Shown here piece after piece: positions 1-64,000 of a stretch of DNA of 64,000 nt (positions are counted from its first letter, which is position 1; each line of letters opens with the position of its first letter). The DNA lies in assembly GCF_030718085.1 (NCBI RefSeq), contig NZ_JAVAJF010000002.1, positions 1 through 64,000 on the forward strand. The letters run 5' to 3'. The stretch is from Marinobacter sp. MDS2 (GTDB taxonomy: Bacteria; Pseudomonadota; Gammaproteobacteria; Pseudomonadales; Oleiphilaceae). The position numbers and the translations under genes are program-made. The notes under the pieces were generated by a model. It worked only from the letters and a program-made list of their open reading frames with translations. It had not been told where the DNA came from and ran no database searches.

Positions 1-75
1 GAACTCAGAAGTGAAACAAGCCTGCGCCGATGGTAGTGTGGCACTTGCCCATGTGAGAGTAGGTCATCGTCAGAC
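1..75 (+). rRNA. rrf: 5S ribosomal RNA, 3' part
   Basis: The window opens inside a 5S rRNA. The stretch from base 1 carries the conserved AACTCAGAAGTGAAAC block, then CGCCGATGGTAGTGTGG and the 3' strand GAGAGTAGGTCATCGTC, as in pseudomonad 5S genes. The 5' part (about 40 nt) lies before the window. The exact 3' end, near base 75, is estimated from alignment with known 5S ends. It implies that a 16S-23S-5S operon lies immediately upstream on the plus strand. Confidence 0.93.
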
Positions 76-85
76 TCTTAATACC

Positions 86-119
86 AAAACCCCAGCTTCG
101 AAAGAGGCTGGGGTTTTTT
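86..119 (+). terminator. Intrinsic terminator of the rRNA operon
   Basis: CCCCAGC (90-96) pairs with GCTGGGG (107-113) around a short loop, and six T residues follow (114-119). It lies about 15 bp after the 5S gene and probably ends the rRNA transcript. Confidence 0.9.
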
Positions 120-150
120 CATTTCTGGCTTTTTATCGGCGTACGCTCCT

Positions 151-197
151 GAAACTAAGAAGTGATATACTCACGCCAACAAATAACACTTAGTTTC
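151..197 (+). promoter_or_regulatory. Dyad around a possible leuA promoter
   Basis: A 9-bp inverted repeat, GAAACTAAG at 151-159 and CTTAGTTTC at 189-197, brackets a TATACT hexamer (166-171) that could be the -10 box of leuA. The -35 region is poor, so an activator or a different promoter is possible. No leader peptide rich in leucine codons is seen, so classical attenuation is not supported. Confidence 0.4.
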
Positions 198-213
198 TGA
201 TGGGAGCCCGGCA

Positions 214-1764
214 ATGGCTGCACCTGATCATTTGGTGATTTTCGATACAACTCTTCGTGACGGCGAACAAAGCCCCGGCGCGACAATGAACAAAAATGAA
301 AAGCTTCGTATCGCCAAGGCCTTGGAAAAGCTCCGAGTCGATGTGATCGAAGCTGGCTTCGCTATCGCCAGTCAGGGCGACTTTGAGGCGGTCAAAGCCA
401 TTGCTGAAACCATCAAAGAATCAACCATCTGTAGTCTTGCACGAGCACTCGATAAAGATATCGACCGGGCGGCAGAGGCTATCCGGCCGGCGGCCCAAGG
501 GCGAATCCATACTTTCATCGCGACTTCGCCCATTCATATGCAGCACAAATTGCAGATGAAGCCGGACGAGGTCGTCGAGCAAGCGGTGCGTGCCGTGAAG
601 CGAGCGAGAAGCCACGTTGATGATGTGGAATTCTCCTGTGAGGATGCAGGGCGTTCAGAGCTCGATTTCCTGTGTCGCATTATCGAAGCGGCTATCGATG
701 CGGGTGCCACCACCATCAATATTCCTGATACGGTCGGCTATGCCATCCCTGCAGAATTCGGGGAGACGATTCGCCAGCTGCTGAACCGTATACCTAATGC
801 CGATAAAGCAATCTTCTCTGTTCACTGTCACAACGATCTCGGGCTCGCTGTGGCGAACTCGATCGCTGCGGTGACAAACGGAGCACGGCAGGTCGAGTGT
901 ACGATTAACGGCTTGGGTGAGCGTGCAGGTAACGCCTCTCTCGAAGAGATCGTCATGGCGGTGCGCACCCGTAAAGATCTGTTCAATATCGATACTCGGG
1001 TGAATGCCGAGCACATTGTTCCTGCCTCACGTCTGGTATCCACCATTACCGGGTTCCCCGTTCAGCCCAACAAAGCCATTGTGGGAGCTAATGCGTTCGC
1101 CCATGAATCCGGTATTCACCAGGATGGCGTGCTGAAGCATCGTGAAACGTACGAGATTATGAAGGCCCAGGATGTGGGTTGGCATACCAACAGCCTGGTG
1201 TTGGGCAAGCACTCCGGTCGTAACGCTTTCCGCACTCGTTTGCAGGAATTGGGTATCCAGTTTGAAACTGAGACCGAGTTGAATGAAGCGTTCACCCGCT
1301 TCAAAGCACTGGCAGACCTTAAACACGAGATCTTCGATGAAGACTTGCAGGCCATTGCCAGTGATACCAAGCAGAAAGAAGAAGTCGGCCGCTATGGTCT
1401 GGTGTGCATGAAAGTGGCATCAGAAACCGGCGTTGTGCCAACAGCAACCCTGACCCTGACGGTTGATGGTAATGAGCACACGGTGACGTCTGAAGGCAGT
1501 GGACCGGTGGATGCCGCCTTTAAGGCGATTGAATCACTGGTCGATTCCGGTTGCAACTTGCAGTTGTACTCGGTCAACAATATCACCAGCGGTACGGACG
1601 CACAGGGTGAAGTGACCGTTCGGCTGGAGCGGGGAGGCCGAATTGTTAACGGCGTGGGTGCAGACACCGATATCATCATTGCGTCTGCCAAAGCCTATAT
1701 CGAGGCCCTTAATCTGGTGACGTCGGGCGGGATTCGCCAGCATCCACAGGTTGCGGATGTCTGA
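214..1764 (+). CDS. leuA: 2-isopropylmalate synthase
   Basis: Condenses 2-ketoisovalerate with acetyl-CoA, the first committed step of leucine synthesis, in the cytoplasm. The 516-residue protein has the full E. coli-type layout. An N-terminal HMGL-like TIM barrel starts with [12 protein letters not shown] at residues 11-22 (metal-binding Asp and catalytic Arg), and the metal-binding HCHND lies near residue 206. A linker follows, then the C-terminal LeuA allosteric domain (about 380-510), through which leucine inhibits the family. The start is the ATG at 214, with GGGAG a few bases upstream. It is monocistronic as far as can be seen; a possible promoter with a dyad lies at 151-197. Confidence 0.97.
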
Positions 1765-1808
1765 ACGCCAGCCGTTCACACCCAGACGAGCGATCAGGTT
1801 TCATTAAT

Positions 1809-2603
1809 ATGCACACTGAAGCGGCAAGGCAATTCTATCTCGGGGTCGCCGGGGTCAGGATGTGGTACGCGCGGGACCCCTTGCCGGGTGCTGCGCCGAG
1901 CCCAGAGTATGACTTCGGCGAGTCAGCAGAAGTGTCGGTCGCGCCAGAAATTTCGGTGGCAGTGCCGGTAGCGGCTGCGCAAAGGGATCCGGAGCTCGCG
2001 GCACGCAGTCGCGACAAAATTGCCCACCTGCAGAGTTTGATGTCGGCGGTCGAAGCGCCAAAGGCAACGCCTCGTCAGGCCGAGGCCCTGGAGCCTTCAC
2101 CCGAGAAGAGTGAAACGGTTAGTGAATTGGTCGCGGCTCAGGAAGTTCCAGTTGCCGAGGAAGAACATGAGATCGTTCCTCCTCATGTGCCTGACGCGGT
2201 GCCGCGCGTGTTTATCGAGGCATGGCAGGGTAACCGCTTCTTATTAGTCGCGGAGATGTCCGAAGACACTAGCCTATCGCTGCAACAGACATTGGCGGCG
2301 AACATATTGAAAAGTCTGGGGGAGGTTTCTCCTGTTGGGCTTGGTGCTCTCCATTGGCCATTGTTTAATAACCTGAAGGTGTCGCTCAATCGCGTTGAGC
2401 ATTTGTTAGAGGCGATTTCCGCGAGCTACGGTAATGCGGAATCTCGGCACGTCGTTGTTCTGGGGCACGGCGGGGATTTACTTGAGAAGGCCTTTGGTAA
2501 AGCGCCGACTGTAAGGTTTTCCGACAGCTTGGCAAAACTGGCAGCGGACCCTCAGTTGAAGCGGCAGCTATGGCAAGAGCTCAAACCGTTGGCCAGTCTA
2601 TGA
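1809..2603 (+). CDS. Candidate DNA polymerase III psi subunit (pseudomonad type)
   Basis: A 264-residue protein of low general similarity. It has a short N-terminal block with YLGVAGVRMWYAR and LPGAAPSPEYDF (residues about 10-37), a long Ala/Glu/Pro-rich linker (about 40-130) and a compact C-terminal domain (about 135-264). It overlaps rimI by 4 bp (ATGA). In E. coli the gene directly before rimI is holD (psi). In Pseudomonas the divergent 'cryptic' psi subunit was assigned, as I recall, to the gene before rimI. Position and layout therefore suggest a clamp-loader psi subunit that would bridge chi and the DnaX complex. The sequence alone does not prove this; the fallback name is hypothetical protein. 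Confidence 0.6.
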   Translation: MHTEAARQFYLGVAGVRMWYARDPLPGAAPSPEYDFGESAEVSVAPEISVAVPVAAAQRDPELAARSRDKIAHLQSLMSAVEAPKATPRQAEALEPSPEKSETVSELVAAQEVPVAEEEHEIVPPHVPDAVPRVFIEAWQGNRFLLVAEMSEDTSLSLQQTLAANILKSLGEVSPVGLGALHWPLFNNLKVSLNRVEHLLEAISASYGNAESRHVVVLGHGGDLLEKAFGKAPTVRFSDSLAKLAADPQLKRQLWQELKPLASL

Positions 2604-3073
2604 CGGGGGCGAACGCGTCTTACGCGACCTCTTCCGCTATCCGCCCGCTCGTTCAGGAAGATCTTCCGCGAGTCATGGAGCTGGAGCGACTGGGGCATTC
2701 GCACCCCTGGACTGAGGGAATCTTTCGAGACTGTTTCAAAGACAGCTATCGGGTGTGGGCGTTCATCTATGAAAACGAACTGGTTGGCTACGCAATCGTC
2801 AGTTACCAGTTTGATGAAGCGCATTTGCTTAATGTCTGTGTGCACCCGAAATATCGAGGCATGGGGCTAGGCCGAAAGCTGCTTCAGCATGCAATAGCAG
2901 TTGCTATCGAAGACGATCTTGCATGCATGATTCTGGAAGTCCGCAAAAGCAACCGTGCGGCTACCATGCTGTATAAAAGTGAAGGTTTCCAGCAGATTGG
3001 CGTCAGGCCGAAATACTATCCCGGGCCATCCGGCGGGGAAGATGCCAGGGTCATGGAGTTGCAGTTCACCTGA
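2600..3073 (+). CDS. rimI: Ribosomal protein bS18 alanine N-acetyltransferase
   Basis: A GNAT-fold acetyltransferase that acetylates the N-terminal alanine of ribosomal protein S18 in E. coli. The acetyl-CoA pyrophosphate loop is visible as VHPKYRGMGLGRKLL, and the C-terminal part has the family's MLYKSEGF and RPKYYP segments. An in-frame ATG exists at 2570, but the ATG at 2600 is preferred. It overlaps the TGA of the previous gene by 4 bp (translational coupling) and gives 157 residues, close to the usual length of about 150. Confidence 0.92.
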   Translation: MTGANASYATSSAIRPLVQEDLPRVMELERLGHSHPWTEGIFRDCFKDSYRVWAFIYENELVGYAIVSYQFDEAHLLNVCVHPKYRGMGLGRKLLQHAIAVAIEDDLACMILEVRKSNRAATMLYKSEGFQQIGVRPKYYPGPSGGEDARVMELQFT

Positions 3074-3132
3074 CCCCCCGCTAGGCCTTATAATACCGCG
3101 TTTATCATCCATTCCATTCAGGCTGTTGTCTT

Positions 3133-4713
3133 ATGTCTAACCTATCGAAGGAAGTGGCCAAGCGCCATACCTTTGCGATTATCTCGCACCCGGATGCCGG
3201 TAAAACCACCATTACTGAAAAGGTACTGCTGTTCGGGCAGGCTTTACAGAAAGCCGGTACGGTCAAGGGCAAGAAGTCGGGTCAGCACGCAAAGTCTGAC
3301 TGGATGGAAATGGAGAAAGAGCGGGGCATCTCGGTGACGACTTCGGTGATGCAGTTCCCCTATGGTGGCAAGCTGGTCAACCTGCTGGATACCCCGGGCC
3401 ACGAAGATTTCTCTGAAGATACCTACCGTACTCTGACTGCCGTTGACTCCTGTCTGATGGTGATCGATAGCGCGAAAGGGGTCGAGGAGCGGACCATCAA
3501 GCTGATGGAGGTAACTCGCCTTCGGGATACTCCCATACTGACCTTCATGAACAAGCTCGACCGCGACACTCGCGATCCGATTGAGCTGATGGATGAGGTG
3601 GAGGATGTACTGAAGATTGCCTGCTCTCCGGTAACCTGGCCGATTGGTATGGGTAAAAGTTTCAAGGGTGTGTACCACTTGATCCGCGATGAGGTGATTT
3701 TGTACCAGACAGGGCAGGGTCATACGATTCAGGAACAGCGGGTCATCAAGGGTCTGGACAACCCTGAGCTTGACGGGGCGCTGGGCGGATATGCCGCAGA
3801 TTTGCGTGACGAGATCGAGTTGGTGAAAGGGGCGTCCCACGAGTTCGATCAAGAAGCGTTCCTGGCGGGAGAGCTGACGCCCGTGTTTTTTGGCACCGCA
3901 TTGGGCAACTTTGGCGTTGATCATATGCTTGATGGTCTGGTGGATTGGGCGCCAACGCCGCAAGCCCGCGCGACGGATGTACGGACGGTGGAGCCGGAGG
4001 AAGACGGCTTTTCCGGGTTCGTGTTCAAAATTCAGGCGAACATGGACCCGCAGCATCGGGATCGGATCGCCTTTGTCCGGATTGTCTCTGGCAGCTATAA
4101 GCAGGGTATGAAAGCCCGCCACGTGCGCATCGGTAAGGATGTTCGTTTTTCGGATGCACTTACGTTCATGGCCGGTGATCGTGAACATGCCGAGGAGGCG
4201 TTTGCCGGTGACATCATTGGCTTGCACAACCACGGAACGATCCAGCTTGGCGATACCTTTACTGCCGGCGAAGACATGAAGTTCACCGGTATTCCGAACT
4301 TTGCGCCGGAGTTGTTCCGCCGGATTCGGTTGAAAGATCCGTTGAAGGCCAAGCAGCTGCAGAAAGGTTTGATCCAGCTTTCCGAGGAAGGCGCGGTTCA
4401 GGTATTCCGGCCGTTCAAAAACAACGATCTGATTGTGGGTGCTGTCGGTGTTCTGCAATTTGACGTGGTGGTTGCCCGGCTGAAGAGTGAGTACAAGGTT
4501 GAAGCTATCTACGAGCCGATCAACGTAGCAACCGCGCGCTGGGTGACTTGCGAAGATGAGCGCAAGCTGGAAGAGTTTCAGCGCAAAAATCAGGAGAACG
4601 TCGCGCTGGATGGTGGCGATAGATTGGCCTACATCGCGCCGACGATGGTGAATCTGAGCTTGGCTCAGGAGCGCTACCCGGATGTTCAGTTCCATAAAAC
4701 CCGGGAGCACTAA
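3133..4713 (+). CDS. prfC: Peptide chain release factor 3
   Basis: GTPase RF3, which removes RF1/RF2 from the ribosome after peptide release. The 526-residue length is typical. The P-loop SHPDAGKTT is at residues 16-24, the switch I threonine lies in RGISVTTS, G3 is DTPGHEDF and G4 is NKLDRD. Domains II and III follow, with the RF3-specific C-terminal region containing LQFDVV. It starts 59 bp after rimI and is followed by tatD after 21 bp, so the two may be cotranscribed. Confidence 0.97.
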
Positions 4714-4734
4714 GAAAACCTGGCGGAGCCGAAA

Positions 4735-5523
4735 ATGCGCCTGTTTGATGCCCATTGCCATTTCGATTTTCCTGAATTTGACGAGCGTCGGGAGCAAGTT
4801 CTGGCCCGGGCAAGAGAGGTTGGGGTGCAAGGGTTGGTCATGCCCGGGGTTCGGCGAGCCGATTGGCCGCGGCTTACGTCTTTGGCCTCCCGCGAAAAGG
4901 GGCTGTGGTATTGCCTGGGAATTCATCCCTGGTTCGTCGGTGAACATGGTCCGGCGGATTTGCTTGCCCTGGAAGCCGCGCTGGGCGCTAAGGCTCCAGA
5001 ATGTCTTGGCGTGGGTGAGTGTGGGCTTGATGCGTTACGGGGATCGATAGACGAACAGTTACCGTGGTTCTCGGCGCAGGTTCAAATGGCTGCTCGTTTT
5101 GATTTGCCGCTGGTGATTCACTCCGTCAAGGCTCATGATCAGGTGGCGACATTGCTGCGCTCGGAGCGTTGGCGGGGGCGCGCGCTGATCCACGGCTTCT
5201 CTGGCAGTTATCAGCAAGCCTGCCGTTTTATTGAATTGGGCTGCTATATTGGCGTGGGTGGCGTGATTACTCACGACCGGGCAAAGAAAACGCGGGACGT
5301 GATCTCACGGTTGCCGGCAGGCGCATTGGTGCTGGAAACCGATGCTCCGGATATGCCGCCTGCGGGAGTCCCAAAGGGGCAGAACTCTCCCGAGTACATT
5401 CCGGATGTTTTTTCCCGATTGGTTGAGCTTCGGGGTGACGACAGGGAAAAGCTTGCGGAGGTGTTGTTGGAAAACACAGCTAAGCTGTATGGCGTGGCAG
5501 CGAATGTGTTGGCGCCAAGCTGA
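4735..5523 (+). CDS. TatD family metal-dependent hydrolase
   Basis: A 262-residue TIM-barrel hydrolase of the TatD/YcfH/YjjV DNase family. Metal ligands can be followed through the sequence: DAHCHFD near the N terminus, the glutamate in GVGECGLD, histidines in VIHSVKAHD and IHGFSG, and the late aspartate in LETDAPDMPP. Members have 3'-5' exonuclease activity and roles in DNA repair, or are uncharacterised; the exact substrate cannot be told. It lies 21 bp after prfC. The sequence resembles the YjjV branch, and in E. coli yjjV also lies close to prfC, holD and rimI, which fits this neighbourhood. Confidence 0.9.
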   Translation: MRLFDAHCHFDFPEFDERREQVLARAREVGVQGLVMPGVRRADWPRLTSLASREKGLWYCLGIHPWFVGEHGPADLLALEAALGAKAPECLGVGECGLDALRGSIDEQLPWFSAQVQMAARFDLPLVIHSVKAHDQVATLLRSERWRGRALIHGFSGSYQQACRFIELGCYIGVGGVITHDRAKKTRDVISRLPAGALVLETDAPDMPPAGVPKGQNSPEYIPDVFSRLVELRGDDREKLAEVLLENTAKLYGVAANVLAPS

Positions 5524-5562
5524 AGGTTGTGTAGGGGATTTACGAGACAAGTCGACGTAGGG

Positions 5563-5591
5563 TTGGCTTTCTTACGGGGTTCGAGTATACT
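5563..5591 (+). promoter_or_regulatory. Sigma-70 promoter for rplM-rpsI
   Basis: -35 TTGGCT (5563-5568) and -10 TATACT (5586-5591) are separated by exactly 17 bp. A start near 5598 gives a leader of about 135 nt before rplM. L13 regulates its own operon in E. coli; whether this leader is the target cannot be decided here. Confidence 0.75.
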
Positions 5592-5732
5592 TCGCGCCCT
5601 GGCTTTTCAAGGCGATGTCACTATCTCAGCCCCGAATAGTGCCAGCGCAAACTAGGTATGGACCTCCTCCGGATGCCTTGCATGTACCGGTGGTGGTTTT
5701 TAACGTTTCTTTTAGCGTTCAAGGCGGAATCA

Positions 5733-6161
5733 ATGAAGACTCTGAGTGCGAAACCAGAAACTGTAAAACGTGACTGGTACGTTGTAGACGCAGCCGGCAA
5801 GACGCTGGGTCGTCTGTCAACCGAAATCGCCCTTCGTCTGCGGGGCAAGCATAAGCCTGAGTATACCCCTCATGTGGACACTGGCGATTATATCGTTGTT
5901 ATCAATGCCAGCCAGGTGAAGGTTACCGGCAACAAGGCATCTGATAAGATGTATTACAGCCATACCGGCTTTCCAGGTGGAATCAAATCCATCAATTTCG
6001 AGAAGCTGGTTGACAAGGCTCCCGAGCAAATCATTCAGAAGTCTGTGAAAGGCATGCTTCCGAAAGGTCCGCTTGGTCGTGCCATGTTCAAGAAGCTGAA
6101 AGTGTACGCCGGCGCTGAGCATGCGCATGCCGCCCAGCAGCCCAAAGAACTCGACATTTAA
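5733..6161 (+). CDS. rplM: 50S ribosomal protein L13
   Basis: A 142-residue L13, the same length as in E. coli. It is an early 50S assembly protein binding 23S rRNA. Recognisable segments are [20 protein letters not shown] at the start, [27 protein letters not shown] and the C-terminal [10 protein letters not shown] longer reading frame opens at 5658, but the ATG at 5733 matches the family N terminus and has GGCGGA upstream. First gene of the L13-S9 operon, 12 bp before rpsI. Confidence 0.98.
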
Positions 6162-6173
6162 CGGAAGGCGAAT

Positions 6174-6566
6174 ATGTCTGTAGCACAAAATTACGGTACT
6201 GGTCGCCGCAAGTCATCCACGGCTCGGGTTTTTATCAAGCCGGGAAGCGGTAACATCTCTATCAATGGTCGCACTATCGAAGAATTTTTCGGTCGTGAGA
6301 CTCTTCGGATGATCGTTCGTCAGCCGCTGGTTGTTGCGGGTTCTGAAGATCGTTTCGACATCAATATCACTGTCAAGGGCGGTGGTATCAGTGGTCAGGC
6401 GGGCGCAATTCGCCACGGTCTGACTCGCGCCCTGATGGATTACGATGAAACTCTGCGCCCAGCAATGCGCGAAGCGGGTTACGTAACCCGTGACGCACGT
6501 AAGGTTGAGCGTAAGAAGGTTGGTCTGCGTAAAGCGCGTAAGCGTCCGCAGTTCTCCAAGCGTTAA
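6174..6566 (+). CDS. rpsI: 30S ribosomal protein S9
   Basis: A 130-residue S9, the standard length. The family motif [12 protein letters not shown] is near the N terminus and [14 protein letters not shown] lies in the middle. The basic tail ends in [12 protein letters not shown], whose final Lys-Arg reaches the P-site tRNA. Cotranscribed with rplM (12-bp gap) and followed by an intrinsic terminator. Confidence 0.98.
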
Positions 6567-6586
6567 TCTGCACTTTGTGCCGATGG

Positions 6587-6617
6587 AAAAACCCGATCTT
6601 TTGGTCGGGTTTTTTTG
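6587..6617 (+). terminator. Intrinsic terminator of rplM-rpsI
   Basis: AAACCCGA and TCGGGTTT form a stem around a TCTTTTGG loop and run into a T tract ending near 6617. It lies about 20 bp after the rpsI stop. Confidence 0.9.
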
Positions 6618-6657
6618 TGCCTGAAGATGATCGAAAATTTTGACCTGGCGCAGGGAT

Positions 6658-6726
6658 AGGCCCAGCACTGGGCCTTTCTAACTTGTAAGCGAAGGTTAAT
6701 TTCATTACCATTTCCTCGCTTATAAT
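6658..6726 (+). promoter_or_regulatory. Palindrome and -10 box upstream of petABC
   Basis: The 238 bp between rpsI and petA hold the rpsI terminator, a palindrome AGGCCCAG-CA-CTGGGCCT (6658-6675) and a perfect TATAAT (6721-6726), 78 bp before petA. No convincing -35 hexamer stands at the right distance. The palindrome lies about 45 bp upstream of the -10 box, where an activator could bind. The regulator is unknown. Confidence 0.45.
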
Positions 6727-6804
6727 TTTGGGTTGTGAAGTCCTTTTCGAAGCGCAGTATCGGTGTTTCCGCGTCTGTGCCTCGCCTGATGGGAGAAAAC
6801 CATA

Positions 6805-7401
6805 ATGAGTAATGGCGACGTGAGCCAAGGTCGGCGCCGATTTCTAATCGGTGCCACGTCCGTGGTAGGTGGTGTCGGCGTCGTCGGTGCAGCCGTTCCT
6901 TTCGTAGCGTCCTGGAACCCCAGTGCGAAAGCGGAAGCGGCCGGTGCACCGGTAACAATGAATGTCGACAAAATTGAGCCGGGTCAACAGGTGACTGTTG
7001 AGTGGCGGGGTAAGCCGGTATGGGTTATTCGCCGGTCCAAAGAAATGCTGGATCGTGTTGAGGAAATGACTCCCCGGTTGAAAGATCCAGAGTCAACAGC
7101 AGCCAGTCAGCAGCCAGACTACATCAAAGGAACCCACCGCTCCATTAATCCGGAGTTTATGGTTCTTGTGGGTATCTGTACGCACCTGGGGTGTGTGCCT
7201 ACCTATCGTCCTGAGGTGGCTCCAGCAGATTTGGGCGCCGAGTGGTTGGGTGGGTTTTTCTGCCCGTGTCACGGCTCCAAGTTCGATTTGTCGGGCCGCG
7301 TGCTAAGCGGGCAGCCAGCACCTCTGAATCTGGAAGTGCCGCCTTACCGGTTTGATAACGATACGACCATGACGATTGGTCTTGATCCGGAGGCAGCGTA
7401 A
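6805..7401 (+). CDS. petA: Ubiquinol-cytochrome c reductase Rieske iron-sulfur subunit
   Basis: Rieske protein of the cytochrome bc1 complex (complex III); it takes one electron from ubiquinol at the Qo site and passes it to cytochrome c1. The N terminus has a twin-arginine signal anchor (GRRRFLIG, then a hydrophobic stretch to about residue 35). The [2Fe-2S] ligands are in CTHLGC and CPCHGS, each with Cys and His. A C-terminal [13 protein letters not shown] segment follows. The length of 198 residues is usual. It overlaps petB by one base (TAATG), so the three pet genes form one operon. Confidence 0.97.
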
Positions 7402-8633
7402 TGCAAAAACTTCTGAATTGGGTAGATGAGCGACTGCCGGTCATCGATGCCTGGAACAAACACGTTGGGAAATATTACGCGCCCAAGAACTTCAACTTCT
7501 GGTACTTCTTTGGCTCTTTGGCCATGCTCGTACTGGTCAACCAGCTGGTTACCGGTATCTGGTTGACCATGAGCTACAACCCGTCCGGCGAAGGCGCATT
7601 TGCCTCTGTCGAATACATCATGCGTGATGTTGAATGGGGTTGGTTGTTGCGTTATCTGCACTCGACGGGTGCTTCGGCATTCTTCGTGGTGGTTTATCTT
7701 CACATGTTCCGTGGCTTGATGTATGGCTCCTACCAGAAGCCTCGTGAGCTGATCTGGATCTTCGGCATGCTGATTTATCTGGTGCTGATGGCGGAAGCCT
7801 TCATGGGCTACCTGCTGCCATGGGGTCAGATGTCTTACTGGGGTGCCCAGGTTATCGTTAACCTGTTTGGTGCTATTCCGGTGATCGGGGAAGATCTGTC
7901 TTTGTGGATTCGTGGTGACTACCTGATTTCCGGTATCACTTTGAACCGCTTCTTTGCGTTGCACGTTGTTGCACTGCCGATTGTTTTGCTGGCGCTGGTT
8001 GTGTTGCACATCCTGGCGTTGCACGAAGTGGGTTCCAACAACCCTGACGGGATCGATATTAAAAAGAACAAAGATGAAAACGGCATTCCGAAAGACGGTA
8101 TCCCGTTCCACCCTTATTACTCAGTGCACGATCTGCTGGGTGTGGCGGTGTTCTTCTTTATCTTCTTTATCGTGGTGTTCTTCTTCCCGGAAATGGGAGG
8201 GCTGTTCCTCGAGAAGCCTAACTTTGAACCGGCTAACAGTCTGAAAACACCAGCCCACATTGCACCGGTATGGTACTTCACGCCCTTCTACGCAATGCTG
8301 CGCGCGGTAACGGTTGATCTGTTCGGTCTCGATGCCAAGTTCTGGGGTGTGGTTGTGATGGGTGCGGCCATTGCTATCCTGTTTGTTCTGCCCTGGCTGG
8401 ACAGAAGCCCGGTTCGGTCAATCCGCTACAAAGGCTGGCTGAGCAAGATTGCTCTGACGATTTTCGTGATCAGCTTTGTGGTGCTGGGTTACCTGGGTAT
8501 TGTCCCTGCAACTGAAGGTCGTACCACGGTTGCTCAGATCCTGACCACACTCTACTTCGCGTACTTTATTCTCATGCCATTCTATACACGCATGGAAAAA
8601 ACCAAGCCAGTACCAGAGAGGGTGACAGGATAA
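7401..8633 (+). CDS. petB: Cytochrome b of the bc1 complex
   Basis: Membrane subunit carrying hemes bL and bH and the Qo and Qi quinone sites. The 410 residues cover both the N-terminal four-helix half and the C-terminal half. Heme-ligand histidines lie in LRYLHSTGASAFF and in FFALHVVALP with the following LHILALHEVG. The Qo motif, PEWY in mitochondria, reads PVWY (HIAPVWYFTPF), as known for many beta- and gammaproteobacteria. The C terminus holds further transmembrane helices. One-base overlaps with petA and petC indicate coupled translation. Confidence 0.97.
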   Translation: MQKLLNWVDERLPVIDAWNKHVGKYYAPKNFNFWYFFGSLAMLVLVNQLVTGIWLTMSYNPSGEGAFASVEYIMRDVEWGWLLRYLHSTGASAFFVVVYLHMFRGLMYGSYQKPRELIWIFGMLIYLVLMAEAFMGYLLPWGQMSYWGAQVIVNLFGAIPVIGEDLSLWIRGDYLISGITLNRFFALHVVALPIVLLALVVLHILALHEVGSNNPDGIDIKKNKDENGIPKDGIPFHPYYSVHDLLGVAVFFFIFFIVVFFFPEMGGLFLEKPNFEPANSLKTPAHIAPVWYFTPFYAMLRAVTVDLFGLDAKFWGVVVMGAAIAILFVLPWLDRSPVRSIRYKGWLSKIALTIFVISFVVLGYLGIVPATEGRTTVAQILTTLYFAYFILMPFYTRMEKTKPVPERVTG

Positions 8634-9388
8634 TGAGAAAGCTGATATTTGGTCTTTTCATAGCGATCCTGCCAGCTTTCGGGCTGGCAGCGGGTGCCGC
8701 GGTTCCTCTGGACGAGATGACTCCGGATCACACCGATAAGGCGTCTTTGCAGCGTGGTGCTGCGCTGTTCACCAACTACTGCATGGGGTGTCATTCCATG
8801 GAATACGCGCGCTACAAGCGTGTATCCGAAGATCTGGAAATTCCGGCCGATTTGTACGAAGAGAACCTGATCTTTACCGGCGCCAAAATTGGTGAGCTGA
8901 TGAAGAACTCAATGGACAAAGATCTGGCTGCGGGTTGGTTCGGTGCACCGCCACCTGACCTGACTCTGGAGACCCGGTTGCGTGGTGAGTCCTGGGTGTA
9001 TTCCTACCTGCGTGGCTTCTACAAGGACGAAAGCCGTCCCTTGGGCGTGAACAACGTGGTTTTCGATCTCGTCGGTATGCCCCACGTGATGGTTGGCCTG
9101 CAAGGGCTGTGTGCGGTTAAGCCGAACATCGGTGTGAAACCTACGGTTGAGCCTCTCAGCGGAAACATCAACAATGGAGATGTATGCCCTGAGTACGCCA
9201 TCGAAGGCAGCATGAATGGTGCTGAGTTCGATCAGGCAATGTGGGATTTGACCAACTTCATGTCCTATATGGGTGACCCGGTGAAGGTTGAGCGCGAGCG
9301 TCTTGGTATTTTCGTGCTGATCTTCGTGGCCATCTTCTTCGTCTTCGCATACTTGCTCAATCGCGAGTACTGGAAAGACGTACATTAA
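8633..9388 (+). CDS. petC: Cytochrome c1
   Basis: The c-type heme subunit of complex III. It has a Sec signal peptide (about residues 1-20), a heme attachment site CMGCH with the following SMEYARY, and a C-terminal membrane anchor (about 222-242, LGIFVLIFVAIFFVFAYLL) that holds the periplasmic heme domain to the inner membrane. The sixth heme ligand should be the methionine in GMPHVMVG. The length of 251 residues is normal. It closes the petABC operon and is followed by a strong terminator. Confidence 0.96.
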   Translation: MRKLIFGLFIAILPAFGLAAGAAVPLDEMTPDHTDKASLQRGAALFTNYCMGCHSMEYARYKRVSEDLEIPADLYEENLIFTGAKIGELMKNSMDKDLAAGWFGAPPPDLTLETRLRGESWVYSYLRGFYKDESRPLGVNNVVFDLVGMPHVMVGLQGLCAVKPNIGVKPTVEPLSGNINNGDVCPEYAIEGSMNGAEFDQAMWDLTNFMSYMGDPVKVERERLGIFVLIFVAIFFVFAYLLNREYWKDVH

Positions 9389-9418
9389 GATTTAGGGTAT
9401 AATCCTTAATCCTAGATT

Positions 9419-9450
9419 CCAGCGGTCCCTCAAAGGACCGCTGGTTTTTT
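9419..9450 (+). terminator. Intrinsic terminator of petABC
   Basis: CCAGCGGTCC and GGACCGCTGG form a perfect 10-bp stem (9419-9444) around CTCAAA, followed by six T residues. Confidence 0.95.
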
Positions 9451-9495
9451 GCGTTTACTGGATTGTTTCGATTTTAGAATCGTGAGGTAGCTTAT

Positions 9496-10131
9496 ATGGG
9501 CGTTGTGACCAAGCGGTCATCAATGACGTTTTTCTCGGACCCGAACAGCCACTACAGCCATCGCGTGCGTATTGTATTGGCTGAGAAGGGCGTTACCGTT
9601 GATGTTGTTGATGTGGAGCCGGACAACCCTCCGGCAGAACTGGCGGATCTGAACCCGTACAACGCCGTACCGACATTGGTGGATCGTGATTTGGTTCTGT
9701 ACGAGCCGAACATCATGATGGAGTATCTGGATGAGCGTTTTCCGCATCCACCGCTTTTGCCTGTGTACCCCGTTGCACGAGCTAACAGCCGCTTGATGAT
9801 CCACCGGATTCAGAAAGACTGGTGTGCTCTGGTTGATCAAATCGTTGCTCAGCCAACCGGTAAGGCTTCAGACGCCGCCCGTAAAGAGCTGAAAGAAAGC
9901 TTGTTGGCGACCGGCCCTCTGTTCGCGGAAATGCCGTTCTTCCTGTCTGAAGAGTTCACCATTGTGGACTGCTGCATTGCGCCGATCTTGTGGCGTCTGC
10001 CGGCGCTCGGGATCGAGCTGAGCGATAAAGACAAGCAGGCCAAGCCGCTGCTCAAGTATATGGAGAGTATCTTCAGTCGCGAAGGCTTTAAGGCTAGCCT
10101 TTCTGATCTTGAAGAAGATATTCGCAGCTGA
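9496..10131 (+). CDS. sspA: Stringent starvation protein A
   Basis: An RNA polymerase-associated protein with a glutathione-S-transferase fold that acts in starvation and acid-stress responses. The 211 residues contain the thioredoxin-like N domain ([20 protein letters not shown], then [13 protein letters not shown]) and an all-helical C domain. The SspA-specific patch corresponding to [10 protein letters not shown], which contacts sigma-70 and RNA polymerase, is present near residue 90. The order petABC-sspA-sspB is typical of pseudomonads and Marinobacter-like bacteria. A terminator separates it from petC; sspB follows after 38 bp. Confidence 0.96.
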
Positions 10132-10169
10132 TGGCATAGCGCCCGGCTTCCAAATCAGGAGTTGTTGTA

Positions 10170-10589
10170 GTGTCTGATTTAAATATTGCCATGACCTCCA
10201 GCCGCCCCTACTTGGTAAGGGCGCTGAATGAGTGGATTCTGGACAATGACTGTACCCCGTATATTGTGGTTGATGCGGGGGTACAGGGTGTTCAGGTGCC
10301 GACAGAGCACGTAGCTAATGGCCAGATTGTTCTGAATATCAGCACTGGTGCCGTACGAGGTCTGGTGATTGGTAATGGAGCGATTGAGTTTAGCGCCCGA
10401 TTCGGCGGCGTGCCCATGCAGGTGTTCATTCCGCTGCAGGCTGTGCTGGCAATCTATGCTAAAGAAAATGGTGAGGGAATGGTGTTCGGCAGCGAGCCGG
10501 GCTTTCCTGATCCGGAAGGGGATGATGCTCCCGCCCCGAAAGCGGACGAGCGGCCTTCCGGCCGGCCGACGCTAAAGGTAGTGAAATAA
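10170..10589 (+). CDS. sspB: ClpXP protease specificity-enhancing factor SspB
   Basis: An adaptor that delivers ssrA-tagged proteins to ClpXP. The folded domain spans about residues 8-115 (TSSRPYLVRALNEWILDNDC, then the beta-rich core with FSARFGGV). A flexible linker and a basic C-terminal tail ending RPTLKVVK follow; in the family this tail docks on the ClpX zinc domain. The start is taken as GTG at 10170 because AGGAG stands 8 bp upstream; the internal ATG at 10191 has no ribosome binding site. The length is 139 residues. Confidence 0.95.
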   Translation: MSDLNIAMTSSRPYLVRALNEWILDNDCTPYIVVDAGVQGVQVPTEHVANGQIVLNISTGAVRGLVIGNGAIEFSARFGGVPMQVFIPLQAVLAIYAKENGEGMVFGSEPGFPDPEGDDAPAPKADERPSGRPTLKVVK

Positions 10590-10616
10590 AAAAAAGCCGG
10601 CTTGCCGGCTTTTTTC
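10590..10616. terminator. Bidirectional terminator between sspB and the DiaA-like gene
   Basis: AAGCCGG-CTT-GCCGGCTT makes a short hairpin flanked by A residues on the left and T residues on the right. It can therefore act for sspB (plus) and for the converging minus-strand gene. Confidence 0.88.
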
Positions 10617-11207
10617 TTACCCGCCAAATAGCTTCGCATCGATCTGATCACACAAAGCATTGATGATCACCATCATTAACGGTGTGGCTTCGTGGGGTGA
10701 CAGATCGTTCAACGCAACTTCGTGGTCTTCCGGGTGCATCAGAGAGGTGATGTCCGATTTCTCCCGTGCGCTGAGGACAACAACCATCATTTCCCGATCG
10801 TGGGCCGCCTGAATAGCCTGAATCAGGTTGGCTTTGTGGCCGTCGTCGACAACCACGAACAGTAGGTCTCCGGGTTTGCCTACAGCCCTTACTTGTCTGG
10901 AAAAAGTGTCGTTAAAGCGGTTGTCTCGGCAAATTGCAGAGTAGGTGGTCGCGTCCGCGCCCAGGTTGATGGCGGGGAGCGCGGGACGATCCTGATCAAA
11001 CCTTGAGAGCAGCGCTGTGCACAGGTATTGGGTAAGCACGTTGGCGTTACCATTCGCGCAGGCGATAATTTTGCCATCCTGGAGCAGTGTGGTTACGAAC
11101 GCGTCTGCTACGGTTCCAATGGCCGGGCCTGCGGTGACTGCAGCTTGCGCTGTCTGTTCCATGTGGTTTGCAAACCAGTAATTGATTCGTTCTTCGGTAT
11201 TGGTCAT
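10617..11207 (-). CDS. DiaA/GmhA-like SIS-fold protein with altered ligand site
   Basis: A 196-residue SIS-domain protein, the same length as E. coli DiaA, which stimulates DnaA assembly at oriC. It sits in the yraN-lpoA-rsmI neighbourhood where DiaA homologues are normally found. The sugar-phosphate signature GNGGSA is replaced by CANGNAN (residues 50-56), and the second STSGNS loop reads VVDDGHKAN, so phosphosugar binding or GmhA isomerase activity is unlikely. The C-terminal Leu-Phe (193-194), equivalent to the DnaA-binding Leu190-Phe191 of E. coli DiaA, is kept. A longer start at 11237 would overlap yraN by 20 bp; the ATG at 11207 fits the family better. Confidence 0.8.
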   Translation of the reverse strand: MTNTEERINYWFANHMEQTAQAAVTAGPAIGTVADAFVTTLLQDGKIIACANGNANVLTQYLCTALLSRFDQDRPALPAINLGADATTYSAICRDNRFNDTFSRQVRAVGKPGDLLFVVVDDGHKANLIQAIQAAHDREMMVVVLSAREKSDITSLMHPEDHEVALNDLSPHEATPLMMVIINALCDQIDAKLFGG

Positions 11208-11217
11208 GGTGCCGGTA

Positions 11218-11589
11218 CTAATCTGCCTGAATTGCATTTTTAACCCATTGTACCCGGTATTTGCTGGTAGTTCCCGGCGTAATACCGACTACGTCGATGC
11301 GCGTCTCTGCATCCCAAAGGTTGTTTCGGTGAAGGTAAAAGGAGGCGGCTCTCACTAGCCGCTTCTGTTTGCTCGGGTTGATGGAATCCAAAGGATCTAC
11401 CAAGCTGTTGCTCTTCCGGTACCGTACCTCAAAAAACACCAGCGCGGTTCCGTCCAGGCCGATGAGGTCGATTTCGCCTCCGCGGTTATAAACGTTGCGT
11501 TCAAGTATGGATACGCCCCGGCTGATGAGGTATCGGGCGGCCACTCCCTCGTAGAAGGCACCTAACGCTTTTTTGCCGTCCTTGGCCAT
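11218..11589 (-). CDS. yraN: UPF0102 family protein YraN
   Basis: A 123-residue protein with the endonuclease-like UPF0102 fold. The motif GEIDLIGLDGTALVFFEVRYR (split here as GGEIDLIG and VFFEVRYR) supplies the Asp and Glu of a PD-(D/E)XK-type site, and QKRLVRAASFYL is also typical. The biological role is unsettled. It lies between lpoA (20 bp upstream on the minus strand) and the DiaA-like gene, the conserved order in gammaproteobacteria. Confidence 0.93.
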   Translation of the reverse strand: MAKDGKKALGAFYEGVAARYLISRGVSILERNVYNRGGEIDLIGLDGTALVFFEVRYRKSNSLVDPLDSINPSKQKRLVRAASFYLHRNNLWDAETRIDVVGITPGTTSKYRVQWVKNAIQAD

Positions 11590-11609
11590 GGTCTATCGCT
11601 TTGTGGTTG

Positions 11610-13448
11610 TTATTCGCCAGATACGAGAGCGTCCGGAGATTTGGTTTCCAGTACTTCGGGGCTGCCATTAACGAATTTGGCCCACAGCTGTTCTCTGTGT
11701 ATTGCGCCGGAAGGGGCCATGGTAAGTGTGCCTGTGTGGCCGTTAATGGCAGCATCTTTGACCTGTTGAAGAAGCGGTAAGCGCTTGCTGAGTTGCCAGG
11801 CGTCAGCGCCCATGGCAAACAGTCGCCCCAGTTGCCCTTTGGTGCCGCTGAGATACTTTTCCGCATCACTGCGCAGCGGGTTGTCTTCTGCGAGCACCCA
11901 CGGAATATCGGTAAATATGACGTTGTTTAAATCGCGGTCCCGGCTCGGGTTGGGCACGCCTTCGTAGGTGATGGATGGCGCGTATACCGGTAGGTTGCCC
12001 GCGAAATAGAAGGCGAACAACGGTTTAAACTGACGGGCGATCGTTGGTGCGGCGACCATCACGATGGCTTCGGCATCCTGGCGTGGGCGGGGTTCGAATT
12101 CGACGTTCAGACCGATGGTGCGTTCGACATCGATTGCGCGTTGCCGGGATGCGGTTACACCGAGCACGTCGGCGGTGATGGCGCGCAGGTTGTCTTCGGG
12201 GAAGAAGCGCTGAACGTGGAGTACGGTCACTCCGGTTTCTTCAAGCTTGTTGGTTAGTGCGGTGGTAACCCGATCTCCCCACTCGCCGCTCGGGATGAGC
12301 GCCAAAATACGTGTGATGTTGTCCTTCGCCAGTTGCCGGGCAATTTGTCGGGCCTCATCTTCGGCCGACAGTCCGTATTGGTAGAGGCCGTCAGGTGCTT
12401 TGTGATCATTCGGCAGATAGTTCAGGCCTAGTACGGGTACCGGAAGGGTGTTCATCTCAGATAGTTCCGTCAGGCCGGCTTTCTCGAGAGGGCCCACAAT
12501 CAAGTCAGCGTTGCTGGTACTGAGCTTGCCGTAAAGCTCGAGAAACGACTGGTTGGTCGTATCAACAACACGGATATCCGTCTTGCTACGGTTCGTGCTG
12601 TCGTCGTAATAGGCTGCGATGAACCCGTCCCGAATGGCTTTGCCGGCGCTGGCTAATGGCCCGTTGAGTGGCAACGCCAAGACGATGTTTTCCGGCCGCG
12701 ACGAGGAAATGTCGGCCATGAGCGCGAGTTCTTTTGGCAGGGTTTGGGCTGCAGGGTGTCCGGGCCAGTTATTTTGCCACTGTCGAATCAATCGGCCCTG
12801 TGCATCGAGATTTCCGCTGGTGTTTCTGAGCGTGCTCGCCAATTCCAGCCAGCCCTGGTTTTCAAAGCCGATGGCTTTGTTGTTGCTGGCTTGCAGTTCT
12901 TGGCTGTCAACGGTTTTCAGCTGATTCCAGATCCTGTCATGAATATTCTGGGGGCTGGTGCTGCTGTCGGTTTGGCCCAGCAAGATCAGTGTCATGGCTG
13001 CATCGAGTGGTTCGCCTGCCAAGGCCTGGGTTTGTGCTTGCAGGTTCGCAGCCCGGGCCAGTAAATCGCTGGGATACTGGAGAAAGTCTTCGGTCTTGCT
13101 GGTGGCCGCGAGTTCTTCTGCCCAGGTGCGGTCTTCCAGCTCGATGGCGCTGACCATGGCCAGTAGTCGTTGCTGTTCGAGGAGTTGTCCCTCAGCAGAT
13201 TTTAAAAGGTCGTGCAGAAGGATCTTTCGGGCTGCAGCGTGATCGCCCTTCGTCTGGTAATTGCTGGCTATGCGGAGAAGATAGCGTTGGGCGCGTTGCG
13301 GGTCGTTTTCATCCGCCGCTATGGACAAGGCTTGTTCTGGCGTTTCGGCAACGTGAGTGTCCAGATTAATGGACGCACAGCCGCTAAACAGGGTCATCAG
13401 AACGACGAGTAGCGTGAACGTGGGTAATGAGTTGCGGTTTGTCATCAT
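11610..13448 (-). CDS. lpoA: Penicillin-binding protein activator LpoA
   Basis: An outer-membrane lipoprotein that reaches through the periplasm to activate the class A enzyme PBP1a. The N terminus is a lipoprotein signal with lipobox LFSGC (Cys24); Ala at +2 fits outer-membrane sorting. The N-terminal half (about 30-230) is the helical TPR-like part. The C-terminal half, starting about residue 250 at ENIVLALPLNGPLASAGKAI, is the LppC periplasmic-binding-protein-like domain. The length of 612 residues is usual. It is divergent from rsmI, as in E. coli, and first gene of a minus-strand operon with yraN and the DiaA-like gene. Confidence 0.95.
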   Translation of the reverse strand: MMTNRNSLPTFTLLVVLMTLFSGCASINLDTHVAETPEQALSIAADENDPQRAQRYLLRIASNYQTKGDHAAARKILLHDLLKSAEGQLLEQQRLLAMVSAIELEDRTWAEELAATSKTEDFLQYPSDLLARAANLQAQTQALAGEPLDAAMTLILLGQTDSSTSPQNIHDRIWNQLKTVDSQELQASNNKAIGFENQGWLELASTLRNTSGNLDAQGRLIRQWQNNWPGHPAAQTLPKELALMADISSSRPENIVLALPLNGPLASAGKAIRDGFIAAYYDDSTNRSKTDIRVVDTTNQSFLELYGKLSTSNADLIVGPLEKAGLTELSEMNTLPVPVLGLNYLPNDHKAPDGLYQYGLSAEDEARQIARQLAKDNITRILALIPSGEWGDRVTTALTNKLEETGVTVLHVQRFFPEDNLRAITADVLGVTASRQRAIDVERTIGLNVEFEPRPRQDAEAIVMVAAPTIARQFKPLFAFYFAGNLPVYAPSITYEGVPNPSRDRDLNNVIFTDIPWVLAEDNPLRSDAEKYLSGTKGQLGRLFAMGADAWQLSKRLPLLQQVKDAAINGHTGTLTMAPSGAIHREQLWAKFVNGSPEVLETKSPDALVSGE

Positions 13449-13530
13449 GGCAGGCTCGGTGGTCTCCGGATCATTGGGCTTGTGATGCCGCTAATTAGCT
13501 GGCAAGTTTACCAGCTCCCGGTCTTTTTCA

Positions 13531-13563
13531 CATGACGTGCCTGTCATGGGCCGACTATATAAC
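13531..13563 (+). promoter_or_regulatory. Dyad and possible -10 region of rsmI
   Basis: CATGAC-GTGCCT-GTCATG (13531-13548) is a perfect 6+6 dyad just before TATATAAC (13556-13563), which could serve as the -10 region of rsmI. A second dyad, AGCTGG/CCAGCT, lies at about 13497-13516. No good -35 box is seen. The spacer between the divergent lpoA and rsmI genes is 142 bp. Confidence 0.35.
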
Positions 13564-13590
13564 CGTGTTATCAATTCTTCGGAGTCATAT

Positions 13591-14460
13591 ATGCCCAGTT
13601 CTGAGCGAACACCCGTTAGTGTCGGCGGCCAGTTGTTCGTCGTTGCCACACCGATCGGAAATCTCGAAGATTTAACCGAGCGGGCGCGCCAGGTGTTGGC
13701 TAAAGCTGATTTGGTGGCGGCCGAGGATACCCGCCACAGTGGCAGATTGCTTCAGCATCTCGGGCTAAATAAGCAGATGCTCGCGTTGCATGACCACAAT
13801 GAACGGGCTCGAGTACAGCAGGTTCTCGAGGCGTTGTCGCAAGGACAAAGCATCGCGTTGGTGTCTGATGCGGGTACGCCTTTGATTTCCGATCCCGGGT
13901 ATATTCTGGTGAGAGAGGCTCGGGCGGCCGGTTTTCAGGTTTCTCCGATTCCCGGCGCATGTGCCTTGGTGGCGGCTCTGTCGGCTGCGGGTTTGCCAAC
14001 CGACCAGTTTTTGTTCGCCGGTTTTTTGCCTGCGAAGCGGGCGGGGCGCAAGTCTGCGCTGGAAAACTTTAAGCGCCAACCTGCTACGCTGGTGTTCTAC
14101 GAGTCGCCACATCGTATTGCGGATTTTATGGAGGATCTTGTCGAGGTGATGGGTGCAGAGCGCGAGTGCGTGTTGGGCCGAGAGCTGACCAAGGCCTTCG
14201 AAACCTTCTATACAGGGGCTGCAGCTGAGGTGTTGGCCGATCTGCAAGCCGATCCTCATGGTGCCAAGGGCGAATTTGTGGTGATGATTCGTGGCTCCGA
14301 AGAGGTTCCGGGCGCTGAGGCTTCTGTTGAGGCGGATAAGTTGCTGGCGATGCTGGTGAAAGAGTTGCCGGTGAAGAAGGCGGCCAGAATTGTCGCGGAT
14401 GTCTGCGGTTTGGGGAAGAATGAGCTGTATCAGCGAGCGCTGGAGTTGAAGGAGGGTTAA
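13591..14460 (+). CDS. rsmI: 16S rRNA (cytidine(1402)-2'-O)-methyltransferase
   Basis: Methylates the ribose of C1402 in the 16S rRNA decoding centre using SAM. The tetrapyrrole-methylase fold starts with LFVVATPIGNLEDLTERAR; AAEDTRHSGRLL, LVSDAGTPLISDPGY and PIPGACALVAALSAAGLP follow in order. The ATG at 13591, with GGAG 8 bp upstream, gives 289 residues, close to E. coli RsmI (286). An in-frame ATG at 13537 lacks support. The rnpB promoter starts just after its stop codon. Confidence 0.96.
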   Translation: MPSSERTPVSVGGQLFVVATPIGNLEDLTERARQVLAKADLVAAEDTRHSGRLLQHLGLNKQMLALHDHNERARVQQVLEALSQGQSIALVSDAGTPLISDPGYILVREARAAGFQVSPIPGACALVAALSAAGLPTDQFLFAGFLPAKRAGRKSALENFKRQPATLVFYESPHRIADFMEDLVEVMGAERECVLGRELTKAFETFYTGAAAEVLADLQADPHGAKGEFVVMIRGSEEVPGAEASVEADKLLAMLVKELPVKKAARIVADVCGLGKNELYQRALELKEG

Positions 14461-14465
14461 AGCAC

Positions 14466-14494
14466 TTGCGTGCGGGCAGCTGCAGGGGTATTGT
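14466..14494 (+). promoter_or_regulatory. Promoter of rnpB
   Basis: TTGCGT (14466-14471) and TATTGT (14489-14494) are separated by 17 bp. Counting 7-8 bp from the -10 box puts the start at 14501-14502, exactly where the P1 helix of RNase P RNA begins. Confidence 0.7.
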
Positions 14495-14501
14495 CAGCTC
14501 C

Positions 14502-14850
14502 GAGCTCGCCAGACAGTCGCCGCCGGTTTTACCGGGGGAGGAAAGTCCGGGCTCCATAGGGCAAGGTGCCAGGTAACGCCTGGGCGGCGCGAGTCGACGG
14601 AAAGTGCAACAGAAAATACACCGCCTAAGTGCCTTCGGGCACCGGTAAGGTTGAAATGGTGCGGTAAGAGCGCACCGCGTGACTGGCAACAGTTCACGGC
14701 ATGGTAAACCCCACCTGGAGCAAGACCAAATAGGAATCCGTTGGCGTGGCCCGCGCTGGATTCGGGTAGGTTGCTTGAGGCCTGTGGTGACGCAGGCCCT
14801 AGATGAATGACTGTCCACGACAGAACCCGGCTTATCGGCGAGCTCTTTTT
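14502..14850 (+). ncRNA. rnpB: RNase P RNA (type A)
   Basis: Catalytic RNA that cleaves the 5' leader of tRNA precursors. Conserved blocks are CCAGACAGTCGCCGCC, GAGGAAAGTCCGGGCTCCAT, GGTGCCAGGTAACGCCTGGG, AGTGCAACAGAAA, GGTAAGAGCGCACCG and near the 3' end CTAGATGAATGACTGTCCAC and ACAGAACCCGGCTTATCG. P1 is closed by GAGCTCGCC (14502-14510) with GGCGAGCTC (14837-14845), followed by five T residues that act as terminator. About 345 nt, normal for the class. An antisense reading frame across it is not a gene. Confidence 0.97.
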
Positions 14851-15055
14851 CCTATCATTATTTAATGTGCGTACTTCTCACAACCCTGCGGTTATAGCCA
14901 AAAGATCTTATACTTTAGGTTAAGCGTTTAGAACGCTCTGCAGGTTCTTGTTTTTTCGATACTTCTCATCGCCTGTTCAGTATCTCCATAAATTTCTATT
15001 TCGTAACCTCTTGTCATTAAAGGAACTTTTGGCCTTGCGGCGGCGAAAGTGGCGC
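14851..15055. other. Non-coding stretch between rnpB and the mraZ promoter
   Basis: AT-richer than its surroundings. It holds an isolated TATACT (14909-14914) without a good -35 box and a small AGCG/CGCT dyad near 14923. I see no credible gene, and nothing else clear. Confidence 0.5.
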
Positions 15056-15084
15056 TTGCATTGTCTTTTGCGTGTTTCTATAGT
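15056..15084 (+). promoter_or_regulatory. Promoter of the dcw cluster (PmraZ)
   Basis: -35 TTGCAT (15056-15061) and -10 TATAGT (15079-15084) with a 17-bp spacer; the predicted start is near 15091. It directly overlaps the MraZ box array, so MraZ would block transcription initiation. Confidence 0.75.
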
Positions 15085-15127
15085 GTGCGGAAGTGGGAAA
15101 AAGTGGTTTCTAGTGGTTTTTTGTGGA
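15083..15127 (+). promoter_or_regulatory. MraZ operator: phased GTGG boxes
   Basis: GTGGG (15093), GTGGT (15103), GTGGT (15113) and GTGGA (15123) repeat with an exact 10-bp period, each separated by five bases. A weaker GTGTG stands in phase at 15083. E. coli MraZ binds three such TGGGN boxes spaced the same way in its own promoter. Here the array covers the predicted transcription start. Confidence 0.85.
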
Positions 15128-15152
15128 AATAGCACCCTTGGATACGGCGTAA

Positions 15153-15611
15153 ATGAGCAACTTTCTTGGCAGTCATGCCATCAATATGGACGCGAAGGGT
15201 CGCTTGGCGATCCCGACAAAGCTGCGCGAAGAACTCGCGCAGCTTTGTGGTGGCCGTATTGTTTTGACTGCCAGCGCCAATACCGACGAGGAACGTTGCG
15301 TGCTGTTGTACCCGGAGCCCGAATGGGAGGCTCTGCGCCCCAAAATTGAAGCTCTGCCCAATATCAAGAAGCCGGTTCGGCGTCTGCAGCGCCTGATGCT
15401 CGGTAATGCTGCACCCATGGAGCTGGATTCGGCAGGCCGCATTCTGGTGCCGCCCACGCTCAGGAGTTATGCGTATCTGGAAAAGAAATTGATGCTGATT
15501 GGTCAGGGAAATAAATGGGAGCTCTGGAGCGAAGAGCGTTGGATGGCCTGGCTGGATGAGTCTTCTGATGACGACGATGTGCCACCAGAGATGGAGGCAT
15601 TGTCACTATGA
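15153..15611 (+). CDS. mraZ: Transcriptional regulator MraZ
   Basis: DNA-binding repressor of the dcw cluster, a ring-forming protein of two AbrB/SpoVT-like halves. Both halves show the DxxGR motif: [14 protein letters not shown] and [14 protein letters not shown]. The 152 residues fit the family. It overlaps rsmH by 4 bp (ATGA). The phased GTGG boxes 30-70 bp upstream make autoregulation very likely. Confidence 0.97.
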
Positions 15612-16564
15612 ACAAGTCCGGGTCTGGCGCGATGGAAGGCTTCAAGCATCGGTCTGTATTGCTCGATGAGGCGGTCGATTACCTGATTAACGACGGCTCA
15701 GGTTGTTATGTCGATGCCACATTCGGGCGCGGCGGCCACAGTCGGCTCATTCTGAGTCAGCTTAACGAGCAAGGGCGCCTGTTGGGGGTTGATAAAGATC
15801 CTGAAGCAATCCGGGTGGCGGAGGAATTGGCAGCCAGCGACCAACGGTTTGGCTGGTTCCATGGTTCGTTTTCGGAGCTGAACGACGCGTTGGACGCCAG
15901 GCAGTGGCCGACCGTCAACGGTGTGTTGATGGATCTGGGTGTGTCCTCGCCGCAGCTGGATGATGCCGAGCGCGGGTTTTCCTTTATGCGGGACGGCCCG
16001 TTGGACATGCGGATGAATCCGCAGCAGGCGCCCAGCGCCGCGCAATGGCTGGCCAGCGCGGATGAAAAAGACATTGCCGATGTAATTTTCCGGTACGGCG
16101 AAGAGCGCTTCTCTCGCCGTATTGCGCGTTTGGTGGTTCAGCGCCGGGCGGAAGAACCGCTGGAGACAACCCGGCAGCTGGCTGAGCTGGTGGCCGAGGC
16201 CGTCCCCAAGAAAGAGAAGCACAAGCACCCGGCTACCCGTACCTTTCAGGCGATCCGAATCTTTATCAATCGGGAGCTGGAGGATCTGGAAATCGGGTTG
16301 AAGGCCGCTGCCGAGCGTCTGGCGCCGGGTGGTCGATTGGTGGTGATCAGTTTTCACTCTCTGGAAGATCGTTTAGTTAAGCGGTTTATGCGAGATCTGG
16401 CCCAAGGGCCAAAGATTCCAAAGGGCGTGCCAGTGACGGCGGAGCAGATGCAGTCTTCTTACCGTCTGATCGGCAAGGCCAATAAGGCCAGTGATCACGA
16501 AATAGACGAAAACGTTCGGGCTCGCAGTGCTGTCATGCGCGTGCTGGAACGAAGAACTCACTGA
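15608..16564 (+). CDS. rsmH: 16S rRNA (cytosine(1402)-N4)-methyltransferase
   Basis: SAM-dependent enzyme that N4-methylates C1402, the same nucleotide whose ribose is methylated by RsmI encoded 1 kb upstream. The 318 residues show [13 protein letters not shown], the SAM motif [35 protein letters not shown] (family signature, split [10 protein letters not shown]) and the C-terminal [16 protein letters not shown]. It starts in the ATGA overlap with mraZ. Confidence 0.97.
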
Positions 16565-16591
16565 AGCGAATTCGCAAGGGAGCGAGACGCC

Positions 16592-16996
16592 ATGGGCGCC
16601 GTAGCGATTGAACAGCCAACGAAAACCGCAAAGCTCAACCGAGAGAAGGTCAGAGAAGGTGTTGTCTCTGCGGTTCGTGTGTCTAGGGAAGTGTTTGAAA
16701 CGGCCCGTGAACAACAGGTTCTGGTGTCGTTGGTGCTGATATTGGCGCTGACGGTGTCTGCCATTGGTGTGGTGGTAAGTGCTCACGAGAACCGGGAGCT
16801 GTTCAATCGTCTATCGACGCTGCAACAGCAGCGCGACGCTCATGAGCGCGAATGGAGCCAGCTGCTACTGGAGCAGAGTGCCCTGAGCGCCCACGGACGG
16901 GTCGAGAAGTTGGCAGCAGAGCGTTTTGGTATGAGGGTTCCGGGCCGCCAGGATATCGTGCTGGTGCCGTTGATGACGCCGATTGCGGCGAATTAA
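16592..16996 (+). CDS. ftsL: Cell division protein FtsL
   Basis: A small bitopic divisome protein that forms the FtsQLB complex and, with FtsB, activates FtsWI. The 134 residues consist of a cytoplasmic N tail (1-45), one transmembrane segment at about 48-68 (SLVLILALTVSAIGVVV) and a periplasmic coiled coil with Leu/Gln heptads (RLSTLQQQRDAHEREWSQLL). The tail contains ERFGMRVPG, a typical end of the coiled coil. The N-terminal cytoplasmic part is longer than in E. coli. GGGAG precedes the ATG at 16592. Confidence 0.93.
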   Translation: MGAVAIEQPTKTAKLNREKVREGVVSAVRVSREVFETAREQQVLVSLVLILALTVSAIGVVVSAHENRELFNRLSTLQQQRDAHEREWSQLLLEQSALSAHGRVEKLAAERFGMRVPGRQDIVLVPLMTPIAAN

Positions 16997-17014
16997 AACT
17001 ATAACAGCAGCAAG

Positions 17015-18766
17015 GTGGCCAATTTGTCCGCTCGAAGCGAACAGACAAACAGCAGGGTGCAGCGACTGGCGGCAGGCTTGAAAGCCTGGCGCTTTTATTC
17101 TGTGCTCGGTGTTTTTCTGTTGGTGATGCTGGGCATTGGTTGGCGCCTGACCGATTTGCTTGTCGTTGATAATGACTTCCTGCGCCAGCAGGGTGATGTC
17201 CGTACTATTCGAACGGAATCCATTGACGCCCACCGCGGGGTGGTTACAGATCGCCACGGCGAACCGCTGGCGGTGAGCACTCCGGTTCAGACGGTGTGGG
17301 CAAACCCGTCCGAGATCGACCCCGAGCATCCGAAATTAGCGGTGCTGGCCCGGCTGCTGGAGCTTTCTGAAGGCGAGCTGCGCCAGCGCCTTCGTGATTA
17401 TGCCAGCCGAGAGTTTATTTACCTGCGCCGTAAAGTGCAGCCAGCGATGGCGAAAGAGGCTTTGGCGCTGGGGCTGGGCGGCATTTATGCACGTCAGGAA
17501 TATCGTCGCTATTACCCTGCTGGTGAAGTGACTGCGCACGTTGTTGGGTTCACCAACATTGATGAGGACGGCCAGGAAGGTATTGAGCTGGCTTATAACC
17601 AGTGGCTCGAAGGTGAGCCGGGCGCAAAACGGGTTCTGAAGGATCGTCGAGGCCACATCATCAAAGACCTGATGCTGGTGCGAGATGCCCGCCCGGGCAA
17701 AGATCTTGAGCTGAGCATTGACCTCCGGCTCCAGTATCTCGCCTACCGCGAGCTGAAAGCGGTAGTGGAAGCCCATAAGGCGCGCGGCGGTACATTGGTG
17801 ATGCTGGATGTCAGTACGGGAGAAGTGCTGGCGATGGTTAACCAGGGTTCCTATAACCCGAACGACCGGTCTCAGCTGGCGGTCGAGAATCTACGCAATA
17901 AGGCCATTACCGATTTGTTTGAACCCGGCTCCACTATCAAGCCGCTGACGATTGCTGCCGCTTTGGAGTCTGGTGAATACAACGCCAATAGCACCATCGA
18001 TACCTCGCCCGGCTATCGCCGCTTCGGGCGATTCACCATTCGGGATCATCGTAATTACGGTGTGATGGATTTGACCAAGATTATCGTCAAATCAAGCAAC
18101 GTCGGGGTCAGCAAGATCGCGAACGATCTGGGTGGCGATGTTCTGAGTAACTTGTTCTCGCGCATGGGGCTGGGGCAGGCCACTGGAATTGGTTTCCCCG
18201 GCGAAGCCGTTGGTGTGTTGCCCGCCCGTCCGAAATGGCGACCGGTTGAGGAAGCGACTCTGTCATACGGTTATGGCCTGAGCGTCAATGCATTGCAGTT
18301 GGCGCAAGCCTACATGGTGCTGGCCAATGGCGGCTTACGGTATCCGGTCAGCCTATTGAAGCAAGAGCAGCGGCCGCAGGGGCAGCGGGTTCTAAGTGAA
18401 AAAGTCACCTACGAAGTCCGGCAGATGTTGAAAGATGCGGTAGCAAAAGGAACGGGGGGCAGAGCTCAGCCCGGCTTGTACGCGGCTGGCGGCAAAACCG
18501 GAACTGTCCACCTGGTTGGCGCCAACGGTTACGAAGACAGCATGTATAAAGCCATTTTTGCGGGCATGGCACCGATTGACGATCCGAAAATCGTCACGGT
18601 GGTGGCGGTAGATGCGCCCCAGTCGGGCGAGTATTACGGTGGTGAAGTGGCTGCACCGGTGTTCGCTCGGGTCATGGGCGATGCGTTGCGGTTGTTGAAT
18701 GTGAAGCCGGAATTGGAAGTTTCCGAGGTCGGGCGCGCCGCTATTGCGTCAGGGGATAGGGGGTAA
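17015..18766 (+). CDS. ftsI: Peptidoglycan D,D-transpeptidase FtsI (PBP3)
   Basis: Class B penicillin-binding protein that cross-links septal peptidoglycan with FtsW. After a cytoplasmic tail and a transmembrane anchor (about 32-52) come the pedestal domain and the transpeptidase domain, with active-site STIK (in FEPGSTIKP), SSN (VKSSNVG) and KTGT (GGKTGTVH). The length is 583 residues. The start is uncertain: GTG at 17015 has no clear Shine-Dalgarno, while TTG at 17024 has AAGGTGG six bases upstream. It is followed by murE after 2 bp. Confidence 0.96.
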   Translation: MANLSARSEQTNSRVQRLAAGLKAWRFYSVLGVFLLVMLGIGWRLTDLLVVDNDFLRQQGDVRTIRTESIDAHRGVVTDRHGEPLAVSTPVQTVWANPSEIDPEHPKLAVLARLLELSEGELRQRLRDYASREFIYLRRKVQPAMAKEALALGLGGIYARQEYRRYYPAGEVTAHVVGFTNIDEDGQEGIELAYNQWLEGEPGAKRVLKDRRGHIIKDLMLVRDARPGKDLELSIDLRLQYLAYRELKAVVEAHKARGGTLVMLDVSTGEVLAMVNQGSYNPNDRSQLAVENLRNKAITDLFEPGSTIKPLTIAAALESGEYNANSTIDTSPGYRRFGRFTIRDHRNYGVMDLTKIIVKSSNVGVSKIANDLGGDVLSNLFSRMGLGQATGIGFPGEAVGVLPARPKWRPVEEATLSYGYGLSVNALQLAQAYMVLANGGLRYPVSLLKQEQRPQGQRVLSEKVTYEVRQMLKDAVAKGTGGRAQPGLYAAGGKTGTVHLVGANGYEDSMYKAIFAGMAPIDDPKIVTVVAVDAPQSGEYYGGEVAAPVFARVMGDALRLLNVKPELEVSEVGRAAIASGDRG

Positions 18767-18768
18767 CC

Positions 18769-20253
18769 ATGTGCATCACGTCGATCAGTACCCTTTTGCA
18801 AGGCATTGTTGAAGTGCCTTCGGTGTTCGATGTCACCATCCATGGCCTGCAAACGGACAGTCGCAACATCACGTCAGGCGATGCATTTATTGCCTTGTCG
18901 GGGGCTGCTACCCCAGCCGATGCTTATCTTGATCAGGCGATCTCGGCTGGCGCCACTGCGGTGTTACTGGAAACGGCCATCCCGAAAGAGTGTCACGAAC
19001 GTCATGGCGCGTTGATTGTCCCGATTGTCGGCCTTCGCGATCAGATGGGGCGAATCGCCACCCGATTCTTTGAGCATCCCTCAAGGCATTTGCGGGTTGT
19101 TGGTGTCACTGGCACCAATGGGAAAACGTCGGTGACACAATACATCTCGGCTTTGCTGAAAGAGGCGGGCACGCCCTGCGGCGTGCTTGGCACTTTGGGT
19201 TATGGCATGCCCGGAAATTTGCAGCCAGCCACCCATACCACTCCGGATGTGGTTCAGGTGAATCGCGTGCTGCACCAGATTCGCCGGGACGGCGGTCGCG
19301 CTGCGGTTATGGAAGTGTCTTCCCATGCGTTGGCGCAGGGGCGGATTAACAAGGTTGCGATGACCGGGGCGGTATTTACCAACCTGACCCGGGATCATCT
19401 GGATTATCACGGCACCATGGAAGCCTATGGCGAGGCGAAGGCCCGCTTGTTCCGCCGTGAAGAGTTGCACTTTTCTGTGATCAACTTCGATGACCCGTTC
19501 GGGCGTCAGTTGTATGAACAGACGGAAGGCTTGTGCGACCGTGTCCGTTACAGCTTGCATGAAGCCCAAACCGAACTGTGGCTGAAAGAATTTACCCCGA
19601 CCGCAACGGGCTTTCACGCACTGGTCGATGGTCTGTGGGGAGAGTTTGAGTTGGATGTACCTCTGCTGGGCAGCTTCAACGCGAGCAATGTTTTGGCTGC
19701 GATGGCGACGGTGCTAACGCTGGGTGTTCCATTGGACCGAGCCGTTGATGCCTGCTCCCGGCTGGTACCTCCTCAAGGACGGTTGGAGAAGTACCTGGGC
19801 GCAGACGGTCGCTGTGTGGTGGTTGATTACGCACATACACCCGATGCGCTGGCAAATGCGTTAGCGGCTCTGCGCCCGCACGCGAAAGGTAAGCTGATCT
19901 GCGTGTTTGGTTGCGGCGGTGATCGTGATCCCGGTAAGCGCTCTGAGATGGCCACTGAAGCAGAAAAAGGTGCCGATGTGGTGATCGTGACCGATGACAA
20001 CCCAAGGTCAGAGGCCCCGGCACAAATCGTCAGGGATATCGAGAAAGGTTTCTCTGAAGAAGGCCAGTATCAGATCGTTCATGATCGCGCGACCGCCATC
20101 GCAGAGGCCGTTGCCATGGCTGGTCCGAAAGACTTGGTGCTGATTGCCGGAAAAGGTCACGAAACCTGGCAGGAAGTGGCGGGCCAGAAATTACCATTCA
20201 GTGATGCCGAGCAGGTGCAGAATCAGTTGCGCCTGAATGGAGGTGTGGCATGA
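18769..20253 (+). CDS. murE: UDP-MurNAc-tripeptide ligase (meso-diaminopimelate adding)
   Basis: Adds the third residue to the UDP-MurNAc dipeptide. The P-loop GTNGKTS is near residue 113, the central ligase domain has the carbamylated-lysine region ARLFRREELH, and the C-terminal domain carries DNPRSE. The latter motif is diagnostic for meso-DAP specificity, as opposed to lysine, and fits a Gram-negative wall. The length is 494 residues. It has GGGGGT before the ATG and a 4-bp overlap with murF. Confidence 0.96.
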   Translation: MCITSISTLLQGIVEVPSVFDVTIHGLQTDSRNITSGDAFIALSGAATPADAYLDQAISAGATAVLLETAIPKECHERHGALIVPIVGLRDQMGRIATRFFEHPSRHLRVVGVTGTNGKTSVTQYISALLKEAGTPCGVLGTLGYGMPGNLQPATHTTPDVVQVNRVLHQIRRDGGRAAVMEVSSHALAQGRINKVAMTGAVFTNLTRDHLDYHGTMEAYGEAKARLFRREELHFSVINFDDPFGRQLYEQTEGLCDRVRYSLHEAQTELWLKEFTPTATGFHALVDGLWGEFELDVPLLGSFNASNVLAAMATVLTLGVPLDRAVDACSRLVPPQGRLEKYLGADGRCVVVDYAHTPDALANALAALRPHAKGKLICVFGCGGDRDPGKRSEMATEAEKGADVVIVTDDNPRSEAPAQIVRDIEKGFSEEGQYQIVHDRATAIAEAVAMAGPKDLVLIAGKGHETWQEVAGQKLPFSDAEQVQNQLRLNGGVA

Positions 20254-21647
20254 TGCGCGCCTTTTCGCTGGCAGAAGCCAAATCCTGGCTAGACGCATCG
20301 CTGGCGGGCAAGCCGGTGAACGCGGAAGAGATTTGGTTCAAAGGCGTGTCCACCGATACCCGCGCTGTTGGCGAGGGGCAGTTGTTTGTGGCCCTGCGCG
20401 GTGAGCGTTTCGATGGCCATGAATTTCTGGAACAGGCCCGCTCGCAGGGGGCTGTCGCTGCCGTGGTTGATACTGCAGACGATACGATTTCGTTCCCGCA
20501 ACTGGTGGTCAATGACACGGTGAATGCGCTTGCTGCTTTGGCGGCGGGGAACCGCAACGAAAGCAACGCGCAGCTGGTGGCCATTACCGGTAGCAGCGGC
20601 AAGACCACGGTTCGTCAATTGACGGCTTCCATTCTCGAACAGATGGGGAAGGCGCTGGCCACTGAGGGCAATCTGAATAACCACATCGGTGTGCCGCTAA
20701 CGATGTTCCGGTTGTCCCCGGAACACCAGTACGGCGCCGTTGAGCTGGGTGCGAGTGGCTTGGGTGAAATCGCCCACACGGTGGCGATCGTGCGCCCGCA
20801 AGTGGCGATTCTGACCAATGCCGGTCAGGCGCATCTCGAAGGCTTTGGTAGTTACCAGAACATCATCAAAGCCAAAGGTGAAATCATTGATGGCGTCGCC
20901 GAGCAGGGTCTGGTTGTGCTCAACCGAGACGATCCTGCGTTTGATCAGTGGCTCGAGCGGGCCGGCGAGCGTCGGGTGGTGAGTGTTTCCCGGATGAGCC
21001 ATCCGGAGGCGGACTATAGGGCTGAGGCGCAGGTTGGGTCCGATCAAACCATGACGGTCACGGCGGAAGGGCCGAATGGCTGGCGCTGTGCGTTCACTTT
21101 GCCGTTGGTCGGTGAACACAATGTCAGTAACGCTCTGTGCGCCATTGCCGCTTGCCGCGAGTTGGGCGCAACGGACGACCAGCTTGTTCAGGGGTTAAGC
21201 GGTGTGAAGGCGGTTAAAGGGCGCTTGCATGTGTGTGAGCCAGCGCCGGGGTTCACGGTCATTGATGATAGCTACAACGCGAATCCGGCTTCCATGAAAG
21301 CGGCGATCGACGTGCTTTCCGGATACACGGGGCAGCGGGTAGCTGTGCTGGGTGCTATGGCCGAGCTGGGTGAGCAGGGCGACGACCTGCATGCCGAGGT
21401 AGGGGCCCACGCCAAAGAAAAAGGTATTGAACGTTTGTTGCTGGTGGGCCCGGGTTGTGAGGGCTACGCCAATGGCTTCGGACAAGGTGCTGAACACTTC
21501 CAGACCCATGAGCAAGCTGTGAATGCCATCGTTGATGGCCGACAGGGTGCCATGGTGGTGCTGGTAAAAGGTTCTCGAAGTTCCGCCATGGATCGCGTGG
21601 TGGAGGGAATGCAGACAAAGGTGAAAAACGCATGCTGCTCTGGCTGA
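20250..21647 (+). CDS. murF: UDP-MurNAc-tripeptide-D-alanyl-D-alanine ligase
   Basis: Completes UDP-MurNAc-pentapeptide by adding D-Ala-D-Ala supplied by DdlB, which is encoded further along in this operon. The 465 residues contain the N-terminal MurF-specific domain, the P-loop [12 protein letters not shown] and the C-terminal ligase domain with [13 protein letters not shown]. Two adjacent ATG codons (20250 and 20253) are possible starts; the first overlaps the murE stop. It overlaps mraY by 16 bp. Confidence 0.96.
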
Positions 21648-22717
21648 CAGAGGTTTTATCTCAATATTTTTCTGCGCTGACGGTGTTTCAGTACCTGACC
21701 GTGCGCGCTATTTTCGGAGTGCTGACGGCACTGTTGATCTCGCTGATGATCGGTCCGTTGATGATCCGCAAACTCAGCCAGTACCAGATCGGGCAGGCGG
21801 TTCGGGATGACGGTCCTCAGACCCATCTGAGCAAGGCCGGCACACCCACCATGGGTGGTGCGTTGATTCTAGTGGCAATTGCCATTTCAACGTTGCTATG
21901 GGCCGACCTGAGTAATCGCTATGTCTGGACCGTGCTGTTGGTCACCATTTTGTTCGGTGCAATCGGCTGGGTGGATGACTATCGCAAGGTCGTTGAGCGC
22001 AACCCCCGTGGTTTGCCGGGTCGGTGGAAATATTTCTGGCAATCGGTGATTGGAGCGGCGGCTGCCGTGGTTCTGTATGCCACATCGACCTTGCCGCAGG
22101 AAACGTCGTTGTATTTGCCGTTTCTGAAAAATGTGTCCCTCACCCTGGGGCCAGTACTGTTCATCCTGCTGACCTACTTCGTCATTGTCGGCAGCAGCAA
22201 CGCGGTGAACCTGACCGACGGTCTCGATGGGTTGGCCATTATGCCCACCGTGATGGTTGCCGGTGCGCTTGCTATCTTCGCTTACGTGTCCGGGCACGCA
22301 CAATTTGCCAATTACCTGTTGATCCCGCATCTCCCGGGTACCGGTGAGCTGATCGTGTTCTGTTGCGCTCTGGTAGGCGCAGGGCTCGGGTTCTTGTGGT
22401 TCAACACCTATCCCGCCCAGGTATTTATGGGGGATGTGGGCGCACTGGCACTGGGAGCCGCTTTGGGTGTGGTTGCGGTGATTGTTCGCCAAGAGATTGT
22501 TTTGTTCATCATGGGGGGCGTGTTTGTTATGGAAACTGTGTCGGTGATTCTCCAGGTGGCTTCGTTCCGCCTGACCGGACGCCGGATTTTCCGTATGGCC
22601 CCTTTGCATCACCATTTTGAGCTCAAAGGTTGGCCGGAACCTCGAGTCATCGTGCGGTTCTGGGTTATTACCGTGGTTCTTGTACTGATTGGCCTGGCCA
22701 GTCTGAAACTCCGATAG
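21632..22717 (+). CDS. mraY: Phospho-MurNAc-pentapeptide transferase MraY
   Basis: Polytopic inner-membrane enzyme (about 10 transmembrane helices) that transfers phospho-MurNAc-pentapeptide to undecaprenyl phosphate, giving lipid I. Signature regions are [11 protein letters not shown] with the preceding THLSKA, the DD pair in [22 protein letters not shown], and the metal-binding [11 protein letters not shown] loop near the C terminus. The length is 361 residues, nearly the E. coli value. It starts inside the end of murF, with AAGGTG upstream. Confidence 0.97.
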
Positions 22718-22732
22718 GAAAGTAACGTCGCT

Positions 22733-24073
22733 ATGAGTGTCATTGTTTCGGATCGTCGCACATTGATCGTAGGGCTCGGTAAGACCGGGCTCTCGTGCGT
22801 GCGCTATTTGTCCGGGCAGGGCCGATCGGTGACGGTGGCTGACAGCCGTACAAATCCACCGGGGCTGGAAGAGTTGCACGAGGGCTGGCCAGAAGTGCCG
22901 GTGCACCTCGGAGAGTTTGATCCCGAATTATTCGCCGGTTTCAGCGAGTTGGTTGTGAGTCCGGGCATCAGCATTGCCGAGCCGGCCATCGAGGCCGCTG
23001 CGAAGAAAGGTGCGCTGATTCGCGGTGACGTCGATCTGTTTGCCGAGGCAGCCGATGCGCCTGTCGTTGCCATTACCGGGTCTAACGGGAAAACCACCGT
23101 GACCACCCTGTTGGGCGAGATGGCGAAAGCCGCCGGGCTCAAGGTGCAGGTGGGCGGCAACATTGGCACGCCGGCCCTGGATCTGCTCGGCAAAGGCGCG
23201 GATCTCTATATTCTGGAAGTGTCGAGCTTCCAGTTGGAAACCACCGATGCGCTCAACGCTGTGGCGGCTACCGTGTTGAACGTCAGCGATGACCACATGG
23301 ATCGCTACCCCGACAAAATGGCGTATTTCCAAGCCAAACAAAGGGTATATCGCGGTTGTAAGCACGCCATTGTGAATCTCGATGATGCTCTGAGCACTCC
23401 CATGGCGCGGGATAACCTGCGATTCCTGTGTTTTGGTTTCAATCGGGTTAACCCCGACACCTTCAGTACCCGGGATGATGACCAGGGAACCTGGATTACC
23501 TTTGGCTTCGACAACTTGTTACTGGCCAGCGAATTGAACCTGATGGGGCGCCATAACATCAGCAATGTCATGGCTGCCTTGGCACTTGGCCACGCCGCCG
23601 GTTTGCCGATGCCCGTGATGCTGGATGTGGCTCGAGAGTTTCGTGGTTTGCCACACCGCTGCGAGTTTGTCCGTAAGCTGGATGGGGTGGATTACATCAA
23701 CGATTCCAAAGGCACCAATGTCGGCGCAACTGTTGCCGCGATCGAAAGTTTGGCGCCGGATCAGGGCAAGGTGGTTCTGATTGTGGGAGGCGACGGCAAA
23801 GGCGCTGATTTCGGCCCCTTGGCCGCGCCGGTTATCGCGTGTTGTCGCGCGGTCGTGTTGATTGGCCGGGATGCCGGTGCAATTGCCGACGTGCTGGGGC
23901 CGGGCGTTGAGAAGATCTCGGCTGACTCCCTGAAGCAAGCGGTCGGTAAAGCTCGGGACGTGGCCTGCGTGGGCGATCGGGTGTTGTTGTCACCGGCCTG
24001 CGCCAGTTTCGATATGTTCAAAGACTACAACGACCGCGGAGATCAGTTCCGCGAGTTGGTGGAGGCGCTGTGA
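22733..24073 (+). CDS. murD: UDP-MurNAc-L-alanine:D-glutamate ligase
   Basis: Adds D-glutamate to UDP-MurNAc-L-Ala. The N-terminal Rossmann-like UDP-binding domain begins TLIVGLGKTGLS, the P-loop is ITGSNGKTT, and the C-terminal domain has YINDSKGTNVGAT and the late LLSPACASFDMFKDY, typical of MurD. The length is 446 residues. AGGAAAG precedes the ATG. The end overlaps ftsW (TGATG). Confidence 0.96.
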   Translation: MSVIVSDRRTLIVGLGKTGLSCVRYLSGQGRSVTVADSRTNPPGLEELHEGWPEVPVHLGEFDPELFAGFSELVVSPGISIAEPAIEAAAKKGALIRGDVDLFAEAADAPVVAITGSNGKTTVTTLLGEMAKAAGLKVQVGGNIGTPALDLLGKGADLYILEVSSFQLETTDALNAVAATVLNVSDDHMDRYPDKMAYFQAKQRVYRGCKHAIVNLDDALSTPMARDNLRFLCFGFNRVNPDTFSTRDDDQGTWITFGFDNLLLASELNLMGRHNISNVMAALALGHAAGLPMPVMLDVAREFRGLPHRCEFVRKLDGVDYINDSKGTNVGATVAAIESLAPDQGKVVLIVGGDGKGADFGPLAAPVIACCRAVVLIGRDAGAIADVLGPGVEKISADSLKQAVGKARDVACVGDRVLLSPACASFDMFKDYNDRGDQFRELVEAL

Positions 24074-25272
24074 TGCAGATCGCCGCCAGTATTCCCCAGC
24101 ACCAGGCCAAAGCTTTTCAGTTTCAGCCCCTGCCGGTATTGGTGCTGACATCGGTGGCTTTGCTGGTTATCGGCATGGTGATGATCTCGTCTGCTTCGAT
24201 GGACGTGGCCGCGGCGACGCTGGGTAACAGCTATCACTACGTGGTAAGGCAAGTGATTTTCGCCATGCTCGGGTGTTTGGCTGCCTTGGTAGCGGTGAAT
24301 ATTCCGATTTCCTGGTGGGAGCGCAGTGGCTGGTTACTGCTGGGTGTTGGCTTGTTGGTTCTGGTTTTGGTTTTGACTCCGCTTGGCCGCACGGTAAACG
24401 GGTCAACCCGCTGGATACCTATGGGCGTGTTCAACGTGCAAGTTTCCGAGGTGGCCAAGCTGTGCTTGATCGCCTACCTCTCGGGTTATGTTGTGCGCCG
24501 CCGGGAAGCTTTGCTGAATGATTGGTCCGGCTTCTTCCGGCCATTGATCGTTTTGGGCCTAGCGGTCGGTTTGCTGATGATCGAACCGGATTTCGGTGCC
24601 TCGGTGGTGCTGAGTGCCGCCGCTGCGGGCGTGATTTTCCTGAGCGGCGTTCGGCTTACGCGGTTCTTACCGCTGATTGGCCTGATGGTGGTTGCGGGAA
24701 CCGTGCTGGTGGTCAGTGCCCCATACCGATTGAAGCGGGTCGTAAGCTACCTCGACCCCTGGAAAGATCAGTTTGATAGCGGCTATCAGCTCACCCAATC
24801 GTTGATCGCCTTTGGTCGTGGCGAATGGACCGGCGTGGGGCTGGGCAACTCCGTGCAGAAGCTGTTCTTTTTGCCGGAAGCCCATACCGACTTCATCTTC
24901 GCGATCATTGCCGAAGAATTTGGATTGCTCGGGGCGCTGATCGTGGTGGCCTTGTTTACAGCTTTGGTGGTGAGCGGTTTTGTGATTGGTCGCCGGGCCG
25001 AACGCAGCGGTATGCCGTTTGGCGCTTGTTTCAGCTACGGCTTAACGATGCTGGTCGGGTTACAGGCTGCCATCAACATGTGTGTAACAACCGGCCTTCT
25101 ACCAACCAAAGGCCTCACGCTGCCTTTGGTGAGCTACGGCGGTTCCAGTTTGCTGGTGACGTGTGTGGGCCTTGGCATCATCGCCAGGGTCGAAATGGAA
25201 CGTTTGGATAAAGAGAAAATGGCGGCAGACAAACCTGCCCGGAAAGTTAAAGGAGGCGCGGTTTATGACTAG
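24073..25272 (+). CDS. ftsW: Lipid II polymerase FtsW (SEDS family)
   Basis: Septal peptidoglycan glycosyltransferase working with FtsI. About ten transmembrane helices are visible. SEDS signatures include the segment NGSTRWIPMG, the catalytic Asp region in IEPDFGASVV, and the C-terminal GLLPTKGLTLPLVSYGGSS. The start is taken at ATG 24073 (399 residues); GTG at 24070 is one codon longer. It overlaps murD by one base and murG by 8 bp. Confidence 0.96.
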   Translation: MQIAASIPQHQAKAFQFQPLPVLVLTSVALLVIGMVMISSASMDVAAATLGNSYHYVVRQVIFAMLGCLAALVAVNIPISWWERSGWLLLGVGLLVLVLVLTPLGRTVNGSTRWIPMGVFNVQVSEVAKLCLIAYLSGYVVRRREALLNDWSGFFRPLIVLGLAVGLLMIEPDFGASVVLSAAAAGVIFLSGVRLTRFLPLIGLMVVAGTVLVVSAPYRLKRVVSYLDPWKDQFDSGYQLTQSLIAFGRGEWTGVGLGNSVQKLFFLPEAHTDFIFAIIAEEFGLLGALIVVALFTALVVSGFVIGRRAERSGMPFGACFSYGLTMLVGLQAAINMCVTTGLLPTKGLTLPLVSYGGSSLLVTCVGLGIIARVEMERLDKEKMAADKPARKVKGGAVYD

Positions 25273-26342
25273 TTCCCGTCGCTTCCTGATGATGGCCGGC
25301 GGAACGGGCGGCCATGTATTTCCGGCATTAGCCACGGCTCGCGCCCTGCAAGAGCAAGGCCATGAAGTGCATTGGCTCGGTGCCAAGGGCGGCATGGAAG
25401 AGCGGTTGATTGGAGAAACCGACATTCCGCTTTCGCTGATTCACATTAAGGGCCTGCGAGGAAAGGGCAAGCTGGCATTACTGTTGGCGCCATTCCGTTT
25501 GATGCGAGCGCTCGGTGAAGCCTACACGTTGCTGCGCAAGATCAACCCGGATTGTGTGGTGGGCATGGGTGGTTTTGTCACTGGCCCAGGAGGCGTGGCT
25601 GCCTGGTTACTGCGCAAGCCCTTGATTATTCATGAGCAGAACGCGATTTCGGGCATGACCAACCGCCTGCTAACGCGCTTCGCCAGCATTGTGTTGGAAG
25701 CGTTTCCGGGCAGCTTCGGCAGCAAAACGGTTACCCGTTGCACCGGCAACCCGGTGCGTAAAGATTTGGCAGCGCTGCCAGACCCCGCGCAGAGATTTGA
25801 CGGTAGAGGCACGCCGGTACGAATTCTGGTGGTGGGCGGTAGCTTGGGTGCGCAAGTGTTCAACCAACAGTTGCCTCAGGCGCTAGCGACCATGCCTGAA
25901 AATGAACGACCGGAAGTGCGCCACCAGTGTGGCGAAAAAAACGTTGAGGCCGCGCGCGAAGCTTATGAATCCTCGGGGGTTAACGCCAGCGTTGAGCCGT
26001 TTATCCGCGATATGGCGGAAGCCTATAACTGGGCTGATCTTGTGATTTGTCGGGCTGGCGCCTTGACCGTTTCGGAGTTGTGCGCGGCGGGGGTTGGCGC
26101 TGTGTTGGTGCCGTTCCCACACGCAGTGGACGATCATCAAACCCGCAATGGTCAACACATGGTGAAAGCGGGTGCTGCCATTCTGGTGCCTCAGTCTCAG
26201 CTGACGCCAGAATTGTTGGCCGGCACGCTGAAAGATTTAGCGGGCAACCGCGAACGCATACTGAACATGGCACAGGCCGCTCGTTCGCTGGCGCGCCCTG
26301 ATGCAACGGAGAGAGTTGTGAATTACTGTCTGGAGGCCGCCA

Positions 26343-26350
<8 letters not shown>
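25265..26350 (+). CDS. murG: UDP-GlcNAc:undecaprenyl-PP-MurNAc-pentapeptide GlcNAc transferase
   Basis: GT28 glycosyltransferase that converts lipid I to lipid II on the cytoplasmic face of the membrane. The first glycine-rich loop [15 protein letters not shown] is near the N terminus, [11 protein letters not shown] and [11 protein letters not shown] follow, and the C-domain has [13 protein letters not shown] and [15 protein letters not shown]. The start at 25265 is fixed by AAGGAGG eight bases upstream and gives 361 residues. It overlaps ftsW and murC by 8 bp each. Confidence 0.97.
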
Positions 26351-29590
<3,240 letters not shown>

Positions 29591-29626
29591 TCACGAATAT
29601 TACGAACTTGGGGTTTGGTGAATCAC

Positions 29627-30862
29627 ATGTCATCGGTTGAAACGGAAAACATGATTGTCGGCCTGGATATCGGAACCTCCAAGGTGGTTGCGATCGTCGG
29701 CAAGCGCAAAATGGATGGAACCATTGAAGTCGTCGGAATTGGCTCGCACCCATCTCGCGGGCTCAAGCGCGGAGTGGTGGTGAACATCGAGGTTACCGTG
29801 CAGGCCATTCAGCGGGCGGTGGAAGAAGCCGAACTGATGGCTGGCTGCCGGATCCACTCTGTGTATGCGGGAATTGCCGGAAGCCACATCAAGAGCCTGA
29901 ACTCGCATGGCATTGTTGCAATCCGGGATCGGGAAGTGACCCAGGCGGACATTGATCGGGTGATTGATGCGGCTCAGGCCGTCGCGATACCAGCGGATCA
30001 GAAGGTACTGCATATTCTTCCGCAGGAATTCGTCATCGATAACCAGGAAGGCATCAAAGAGCCCATGGGGATGTCCGGCGTTCGTCTGGAAGCCAAGGTG
30101 CATTTGGTCACTTGTGCGGTCAACGCGGCCCAGAATATCGACAAGTGCGTGAAACGCTGCGGATTGGAAGTGGACGACATCATCCTAGAGCAACTGGCCT
30201 CCAGCCACGCGATCCTGACCGAAGACGAAAAAGAGTTGGGCGTTTGTGTGGTCGATGTGGGCGGCGGCACCACCGACATCGCTGTGTTTACCGGTGGCGC
30301 CATCCGCCATACCGCGGTCATTCCGATCGCCGGTGATCAGGTGACCAATGACATCGCCATGGCCCTGCGCACGCCGACCCAGAACGCGGAAGAAATCAAG
30401 ATCAAATACGCCTGCGCGCTGACCCAGCTTGCAGGCGCTGAAGACACCATCAAAGTGCCCAGCGTTGGTGACCGGGCACCGCGGGATCTGTCCCGGCAGG
30501 CCTTGGCGGAGGTCGTGGAGCCTCGCTACGAAGAACTGTTCACGTTGGTGCAGTCAGAATTACGCCGCTCGGGATTCGAAGAGATGATTCCGGCAGGCAT
30601 CGTTATCACCGGCGGCTCCTCCACCATGGAAGGGGTGGTAGAGCTGGCCGAAGAGATCTTCCACATGCCGGTAAGACTGGCCTGTCCGCAGGCGGTCTCC
30701 GGCATGACGGAGGTGGTCAACAATCCGATTTACGCCACCGGCGTTGGCTTGTTGATTCATGGTTTCCGGCAAATGGACCTTGGCCGGACACCGGTGCTCA
30801 AAGCTGAGGATGCTCCCTCATTGATTGAGCGCATGAAAGCCTGGTTTACCGGTCAGTTCTGA
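29627..30862 (+). CDS. ftsA: Cell division protein FtsA
   Basis: Actin-like ATPase that tethers FtsZ to the membrane through a C-terminal amphipathic helix. The ATP-binding segments NMIVGLDIGTSKVVAIVG (phosphate 1) and VVDVGGGTTDIAVF (phosphate 2) are clear, and the C terminus SLIERMKAWFTGQF fits the membrane-targeting helix. The start is chosen at ATG 29627, with GGTGA five bases upstream (411 residues); TTG 29615 and GTG 29618 are in-frame alternatives. Lies 36 bp after ftsQ. Confidence 0.96.
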   Translation: MSSVETENMIVGLDIGTSKVVAIVGKRKMDGTIEVVGIGSHPSRGLKRGVVVNIEVTVQAIQRAVEEAELMAGCRIHSVYAGIAGSHIKSLNSHGIVAIRDREVTQADIDRVIDAAQAVAIPADQKVLHILPQEFVIDNQEGIKEPMGMSGVRLEAKVHLVTCAVNAAQNIDKCVKRCGLEVDDIILEQLASSHAILTEDEKELGVCVVDVGGGTTDIAVFTGGAIRHTAVIPIAGDQVTNDIAMALRTPTQNAEEIKIKYACALTQLAGAEDTIKVPSVGDRAPRDLSRQALAEVVEPRYEELFTLVQSELRRSGFEEMIPAGIVITGGSSTMEGVVELAEEIFHMPVRLACPQAVSGMTEVVNNPIYATGVGLLIHGFRQMDLGRTPVLKAEDAPSLIERMKAWFTGQF

Positions 30863-30960
30863 CGGTGATCAGGGGCAGTACACGAAGGTTTCTCGAAAAC
30901 ACATAACGAATGCAATAACTGGTCTGGATAGACCGGAAACAGCACGAAGGAGTAGGGGAT

Positions 30961-32118
30961 ATGTTTGAACTCGTTGATAATGTGCAACAAAGCGCAGTCA
31001 TTAAGGTTGTCGGTGTTGGTGGCGGTGGTGGTAACGCCGTTCGTCACATGCTTAACAGCGACATTGAGGGCGTTGAGTTTATTTGCGCCAACACAGACGC
31101 CCAGGCACTGACAGACCTGGACGCGCGTCAAATCATCCAGCTCGGTGGCAACATCACCAAAGGGTTGGGTGCCGGTGCGAATCCGGAAGTTGGGCGCCAG
31201 TCGGCCCTTGAAGATCGTGACCGCATCGCGGAGGCGCTGAGCGGGTCCGACATGGTGTTTATTACTGCTGGTATGGGTGGTGGTACTGGTACCGGAGCAG
31301 CACCGATTGTTGCCGAGGTGGCCCGAGAGCTGGGCATCCTGACTGTGGCGGTGGTCACCAAGCCGTTCCAGTTTGAAGGCGGCAAGCGTATGAGCGTGGC
31401 CGAATCCGGCTTGAAGGAGCTCGAAGAAAGCGTCGATTCACTGATCACCATTCCGAACGAAAAACTGCTGGCGGTCATGGGCAAGAAGACCAGTCTGCTG
31501 GACGCATTCGCTGCGGCTAACGATGTTCTGCTGGGCGCCGTTCAGGGTATCGCCGACCTGATCACCCGTAACGGTATGATCAACGTCGACTTTGCCGACG
31601 TGAAGACAGTGATGTCCGAGATGGGCATGGCCATGATGGGTACCGCTCGTGCAACCGGTGAAAACCGGGCGCAGGAAGCTGCTGAAGCGGCGGTTCGCAG
31701 CCCGCTTCTTGAAGACGTTAACCTGCAGGGTGCCAAAGGTATTCTGGTTAACATCACAGCCGGTATGGATCTTAACTTGGGTGAGTTCACCGAGGTGGGT
31801 GACATTATCCGTGAATTCGCTTCCGAATCTGCCACGGTTGTTGTGGGTACCGTGATTGATCCGGAAATGACGGAAGAGCTGAAAGTCACTGTGGTGGCGA
31901 CCGGTCTCGGTGGTGATCGCGAAAAGCCAACCAAGGTTGTGGACAACTCCCGCACTCTGGATGGTAAAACCGATTACAACCAGTTGGATCGACCGGCCAT
32001 TCTGCGTCGTCGCGCGGTCACGCAAGGCAACGTAGCACTGGACCAGAGCAAAGAAAGCGAAGAGCAAGGCGTGGACTATCTCGATATTCCCGCATTCCTT
32101 CGCCGGCAGGCTGATTGA
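30961..32118 (+). CDS. ftsZ: Cell division protein FtsZ
   Basis: Tubulin-like GTPase that forms the Z ring. The tubulin signature GGGTGTGAAP lies near residue 107, NTDAQAL and the T7-loop region NVDFADVKTVM are present, and the conserved C-terminal peptide DIPAFLRRQ that binds FtsA and ZipA ends the protein after a short acidic linker. The length of 385 residues is typical. It starts 98 bp after ftsA with AGGAG upstream, so an extra promoter in that gap is possible but not clear. Confidence 0.98.
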   Translation: MFELVDNVQQSAVIKVVGVGGGGGNAVRHMLNSDIEGVEFICANTDAQALTDLDARQIIQLGGNITKGLGAGANPEVGRQSALEDRDRIAEALSGSDMVFITAGMGGGTGTGAAPIVAEVARELGILTVAVVTKPFQFEGGKRMSVAESGLKELEESVDSLITIPNEKLLAVMGKKTSLLDAFAAANDVLLGAVQGIADLITRNGMINVDFADVKTVMSEMGMAMMGTARATGENRAQEAAEAAVRSPLLEDVNLQGAKGILVNITAGMDLNLGEFTEVGDIIREFASESATVVVGTVIDPEMTEELKVTVVATGLGGDREKPTKVVDNSRTLDGKTDYNQLDRPAILRRRAVTQGNVALDQSKESEEQGVDYLDIPAFLRRQAD

Positions 32119-32331
32119 TAATCTGGCTCGATGCTGACAGGTAGGCGTGCATTCGTTACGAGTGCGGAGTGATAAGCCTCTGTCAAAGACGAGCTGATTG
32201 ATCATAGCCATACGCTATTGCATAAGTTAACGAAACTTGTGTTGGTTAAATGGTGCTCAGTCTTGAATTCTGATATTCTTCGGGCAGATTTTTGCTCAGA
32301 ATATCGCTCTTTTGTGACGGAATAATGACCG
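32119..32331 (+). promoter_or_regulatory. ftsZ-lpxC intergenic region with a dyad
   Basis: 213 bp without a gene. GATATTCT (32272-32279) and AGAATATC (32298-32305) form a perfect 8-bp dyad with an 18-bp spacer, 27-60 bp before lpxC. A clear -35/-10 pair was not found. It probably holds the lpxC promoter. No strong intrinsic terminator is seen after ftsZ. Confidence 0.4.
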
Positions 32332-33249
32332 ATGATTAGACAACGCACACTCAAAAACACCATCCGCGCGACCGGTGTTGGCCTGCACTCAGGGGAAAAG
32401 GTTTACCTGACCCTGAAACCGGCCCCGGTCGACGCCGGAATCATTTTCCGGCGCACGGACCTCGACCCAGTGGTTGAAATTCGTGCCTGTGCGGAAAATG
32501 TGGGTGAGACCACGCTGTCCACGACGCTGGTAAAAGACGGTGTGCGTGTGGCAACAGTAGAGCATTTACTGTCTGCTATGGCTGGTCTCGGAATTGACAA
32601 CTGTTACGTGGAGCTGAGCGCTGCCGAAGTGCCGATTATGGACGGCTCGGCTGGCCCGTTCGTGTTCCTGCTGCAGTCAGCAGGTATTGCCGAACAGGAA
32701 GCCGCCAAGCGCTTTATCCGTATCAAACGGGAAGTGACCGTTGAAGAAGATGGCAAAAAGGCCACCTTCCTGCCGTTCGAGGGCTTCAAGGTCAGCTTTG
32801 GTATTGATTTCGATCACCCGGTGTTCAAGGGCCGCGCCCAAACCGCAACGGTCGATTTCTCCAGCACTTCCTTTGTTAAAGAAGTATCCCGGGCCCGTAC
32901 TTTCGGGTTCATGCGTGATATCGAAAAGCTGCGAGCCATGAATCTGGCCCTCGGTGGCAGTGTCGATAACGCGATTGTGGTTGATGACTACAAGATCCTG
33001 AACGAAGACGGTTTGCGCTACGACGACGAGTTCGTCAAGCACAAAGTGTTAGATGCGATCGGAGATCTGTATTTGCTCGGCAACAGTTTGATTGGAGAGT
33101 TCCGTGGTGTGAAGTCTGGCCACGACTTGAACAACAAACTGCTGCGTAAGCTCAGGGCTGAAGAGGAATCGTGGGAAGTTGTGACCTTCGAAGACGAAGC
33201 AACGGCTCCGATTTCCTACATGAAGCCTGTGCTGGCGGTCGAGGGCTAA
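32332..33249 (+). CDS. lpxC: UDP-3-O-acyl-N-acetylglucosamine deacetylase
   Basis: Zinc deacetylase and committed step of lipid A synthesis. The zinc ligands are visible: His in [15 protein letters not shown] (about residue 78), and His and Asp in [15 protein letters not shown] (near 237-241). The catalytic His is in [13 protein letters not shown]. The start [20 protein letters not shown] is the family N terminus, and the length is 305 residues. It closes the dcw cluster; dciA converges on it with an 11-bp gap. Confidence 0.98.
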
Positions 33250-33260
33250 GGCGGGACGCC

Positions 33261-33713
33261 TTAATCCCGGACGTGGCTTGCGAGTTTTTCGAGAACCTCG
33301 CGTAGAGCTTTATCCTTCGTGTGCCCGGCTTCCTCTGAGAGGAGTCGGGCATTTTCTTTGCTGAGGGGTACCTTTTCGACTTTTTTGCGTGTTTTGTAGC
33401 GGGCGGGCGCGACTTTAACGCGAACCTTCCAGACGAACCGAAAGAGCTCGTTTTCCCGCAGTGCTTCCATAATTTCGTGTTGGCGGAATCTGAGCCGGGT
33501 GGCTTTGCTGGCGGTATCCGTTGACAGTACCAGTTCCCCGTCCTGGCAGGCGACAAATCGCGTGCCTTCACTGAGCTCATCGGGAATGGCCGAAAGCACG
33601 ATTTGTTCAGCTTCGAGATGCATTCCGGCTTTCGCGACCAGTTGTTTCAGGGTCGTCCCTGAGCTTGCCGAAACTGTGCTGAAGATCGTTTTTTGATCGT
33701 TTTTTTTGCTCAT
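33261..33713 (-). CDS. dciA: DciA family protein (DUF721)
   Basis: A 150-residue member of the DUF721 family. DciA is the replicative helicase (DnaB) operator found in bacteria lacking the phage-derived DnaC/DnaI loaders. The first part (about 15-105) is the KH-like DUF721 domain, with LVLSTDTASKATRLRFRQHE; the basic C-terminal part RVKVAPARYKTRKK is likely disordered and binds DNA or helicase. Its place between lpxC and an M23 peptidase-secA pair matches Pseudomonas. It is convergent with lpxC and divergent from the M23 gene. Confidence 0.88.
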   Translation of the reverse strand: MSKKNDQKTIFSTVSASSGTTLKQLVAKAGMHLEAEQIVLSAIPDELSEGTRFVACQDGELVLSTDTASKATRLRFRQHEIMEALRENELFRFVWKVRVKVAPARYKTRKKVEKVPLSKENARLLSEEAGHTKDKALREVLEKLASHVRD

Positions 33714-33948
33714 TGCCGGGTTTTGCTCGACTCATCGGTTTACGATTGGTTACACTTCGGCACGTTTTATGCGTAGCGTCTATAACACGGCCGTTTTACA
33801 TTGTGATGGAAGTCAATGTCTACCGGATGCTACGACTTTTTTCAGTGCGTAGTTGTTGCTAAGGATAGCAGACCCGCTCGGAAACACTCCGGATCGCAGC
33901 ACTACAACGGATATGGTTGCGACTCCCTATATGACACCGAACGACGAT

Positions 33949-34887
33949 ATGAATGTAATTTTCGTTGGCAAAAGCCATAGCCAGCCAAGATCTCTTAACC
34001 TGAACGCAGCAACCATAACCGCCCTCTTTTTTGGCGTGTTGGTGGTGGTACTGGCAGCTGGTTGGGGCGGCTACCGTTTTGCCATGGAAAGAGTCGCGGC
34101 AGCGGAACCGACTGAGTCGGAGCTGGTGGCCGAATGGCGGGCAAAACTGCAAGAACAAAAAGCCGAAATGGATCGGGTGCGCCAGGATGTAGATCTACAG
34201 ATTGATGCATTGACCCTTCGGCTAGGCCGCATTCAGGGCAGCTTGTTGCGGCTGGATGCGCTGGGGCAGCGATTTGTTGAATCCGGCATTGTCACCAGCG
34301 ACGAGTTTAATTTTGATCAGCCCGCCGCGGTTGGTGGCCCGGAAGAGGGTGGGTTGTCAGCAGATTCTTTTCGTGCGCCTGAATTGACCGATATGATCGA
34401 TCAGATCGAGGCGCAAATTGAAGATCGGGAAAAGCAGTTGCGCCTGCTGGAGAAAGTGGCCTCGCGCCAGAAGCTGGAAGACGAATTGTACGTGCAGGGG
34501 CGCCCGATTACCTGGGGCTGGTTGTCTTCGAAGTATGGTTATCGGTCTGATCCGTTTACGGGTAAGCGCACCTGGCACAGCGGTGTGGATCTCGCTGGTA
34601 AAGACGGCAGTGACATCATTGCGGTTGCCAGTGGCGTGGTCACCTACGCCGATGAGCGCTATGGGTACGGTAACCTGGTCGAGATTGATCATGGCGAGGG
34701 GCTTGTGACCCGATACGCGCACGCAAAAGCCATCAAGGTGAAGGTGGGAGATATCGTCCAGAAGGGGCAGAGTGTTGCGCTGATGGGCAGTACCGGTCGT
34801 TCTACCGGCCCGCACGTGCATTTTGAAGTTATCCGCAACGGCAAGCCCGAAAACCCCGAAAAATATATCCGGCGCGCAAGCCGCTGA
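33949..34887 (+). CDS. M23 family metallopeptidase, membrane anchored
   Basis: Peptidoglycan endopeptidase or EnvC/NlpD-like activator. It has a short N tail, one transmembrane segment (about 18-40), a coiled coil (about 55-100, rich in Glu/Gln/Leu), a second coiled coil near 150-180 and a C-terminal LytM domain. That domain has both metal motifs: HSGVDLAGKDGSD (HxxxD) and HVHFEV (HxH), so it is probably catalytically active. The start MNVIFVGKS at 33949 fits pseudomonad homologues; ATG codons at 33913 and 33931 would extend it. It lies upstream of secA, as in Pseudomonas. Confidence 0.88.
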   Translation: MNVIFVGKSHSQPRSLNLNAATITALFFGVLVVVLAAGWGGYRFAMERVAAAEPTESELVAEWRAKLQEQKAEMDRVRQDVDLQIDALTLRLGRIQGSLLRLDALGQRFVESGIVTSDEFNFDQPAAVGGPEEGGLSADSFRAPELTDMIDQIEAQIEDREKQLRLLEKVASRQKLEDELYVQGRPITWGWLSSKYGYRSDPFTGKRTWHSGVDLAGKDGSDIIAVASGVVTYADERYGYGNLVEIDHGEGLVTRYAHAKAIKVKVGDIVQKGQSVALMGSTGRSTGPHVHFEVIRNGKPENPEKYIRRASR

Positions 34888-34976
34888 TTTCATTCCCGTG
34901 AAGCCCTCCTTTTGTCCTTCGCCTAAATAAGGTTAGAATGCCGGCTTCCTCCGTTTAACTGAAGAAGCCGTGGTCT

Positions 34977-37709
34977 ATGTTCACAAAGCTCGCAACCAAG
35001 ATGTTTGGCAGTAAGAACGCTCGAGAAATCAAGCGGATGCGCAAGGTTGTCTTGCGTGTCAATGAACTTGAAGAGCAGTTTAGCGCACTGTCGGATACCG
35101 AATTGCAGGGCAAGACGGCCGTGTTCCGCCGTCGCTTGGAAGAGGGCGAAACGTTAGACGCCATCCTTCCCGAAGCTTTCGCCACCGTTCGTGAGGCCAG
35201 CCGCCGCGTAATGGGCATGCGCCATTACGATGTCCAGCTGGTGGGCAGTATGACCCTGCACGAGGGCCGTATCGCCGAGATGAAAACCGGTGAAGGTAAA
35301 ACGCTGGTTGCGACCGCCGCGGTGTATCTGAATGCTCTGCCGGGTAAAGGCGTACACGTTATTACCGTGAACGACTACCTTGCCCGACGGGATGCCGAGT
35401 GGATGGGCAAGCTCTACCGTTTCCTGGGTATGGAAGTGGGTGTTGTCGTTGCCGGACAGGCGCCGGAAGAAAAGAAAGCCGCCTACCAGGCTGACATAAC
35501 CTACGGCACAAACAACGAATTCGGTTTTGATTACCTGCGCGATAACATGGCCTTCAGCATTGAAGACAAGGTGCAGCGTGGGCTGAACTTCGCCATTGTG
35601 GACGAAGTCGATTCCATTTTGATCGACGAGGCGCGCACGCCGCTGATTATTTCGGGCGCTGCGGAAGACTCCTCAAAGATGTACCAAGCCATCAATACAC
35701 TGATCCCGAGCCTGGAGAAGGGCGAGGTCAGTGAAGAGGGTGAATCCACCGGCGACTTCACCATTGATGAAAAGTCCCGTCAGGTGGAGCTGACCGAAAC
35801 CGGTCACGAGAAAGTCGAAGAGCTTTTGCTGAGCCGCGGTCTCCTGCAGGAAGGCGAAAGCCTGTACTCGGCAGCCAACCTGGGCCTGCTGCACCATGTG
35901 CACTCCGGCCTGCGGGCGCACCATTTGTTCCAGAAAGATGTGGATTACATCGTTCAGGGTGGCCAGGTGGTGATCGTTGATGAGCACACGGGCCGTACTA
36001 TGCCGGGTCGCCGCTGGAGCGAAGGTCTGCATCAGGCGATTGAAGCGAAAGAAGGCCTCAAGATACAGGCCGAAAGCCAGACTCTGGCTTCAACCACCTT
36101 TCAGAATTACTTCCGCCTGTACGAAAAGTTGGCCGGCATGACCGGTACCGCAGACACCGAAGCGTTCGAATTCCGCCAGATTTACGGCCTGGACGTGGTG
36201 GTGATTCCGCCTAACAAACCCATCCAGCGTATTGATTACAATGATCTGGTGTATCTGACGCAGGAAGAAAAATTTCACGCCATCATCGACGAGATCAAAG
36301 ACGTAACCGCTGAAGGTCGGCCGATTCTGGTGGGTACCGCTTCTATTGAAGCGTCTGAGTTGCTGTCGATGCTGCTGAAGAAAGCTCGTATCGATCACAA
36401 GATCCTGAACGCCAAACAGCACGAATCGGAAGCGCAGATTATTGCTCAGGCGGGTCGTCCGGGGGCTGTTACCATTGCCACCAACATGGCAGGCCGTGGT
36501 ACCGATATTGTGTTGGGCGGTAACTGGGAGTTTGAAGCCGCTGGCATGGCCGATGCCTCGGAAGAAGAGGTTGCCCGTCTGAAGGCGGAGTGGACCGAGC
36601 GCCACAATCAGCTGCTGGAAGCGGGTGGCTTGCACATTATCGGTACTGAGCGGCATGAATCCCGCCGGATTGATAACCAGCTGCGAGGCCGTGCCGGCCG
36701 GCAAGGCGACCCGGGTTCCTCTCGCTTCTTCCTGTCACTGGAAGACAACCTGATGCGAATCTTCGCGCCCGAGCGTGTGAAGAATCTGATGCAGGCCATG
36801 GGCATGAAGAAAGGCGAGGCCATCGAGCATCGCATGGTCACCAATGCCATCGAGAAATCCCAGCGCAAAGTTGAAGGGCGCAACTTTGACATGCGTAAAA
36901 CGCTGCTTGAGTACGATGACGTTGCCAACGATCAGCGTACCGTTATTTACGAACAGCGTAATGAGGTTATGGCCTCTGAAGACGTATCCGAAATGGTGGA
37001 TACGATTCGGGAAGATGTAGTTGATTCGCTGATCAGTGAGTTCATTCCGCCTCAAAGCATGCCCGAGCAGTGGGATGTGGCCGGGCTGGAAGCGCAGCTG
37101 CAGTCAGAAATGGCCATTGAACTGCCGATCCAGCAGTGGCTGGAAGAGGACAGCAAGCTGTTCGAAGACAACTTGCGTCAGAAAATACTGGACGCCATTG
37201 TTGCCGAGTATAAAGCGAAGGAAGAGATTGCTGGCGCCGAGTCCATGCGCAAGTTCGAGAAACAGGTCTTCCTGCAGGTATTGGATACGCTCTGGAAAGA
37301 GCATCTGTCAAACATGGACCACTTGCGCCGCGGTATTCACTTGCGTGGCTATGCTCAGAAAAACCCCAAGCAGGAATACAAGCGCGAAGCGTTTAACCTG
37401 TTTGAAAATATGCTGGACGGTATGAAACGGGATGTTGCCCGGGTGCTGAGCCACGTTCGCGTTCAGAGTCGGGAAGAAATGGAAGAAGTAGAGCGTCGCC
37501 GTAAGGAAGAGCTTGAGCGCGAAATGGCGCGAGCTAACCTGCGCCATGACGAAACCAGTGCCGCCGCTCCCGCGCAAGGTGAAGGCGAGGGCGGGCAGCA
37601 AGCAACGCCGGATACCTTTGTCCGCCAGGAGCGCAAAGTTGGCCGAAACGAGCCTTGTCCCTGCGGGTCTGGTAAGAAATATAAGCAATGCTGCGGTAAG
37701 GTGAGTTAA
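34977..37709 (+). CDS. secA: Preprotein translocase ATPase SecA
   Basis: Motor ATPase driving proteins through SecYEG. The 910 residues include Walker A MKTGEGKT (about residue 102), the DEAD-like [20 protein letters not shown], the preprotein cross-linking domain, the second nucleotide-binding fold with [14 protein letters not shown], the helical scaffold ([20 protein letters not shown]) and the C-terminal SEC-C zinc motif [13 protein letters not shown], which binds SecB and lipids. No SecM-type secretion monitor precedes it; the 89-bp gap to the M23 gene is short. A terminator follows. Confidence 0.98.
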
Positions 37710-37734
37710 GCCGGCACCTAAGCGCGCAAACCAG

Positions 37735-37774
37735 AACCCGCAAACTGCCTGATCAAGAGCAGCTTGCGGGTTTT
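37735..37774 (+). terminator. Intrinsic terminator of secA
   Basis: AACCCGCAA (37735-37743) pairs with TTGCGGGTT (37764-37772), with further CTGC/GCAG pairing inside, followed by T residues. Confidence 0.85.
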
Positions 37775-37811
37775 GTCGTTTTCAGATTGGTACTCATTCA
37801 AGGAGATTCGC

Positions 37812-39029
37812 ATGGCGGTAGGTCCCGGAACTTTGCCGGAGTTTCATCCGGTTGCAGGGGTGAAGATTGGTATTGCCAGTGCAGGCATCAAAACGCCTGG
37901 TCGTAAGGATATTGTCGTGTTTGAGCTGGCCCCCGATGCCCGGGTCGCCGGCATCTTTACACAGAACCAGTTCTGCGCAGCCCCTGTTGTACTGAGTCGC
38001 CGCCATCTGGCTGAAACGGCCCCCCGTTATCTACTGATCAATACCGGTAATGCCAACGCCGGCACCGGAGACGCCGGGCTGGCAGATGCCGAGCGATGCT
38101 GTGCGGCCCTGGCAGAAAATGCGGGTGTGGATACAAATTGTGTCTTGCCGTTCTCCACAGGCGTGATTGGCGAGCCTTTGCCGGTCGATAAGATCGTTGG
38201 AGCCTTGCCAGACGCACTGGCAGGAGCTTCAGAAGGCCGTTGGGCTGAGGCGGCCAGCGGTATCATGACGACCGACACCCGGCCAAAAGGGGCATCCCGT
38301 CAAATCAACCTGGGCGGCCATAAGGTGACGATCTCGGGCATCAGCAAGGGGGCCGGCATGATTCGCCCGAATATGGCGACCATGCTCGGCTTTATTGCCA
38401 CCGATGCAAAAATTGCTCCGGACGCCTTGCAGGAATTGGCCTCGGAACTGGGCGAAAAGTCCTTTAACCGGATTACCATTGATAGCGATACTTCCACCAA
38501 CGATGCCTGCATGCTGATTGCCAGTGGCCGTTACGGTGGGCCGGAAATCACGACAGACAGCCCGCTGTTCGCAGAATTGAAAACAGCATTGCGTGATATC
38601 TATCTGGAGCTGGCTCACGCCATTGTTCGTGACGGTGAAGGCGCGACCAAGTTCGTGACCATTGACGTATCCGGTGCGGCGAATCAGCAAGAGGCGCTGG
38701 ATGTGGCTTACACCGTGGCCCATTCGCCATTGGTGAAGACAGCGCTGTACGCGTCAGATCCGAACTGGGGCAGGATTCTGGCGGCGGTCGGTCGGGCCGG
38801 CGTCCCGAACCTGGATTTGCACGCCCTGGAAATTTACCTCGGTGATGTGTGTCTGGTGCGTGATGGCGGCCGAGCTGATGACTATTCCGAGGAGCGTGGT
38901 CAGGCGGTGATGGATCAGGAAGAAATTACCATCGCGATTGACCTCAAGCGCGGAGAGATCCGGGAAACGGTGTGGACCTGCGATTTTTCCCATGACTATG
39001 TGACCATCAATGCCGAATACCGCAGCTAA
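37812..39029 (+). CDS. argJ: Bifunctional glutamate N-acetyltransferase / ornithine acetyltransferase
   Basis: Recycles the acetyl group in arginine synthesis by transferring it from N-acetylornithine to glutamate. The precursor cleaves itself before the threonine in NMATMLGF (in GAGMIRPNMATMLGFIATDA), giving alpha and beta chains, with that threonine as nucleophile. Other family segments are FTQNQFCAAPV, SDTSTNDACML and SDPNWGRILAAVGR. The start at 37812 has AAGGAG eight bases upstream; length 405 residues. It overlaps the next gene by up to 20 bp. Confidence 0.96.
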   Translation: MAVGPGTLPEFHPVAGVKIGIASAGIKTPGRKDIVVFELAPDARVAGIFTQNQFCAAPVVLSRRHLAETAPRYLLINTGNANAGTGDAGLADAERCCAALAENAGVDTNCVLPFSTGVIGEPLPVDKIVGALPDALAGASEGRWAEAASGIMTTDTRPKGASRQINLGGHKVTISGISKGAGMIRPNMATMLGFIATDAKIAPDALQELASELGEKSFNRITIDSDTSTNDACMLIASGRYGGPEITTDSPLFAELKTALRDIYLELAHAIVRDGEGATKFVTIDVSGAANQQEALDVAYTVAHSPLVKTALYASDPNWGRILAAVGRAGVPNLDLHALEIYLGDVCLVRDGGRADDYSEERGQAVMDQEEITIAIDLKRGEIRETVWTCDFSHDYVTINAEYRS

Positions 39030-39996
39030 TCGTCCGTCCGTGCCCAAGCTGGTTCATGTTGCCGTTGCGGTTATTGTCCGCGACGGTCGCGTGTTGATTG
39101 CGCGCCGCCCTGATCACGTCCATCAGGGCGGCTTGCTGGAGTTTCCCGGTGGCAAAGTAGAAGCTGGGGAGACGGTTCAGCAGGCTTTGGTGCGCGAGAT
39201 CGCCGAAGAAACCGGTTTGACCGTGCCGTTGGAGAGCCTTGAGCCGGTGATTGGTATTCGTCACGACTACGGCGACAAGCAGGTTTTTCTGGATGTGTGG
39301 AAAACCTCCGCCGCCAAAGGCGAGCCCGAGGGGCGGGAAGGCCAGCCGATCGAGTGGCTGCCGCCTCTTTCGTTACGGGATGAAGATTTCCCGGCTGCCA
39401 ACCGGCCAATCATTCGAGCCTTGAACTTACCCGTGAATCTACCAATAACCGGTGCCATGGCATCGTGGGAAAATGGCTACAGTCGATTCGCCGCCGCATT
39501 GCCTTCCCTGAAATCCGGGTTGGTGGTTCTGCGCGCGCCGGATTTGCCCGCTCATGATTATCGAAAGTTGGCGAAAGCGGTTTTGACCGAGGTGGAAGAT
39601 TCCGGGGTAGGGGTGCTGTTGCACGGTAGTCCGGATCTGATCTCCGAGTTTCCGGAGGCTGCGGGATTGCATTTGCCTTGGCGCGAAGCTGAAGGCTTGT
39701 CAGAGCGCCCTGTGCCGGTGAATCGAGTGCTGGGAGTGTCATGCCATAATGCGGACCAACTGCGCCATGCTGAGCGTTTGGGCGCGGACTACGCGGTATT
39801 CGGGCCGGTCTTGCCGACGGCCAGCCATCCTGGCGAACCGGCGCTGGGTTGGCGGGAATTTGAACGGCAGGTGTCGGCGGCGGTCATCCCGGTCTATGGG
39901 CTGGGTGGTTTGACATTGGAACAGCAAGGCCAGGCGCGATCCTGCGGTGCGCAGGGTATTGCCGGCATTCGTTTCTGGTGGCCGCCCCATGCATGA
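39010..39996 (+). CDS. Nudix hydrolase fused to a ThiE-like domain
   Basis: A 328-residue two-domain protein. The N-terminal MutT-type Nudix domain (about 13-140) carries a complete Nudix box, GKVEAGETVQQALVREIAEE and the following TGL, and is expected to hydrolyse oxidised purine nucleotides such as 8-oxo-dGTP. The C-terminal part (about 165-325) resembles a thiamine-phosphate synthase barrel: LLHGSPDLIS, VLGVSCHNADQLRHAERLGADYAVFGPV (split) and VYGLGGLT. This fusion is known in pseudomonads. The function of the second domain is unclear. The start is ATG 39010, inside argJ; GTG 39040 is an alternative. Confidence 0.88.
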   Translation: MPNTAANRPSVPKLVHVAVAVIVRDGRVLIARRPDHVHQGGLLEFPGGKVEAGETVQQALVREIAEETGLTVPLESLEPVIGIRHDYGDKQVFLDVWKTSAAKGEPEGREGQPIEWLPPLSLRDEDFPAANRPIIRALNLPVNLPITGAMASWENGYSRFAAALPSLKSGLVVLRAPDLPAHDYRKLAKAVLTEVEDSGVGVLLHGSPDLISEFPEAAGLHLPWREAEGLSERPVPVNRVLGVSCHNADQLRHAERLGADYAVFGPVLPTASHPGEPALGWREFERQVSAAVIPVYGLGGLTLEQQGQARSCGAQGIAGIRFWWPPHA

Positions 39997-40035
39997 CAAT
40001 CGCAGAACTGAAACTCAACACGGAGGGTGCCAAGC

Positions 40036-40524
40036 GTGAGCAAACTGACTCATCTGGATGAAAAAGGTGAAGCGCGAATGGTGGATGTGACGGAGAAAGC
40101 CGTTACTGAGCGCGAAGCGCGTGCTGAAGCAACGCTGCGTATGTTGCCCGAAACCCTCAGAATGATTGTGGATGGCGAGCACCCGAAGGGTGATGTACTG
40201 GCCACGGCCCGAATTGCCGGCATCATGGCCGCCAAGAAAACCCACGATTTAATCCCCCTGTGTCATGCGTTGAATCTGACATCCACCAAGGTACTGCTGT
40301 CTCCGGGTGCTGATGGGGCGTCGGTTCATATTGAAACCCGCTGCAAGCTGTCTGGCCAGACCGGTGTCGAGATGGAAGCACTGACCGCCGCCTCGGTGGC
40401 GGCGTTAACGCTCTACGATATGTGCAAAGCGGTGGATAAAGGGATGGTGGTCGATAACGTTCGGCTGCTGGAAAAAAAAGGCGGTCGTTCCGGTCATTGG
40501 TTAGCTCAGACTACGCGCCGCTAG
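40036..40524 (+). CDS. moaC: Cyclic pyranopterin monophosphate synthase MoaC
   Basis: Second step of molybdenum cofactor synthesis, rearranging the MoaA product to cyclic pyranopterin. MoaC motifs are present: [56 protein letters not shown] and the late [18 protein letters not shown] at 40036 is preferred because GGAGGGTG lies 7 bp upstream; it gives 162 residues, nearly the E. coli length. No other molybdopterin gene is in the window. Confidence 0.95.
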
Positions 40525-40576
40525 CGGCCACGTGATAGAATGCCCGCCCCATTTGTCAGAACCACGAGGAATTACA

Positions 40577-41188
40577 GTGGCTGTTCGTTACATTGAGACC
40601 TGCCGTTTGCCTACCCCCTTTGGTGTCTTCGATATGCACGGCTTTGAAGAGATCGAAACAGGGAAGGAACACGTGGCCCTGACCTTGGGTGATATCAGTA
40701 CCGATGAGCCTGTGCTGGCGAGAACACATTCCGAGTGCCTGACCGGTGACGCACTCTATAGCATGCGTTGCGATTGCGGCTACCAGCTCGAAGAAGCCTT
40801 GCGCAGCATTGCCCGGGAAGGGCGTGGCTTGTTGATGTATCTTCGCCAGGAGGGGCGTGGTATTGGTCTGCTGAATAAAATACGGGCGTATCGCTTGCAG
40901 GACCAAGGTGCTGACACAGTCGAAGCCAATGAGCAGTTGGGTTTTGGTGCGGATTTGCGGGATTACAGCATGTGTCAGGACATGTTGAAACACTTGGGCA
41001 TTGGTCGCTTAAAGCTGATGACCAATAATCCGAGAAAGGTGAAGGCGCTTGAGTCTTATGGTGTGAACATAGTTGAGCGGGTGCCTCTGCACGTGGGCCG
41101 AAACCCCCACAACGAGCATTATCTCAATACCAAGCAGAGCAAGCTGGGCCATTGGCTTGAAACCCATCAGGACGACGATCCGGCCTGA
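40577..41188 (+). CDS. ribA: GTP cyclohydrolase II
   Basis: First enzyme of riboflavin synthesis. Zinc-binding cysteines are in [20 protein letters not shown], the catalytic loop is [11 protein letters not shown], and the GTP-recognition segment is [17 protein letters not shown]. The protein is a stand-alone RibA, not the RibBA fusion. The start is GTG 40577, with GAGGA upstream (203 residues); an in-frame codon at 40532 lacks a binding site. It follows moaC by 52 bp and ends before a bidirectional terminator. Confidence 0.95.
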
Positions 41189-41198
41189 CCCCTCTTGT

Positions 41199-41232
41199 AA
41201 AAAAAGCGCTGGCGTTAACCAGCGCTTTTTTC
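41199..41232. terminator. Bidirectional terminator between ribA and dxs
   Basis: AAAAAAAGCGCTGG, loop CGTTAA, CCAGCGCTTTTTT. A-rich and T-rich flanks let it serve both ribA (plus) and dxs (minus), whose stop codon lies at its edge. Confidence 0.93.
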
Positions 41233-43164
41233 TTATTTGGCCGCGCTAACCGGCCGCCCGAGCAAGCGTTCCAGCCGCCCGGCGATCGCGTTTTTGATCC
41301 CTTCAGCATTCAGTCCGCATTCGGCCAACAACTCCGACGGTTTGCCGTGGTCGACAAAACGGTCGGGAAGGCCTAATTGCATCACCGGCAGAGTCACTTC
41401 ATTGGCGCACAGGAACTCGGTGACGGCGCTGCCTGCACCGCCCGCTATCGCATTCTCTTCCAGGGTAACGAGCAAGTCGTGCTGTTCCGCAAGCTCCAGC
41501 ACCAAAGCCTCATCCAGTGGCTTGACGAAGCGCATGTCGGCCACCGTGGCGTTTAGCTCTTCCGCCGCTTTCAATGCGGGCTCGAGCAGCGGGCCAAAGT
41601 TCAGGATGGCCACACGTGCCCCTTCACGTATACGATGGCCTTTGCCGATTGGCAGCGGTGTCAGCTCTTGCGCGATCTCGGCACCCGGGCCGGTACCCCG
41701 AGGGTAACGCACGGCTGCAGGTCCTTCGTGTAGCAGGCCGGTGTGCAGCAGCTGGCGGGTTTCGTTTTCATCCGATGGGGTCATGATGACCATGCCGGGA
41801 ATGCAGCGCAGATAACTGATATCGAACGCGCCAGCATGGGTTGGGCCATCTTCACCCACCAGTCCCGCCCGATCGATCGCAAACAGGACATCTAGGTCCT
41901 GAATGGCAACGTCATGAACCAGCTGGTCGTAGCCTCTCTGAAGAAAGGTCGAGTAAATCGCGACGACGGGCTTGGCGCCATCACAGGCAAGCCCTGCAGC
42001 GAGCGTTACCGCATGCTGTTCGGCAATGGCGACATCGAAATATCGATCCGGAAAGCGCTCGGAGAAAGCCAGTAAATCCGAACCTTCGCACATGGCCGGG
42101 GTGATGCCGACAACGCGATCATCCTGCTCCGCAGCATCGCACAGCCATTGACCAAAGACATTGGCGTATTTGGGGCTGGCCGGTTTTGGTACTACGGGTT
42201 CCGGCTTGTCGGCCGGGACCGGCTCAATCTTGTTGATGGCGTGATAACCAATAGGATCCGCCTCGGCCGGCGCAAAACCTTTACCTTTGGTGGTCACAAT
42301 GTGCAAAAACTGCGGGCCGTCGAGGTCCCGGATGTTTTCCAGCGTTTCTACCAGCAACGGCAGGTCATGACCGTCAATGGGGCCGATGTAGTTGAAGCCC
42401 AGTTCTTCGAACAGGGTGCCCGGGGCAATCATGCCCTTGAAGTGCTCTTCGGTCTTTTTCGCCAGCGCCATCAGATTGGGGGTGCCGGCAAGCACCTTTT
42501 TGCTGCTGTCCCGAACCTGGTTGTACGTGCGACTTGCCAGCAGCTTGGCGAAATAATTGGAAAGACCGCCAACGTTGCGTGAAATCGACATGTCGTTGTC
42601 GTTCAGGATCACTAGCATATCGGCGTGCAGGTGGCCGGCGTGGTTCAGCGCTTCAAAGGCCATGCCTGCGGTCATCGCGCCGTCGCCAATCACGGCAATG
42701 CTTTTGCGGCCGGTGTTCTGCATGCGGGCGGCAATGGCCATGCCCAAGGCGGCACTGATCGAGGTGCTTGAGTGGCCCACACCAAAGGTGTCGTATTCGC
42801 TTTCAGCGCGTTTCGGGAAACCGGCAAGCCCGCCTTTGCGGCGAATCGTGCCCATTTGCTCTCGGCGTCCGGTCAGAATTTTATGGGGGTAAGCTTGATG
42901 GCCCACGTCCCAGACCAGGCGGTCTTCCGGCGTGTTGAACACGTAATGCAGGGCGACGCTTAGCTCCAGAACTCCCAGGCCGGCACCAAAGTGCCCGCCG
43001 GTCTGGCCTACGGTCCACAGTAGGAACGAGCGCAGTTCCCGGGCCAGTTGAGGCAGATTTTCCGGTGGCAGTTCACGCAATTGGGCCGGAGCGTCAATAC
43101 GGTCCAGCAGCGGAGTGTTCGGCCGCTGTGAGGGAATTTCCCTGAATATATAAGTGTCCTGCAT
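41233..43164 (-). CDS. dxs: 1-deoxy-D-xylulose-5-phosphate synthase
   Basis: Thiamine-dependent condensation of pyruvate and glyceraldehyde 3-phosphate, first step of the non-mevalonate isoprenoid pathway. Key features are the N-terminal [19 protein letters not shown], the ThDP motif starting [18 protein letters not shown] and ending NDNDMSIS, the catalytic Glu region [19 protein letters not shown], and the transketolase C domain. The length of 643 residues is usual. It is third in the xseB-ispA-dxs set but separated from ispA by 125 bp. Confidence 0.97.
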
Positions 43165-43289
43165 CAGCTCGGGTCTTTCTCGAAAATATGAGTTCTCTGG
43201 CGGGCCATTATAGGGAACAGCGGTGGCTGTTTCATGCTTCCCGGGCCAGATGTTACAAAACGGCGCATTGCCATGTGTTCATGCGGATG

Positions 43290-44186
43290 TCAGTGGTTTC
43301 TTGTGACCACGTAGTCAGCCATCGCGCGCAGCGGTTCAGCCTCTTGGCCAAAGCCGTCCAGTGCCCGCTGGGCTTGCTCCAGCTGTGTCGCAAGATGCGC
43401 CCGCGCACCTTCGAGCCCAAGCAGAGCCGGGTAGGTTGGCTTCGCTTTGGCAGCATCCGAGCCTTGACGTTTGCCAATGATGGCCGTGTCACCTTCGATA
43501 TCCAACAGATCATCCTGAACCTGAAAGGCCAGTCCCAGTGCCCGGGCGTAATTCGCCAGAGCAGAGCGTTGCTCCGGAGTGACGCTGGCGGCGGTTACCG
43601 CGCCAAGATCCACGCTGGCTTCAATCAATGCTCCCGTCTTGTGGCGGTGCATGTTTTCAAGCTGATCGAGACTTAACTGGACACCGACAGACTCCAGATC
43701 AATGGCTTGTCCGCCAACCATGCCCGCGTGCCCGCTGGCCTGAGCCAATTTGGCGATCATGATGACCCGCTGGCTATCGGTTAATTCAGGTGCGCTGGCC
43801 AGCAAGCTGAACGCCAGTGTTTGCAGGGCGTCGCCGGCGAGAATGGCGCTGGCTTCGTCGAACGCAATGTGGGCGGTCGGCCGGCCTCGGCGCAGATCAT
43901 CGTCATCCATAGCTGGCAGATCGTCGTGGACCAGCGAGTAGGCATGGATTAATTCCAGCGCACAGGCGGGGACCAGGGCGATCTCTTCGTCGCAGCCAAC
44001 AGCCCGAGCGGCCGCCAGACAAAGCGCAGGGCGAATACGCTTGCCGCCGCCCAGCACGCTGTAGCGCATAGTCTCTTGCAGACGCTCAGACGCGGAGTCC
44101 TGGCGGATGCTGCGATCAAGTTCGGCATCGATGCGTTGGCGGCATTGTTCAATATAGTCAATCGCCAGAGCGGTGCGATCAGTCAT
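43290..44186 (-). CDS. ispA: Farnesyl diphosphate synthase (geranyltranstransferase)
   Basis: Head-to-tail prenyl transferase making farnesyl diphosphate, the precursor of undecaprenyl phosphate and quinone side chains. The first Asp-rich motif is DDLPAMDDDDLRRG, with the two-residue insertion typical of bacterial FPP synthases; the second is DDLLD, with GKRQGSDAAKAKPTYP after it. GGGKRIRP for substrate binding is near the N terminus. The length is 298 residues. It overlaps xseB by one base (ATG/TGA type), forming an operon. Confidence 0.96.
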   Translation of the reverse strand: MTDRTALAIDYIEQCRQRIDAELDRSIRQDSASERLQETMRYSVLGGGKRIRPALCLAAARAVGCDEEIALVPACALELIHAYSLVHDDLPAMDDDDLRRGRPTAHIAFDEASAILAGDALQTLAFSLLASAPELTDSQRVIMIAKLAQASGHAGMVGGQAIDLESVGVQLSLDQLENMHRHKTGALIEASVDLGAVTAASVTPEQRSALANYARALGLAFQVQDDLLDIEGDTAIIGKRQGSDAAKAKPTYPALLGLEGARAHLATQLEQAQRALDGFGQEAEPLRAMADYVVTRNH

Positions 44187-44440
44187 CAGTGGGTATCATC
44201 CGCAGCGAAAGGGCGTGTTTCCAAGGAACCATCACTGTTCTGAATCAGCTGTTCCACCCGCTGTTCGGCCGATTTCAGGGCGCTTTGGCACTCGCGGGTC
44301 AATTTAATGCCTCGCTCGAACGCCGCCAAAGACTGTTCCAAAGGCAGTTCGCCCTGCTCCAGATCCCGAACCAGCTTTTCGAGCTCGTCCAGAGATTTTT
44401 CAAAGTCGGCTATCGATGTCTTGTCTTTGTCACCGGCCAT
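44186..44440 (-). CDS. xseB: Exodeoxyribonuclease VII small subunit
   Basis: A small helical subunit that with XseA (not in this window) forms exonuclease VII, which degrades single-stranded DNA. FEKSLDELEKLVRDLEQGEL and LEQSLAAFERGIKLTRECQ are the two family helices. A longer frame starting with TTG at 44458 exists, but the ATG at 44440 is preceded by CGGAGGG at five bases, giving 84 residues. First gene of the xseB-ispA pair, an arrangement common to gammaproteobacteria. Confidence 0.94.
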   Translation of the reverse strand: MAGDKDKTSIADFEKSLDELEKLVRDLEQGELPLEQSLAAFERGIKLTRECQSALKSAEQRVEQLIQNSDGSLETRPFAADDTH

Positions 44441-44497
44441 GGGCGCCCTCCGCTCCAATGTGTCAGGAAATGCGCGGATTATAACAGAGTCCCTGCG

Positions 44498-45271
44498 CTA
44501 TCGCTGCCAGCGGAACTCTCGCTTTTCGAGCTTCTGGGCGAATGGCCCCCAGGTTTGCTCGGTGACCTGTGTGTCACCGTCAGCAGAAAGCGTGACGATG
44601 GTGGTGGCACGGGTGCCGTAGTGCTCGCCACTGATGAACGGGGAGGAGAGAAAACGCTCGGTATCCAGCCCTACGCCGGTGTCGGGCAGCAGGTTGTCAG
44701 GGGCGGGTGTGGTGTCCTGGAGCACCGAGATCAGGTGGCTGTGCAAGGCGCTTGTGTCAATGTGAGCTGTTTCGATTGACTGGCTGACGGCGGAACGCAG
44801 GCGCAGCAGTTTGGGCCAAGGTGTTTGTAGCAGATGATTGCTCAGACCGTAGATGCCGCGGAACACCTGTCTTCCCGGGTGCGCATCCCGGTTGCTGTAG
44901 TACCAGCCCCTGTCAGGGGATAGCGACACCAGATTGAAGCCTGCGTAGCGCCCGGGCTCTGAACCCAGCGTTTCTTTTAGTTCCGGGTAGGGCAGGCTGA
45001 GCGCATTCAGGGGCAATTCGCCCCGGCTGCAGCGGCCCGCTTCGGGACTGCCTTCTCGGACATTGGTGACGGCGGCCACCCGGCCGTCAGGTGAAACGGC
45101 CAGCCAGGTGCCACCGGATTCCAGATCGCGACCGGCTAGAACTTCTGAGTCGTTGTCGGTCGTCCACCAGTCCATTGCTGCAGTGGGACGTCGGTAAAAT
45201 TCATCACGATTGGCGGCAACCACAAGCGGGTATTGGCGGCTTTGGCCAAGGGCGAAAACGATGGTGCACAT
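44498..45271 (-). CDS. NRDE (TANGO2-like) family protein
   Basis: A 257-residue protein with the defining N terminus MCTIVFALGQ and the NRDE tetrad in VVAANRDEFYRRPT, where the initial Cys suggests an N-terminal nucleophile fold. Other family parts are GGTWLAVSPDGRVAAVTNVR and YGLSNHLLQTPWPK. Eukaryotic TANGO2 affects Golgi, heme and lipid handling; the bacterial function is not established. It is transcribed alone, divergent from the TSUP transporter gene. Confidence 0.88.
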   Translation of the reverse strand: MCTIVFALGQSRQYPLVVAANRDEFYRRPTAAMDWWTTDNDSEVLAGRDLESGGTWLAVSPDGRVAAVTNVREGSPEAGRCSRGELPLNALSLPYPELKETLGSEPGRYAGFNLVSLSPDRGWYYSNRDAHPGRQVFRGIYGLSNHLLQTPWPKLLRLRSAVSQSIETAHIDTSALHSHLISVLQDTTPAPDNLLPDTGVGLDTERFLSSPFISGEHYGTRATTIVTLSADGDTQVTEQTWGPFAQKLEKREFRWQR

Positions 45272-45362
45272 AGCAGGTAGTCATCCTTACTCATCGGGGC
45301 TGCAGCGATTGGCAACAATGCGTATCATACCAGCCTGAATGCTTCCCGGACCCTTAACGATT

Positions 45363-46160
45363 ATGACCCTGATTGGCGTACTTGTTCTGTACCTGTTGCT
45401 GGGTGCACTTGCTGGCACGATGGCTGGCCTGTTTGGTATTGGTGGCGGTCTGGTGATCGTGCCTGTGCTGATTTTCAGTTTCAACTTTATGGACTTTAGT
45501 CCGGAGATTGCCGCGCATTTGGCTATTGGTACCTCGCTGGCGACCATTTTGTTTACCTCGATCAGTTCGATTCGAACCCATCACCAGCACGGAGCCGTGC
45601 GTTGGGATCTTTTTCGGCCGATGACGGTCGGAATCATTGTCGGCGCGCTATTGGGAGCCTGGACTGCAGCCATGTTAAGCGGGCCGTTCCTCGAGACCAT
45701 CATCGGTGTGTTCGCCATTCTGGTGGCGCTGAAGATGATTCTGGAAGTGAATCCCATGCCGGGCCGGGACGTGCCGGGTACCGCGGGCTTGGGTGTGGCT
45801 GGCGGCTTCATCGGTTGGGCGTCTGCGATTTTTGGCATTGGTGGCGGCACGATTTCCGTGCCTTATCTGACATGGTCCAACGTCCGCATGCAGCAGGCGG
45901 TTGCCACGTCTGCCGCTTGCGGCTTTCCGATTGCTCTGGCGGGAGCGGTCGGGAATATCTGGACCGGGTGGCAGCATCCCGAATTGCCGGAGATGAGCTT
46001 CGGTTTTATATACTTGCCGGCACTCATTGGTATTGTTGCCACCAGTGTGATTTTTGCCCGATTGGGGGCGAAATTGGCACACCGCCTTGATGGCCGCCTG
46101 CTGAAACGTATTTTTGCCATTGTGCTGATTATCGTCGGCCTACGATTCCTGCTGAGCTAA
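45363..46160 (+). CDS. TSUP (TauE/SafE) family membrane transporter
   Basis: A polytopic membrane protein of the sulfite exporter/sulfonate transporter family, two repeats of about four helices. Each half begins with the family motif: [15 protein letters not shown] near residue 20, and [15 protein letters not shown] near residue 160. The transported anion cannot be predicted. It precedes lgt with a 10-bp gap, so cotranscription is likely. An in-frame ATG at 45339 would add eight residues; neither start has a strong ribosome binding site. Confidence 0.88.
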
Positions 46161-46170
46161 GAGTCTTTCC

Positions 46171-46959
46171 ATGTTGCAATACCCACAGATTGATCCGGTC
46201 GCGATCGCGATCGGCCCCCTCAAAATTCATTGGTATGGTCTGACCTATCTGGTCGGCTTTGCGGCCGCTTGGTGGCTGGGGACCATCCGTAGCCGTAAAC
46301 CTTGGTCACCGCTGAAGGAAGAGCAAGTCGGCGATCTGATTTTCTACATGGCACTGGGGGTTATCCTCGGCGGTCGTTTCGGGTACGTGGTGTTCTATAA
46401 CTTCGACGCGTTCATTGCGGATCCGCTTTGGTTGTTGCGGGTTTGGGAAGGCGGCATGGCGTTCCACGGTGGCTTGCTCGGTGTCATGGTCGCCATGGTG
46501 TGGTACGGCCGCAAAACCGGTGCCGGGTTCTGGAAAATCGCCGATTTCGTGGCGCCCTTGGTGCCGGTGGGCTTAGGGGCTGGCCGGGTAGGTAACTTCA
46601 TTAACGGGGAATTGTGGGGTAAGCCCACGGATCTGCCGTGGGGCATGGTGTTCCCTCAGGCGCAAGACGCGCTGGCGCGGCACCCGTCGCAGTTGTATCA
46701 GGTTGCTCTGGAAGGTGTGGCGCTGTTTGCCATTCTATGGTGGTTCTCGGCGAAAGAGCGGCCGAAAATGGCGGTCTCGGGCCTCTTTTTGCTGTGTTAC
46801 GGCGTGTTCCGTTTTCTGGTCGAGTTCGTCCGCTTGCCAGACGCGCACCTAGGGTACCTGGCCTTTGATTGGGTCACCATGGGGCAGGTATTGTCGTTGC
46901 CCATGATCATTGCTGGCGCCGCCTTGATTGCCATTGCTTACCGGAGAAAAACGTCATGA
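46171..46959 (+). CDS. lgt: Prolipoprotein diacylglyceryl transferase
   Basis: Inner-membrane enzyme that attaches diacylglycerol to the lipobox cysteine of prelipoproteins such as LpoA in this window. The 262 residues contain the seven-helix core, [11 protein letters not shown], the HGG motif in MAFHGGLLG, the Lgt signature [20 protein letters not shown] (catalytic Arg and the FINGE segment) and RHPSQLYQ. It overlaps thyA by 4 bp (ATGA), the lgt-thyA pairing seen across gammaproteobacteria. Confidence 0.97.
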
Positions 46960-47795
46960 AAGCTTACCTCGACCTGATGCAAGACGTGGTTGATAACGGA
47001 TTCGATAAAGGCGATCGCACCGGGGTGGGAACCCGTTCGGTGTTTGGCCGGCAGATCCGTTTCAACTTGCAGGAAGGTTTTCCACTGGTGACCACGAAGA
47101 AGGTGCACTTGCGCAGTATCATCTACGAGTTGCTGTGGTTTCTGAAAGGCTCCACCGATAACAATTGGCTGAAAGAACGCAAGGTGTCCATTTGGAACGA
47201 GTGGGCTTTGGAGAATGGCGATCTAGGGCCTATTTACGGTAAGCAGTGGCGTAGCTGGCAGTGCCACGATGGTGGCGTGATTGATCAGATCAGCGAGGTG
47301 ATCGATCAGATTCGCAACAAGCCAAACTCCCGTCGTTTGATCGTTTCAGCTTGGAATCCGGCTGAGTTGCCGGATGAGTCTATTGGTCCGCAGGATAACG
47401 TGCGGGAAGGGCGCATGGCGTTGGCTCCGTGCCACTGTTTGTTCCAGTTTTACGTGGTTGACGGCAAGCTTTCGTGTCAGCTTTATCAGCGCAGTGCGGA
47501 TTTGTTTCTGGGTGTGCCGTTCAATATTGCGTCTTATGCGTTGCTGACGCATATGATTGCTCAGCAGTGTGATCTGGATGTGGGTGAGTTTGTGCATACG
47601 TTTGGCGATTGTCATTTGTATCAGAATCACCTGACTGATGAGATTGTGTTTGAGCAGTTGAAGCGTGAGCCTAGAGCTTTGCCGAAGCTGGTAATCAAGC
47701 GTAAGCCTGATTCGATTTTTGATTACGAGTTGGAAGATTTCGAGTTTGAGGGGTATGAGCCTTATCCTGGAATTAAGGCGCCCATCGCTATTTGA
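46956..47795 (+). CDS. thyA: Thymidylate synthase
   Basis: Methylates dUMP to dTMP using methylenetetrahydrofolate. The catalytic Cys is in [12 protein letters not shown]; other signatures are [48 protein letters not shown] and [12 protein letters not shown]. The length is 279 residues, somewhat above E. coli ThyA (264). The start is the ATG overlapping the lgt stop. Dihydrofolate produced here is recycled by FolA, encoded just beyond the palindromic repeats. Confidence 0.97.
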
Positions 47796-47819
47796 CCTTT
47801 ATCGTGGACTTGGGTGGTG

Positions 47820-47934
47820 GCGGATAAACGGGGCAAACCCTCCAAAAACCGCTCCTTCGGCACGTCCCTGTGACGCTTCTGCTCCGCCATCCATGGCTAC
47901 GCACATTTTTGGAGGGTTTGCCCCGTTTATCCGC
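47820..47934 (-). repeat. Long palindromic repeat element A
   Basis: A perfect 29-bp inverted repeat: arms 47820-47848 and 47906-47934, joined by a 57-nt core. Read on the minus strand, the core starts TGTGCGTAGCCATGGATGGC. Forty of its first 46 bases match the core of element B (48042-48095). The stem has no T tract, so it is not a standard terminator. It begins 24 bp after the thyA stop. No flanking target duplication and no reading frame of credible length are seen. Confidence 0.9.
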
Positions 47935-48012
47935 TTCAGCATCGCGGTATGCATGCGGGGTTCTAGACGTTAAAGCGTTTATTTTGAGAGAAGCCAGCAC
48001 CTAAAGTATTGC

Positions 48013-48124
48013 AGCGAAGGGCGGGGTGTGCTGTTCAAAACTGTGCGGAGCCATGGATGGCGGAGCCCAAGCGCCACATGGATGTGCTCGAGCGTGTTTT
48101 GAACAGCACACCCCGCCCTTTGCT
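48013..48124 (+). repeat. Long palindromic repeat element B
   Basis: Inverted repeat with arms 48017-48041 and 48096-48120 pairing perfectly over 25 bp, extendable to 48013 and 48124 with one mismatch. The 54-nt core (48042-48095) starts TGTGCGGAGCCATGGATGGC and is homologous to that of element A, but on the other strand. Arm sequences of A and B differ at about half of the positions while both stay self-complementary. The element ends 31 bp before folA. The 78 bp between A and B hold nothing I can identify. Confidence 0.9.
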
Positions 48125-48155
48125 AACTCCAAATTCAAATGGGGATTAGACCAAA

Positions 48156-48671
48156 ATGAGAAAAGCACTAATCGTAGCCATGGCCCGAAACCGGGTTATC
48201 GGCCGCAACAATGCGCTGCCTTGGTATTTGCCGGGAGATTTGCGTTATTTCAAAGAAGCCACCATGGGTAAGCCCATTATTATGGGTCGGAAAACCTGGG
48301 ATTCCATCGGTCGGCCGTTGCCGGGCCGGATGAATGTGGTTATTTCCCGAAATCCGGAGTGGGAAGCGCCAGCAGGAACGGTATCAGCTACATCATTGGA
48401 TGCGGCTCTGGTGAAAGCTGAAGCTCAGGCTGAGCTGGATGGGGGTGAAGAGGTGATGATTATTGGTGGTGGGCAGATCTACGCAGAAGCCCTGCCAATG
48501 GTTGATCGGATTTATATCACGCAAGTGCACGCCGAAGTTGACGGGGATGCCTACTTTCCGCAAGTGAACTGGGATGAGTGGGAAGAAATCGGACGCGAAG
48601 ATTTCTCCGCGTCTGACAATAATCCGTACGACTACAGCTTTGTAGTCTACCAGCGTAACCGGTCGAGCTGA
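48156..48671 (+). CDS. folA: Dihydrofolate reductase
   Basis: Reduces dihydrofolate to tetrahydrofolate with NADPH, closing the cycle opened by ThyA. The 171 residues begin with the DHFR pattern MARNRVIGRNNALPWYLPGDL, broken here into VIGRNNALPW and PGDLRYFKEAT. GRKTWDSIGRPLPGR binds NADPH, and EVMIIGGGQIYAEALP is the second cofactor loop. Acidic YDYSFVVYQR closes the fold. No strong Shine-Dalgarno stands before the ATG. Its promoter should lie in or near repeat element B. Confidence 0.96.
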   Translation: MRKALIVAMARNRVIGRNNALPWYLPGDLRYFKEATMGKPIIMGRKTWDSIGRPLPGRMNVVISRNPEWEAPAGTVSATSLDAALVKAEAQAELDGGEEVMIIGGGQIYAEALPMVDRIYITQVHAEVDGDAYFPQVNWDEWEEIGREDFSASDNNPYDYSFVVYQRNRSS

Positions 48672-48689
48672 CCGGTTACGCCAGCTGGC

Positions 48690-50219
48690 TTATGAGCGCG
48701 GGGCGCGCTTAGGGCCAGGTTTTCCGCCGGGCTTGCCGCCGCCAGGACGACCTCGGCCGCCGTCTTTGCGCGGGCCGCCACCGGGCTTACCGTCTTTACG
48801 GAAGTTGCCTTTGCCATGACCGCCTTTACGGAAGTTGCCTTTTCCGGAAGGGCCGCCTCTGCGACGTGGTGGCGCTGAGGAGACTTCAGGCAGAGCTTCA
48901 GGCTGCTCAAGTGGCAGTGAATCTGGCTGCGACGCTTCCATCCAGCAGGCCAGGGCACCGGCTACTGCGGTGATGTCCATGTCGTTGCGTTCGGCGATTT
49001 CGTCCAGCAAAGCAATCGCTTTGGCGGCACGCGGATCGTCGGTGAAGCCCAGCAGTTGCGCTTCAAACTGCTCAACACGCATTTGCTGCAGCGCAGCCGG
49101 CGAAGGCAGTTGGTACGGTTCCATGGGTGAGTTGGTAGCGCGCTCCAGAGTACGCAACCAGCTACGCTCCCGTGGGGTTACAAGCAAGATGGCTTTACCG
49201 GTGCGGCCTGCACGACCGGTACGACCTACGCGGTGAATGTAGGCTTCGGTGTCGTAGGGCACGTCGTAGTTGATAACGTGGGTGATTCTGGGCACGTCCA
49301 GACCACGGGCCGCGACGTCGGTAGCAATGATGATGTCTTTCTTGCCGCGTTTCAGGTCTTCAACGGTTTGCTCGCGCTGACGCTGGTTCAGATCGCCGCT
49401 CAAGGGAGCAACGGCGTGGCCGCGGGCAGACAGTTTTTCAGCCAGCAATGTGGTTTCTGCTTTGGTGCGAACAAAGATGATCGACGCATCAAACGGCTCT
49501 ACTTCCAGAATGCGGGTCAGGGCGTCGAGCTTGCGTTCGGCATAGACCGGCAGCACAAACTGGGAAATACGCTCAACGGTGCGTGTTTCGCTTTCAATGC
49601 GGACTTCTGTGGCGTTCTTCAGGTACGTCTGCGCAACTTTCTTGATCTGCGGCGGCATGGTGGCCGAGAACAGTGCGCGCTGGCAGTTCGGCGGTGTTTT
49701 GGACAGGATGGCTTCAACATCGTCGATAAAGCCCATGCGCAGCATTTCGTCGGCTTCATCAAGTACCAAGGCGCGCAGGTTTTCCAGTCTCAGGGTGCCT
49801 TTACGCAGGTGATCCAGCATACGGCCGGGCGTGCCGACGATTACTTGAGCGCCGCGTTTCAGGCCGCGAATCTGCGGCGAGAAGTCCTGGCCGCCATAAA
49901 TCGGTAGAACATGGAACTGGCGGAACTTGCTGGCGTAGGTAGTGAAGGCTTCGGCTACCTGGATGGCGAGTTCGCGGGTAGGAGCCAATACCAGAATTTG
50001 CGGTTGGGCAATGTTCGGGTCAATGCGGCTCAGCAAGGGCAGGGCAAACGCTGCCGTTTTTCCGGTGCCGGTTTGGGCGACACCTAACAAATGGTTGCCG
50101 GCCAAGAGGGCGGGAATGGATTGCGCCTGGATCGGTGACGGTGTTTCGTAGCCTACGGCGGATACGGCTTCCAGGACAGCTGGGTCCAGCCCCAGTTCGG
50201 CAAAAGACAATTCTGACAT
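48690..50219 (-). CDS. DEAD-box ATP-dependent RNA helicase (DeaD-like)
   Basis: RNA helicase with the complete RecA-like core: Q motif FAELGLDPAVLEAVSAVGYETPSPIQ (split), motif I AQTGTGKTA, Ia PTRELAIQ, II DEAD, III SAT, V ATDVAARGLDVPRI and VI HRVGRTGRAGR. After the core, a helical stretch (about 385-440) leads to a Gly/Lys/Arg tail (about 450-509) with two GKGNFRK repeats. The RNA-recognition domain of full DeaD is not evident. The ATG at 50219 is chosen, since upstream residues to 50261 do not resemble the family. Length 509. Confidence 0.9.
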   Translation of the reverse strand: MSELSFAELGLDPAVLEAVSAVGYETPSPIQAQSIPALLAGNHLLGVAQTGTGKTAAFALPLLSRIDPNIAQPQILVLAPTRELAIQVAEAFTTYASKFRQFHVLPIYGGQDFSPQIRGLKRGAQVIVGTPGRMLDHLRKGTLRLENLRALVLDEADEMLRMGFIDDVEAILSKTPPNCQRALFSATMPPQIKKVAQTYLKNATEVRIESETRTVERISQFVLPVYAERKLDALTRILEVEPFDASIIFVRTKAETTLLAEKLSARGHAVAPLSGDLNQRQREQTVEDLKRGKKDIIIATDVAARGLDVPRITHVINYDVPYDTEAYIHRVGRTGRAGRTGKAILLVTPRERSWLRTLERATNSPMEPYQLPSPAALQQMRVEQFEAQLLGFTDDPRAAKAIALLDEIAERNDMDITAVAGALACWMEASQPDSLPLEQPEALPEVSSAPPRRRGGPSGKGNFRKGGHGKGNFRKDGKPGGGPRKDGGRGRPGGGKPGGKPGPKRAPRS

Positions 50220-50414
50220 GAATGTACTCGGTATTCGGAGGATATGACATTGCAAACGCAATGCATGATTTTCGAGGATTATAGTCGTTTTGTGGCTCTA
50301 TTGACATATTTTATGCCGTAGGTCAGGTAGGTAGTTGCCGGGGCGGGTGTCTTGCCAGCTGCCGCGAAGTTGGGCAATCTCCATTGTTTGCAGGCTAAGG
50401 GTTGGAGAATGAAC

Positions 50415-51203
50415 ATGAAGTTTGACGAGCTTTTAACGGGCGCGCGCCTGGGGCTGGAGGTGGTGATTCCGGCGAGTTGGGGCCAGGGTCGGGCAAGCTT
50501 TGGTGGTGTGGTTGCTGCGCTGACCTACGAGGTGATGGCGTCCAAGGTGGCCTCCGGGCGGGCACTCCGGGCATTGCAGGTATCCTTTGTCGGGCCGGTG
50601 GAGCCGGATGTTCCTGCGATTTTTGAGGTGGAACTGCTGCGAGAAGGAAAGGCGGCGTCTCAGGTCACCGGGCGTATCGTTCAGAACGGCGAGCCTCGCC
50701 TGGTTTGCTTGGCGAGTTTTGGTGGGGACCGTGAGTCTGCGGTGCAGGTGACTGCTTTGCCGGGGCCGACAGCCAAACCGGTTGAGGAGTGTCCGGAGTT
50801 GCCTTACATAAAAGGCGTGACTCCGGAATTTACCCAGCACATTGAGATGCGTTGGGCGTTCGGGAACATGCCGTTTTCTGGTAAGGGTGGACGAGAAATG
50901 GGTGGCTGGATGCAATTCCGGGACGAACCGGAGGCGTTGACGGATGCCCATATCATTGCACTGGCCGATGCGTGGCCACCGGCCATTTTGCCGCATTTGA
51001 AGGGACCGGCTCCGGCCAGCTCGCTGAGCTGGAATTTGGAGATCGTGCATCCCAGGCCTGTGCTGAAATCGGATGAATGGTTGCTGTACCGGGCTACGGT
51101 TGATCAGGCGGGTTCAGGTTATGGGCATACCCATGCGGGTATCTGGAGCGCGAGCGGAGAACTAATCGCCCTGAGCCGTCAGGCGGTTACCGTCTTTGGT
51201 TGA
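50415..51203 (+). CDS. Acyl-CoA thioesterase family protein (double hotdog)
   Basis: A 262-residue protein of the TesB-like thioesterase superfamily. The N-terminal hotdog shows WGQGRASFGGVVAALTYEVM and RALRALQVSFVGPVEPDVPA; the C-terminal half shows WMQFRDEPEALTDAHIIALADAWPP and the late HTHAGIWSASGELIALSRQ. The substrate is unknown, probably a medium- or long-chain acyl-CoA. The start is ATG 50415 because GGAG stands 7 bp before it; ATG 50409 is too close to that site. It is divergent from the helicase gene across 195 bp in which I see no other feature. Confidence 0.85.
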   Translation: MKFDELLTGARLGLEVVIPASWGQGRASFGGVVAALTYEVMASKVASGRALRALQVSFVGPVEPDVPAIFEVELLREGKAASQVTGRIVQNGEPRLVCLASFGGDRESAVQVTALPGPTAKPVEECPELPYIKGVTPEFTQHIEMRWAFGNMPFSGKGGREMGGWMQFRDEPEALTDAHIIALADAWPPAILPHLKGPAPASSLSWNLEIVHPRPVLKSDEWLLYRATVDQAGSGYGHTHAGIWSASGELIALSRQAVTVFG

Positions 51204-51219
51204 GAGCGAGAGGCTGCCT

Positions 51220-52119
51220 TCAGGCAGCCATTTCGTGTTTCAGGGCGTCAATAATGACTCTGGCAAACGAGTTCGGTGAATCTTCCTGCAAGAAGTGTCC
51301 TCCCGGGAGGCTCATATGAGGCTGCCCGTGGGCGCCGGGTATGCGGCGTTGCATTTGACGGTCAACGCCTCGGGTGATTGGGTCGCCGCTGCTGAAGCAG
51401 GTAATGAACGGTTTCCGCCATTTTTCCAGCTTGCGCCAGGCTTCGCGGTTCGCAGCACCGGATGCGTCTGACTGAGACGTTGGGATCAGGGCAGGGAAGG
51501 CTCGGGCGCCGCCTTTGTATTCATCTCTCGGGAAAGGCGCTTCGTAAGCCGCCAGTTCCCGCCGGGACAGCGTTCGTTCTGTGCCGAGTTGCACCATTTT
51601 ACTGACGGGAAACCACGGGCTCCGGCTGGCAAAGGCTTTCCACACTTTGAAGGAGGCCGGTACTCGGGTTTCGCCGGTTGGCAGCATGCCGTTTCCGACG
51701 ATGATCCGATTGAATCTGTCCGGGTGGTCTGTCGCCAATCGCAGGCCAAGCAACGATCCCCAGTTTTGACAAACCAGTGTCGCTCCACGAATGTCGAGTG
51801 CTTCCAGCCAATGGGACAGCCAGCGCAGATGGTTGTCGTAGGAATAATCGCTGAGTGCGGTGGGCTTGTCTGATTTGCCGAAGCCGATCAGGTCTGGTGC
51901 CAGAACCCGGTGGCCGGCTTTGGCGACAACCGGGATCATGTGCCGGTATAGGTACGACCACGTGGGCTCGCCGTGCAGCATGATCACGGGAACACCGGTC
52001 GCCGGTCCTTCGTCCACGAAATGCATTCGCAGGCCGGATTCGACCTCTTGATATTTCGGAAGAAACGGGTAATCCGGTAGGCCTTCGAAGCGTGCTTCGT
52101 CGGTTCTCAGGATACGCAT
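51220..52119 (-). CDS. Haloalkane dehalogenase-like alpha/beta hydrolase, Asn at nucleophile position
   Basis: A 299-residue alpha/beta hydrolase closest to haloalkane dehalogenases of the DhlA type. Matching parts are YPFLPKYQEV, the oxyanion segment LHGEPTWSYLY, APDLIGFGKSDKP and GGHFLQED with the catalytic His (275). The nucleophile elbow reads VCQNWGS, so residue 119 is Asn where the family has Asp; the adjacent halide-binding Trp120 is kept. The codon is AAC, clear in the sequence. Classical hydrolytic dehalogenation would need deamidation to Asp or a different chemistry. The gene stands alone, convergent with the thioesterase gene (16-bp gap). Confidence 0.82.
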   Translation of the reverse strand: MRILRTDEARFEGLPDYPFLPKYQEVESGLRMHFVDEGPATGVPVIMLHGEPTWSYLYRHMIPVVAKAGHRVLAPDLIGFGKSDKPTALSDYSYDNHLRWLSHWLEALDIRGATLVCQNWGSLLGLRLATDHPDRFNRIIVGNGMLPTGETRVPASFKVWKAFASRSPWFPVSKMVQLGTERTLSRRELAAYEAPFPRDEYKGGARAFPALIPTSQSDASGAANREAWRKLEKWRKPFITCFSSGDPITRGVDRQMQRRIPGAHGQPHMSLPGGHFLQEDSPNSFARVIIDALKHEMAA

Positions 52120-52281
52120 ACCATCGACTGTCCTAACTGATTGGGTGCGCGACTGCCGGTCGACAATCTTAAGGATTCAGAATAGAACAGATGGCAAATT
52201 TGTTTGTTTGAGTTGCGTAACAGAGCGTTGTCAGTTTGAATCCGGCGCTGCCGCGTTGCGCCATTTTAGTGCGCGAGGCTG

Positions 52282-52641
52282 TCAATCCGGGCCATCTTTC
52301 GGGTCAATAACCGGACGACGGTTGGAACGCTTGTCATCCCAATCCAGTTCTTTGGGGTCGTACCAGCCGATGGCGTCCAGCACTTTCTCCCGGGTGCGCT
52401 CAGACAGGGTTGGCCAGAGCTCTTGAAAGTCGTTCAGGCCCAGTTCTCGATAGCGCTGTTGTTTGCTGGTGAGGCGATTGATGATTTTCGGTAGTTGCAG
52501 GGCTTCCCCTAATTGCCCAGGCACAAGAACTTCCTGCCCCATGACTTTTCGGCGATGCATGCGGGCGGCGAGCACTCGTCGCAATTCCGTGGCGGCATCA
52601 AGTGCCGTCTCAATGCTGAAGTCTTCAGATGGCAGTGGCAT
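52282..52641 (-). CDS. Hypothetical protein, 119 residues
   Basis: I do not recognise this protein. It is charged and probably soluble and helical, with no signal peptide or membrane segment. Visible pieces are ELRRVLAARMHRRKVMGQEV, LPKIINRLTSKQQRYRELG and a C-terminal segment rich in Asp, Lys and Arg (LDWDDKRSNRRPVIDPKDGPD, last 21 residues in part). It is read toward the haloalkane dehalogenase-like gene, 162 bp away, and is divergent from the AI-2E transporter. No strong ribosome binding site was found; a later Met (residue 28) is a possible start. Confidence 0.55.
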   Translation of the reverse strand: MPLPSEDFSIETALDAATELRRVLAARMHRRKVMGQEVLVPGQLGEALQLPKIINRLTSKQQRYRELGLNDFQELWPTLSERTREKVLDAIGWYDPKELDWDDKRSNRRPVIDPKDGPD

Positions 52642-52759
52642 AACGAGTTCAGTCGTGGGTCAATAACCAACAACTATAACGCGAAGATGGCTACAGTGGC
52701 CACGCTCTCGTGATAGTCTTGGTTTCCTTTTACCTCCCCGTTTGAAGGTCTTATCTGAT

Positions 52760-53851
52760 ATGTACGCCAAGCTTGAAACACGAACTTTTCTGGCGATGCT
52801 GGTGGGCGTTTCTTTAGCGTTCGTTTTGCTCATGAAACCGTTTTTCGGCCCCATTTTTTGGGCGGTCGCGATTGCACTGATCTTCCATCCGGTGCAACAG
52901 CTTCTTCATAGGCGGCTGGGTGACAGGCCCAACATCAACGCGCTGATTACGCTCGTTGTGTGTTTGGTGATCGTCATTATTCCGGTCCTGATACTGGGGG
53001 CTGCGATGATTGGCGAAGGTGTCGGGATCTACCAGAAGATCCAGGATGGCGAAATTCGCCCGGGTGAGTACATCGATCAGGTGAACAAGTCGTTCCCGGT
53101 CATTCAATCGTTTCTTGCGCAATTTGATATTAATGTTGGAGAGCTCCGGGATCGGACCGTTAACGCGTTCCTTGGAGGAAGTCAGTTTTTAGCCAAGCAG
53201 GCGTTAGGGTTCGGGCAGAATACCTTTCAGTTCTTTCTGGGGCTGGCACTTATGATTTATTTGGCGTTTTTTCTGCTTCGGGATGGCAGCAAACTCATTG
53301 AGCTGATGATCAAGGCGCTGCCGCTGGGAGACGAGCGCGAGCGGTTGTTATTTGCCAAATTTGCCGAAGTGACTCGAGCGACGGTTAAAGGCAATCTGTT
53401 GATCGCCATTATTCAGGGGGCGTTGGGCGGGATTATCTTTGCGGTTCTCGGGATAACCGGTGCCTTGCTTTGGGGGGTGGTGATGGCGATTGTGTCGCTG
53501 TTGCCGGCCGTGGGCGCGGCGATCGTCTGGGTGCCAGCGGCCATTTATCTGGCTGCGGTGGGGGATATTGTCTCTGCGATCGTGCTCACGGTATTTGGTG
53601 TGGTGGTGATTGGTCTGGCCGATAACTTGTTGCGACCGATTCTGGTGGGGCGCGACACCAAATTGCCAGACTATCTGGTGCTGTTGTCAACGCTCGGCGG
53701 TATCGCGATGTTTGGTATTAACGGGTTTGTCATGGGGCCTTTGGTGGCGGCTTTGTTCATGGCTTTCTGGGGCATCTTTATCCGGGAGTTCAGTGAAGGC
53801 GCGGAGGCAAAGGCGGAATTACGGGACAGCGAGCACGTTTCTGAATCGTAA
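52760..53851 (+). CDS. AI-2E family (PerM/TqsA-like) membrane protein
   Basis: A polytopic inner-membrane protein of the AI-2E exporter superfamily. About eight hydrophobic segments are seen: a tandem pair at residues 12-50, one at 60-85, and five in the C-terminal half after a soluble loop with IQDGEIRPGEYI. The family blocks VKGNLLIAIIQGALGGIIF, LLPAVGAAIVWVPA and ADNLLRPILVGRDTKLP are clear. Substrates are mixed in this family (autoinducer 2, Na+/H+), so no substrate is assigned. ATG 52760 (363 residues) is preferred over TTG 52742. Confidence 0.88.
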   Translation: MYAKLETRTFLAMLVGVSLAFVLLMKPFFGPIFWAVAIALIFHPVQQLLHRRLGDRPNINALITLVVCLVIVIIPVLILGAAMIGEGVGIYQKIQDGEIRPGEYIDQVNKSFPVIQSFLAQFDINVGELRDRTVNAFLGGSQFLAKQALGFGQNTFQFFLGLALMIYLAFFLLRDGSKLIELMIKALPLGDERERLLFAKFAEVTRATVKGNLLIAIIQGALGGIIFAVLGITGALLWGVVMAIVSLLPAVGAAIVWVPAAIYLAAVGDIVSAIVLTVFGVVVIGLADNLLRPILVGRDTKLPDYLVLLSTLGGIAMFGINGFVMGPLVAALFMAFWGIFIREFSEGAEAKAELRDSEHVSES

Positions 53852-53938
53852 ATTATGTTACGGTTTTTAAGCCGTAGGTGGACCAGGTGCCACAACATAA
53901 TAACTAGACAGGTATCAGGAGTAGAGCAGGTGAGAACC

Positions 53939-54346
53939 ATGAAAGCAGTTGCACGTCATATCGGTAAACCGACGTTGTTGATTGGGGCAGTCGTACTGGG
54001 AACGTTGGCCTCCACAGCTCAAGCGAACGACACCGTGGCCCTCAAGCATGCGCTTTACGGTGCCGGGTATAAAATTACCAATGTCAGTTCAACCATGGAT
54101 GACAGCACGCGTGCCGAGCTGGTTCGTTTTCAGAAAGACCACGGCTTGAAAGCCAGTGGCATGGTGACTGAGGAAACGAAGAAAGTGCTGGGGATGGTTC
54201 CGGTGCAACAGGCCGCAGCATCACCTGCCGCGAATGCCGCTGCATTGTCTTCGACCAAGTCCGTTGAGCCAGCTCAGGCCGTTGCGCAAGCGGCTTCAGA
54301 GAAGGCAGAAAAAACGGAAGAAGATGAGGAATGGTCGCTCTGGTGA
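53939..54346 (+). CDS. Secreted peptidoglycan-binding-domain protein
   Basis: A small exported protein of 135 residues. A Sec signal peptide (about 1-28, hydrophobic core LLIGAVVLGTLAS, cleavage after AQA) is followed by one PG_binding_1-like domain (about 30-85: VALKHALYGAGYKI, RAELVRFQKDHGLKASGMV, TEETKKVLG). An Ala/Pro-rich linker and a very acidic end, EKTEEDEEWSLW, follow. It probably binds the cell wall; there is no catalytic domain. The ATG at 53939 has CAGGTGAG upstream; the longer frame from 53855 would bury the signal peptide. Confidence 0.8.
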   Translation: MKAVARHIGKPTLLIGAVVLGTLASTAQANDTVALKHALYGAGYKITNVSSTMDDSTRAELVRFQKDHGLKASGMVTEETKKVLGMVPVQQAAASPAANAAALSSTKSVEPAQAVAQAASEKAEKTEEDEEWSLW

Positions 54347-54363
54347 TCGAGCAATGGAGAGAA

Positions 54364-54397
54364 AAAGCCCGGCTCTGAACGAACCGGGCTTTTTTGT
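54364..54397. terminator. Bidirectional terminator before ilvD
   Basis: AAAAAGCCCGG and CCGGGCTTTTTT form the stem, with loop CTCTGAACGAA. A- and T-rich flanks serve both the peptidoglycan-binding gene (plus) and ilvD (minus), which ends beside it. Confidence 0.92.
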
Positions 54398-54398
54398 G

Positions 54399-56234
54399 TC
54401 AGTCCAGTTTGGACGCATCTCTGACCGCGCCCTTATCGGCACTGGTCGCGAGCAGAGCGTAAGCTTTGAGCGCTGTGGAAACTTTGCGCTCTCGGGGCTG
54501 GGCCGGCTTCCAGCCAATAGCATCACGCTTGCTACGACGTTCACTCAACTCTTCATCGCTAAGCTTTACGTTGATCGAGCGGTTCGGAATGTCGATCAGA
54601 ATGGTGTCGCCGTCTTCGATCAGGCCAATAGCGCCTCCGGCCGCCGCTTCGGGAGACGCGTGGCCGATTGACAGGCCTGAGGTGCCACCTGAGAACCGGC
54701 CATCGGTCAGCAGAGCACACTCTTTACCCAGCCCTTTGGATTTCAGATAGCTGGTGGGGTAGAGCATTTCCTGCATGCCAGGGCCGCCGCGAGGGCCTTC
54801 GTAGCGAATGATAACCACATCGCCAGACTTTACTTCATCATTGAGGATGCCGGCGACGGCGGAATCCTGACTTTCAAACACCTTGGCCGTACCTTCGAAG
54901 ACAAAGATGCTTTCATCAACGCCGGCCGTTTTTACCACGCAACCGTCCAAGGCGATGTTGCCGTATAGCACTGCAAGGCCACCCTCGGATGAGTAGGCGT
55001 TTTCAACCGAGCGGATGCAGCCGTTTTCGCGGTCACCGTCGAGGCTTGGCCAGCGAGTGCTCTGGCTGAACGCGGTTTGGGTCGGGATGCCCGCAGGGCC
55101 AGCTTTGTAGAATTCGATCACTTCAGGCGTGGGCGACTGCATGATGTCCCAGGTTTGCAGGGCTTCTTTCATGGTCTTGCTGTGCACGGTTGGCAAATTG
55201 CTGTTGATCAGGCCGCCGCGGTCCAGTTCGCCCAAAATACCCATGATGCCGCCTGCGCGGTGAACGTCTTCCATGTGGTATTTGGGAGAATTTGGCGCCA
55301 CTTTGCACAGCTGTGGAACTTCCCGGGACAAGCGGTCGATGTCTGCCAAATCGAAGTTCACTTCGCCTTCCTGTGCGGCAGCAAGCAGGTGCAGGATGGT
55401 GTTGGTTGAACCACCCATGGCGATATCCATGACCATGGCGTTTTTGAACGCCTCCAGCGATGCAATGCTGCGGGGCAGCACGCTGTCGTCATCCTGTTCG
55501 TAATAGCGGCGGGTGTTTTCAACAATCTGGCGACCGGCCTTCAGGAACAGTTGCTCGCGATCAGCGTGGGTTGCCAGCATCGAGCCGTTACCGGGCAGTG
55601 CCAAACCAATGGCTTCGGCCAGACAGTTCATGGAGTTGGCGGTAAACATGCCGGAGCAGGAGCCGCAGGTTGGGCAGGCGCTGCGCTCGTATTCCGCCAC
55701 TTTTTCGTCGCTGGCGGTTGGGTCGGCGGCGATCACCATGGCATCGACCAGGTCAAGCTTGTTTTCCGAAAGCTTGGTTTTGCCGGCCTCCATTGGCCCG
55801 CCGGAAACAAAAATGGCGGGGATGTTCAGGCGCAGGGCGGCCATCAGCATGCCCGGGGTGATTTTGTCGCAGTTAGAGATGCACACCAGGGCGTCGGCAC
55901 AGTGGGCGTTGGCCATGTATTCGACCGAATCGGCGATGATTTCGCGGGATGGCAAGGAATAGAGCATGCCGTCGTGCCCCATGGCGATACCGTCGTCGAC
56001 TGCGATGGTGTTGAATTCTTTGGCAACACCGCCGGCCTCTTCAATTTCACGGCAGACCAGCTGGCCCAGATCTTTCAAGTGAACATGACCCGGTACGAAT
56101 TGGGTGAAGGAGTTAACCACGGCGATGATCGGTTTGCCGAAATCCTCGTTTTTCATACCAGTTGCACGCCAGAGGGCGCGAGCTCCGGCCATGTTCCGGC
56201 CGGCTGTCGATGTGTGCGAACGATACTGGGGCAT
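54399..56234 (-). CDS. ilvD: Dihydroxy-acid dehydratase
   Basis: Iron-sulfur enzyme that dehydrates dihydroxy acids in isoleucine and valine synthesis; its valine-branch product is the substrate of LeuA encoded at the other end of the window. Cluster and metal residues lie in [11 protein letters not shown] and [19 protein letters not shown], with the late [20 protein letters not shown] substrate site split as [14 protein letters not shown]. Start [20 protein letters not shown] at 56234 matches the family (611 residues); the longer frame to 56330 is not supported. Its 5' neighbour is divergent. Confidence 0.97.
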
Positions 56235-56396
56235 GATGTGCTTTTCTCTCCCGAATGATCTTATTAAAGCTATATTAAAAGCTGTTGGTGCTGTAAACAT
56301 CAGAGGATACCAGATTCGACGCGTTCGCATGGCTGTTTTGGCCGTGTGTGATTACAATATGTAACAACGATTATTCATTAGCTTGAGAGTTTGTTT

Positions 56397-57650
56397 ATGG
56401 GAAGCCAGGAACGGCTAACGCTTCGTCGATTGAAAGACTTCAATCCCCTCGGTCGGCTGACAGACGGACAATTGGTGGTGTTGGCCAACCGTGCCGAGCG
56501 CCGTGCGTTTAAGCGTGGAGCGAAAATACTAGAGCGCGGGGTGAGGGACGGGTTGGATTACTTTTTGATTTCCGGCTCGGTTCAGCTGGCATCTCATGAT
56601 GGACGAAATTCGGTGATTCAGGCCGGAACCGACAAAGCCGTCAACCCCATTGCCCGGCTTCAGCCGAGAATGTATGACGTCAAAGCGTTGGAGCCTTGTG
56701 AGTTTCTGGTGGTTGAGCAGGAAACGCTCAACCAGCTGTTGCGTGATGCGCCTGTCACGCAGGATGGGATGGCATCAACGGTTGACGAAGGTGGGCAGAG
56801 CGAAGAGCAGCTTCTGCTGATGGAGTTCTATGCGGAACTGCGGTCAAACCAGTTGCAACTGCCGAGTGTGCCGGATGTCGCCTGGAAAGTTCGCCGGCTG
56901 GTGGAACGAGAAGATACAGGCGCGTTGGAAGTGGCGGGTGCTGTGTCGGCGGACCCTGCGATGGCGGCCAAACTGGTGAGAGCCTGCAACAGTCCGTTAT
57001 ATCGTGGCTTTAGTGACGTTCGGAATGTGCAGGAAACGGTTGTCCGGTTAGGGATGCGTACGACACGGCAATTGGTGACGGTGTTTGCCATGCGTGAAGT
57101 GTTCAAAACCCAGCAGCCGACCTTGAAAAAAGAAATGGAAGCTTTGTGGCAGCATTCGCGAGAGGTGGCCGCTTTGTGCTGGGTTCTGGCGGATCATGCC
57201 ACCGGCGTCAATCCGGAGGAAGCGATGCTGGCAGGGCTGTTGCACGACGTGGGTGTGGTGCCAGTGCTGGTGCAGGCCGAGAAACACGGGAAGCTGTTTG
57301 CTGACGAGAAGAACCTGCAGCATGCGATCTCGGAGTTGCGGGCAGATGTCAGTTGCGCTGTGCTAGAAAACTGGTCGTTCCCTAAAAGCTTTATTGAAGC
57401 GGCCCGGCATGCCGAGGATTGGAGTTACGAGTGCCGTCAGCCTGCGCCGCAGCTTGTTGATATCGTGATTGTTGCCCAGATGCACGCCATGATTGGTGCC
57501 AGCAAGGGCGGCGCGTTACCCGCGTTTGATCAGGTTCCGGCCTGGCGGCGGTTGGGTGAGCTGCAGTTGAATGCTTCGCGCAGTCTTAAGGTGCTGAGTG
57601 ATGCACGAGAGCGGGTGAATGAAGCCCAGAAGCTTCTGTCCGGCCGTTAA
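56397..57650 (+). CDS. Cyclic-nucleotide-binding-like and HDOD domain protein
   Basis: A signalling protein of 417 residues. The N-terminal part (about 15-125) has the cNMP-binding jelly-roll pattern FNPLGRLTDGQLVVLANRAE, FKRGAKILERG and DYFLISGSVQL, but no clear phosphate-binding cassette, so ligand binding is doubtful. The C-terminal HDOD domain (about 145-345) shows LPSVPDVAWKVRRL, DPAMAAKLVRACNSP, LGMRTTRQLVTVFAMREVF and AGLLHDVGVVPVL; HDOD domains lack full HD phosphodiesterase residues and act in regulation. ATG 56397 has GAGAG upstream; a TTG at 56391 is less likely. Role unknown. Confidence 0.87.
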   Translation: MGSQERLTLRRLKDFNPLGRLTDGQLVVLANRAERRAFKRGAKILERGVRDGLDYFLISGSVQLASHDGRNSVIQAGTDKAVNPIARLQPRMYDVKALEPCEFLVVEQETLNQLLRDAPVTQDGMASTVDEGGQSEEQLLLMEFYAELRSNQLQLPSVPDVAWKVRRLVEREDTGALEVAGAVSADPAMAAKLVRACNSPLYRGFSDVRNVQETVVRLGMRTTRQLVTVFAMREVFKTQQPTLKKEMEALWQHSREVAALCWVLADHATGVNPEEAMLAGLLHDVGVVPVLVQAEKHGKLFADEKNLQHAISELRADVSCAVLENWSFPKSFIEAARHAEDWSYECRQPAPQLVDIVIVAQMHAMIGASKGGALPAFDQVPAWRRLGELQLNASRSLKVLSDARERVNEAQKLLSGR

Positions 57651-57695
57651 CTTAACCCGTAATCGGGGGTCTGCTTTGCAGTGATGGAAACCCAT

Positions 57696-58277
57696 ATGAA
57701 TGTGCCTCTGTTTCCGCTGAACTCTGTTGTCTTGCCGCAAGGGCGCATTCCATTGCAGCTGTTCGAGCCGCGTTATATCGACATGTTGAGTCGCTGTCTC
57801 AAGGAAGATCGCGGCTTCGTGATTGTGCTTTTGCAGAATGGTCCGGAAACCTCGAGAACTGCCGCTTTTTACGATATCGGAACCTACGTACGCATTATTG
57901 ATTTTCAACAGCTGGACAACGGGTTGCTGGGCATCACCGTGGAAGGTGAAAGTAAGGTGACGGTGGTACGAAGCTGGCAGCAAGAAGACGGGCTGAACCT
58001 GGGTGACGTGGAATGTTTGATGTCCGAGGCCGAGAGCGACGTTCCCGAGCGTTATCATGAATTGCCTTCCGTGCTCAGGGCTTTGTTCCGGCATCCCGCG
58101 ATAAAAAATCTCGACATGAGAGTAGATTATGACGACGCACGGCATGTGGGCTGGCGACTTACGGAACTGTTGCCGCTGGATACTCTCGAAAAGCAGCGTT
58201 TGGCCGAGTTGCAGGATCCGTTAGAGCGTCTCGACCGGTTGCAGCGGCTATTGGAAGCGCTTGAAGGCGATGGTTAG
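57696..58277 (+). CDS. LON N-terminal substrate-binding domain protein
   Basis: A 193-residue stand-alone homologue of the N-terminal domain of Lon protease, without ATPase or protease domains. The domain begins MNVPLFPLNSVVLPQGRIPL and continues with QLFEPRYIDMLSRCLKED, GTYVRIIDFQQLDNGLLGI and a helical C-terminal part RLAELQDPLERLDRLQRLLE. Such proteins are common next to unrelated genes, and their partner is unknown. ATG 57696, with GGAA upstream, is the family start. The end overlaps the convergent DedA-PAP2 gene by 4 bp. Confidence 0.88.
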   Translation: MNVPLFPLNSVVLPQGRIPLQLFEPRYIDMLSRCLKEDRGFVIVLLQNGPETSRTAAFYDIGTYVRIIDFQQLDNGLLGITVEGESKVTVVRSWQQEDGLNLGDVECLMSEAESDVPERYHELPSVLRALFRHPAIKNLDMRVDYDDARHVGWRLTELLPLDTLEKQRLAELQDPLERLDRLQRLLEALEGDG

Positions 58278-59725
58278 AGTTTCGGGGCATAACTCTGTAG
58301 CGCCAGCCCCCATTGCTCGCTGATATAAAAAACAACAAACAGCAACCAAACGATGAGTGCCACCCAGGAAACAGCCTCTGTTTTGATCGGTACCCGATCA
58401 TAGCGGCTGTAACTCGCTCTGATGAATCCGGTAATCGCCAGCCCGAGAAAGAATCCCCCCAGTACGTCGGTGAACCAGTGCACCCCGAGATACAGTCGGC
58501 TGAGTGCGATCGGAATCAGGGGCAGCGACAACAGCACATAGCTTTGCCAACGTTGCTTGTGATGATTCTCCCCGGCGATAAAGCTGGCGGCCAGGGTGAC
58601 CAGAACCGTCGCACCGGCCGTGTGGCCGCTCGGAAATGCGCCCGAATCAGGCGGGCTGAATACCTGGTCCGGTCGGCTTACGCCGATGCCCGCTTTGAGA
58701 AGCCACACACTGACGATGGCGAGCAGAGCGGCCGTGGCGATGTGGATAGCGGCCGCGTAGTAGCCTCTGAACGCAAGGGCCGCGGTCGCCAGCACTGCCG
58801 CTGCAATCAGAACCGGTGGGTCACCGGCGAGCGTAAAAGCGATCATCGGCAGGTCCAGCAGCGGTTGCCGGAGCAACTGGAACCAGTCGCTGACCAACTG
58901 GTTGAGCAGGAACAGGTGGCTGCTGAGGCTAACCAGCTGGGCAAGAATCAGGAATAGTGCCAGGGCCGTGGTGGCCATCATCAGCGACGGCAGTGGGAAT
59001 TCCCCGCGCTGGGCCGGGCGGGCACTGGTGTATAAACGCCAGAATCGGTGCGTGGCATCATAAGCCGCCATGCGCCTTTCCAGCCAGCGATACAGACGAC
59101 TGCCTTCGCCGAGGCCGAGCCGCATGCGAAGGGCGATAAGATATACGGCCAGCAGGGCGGCCCCGCTGATACCCAGCACCAGATAGAAATGGGGCGGAGG
59201 TTTGATCCCGGTCGCAAGTGCGGCACCCACCAAATAGCCAGGCAGTATGTACGTCAGCGCCCAGCCAACGGCGGACAGCAAATTGAACAACAGAAATCGC
59301 TGCCATGGCATATAAAAGGCCCCGGCGATCAGGGGGATGATGGGCCGGATCGGGCCCACAAAACGCCCGATGATGACGCTCTTACCGCCGTGAGCATGAA
59401 AAAAAGATTCTCCGCGGGCCAGCAGTTTCGGGTAACGGCTCAGCGGCCAGACCGAGTGCAAACGTCCCTGAAGCATTCTGCCGATAGCAAAGCTCAGTAC
59501 GTCTCCCGCTACTGCGCCGACACCCGCCCAGACCAGTGCCTCGGCCAATGGCATGCCGGATTTGCCGGCCAAAGCGGCAAACGCGAACAGCATGGCCACG
59601 CCGGGCACAATGATGCCCGCCACGGCCAGGGATTCGATAAACGCGGTTGCAGCCAGTGCCAGCGCCAGCCAGCCCGGGTTAGCGGCAACCCATGCCGTTG
59701 CGTCGTTAAGCCAGGTTTCAGTCAT
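58274..59725 (-). CDS. DedA-PAP2 fusion membrane protein
   Basis: A two-domain membrane protein of 483 residues. Residues about 15-200 form a DedA domain with Glu31, Asp75, and the FFHAHGGKSVIIGRFVGPIR block holding Arg121 and Arg127, spaced like the essential Arg130/Arg136 of E. coli YqjA. Residues about 250-440 form a PAP2 phosphatase domain with all three motifs: K344-x6-RP, PSGH (365-368) and SR-x5-H-x3-D (409-420). DedA proteins include undecaprenyl-phosphate translocases and PAP2 proteins include undecaprenyl-diphosphate phosphatases, so a lipid-carrier recycling role is plausible. Last gene of a three-gene operon; 4-bp overlap upstream. Confidence 0.9.
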   Translation of the reverse strand: MTETWLNDATAWVAANPGWLALALAATAFIESLAVAGIIVPGVAMLFAFAALAGKSGMPLAEALVWAGVGAVAGDVLSFAIGRMLQGRLHSVWPLSRYPKLLARGESFFHAHGGKSVIIGRFVGPIRPIIPLIAGAFYMPWQRFLLFNLLSAVGWALTYILPGYLVGAALATGIKPPPHFYLVLGISGAALLAVYLIALRMRLGLGEGSRLYRWLERRMAAYDATHRFWRLYTSARPAQRGEFPLPSLMMATTALALFLILAQLVSLSSHLFLLNQLVSDWFQLLRQPLLDLPMIAFTLAGDPPVLIAAAVLATAALAFRGYYAAAIHIATAALLAIVSVWLLKAGIGVSRPDQVFSPPDSGAFPSGHTAGATVLVTLAASFIAGENHHKQRWQSYVLLSLPLIPIALSRLYLGVHWFTDVLGGFFLGLAITGFIRASYSRYDRVPIKTEAVSWVALIVWLLFVVFYISEQWGLALQSYAPKL

Positions 59726-60720
59726 GCTTTAACGGGTTCTCCGGGGCTAAACCACGCTGAATTTGCACCTCGTGTATTCGCTTCTTCCATGGCGTTTGTG
59801 GCCCGGGAGCGCAGTGAATAGGTGCTGGTGTCTCCGTTGCCGCGAGTGGTGCAACCAAGGCTGACCGATATCTTGCCCACCTCGGGCCAGTCGTGCTCAA
59901 TGAGATTGCGGCGAATGCGCTCGGCAATCACCCGGACGCCTTCCTCTGGAGTGAAAGGAAGGATCAGGAAAAACTCAGACTCATTAATGGTGTACAGCGT
60001 GTCGCCGGCTCGTATGGTTTCGAACAAGCGCTCGGTCATGTTCTTCAGCAAATTTTGCAGCCCGGCTTTGCCGTGCAGGTCCCGAATTTCCTCTGCGTGG
60101 CTCAGGCCAATGCTGGCGACGGAGAGCGGGTGACCGGTGGCAATGGCCCGGCTGATTTCTTTTTGCAGAGTTTCATCGAGAAAGCGAGCGTTATGGGCGC
60201 CGGTAATCGGGTCCGTGGTGGAAAGATTTTGGGCAGACTGTGCCATGTAGTCGTAACCCCAGATGTAAAGCCCGACCACGGCCAGCATGAGGCCCAAGCC
60301 GGAGCTGGAAATCATGGCGTCAGCGAAGGGGTGCCTGAACAACAACGAAATGGAAACGGTTGCGACCAGTAAAGCCGACAGACCAAGCCCTCGGCGCAGG
60401 GGCAGGATGGTCAGATTAAGAACCAGCAGCGGCATTGCCCAGTGGCTGATCCCGGGTGCTTCAAGGGTCAGGCTGGAGATGACCAGCCCGGCGTTCAATA
60501 GACTGAGAATGATCAGGTGTCCCGGCGCTGACAGTTGCTGTCGGCGTGAAATCAACGTGTAGATCAAGCCCACGAACAGCACAGTTGCCATCATCGAGGC
60601 AAGGTAGAACAGTGGATAGAAGCCGTAACGCAGGTTTTGAAGCGCCAGTGCGCCAATAAATACGGCCGCCAGCGCGTAGGCTGCGCTGTGAGTCCAGGTT
60701 CGCAGTCGGGTTTCCGTCAT
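59722..60720 (-). CDS. Membrane protein with degenerate GGDEF domain (second of a pair)
   Basis: 332 residues. Five or six transmembrane helices (about 14-155) precede a GGDEF-like domain (about 165-320), opened by STTDPITGAHNARFLDETL and ending with ISVSLGCTTRG. The catalytic signature GG(D/E)EF reads NESEF (246-250), and the I-site RxxD is not obvious, so diguanylate cyclase activity is unlikely. The domain may sense or signal by protein contact. It overlaps the DedA-PAP2 gene and the upstream GGDEF-like gene by 4 bp each, suggesting coordinated synthesis of the three membrane proteins. Confidence 0.82.
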   Translation of the reverse strand: MTETRLRTWTHSAAYALAAVFIGALALQNLRYGFYPLFYLASMMATVLFVGLIYTLISRRQQLSAPGHLIILSLLNAGLVISSLTLEAPGISHWAMPLLVLNLTILPLRRGLGLSALLVATVSISLLFRHPFADAMISSSGLGLMLAVVGLYIWGYDYMAQSAQNLSTTDPITGAHNARFLDETLQKEISRAIATGHPLSVASIGLSHAEEIRDLHGKAGLQNLLKNMTERLFETIRAGDTLYTINESEFFLILPFTPEEGVRVIAERIRRNLIEHDWPEVGKISVSLGCTTRGNGDTSTYSLRSRATNAMEEANTRGANSAWFSPGEPVKA

Positions 60721-61733
60721 TGTGCTGCGCCTCTGCTATTGTGAGTCCCTGCAATATCGTTGGGCACCGGATTGCTGTAGGTCTGTGTTCGGTTGCCGCC
60801 TTGTTGTTGGGCGCGTCTGAGTGCATTTGAGGCACTGATCTGCAGGCTGTCCGCATCATCGCCAATGTTAAGGCCGGCAACGCCAGCGCTGACGGTCAGT
60901 TTCAGCCCGTGAGAGGCCATCAGGGTGCACAGACCGTTCCGAATACGCTCGGCCGTATCTGCGGCCTCGGTGGTATTGGTGCACGGCAGAATTGCCAAAA
61001 ACTGCAGATCGGCCATGCGATAGTAAGTATCGAAATCCCGTAACTGTGAATGCAGGTATCGGCCAATGCGAGGCAGGATGGCGCTTATATCGGCATCGGG
61101 AGCGGTGTCGCTTAAGTGCGTGTCGAGTCCGATTGCCATGGCGGTCAGATGAGTGCCTTCTCGCTCACTGCGCTGAATCTCTTTGTGCAAATCTGCAGAT
61201 AAGTACTCCCGGCTTGCGGCTTGGGTCAGTTGGTCGGTGCGCCGGAGCGGCTTGAGCTGGCGATCTTTGTATTTTTGCAGAAAAATCAGGATCGCCCCGA
61301 GCAACGTCGACAGCACAAAGGCGCTGATCATCTGGTGGCGGTCGGGGAGTGTGATGAACCATTGGGTGCTGGACATCACCAAAATAACGCCGGCGATCGT
61401 AACGGCTGTTGCGAGGTAGGCTGGGACAAATCCGAAGGTGATCAAGGGCAGGGCATAAAGCCAGTGGCTCAGTGCCCAGGGGCCACGCCAGAGTGCGGCA
61501 AACAGGGCGATGTTCAGGGTGATAAAAAACAGTATGCGCAGGTGTGGCCAAGGCATTGATTGTCTGCGACGGTTGCCGTGCATACCGGTCAGAAACAAGC
61601 CCGCCGTAGACGCCGCCGCGGCTGCCGCTAGCGGTTCTCTCAAGGCAGCGAAACCTGTGGCGGTCAATGCCAGAACAATAAAGCCTATTTTTGAGAGTTT
61701 GCTAGGCAGAAATTTTTCGGCCAACTGGGGCAT
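60717..61733 (-). CDS. Membrane protein with degenerate GGDEF domain (first of a pair)
   Basis: 338 residues, same design as its downstream neighbour: five or six transmembrane helices (about 14-155) and a GGDEF-like domain (about 163-315) with RRTDQLTQAASREYLSADL and TVSAGVAGL. The signature position reads ADLQF (241-245), so the cyclase site is gone, with different substitutions than in the neighbour. ATG 61733 is chosen: AGGA stands eight bases upstream, and the frame's extension to 61994 would run through the proA promoter region and start codon. First gene of the operon, divergent from proA. Confidence 0.8.
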   Translation of the reverse strand: MPQLAEKFLPSKLSKIGFIVLALTATGFAALREPLAAAAAASTAGLFLTGMHGNRRRQSMPWPHLRILFFITLNIALFAALWRGPWALSHWLYALPLITFGFVPAYLATAVTIAGVILVMSSTQWFITLPDRHQMISAFVLSTLLGAILIFLQKYKDRQLKPLRRTDQLTQAASREYLSADLHKEIQRSEREGTHLTAMAIGLDTHLSDTAPDADISAILPRIGRYLHSQLRDFDTYYRMADLQFLAILPCTNTTEAADTAERIRNGLCTLMASHGLKLTVSAGVAGLNIGDDADSLQISASNALRRAQQQGGNRTQTYSNPVPNDIAGTHNSRGAAQ

Positions 61734-61876
61734 GGTGACAGTCCTATACCGGCACATCCGTTGAATATTGAATCCTGTGCAGCGGTATAATAGTCGTTTG
61801 GGGTGCGGACTTGAAACGGGAAAGGTAAAGTAACTCACCGGTTTTAGATTCAGCTTGCAAATAAGAAGGTATATCA

Positions 61877-63133
61877 ATGAACGTTGCAGCGTATATGACG
61901 CAGCTGGGCCAACAGGCTCGGGCCGCCGCGCGAGAAGTTGCCAGGTCAACAACGGAAGTGAGGAATCACGCGCTTTCAGCCACCGCAGACGCACTCGATC
62001 GAGCGCGGGTGGAACTTGCGCAGGCCAACCAGAAAGATCTGGAGAACGGACGTGCGAGCGGGCTTGATGCTGCCATGCTGGACCGACTCGAGCTGACGCC
62101 GGCCCGAATCGATACCATGATTGAAGGTCTGAAGCAGGTGGCGGCCTTGCCAGACCCGGTGGGTGAGATTACCGACATGAACTACCGCCCGTCCGGAATT
62201 CAGGTCGGCAAAATGCGGGTGCCTCTGGGTGTGATCGGTATTATCTATGAATCCCGTCCGAACGTGACCGTTGAAGCCGCCAGCCTGTGCCTGAAATCCG
62301 GCAATGCTACGATTCTACGGGGTGGTTCTGAAGCTATCCATTCCAACCAAGCGGTAGCTGCTTGTATCGCTCAGGGCCTGGCCGCGGCTGGCTTGCCGGA
62401 AGCGGCCGTGCAGGTGGTTGAAACCACCGATCGGGATGCGGTGGGTGAGTTGATCACCATGCCGCAGTACGTTGATGTGATTGTGCCCCGGGGCGGGAAA
62501 GGCCTGATTGAGCGCATTTCGCGAGATGCCAAAGTGCCGGTTATCAAACACTTGGATGGTGTCTGCCACGTTTACATCGACAGCCACGCAGACCCGGAAA
62601 AAGCGCTCAAGGTTGCGGTCAATGCCAAGACTCACCGCTACGGCACCTGCAATACCATGGAAACCTTGCTGGTAGATCAGGAAATCGCTGAGGATATCCT
62701 GCCGTTACTGGCAGCCGAATTCGAAGCGAAAGGTGTTGAGTTGCGCGGTTGTGAGCAAACGCTGAGCATCCTCCCCGGCATAGTTGCCGCGAGTGAAGAC
62801 GACTGGCACGAAGAGTACCTTGCGCCGATTCTTGCGGTGCGCGTGGTTGAGGGGTTGAATGGTGCCATTGACCATATCAATCACTACAGCTCTCAACATA
62901 CCGAAAGCATCGTTACCGAAAACTACACTCGAGCCCGACGTTTCCTCACCGAAGTGGATTCCAGTTCGGTGATGGTCAACGCCTCGACACGGTTTGCTGA
63001 CGGCTTCGAATACGGGCTGGGTGCGGAAATCGGCATTTCCACCGACAAGATTCATGCTCGCGGTCCGGTTGGGTTGCATGGTCTGACGTCGCAAAAGTAT
63101 GTGGTGTTTGGCGACGGCCACATTCGGGCCTGA
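61877..63133 (+). CDS. proA: Gamma-glutamyl phosphate reductase
   Basis: Second enzyme of proline synthesis; reduces gamma-glutamyl phosphate to the semialdehyde with NADPH. The aldehyde-dehydrogenase-like fold shows [29 protein letters not shown], the catalytic-Cys region [15 protein letters not shown] and the C-terminal [20 protein letters not shown] segment. The length is 418 residues. AAGGT precedes the ATG. The proB kinase is not adjacent. nadD follows after 3 bp, as in Pseudomonas. Confidence 0.97.
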
Positions 63134-63136
63134 TTG

Positions 63137-63778
63137 ATGCACGTTATCTACGGCGGGACGTTCGACCCCATCCACCACGGGCACCTGAGGTTGGCCCTGG
63201 AAGTTGCCGACGCGCTTCAGGTGGAGCGGGTGGATCTGGTGCCGTGCCACATTCCGCCTCACCGAGGGAGTACCGGCGCAACCTCGGCTCAGCGGCTCGA
63301 TATGATTCGACTGGCAGTCGAAGGCGAATCGAGGTTGCACGTTGATGACCGGGAACTTCAGCGCGCCGGGGCCTCCTATACCGCGGATACATTGCGACAG
63401 TTACGGACTGAGCTGGGCCCGAAGCGGCCGTTGGTGATGGTCGTGGGGACCGATGCCTTCGCCGGCTTTGATCGGTGGCGCGAGTGGCGGGAAATACCGG
63501 AGTTGGCGCATATCGTCGTGGTTAGTCGGCCCGGGTCGGCGTTGCCGGAAGCAAGCGTGGCCAGCAGCCTGTATAGAGAGCGCCCTGCCGAAACACCGGG
63601 CGACCTTTGGCAGACCCCTGCCGGTAGGATTCTGGCGTTTGATGCGCCGCTGATGGACATATCGGCGACCGGCATTCGACAGCGCATTTCAGGCGGACAT
63701 TCACCGCGTTACCTGCTGCCCGATTCGGTCTTGCAGAGAATTCATGACCAAGGCCTGTACGGTGCCTGCCCTGACTGA
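63137..63778 (+). CDS. nadD: Nicotinate-nucleotide adenylyltransferase
   Basis: Makes deamido-NAD from nicotinate mononucleotide and ATP in NAD synthesis. The nucleotidyl-transferase motif YGGTFDPIHHGHLRLA with its HxGH stands at the N terminus, and ISATGIRQRI is the second ATP-binding motif near the C terminus. DLVPCHIPPHR and VVGTDAFAGFDRWREW are also typical. The start is ATG 63137 rather than TTG 63134; length 213 residues. proA and rsfS are its conserved neighbours. Confidence 0.96.
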   Translation: MHVIYGGTFDPIHHGHLRLALEVADALQVERVDLVPCHIPPHRGSTGATSAQRLDMIRLAVEGESRLHVDDRELQRAGASYTADTLRQLRTELGPKRPLVMVVGTDAFAGFDRWREWREIPELAHIVVVSRPGSALPEASVASSLYRERPAETPGDLWQTPAGRILAFDAPLMDISATGIRQRISGGHSPRYLLPDSVLQRIHDQGLYGACPD

Positions 63779-63790
63779 AACTTTTAGTGC

Positions 63791-63842
63791 TACAATCGCG
63801 TTCGAATATCACTAATCGGGCGGCCATCTGGGCCATCGCCCG
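63791..63842 (+). promoter_or_regulatory. Possible rsfS promoter element and leader hairpin
   Basis: TACAAT (63791-63796) could be a -10 box, but the -35 region is poor. CGGGCG (63817-63822) and CGCCCG (63837-63842) can pair, with GGCC/GGCC inside, giving a hairpin 15 bp before rsfS. There is no T tract after it. Confidence 0.35.
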
Positions 63843-63857
63843 GAACACAGGGTAATT

Positions 63858-64000
63858 ATGCAGGCAGAACAACTGAAAGATCTGGTCGTAAACGCGCTGG
63901 AAGACATTAAAGCGCAGGACATCAGCGTAGTGGATGTCCGTGATCGTACCAGCGTTACTGATTTTATGGTTCTCGCATCGGGTACCTCCAGTCGGCACGT
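63858..64000 (+). CDS. rsfS: Ribosomal silencing factor RsfS (5' part)
   Basis: The first 47 residues of RsfS/RsfA, which binds ribosomal protein L14 and blocks subunit joining during starvation. [38 protein letters not shown] and LASGTSSRH match the family N terminus. The window ends inside the gene. Position after nadD is conserved. Confidence 0.95.

Follow-up and report, generated by a model that had tools for sequence, protein, structure and literature searches.

Two TwoAYGGAY-type elements between thyA and folA of Marinobacter sp. MDS2 belong to a dispersed, high-copy subfamily

The intergenic region between a thyA-type and a folA-type gene of Marinobacter sp. MDS2 carries two long palindromes, elements A and B. 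In this study, we found that both are members of a known RNA class, TwoAYGGAY (Rfam RF01731), by structure though not by curated score, and that they belong to a dispersed, high-copy subfamily of this class. The distribution of wobble pairs between the two strands indicates that the core strand is very probably selected to fold as a single strand, regardless of the direction of the genes on either side. The RNA class and the proposal that it binds CsrA were known; what looks new here is the organisation and evolution of the copies. Positions refer to the window, that is, the whole stretch of 64,000 nucleotides that was analysed.

Elements A and B and the TwoAYGGAY class

A sequence-only reading of the window had described two palindromes with covarying stems at this site, and its observations were borne out. 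The perfect 29-bp stem of A was recovered by an inverted-repeat search, and the perfect 25-bp stem of B is contained in slightly longer arms (Table 1). Twelve of the 25 inner arm positions differ between A and B, all 12 are compensated (both stems are perfect there), and the cores are homologous, lying as inverted copies that are 87% complementary over 52 nt. The z-scores of RNA folding are -9.5 for B and -11.5 for A, and none of 200 shuffles folds as well; hence, the palindromes are not due to chance. The opposite strands fold almost equally well (-10.0 and -10.8), so that energy alone cannot tell which strand matters. The minimum-energy fold shows B without the two hexaloops and A with the first hexaloop only. 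Neither a sigma-70-like promoter nor a terminator-like site was found within 47700-48260. Elsewhere in the window, the end of a 5S rRNA lies at 1-75 and an RNase P RNA (class A) at 14501-14850.

Table 1. Elements A and B, their parts and their neighbouring genes in the window
Feature	Position	Strand	Basis and remarks
thyA-type gene (thymidylate synthase)	46956..47795	+	ORF list, ORF 46869-47795 from TTG; start 46956 from simple caller; name thyA from the sequence-only reading; upstream neighbour
3' outer box of A, CACCCAA on minus	47810..47816	-	family consensus
Element A, long-stem TwoAYGGAY-type hairpin	47820..47934	core on -	inverted repeat; RF01731 34.7 bits at 47813-47941 minus; R1 match 47838-47916 minus, 103.5 bits
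Element A arms	47820..47848 pairs with 47906..47934		29/29 pairs, 100% complementary
Element A possible third ANGGAN hairpin, CCG-AAGGAG-CGG	47849..47860	-	sequence; no counterpart in B
Element A hairpin 2, CAC-AGGGAC-GUG	47861..47872	-	sequence; covarying stem
Element A hairpin 1, GCC-AUGGAU-GGC	47886..47897	-	consensus of core alignment
Weak 5' outer box of B	48003..48011	+	family consensus about AAGTYTGGG
Element B, long-stem TwoAYGGAY-type hairpin	48013..48124	core on +	inverted repeat; RF01731 32.0 bits at 48007-48130 plus; R1 match 48031-48106 plus, 92.0 bits
Element B arms	48013..48041 pairs with 48096..48124		29 nt, 97% complementary
Element B hairpin 1, GCC-AUGGAU-GGC	48050..48061	+	consensus of core alignment
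Element B hairpin 2, CAC-AUGGAU-GUG	48075..48086	+	sequence; covarying stem
Weak 3' outer box of B	48125..48133	+	family consensus about CACCMAA
folA-type gene (dihydrofolate reductase)	48156..48671	+	ORF list; name folA from the sequence-only reading; downstream neighbour, start 31 nt past B

Both elements match RF01731 by E-value and align over model positions 1 to 168, but their scores fall short of the 43 bits set as the gathering cut-off; a search at that threshold lists neither. The best copy listed from the same genome reached 42.5 bits. When this genome and five congeneric genomes were searched, all six matched at E<=0.001 and two passed the cut-off, and the same search gave no match in 14 control genomes. 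Class-wide, with at most nine candidates scored per genome, 18 of 274 genomes matched at E<=0.001 (13 over the cut-off), from 17 of 222 genera. As in other members of the class, each element has two AYGGAY-type loop hairpins, on a long outer stem with little sequence conservation, in a gammaproteobacterial genome. Beside hairpin 1, a GNA stands opposite a GNA, and these four G/A columns are invariant in 29 cores from the MDS2 genome and 86-90% conserved in an alignment of 121 rows; tandem GAs in one stem have been cited for TwoAYGGAY (PMC4333381). Apart from the scores, the elements differ from the class in their loops, which follow ANGGAN (also AGGGAC, as in loop 2 of A, outside strict AYGGAY, and AAGGAC) and are thus slightly wider than AYGGAY. 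A match of mir-3547 to B lies below its own cut-off and was put down to a long hairpin matching by chance.

TwoAYGGAY was named by Weinberg et al. in 2010, who rated it as probably RNA and probably not cis-regulatory (PMC2864571), unlike Rfam, where the type of RF01731 is Cis-reg. CsrA binding was proposed in 2014 from motif matches (PMC4333381), and a 2025 preprint terms the class relatively unexplored (PMC11661157). The sequence-only reading had mentioned CCATGGATGG elements between genes of other marine gammaproteobacteria, with no described function. This was right but incomplete, as the class has a name (RF01731, PMC2864571) and CsrA binding had been proposed (PMC4333381). The accessible parts of the literature bearing the name yielded no tested function. 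Likewise, no report of copy number, element pairing or arm turnover was found in the TwoAYGGAY/CsrA literature, covered mostly outside subscription journals, and the accessible text on RF01731 (PMC2864571) mentions none of the up to 117 copies, the usual divergent pairing or the arm turnover described below. Element organisation and evolution in Marinobacter look undescribed so far.

Copies, core structure and gene setting

A pattern search of the MDS2 genome (G000) returned 18 exact and 18 one-mismatch sites, of which two one-mismatch sites (C1:214303 and C1:2155665) are absent from later matches to R1, a covariance model built from 29 cores of this genome. At E<=1e-5, R1 found about 66 copies in G000 and 72 in G019, a close congeneric species; at E<=1e-6, 13 genomes of the genus held 2 to 117 copies each, and one genome from each of six other genera in the order held 0, 0, 1, 0, 0 and 0. 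These counts come from at most 150 candidates scored per genome, with rough E-values. The sequence-only reading had proposed such a covariance-model search, expecting that either a lack of further copies or copies with unpaired arms would reduce A and B to a local duplication. The first is excluded by the ~66 copies in G000 and by those found across the genus; as to the second, most copies do pair, but eight of the 138 in G000 and G019 failed an in-register pairing filter, among them the drifted orthologue of B in G019. A DNA search with the A/B intergenic region gave matches, at any location, in 120 of 124 genomes of the genus. An exact scan for the core pattern found at least 118 stretches, and 78 of 80 among the matches listed are named Marinobacter. 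The core pattern was also seen in contigs labelled Halomonas sp. MAG (L222) and Sedimenticola sp. MAG (L281), possibly misbinned.

The site between thyA and folA was compared in 30 genomes of the genus by our own reading of the region. Both A(-) and B(+) are present in 19, G019 among them, B alone in four (one with a remnant of A), and neither element in five; two more show B at a contig edge. The folA-type gene itself was matched in 78 of 81 genomes. In the G019 orthologue of B, the left arm has drifted and shifted, turning six pairs into mismatches and two into G.T. A deletion of the spacer in another genome (G096, L111, 1440-1560) has fused half of A to half of B. A local tandem duplication without wider meaning would suit the adjacency and homology of A and B. 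Its probability is negligible, given the occurrence of the same A(-) B(+) pair in most of the genomes compared, and it is ruled out by the 66 copies genome-wide.

The core was studied in the above alignment of 121 distinct rows, taken from 99 chosen sources. Its pair cells are paired in 97.9% of cases and include 347 double-change cells, compared with 72 in shuffles. Loop 1 reads A121 N G121 G120 A121 N and loop 2 A121 N G120 G121 A119 N. According to our script, ANGGAN occupies both loop places in 131 of the 138 copies of G000 and G019, the loop reported at the second place being that of CCG-AAGGAG-CGG in 27 of them. The ANGGAN hexaloops sit directly on stems. Folding energy by itself does not single out hairpin 2. 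The stem of hairpin 2 covaries (39 double-change cells against 4.7 in shuffles), while the number of its pairs with a double change, two, is not above shuffles. The thermodynamic alternative to hairpin 2, the energy model's choice for A, was rejected with no double changes. The seven exceptions to the two-loop pattern carry an inserted domain in place of the hairpin-2 loop (G000 C1:1034544, L023; G019 C1:622801, 840516, 1335582 and 1336311, C13:4136, C15:95438). This domain is hairpin-rich and roughly 80-90 nt long where alignable, and an Rfam search with one copy gave no family better than E 0.17.

With genes called by our simple script, 63 of the 66 G000 copies overlap no gene, so that mapping the copies relative to genes, another proposal of the sequence-only reading, places them mostly between genes. 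Context could be counted for 64 copies, two being without a called 5' neighbour. In tandem contexts, the core points the way of both neighbours in 23 copies and opposite to them in 16; convergent genes flank 17 copies and divergent genes eight. Neighbouring copies less than 500 bp apart have their 5' ends facing each other, in a divergent arrangement, in seven of seven cases in G000 and nine of nine in G019, several of which are orthologous. The same polarity holds for 34 of 34 pairs in a wider set of loci; at least 19 of these are the thyA-folA site, six are G000 pairs counted again and one (L348) comes from beyond the genus. Among the class-wide RF01731 matches, four pairs below 500 bp stand outside Marinobacter: those of G398 (two) and G287 (one) are divergent, and that of G219 (C40) is tandem. 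Two further divergent pairs (L340, L346) add to these. The tandem pair, two weak RF01731 matches 296 nt apart at G219:C40:109-526, shows that divergent pairing is not strict across the class. Upstream of the copies, no strong conserved motif was found beyond a short box, and neither the family consensus nor 47700-48260 shows a conserved promoter in the gap of the pairs.

Strand asymmetry and arm turnover

When a transition changes only one side of a stem pair, it leaves G.T on one strand and A.C on the opposite one. Read on the core strand, the arms show G.T and A.C in a ratio of 49:1 in G000 (65 of 66 copies) and 51:4 in G019 (65 of 72 copies, mostly orthologues of the G000 set). The ratio is 42:5 (p 2.5e-8) in 96 elements of other genomes, a set chosen for good pairing (19 of 25) that includes mutual orthologues. 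Confined to the inner 18 pairs, the counts are 15:0 in G000 and 20:2 in G019, and among 15 copies antisense to both neighbours they are 9:1. Substitutions in the flanks, read on the same strand as a control, have no bias (C/T 2451, A/G 2471). Because G.T is tolerated on the core strand and hardly on the other, we consider it very probable that selection acts on the core strand in its folded, single-stranded form, irrespective of gene direction. RNA would be the simplest reading of such a strand; folded single-stranded DNA is a possible one, since it would likewise tolerate G.T.

The asymmetry bears on two other explanations. A DNA cruciform that is bound or cut in double-stranded form, and whose arms stay paired through template switching alone, would fit the nearly perfect arms, the many transversion-type compensated changes, and the inversion and fold-back events described below. 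It predicts G.T and A.C in equal numbers, whereas the ratios are strongly skewed with flanks free of mutational strand bias; the cruciform is thus excluded as the whole explanation, and we give it very little credence. An element at mRNA 3' ends, acting on the genes next to it as a terminator or a 3' stabiliser, would account for the excess of convergent over divergent contexts and for the very stable stems. It is nonetheless improbable. Downstream of the 3' arm, T runs within 33 nt are at most 4 long, a length seen in three of 64 copies, and many tandem-context copies are antisense, with the wobble signature on the core strand there too. An intrinsic terminator was rejected for want of a long T run after the stem and of a terminator-like site in 47700-48260. 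The sequence-only reading had left the choice between a cruciform, an RNA hairpin and palindrome repair by template switching. The core-strand excess of G.T favours the RNA hairpin over the double-stranded cruciform, which cannot give it, and template switching finds support as the mutational route in one core inversion, one fold-back derivative and the paired rewriting of arms.

Between the two close species, this turnover of the arms spans everything from no change to full replacement. Among the 138 copies of G000 and G019, no two non-orthologous arms are alike, with at most 21 of 27 positions matching. Orthologous pairs between the two genomes were kept at a summed BLAST score of at least 500, which gave 58 pairs and left 22 copies unpaired. 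Some unpaired copies lie at matching places in opposite orientation, and differential loss of pair members may lie behind some of these cases. Out of 27 arm positions, 22 orthologous pairs show 0-1 differences (none at all in 13), 19 show 3-9 and 17 show 11-19, compared with a mean of 16 (sd 2.5) for unrelated arms. Three of the 17 most different pairs involve a copy with the inserted domain (against a normal or another such copy) and one is the drifted B; the pairing filter keeps 53 of the 58 pairs, including 13 highly different ones. Flank identity is about 91% in each of these three groups (rho 0.0007, p 0.996). Arm change is thus unrelated to flank divergence and the arms do not follow the flank clock, on which ground clock-like compensatory evolution was rejected. 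At the loci with the most change, both arms have been rewritten together, sometimes with replacement of the core type and the outer boxes. In orthologues of low divergence, 24 of the 52 compensated changes are of transversion type, which one G.U step cannot produce, and the other 28 are of the type reached through G.U.

Two loci show further rearrangements. One core is inverted between mostly retained arms (G000 C1:1868936 compared with G019 C1:503318). At G000:C1:967480-967640 (L162), hairpin 1 is gone and a perfect 37-bp hairpin carries a single ATGGAT loop on the core strand, the G019 counterpart being whole; no other stem of at least 17 bp that encloses a 3-10 nt loop occurs in the scanned stretches of G000 and G019. 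According to PMC8794818, template switching predicts paired rewriting and loop inversion, and the inverted core and the one-loop derivative agree with this route. For hairpins formed in this way, the predicted footprints are perfect stems, several paired changes and an inverted loop (PMC8794818). The inverted loops described there are typically four nucleotides long, unlike the core of about 60 nt that is inverted here, in one case, within a repeated family; loop inversion with compensatory change is, moreover, extremely rare in that study (PMC8794818). Allelic import from other lineages is a possible source of the replacement of whole segments. Gene conversion or recent transposition from another copy was rejected, as no donor arms occur among the 138 copies of the two genomes.

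A candidate CsrA decoy and its alternatives

The likeliest function of the elements, which we hold to be somewhat more probable than not, is that of dispersed CsrA decoys, with A and B as two copies whose core strand very probably acts as a folded single strand. An ANGGAX hexaloop on a stem is the high-affinity consensus of CsrA/RsmE (PMC4005645). An RNA transcribed from either side would present two predicted high-affinity CsrA sites, and the ~66 copies together would form a scattered decoy, which may also mark nearby transcripts locally. The long arms would hold the loops away from flanking RNA, leaving arm sequence free while pairing is kept. At the DNA level, the arms would be kept paired and occasionally rewritten, partly by template switching during replication, a process that could also flip the core in place and leave one-loop derivatives.

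The Rfam clan CL00106, of Csr-Rsm protein binding, includes CsrC of Yersinia, and other CsrB/CsrC/RsmX/RsmY/RsmZ families presumably sit in it as well. These known decoys are one to few strongly expressed sRNAs with many sites. The elements resemble them in their ANGGA loops on stems and differ in being dozens of dispersed units with two (sometimes perhaps three) sites each, with no promoter or terminator found at A/B. No match of RF00166 or RF00195 over the cut-off was found in six genomes of the genus, and membership of the RsmZ/RsmY families was rejected on weak matches only, control genomes giving weak matches too. A csrA gene is present in 19 of 19 genomes searched, including ones with 0-8 element copies, so that CsrA does not explain copy number. 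In addition, as 16 of the 39 tandem-context copies are antisense, many copies would need antisense or other transcription.

A different view is that the elements are selfish or structural DNA, a REP/REPIN-like or MITE-like palindrome that spreads between genes as a single-stranded hairpin recognised by a transposase, without RNA function. The strong variation in copy number across 13 genomes, the intergenic position without a clear gene orientation, and the absence of both elements from the thyA-folA site in five of 30 genomes all fit such DNA, of which G.T tolerance is expected too if a single strand folds. REP, REPIN and BIME sequences are short intergenic palindromes of high copy number, often in inverted pairs. 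The elements share these traits, and differ from them in the conserved core on a locus-unique stem, the lack of correlation with a Y1 transposase, and the single pair polarity within the genus. The absence of alike non-orthologous arms means that recent copy-and-paste is not visible, and the near-invariant A-GGA with its free N suits CsrA better than a transposase end. Mobilisation by Y1/RAYT was rejected as there is no correspondence between PF01797 and copy number across 13 genomes: the family has no match in G001, G005, G008 and G009, with 55-86 copies. In G004 (L065, L073), there are 22 Y1-transposase matches and few elements (6). Altogether, we regard a purely selfish or structural DNA element as unlikely, and the CsrA decoy as the better account.

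More speculatively, the elements may form a dispersed CsrA-titration layer in many gammaproteobacteria, with up to more than 100 two-site RNA hairpins per genome, often in divergent pairs between genes. The private stems would be rewritten by template switching, so that no long repeats are shared and no recombination ensues while the loops stay fixed. We put this forward tentatively and hold it to be doubtful as a whole; if true, the free identity and fixed pairing of the stems would make each element a natural record of template switching.

The strand-specific wobble provides evidence, from sequence comparison only, that TwoAYGGAY functions in folded, single-stranded form with a single polarity, independent of gene direction, and sets the class apart from DNA palindromes such as REPs. 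The unchanged and the wholly rewritten, still paired arms at orthologous loci also provide a natural setting in which to test whether template switching gives rise to compensatory changes. If CsrA binds these elements, this global regulator would meet about 130 extra predicted sites in the genome of Marinobacter sp. MDS2, a number set by the copy number of the elements.
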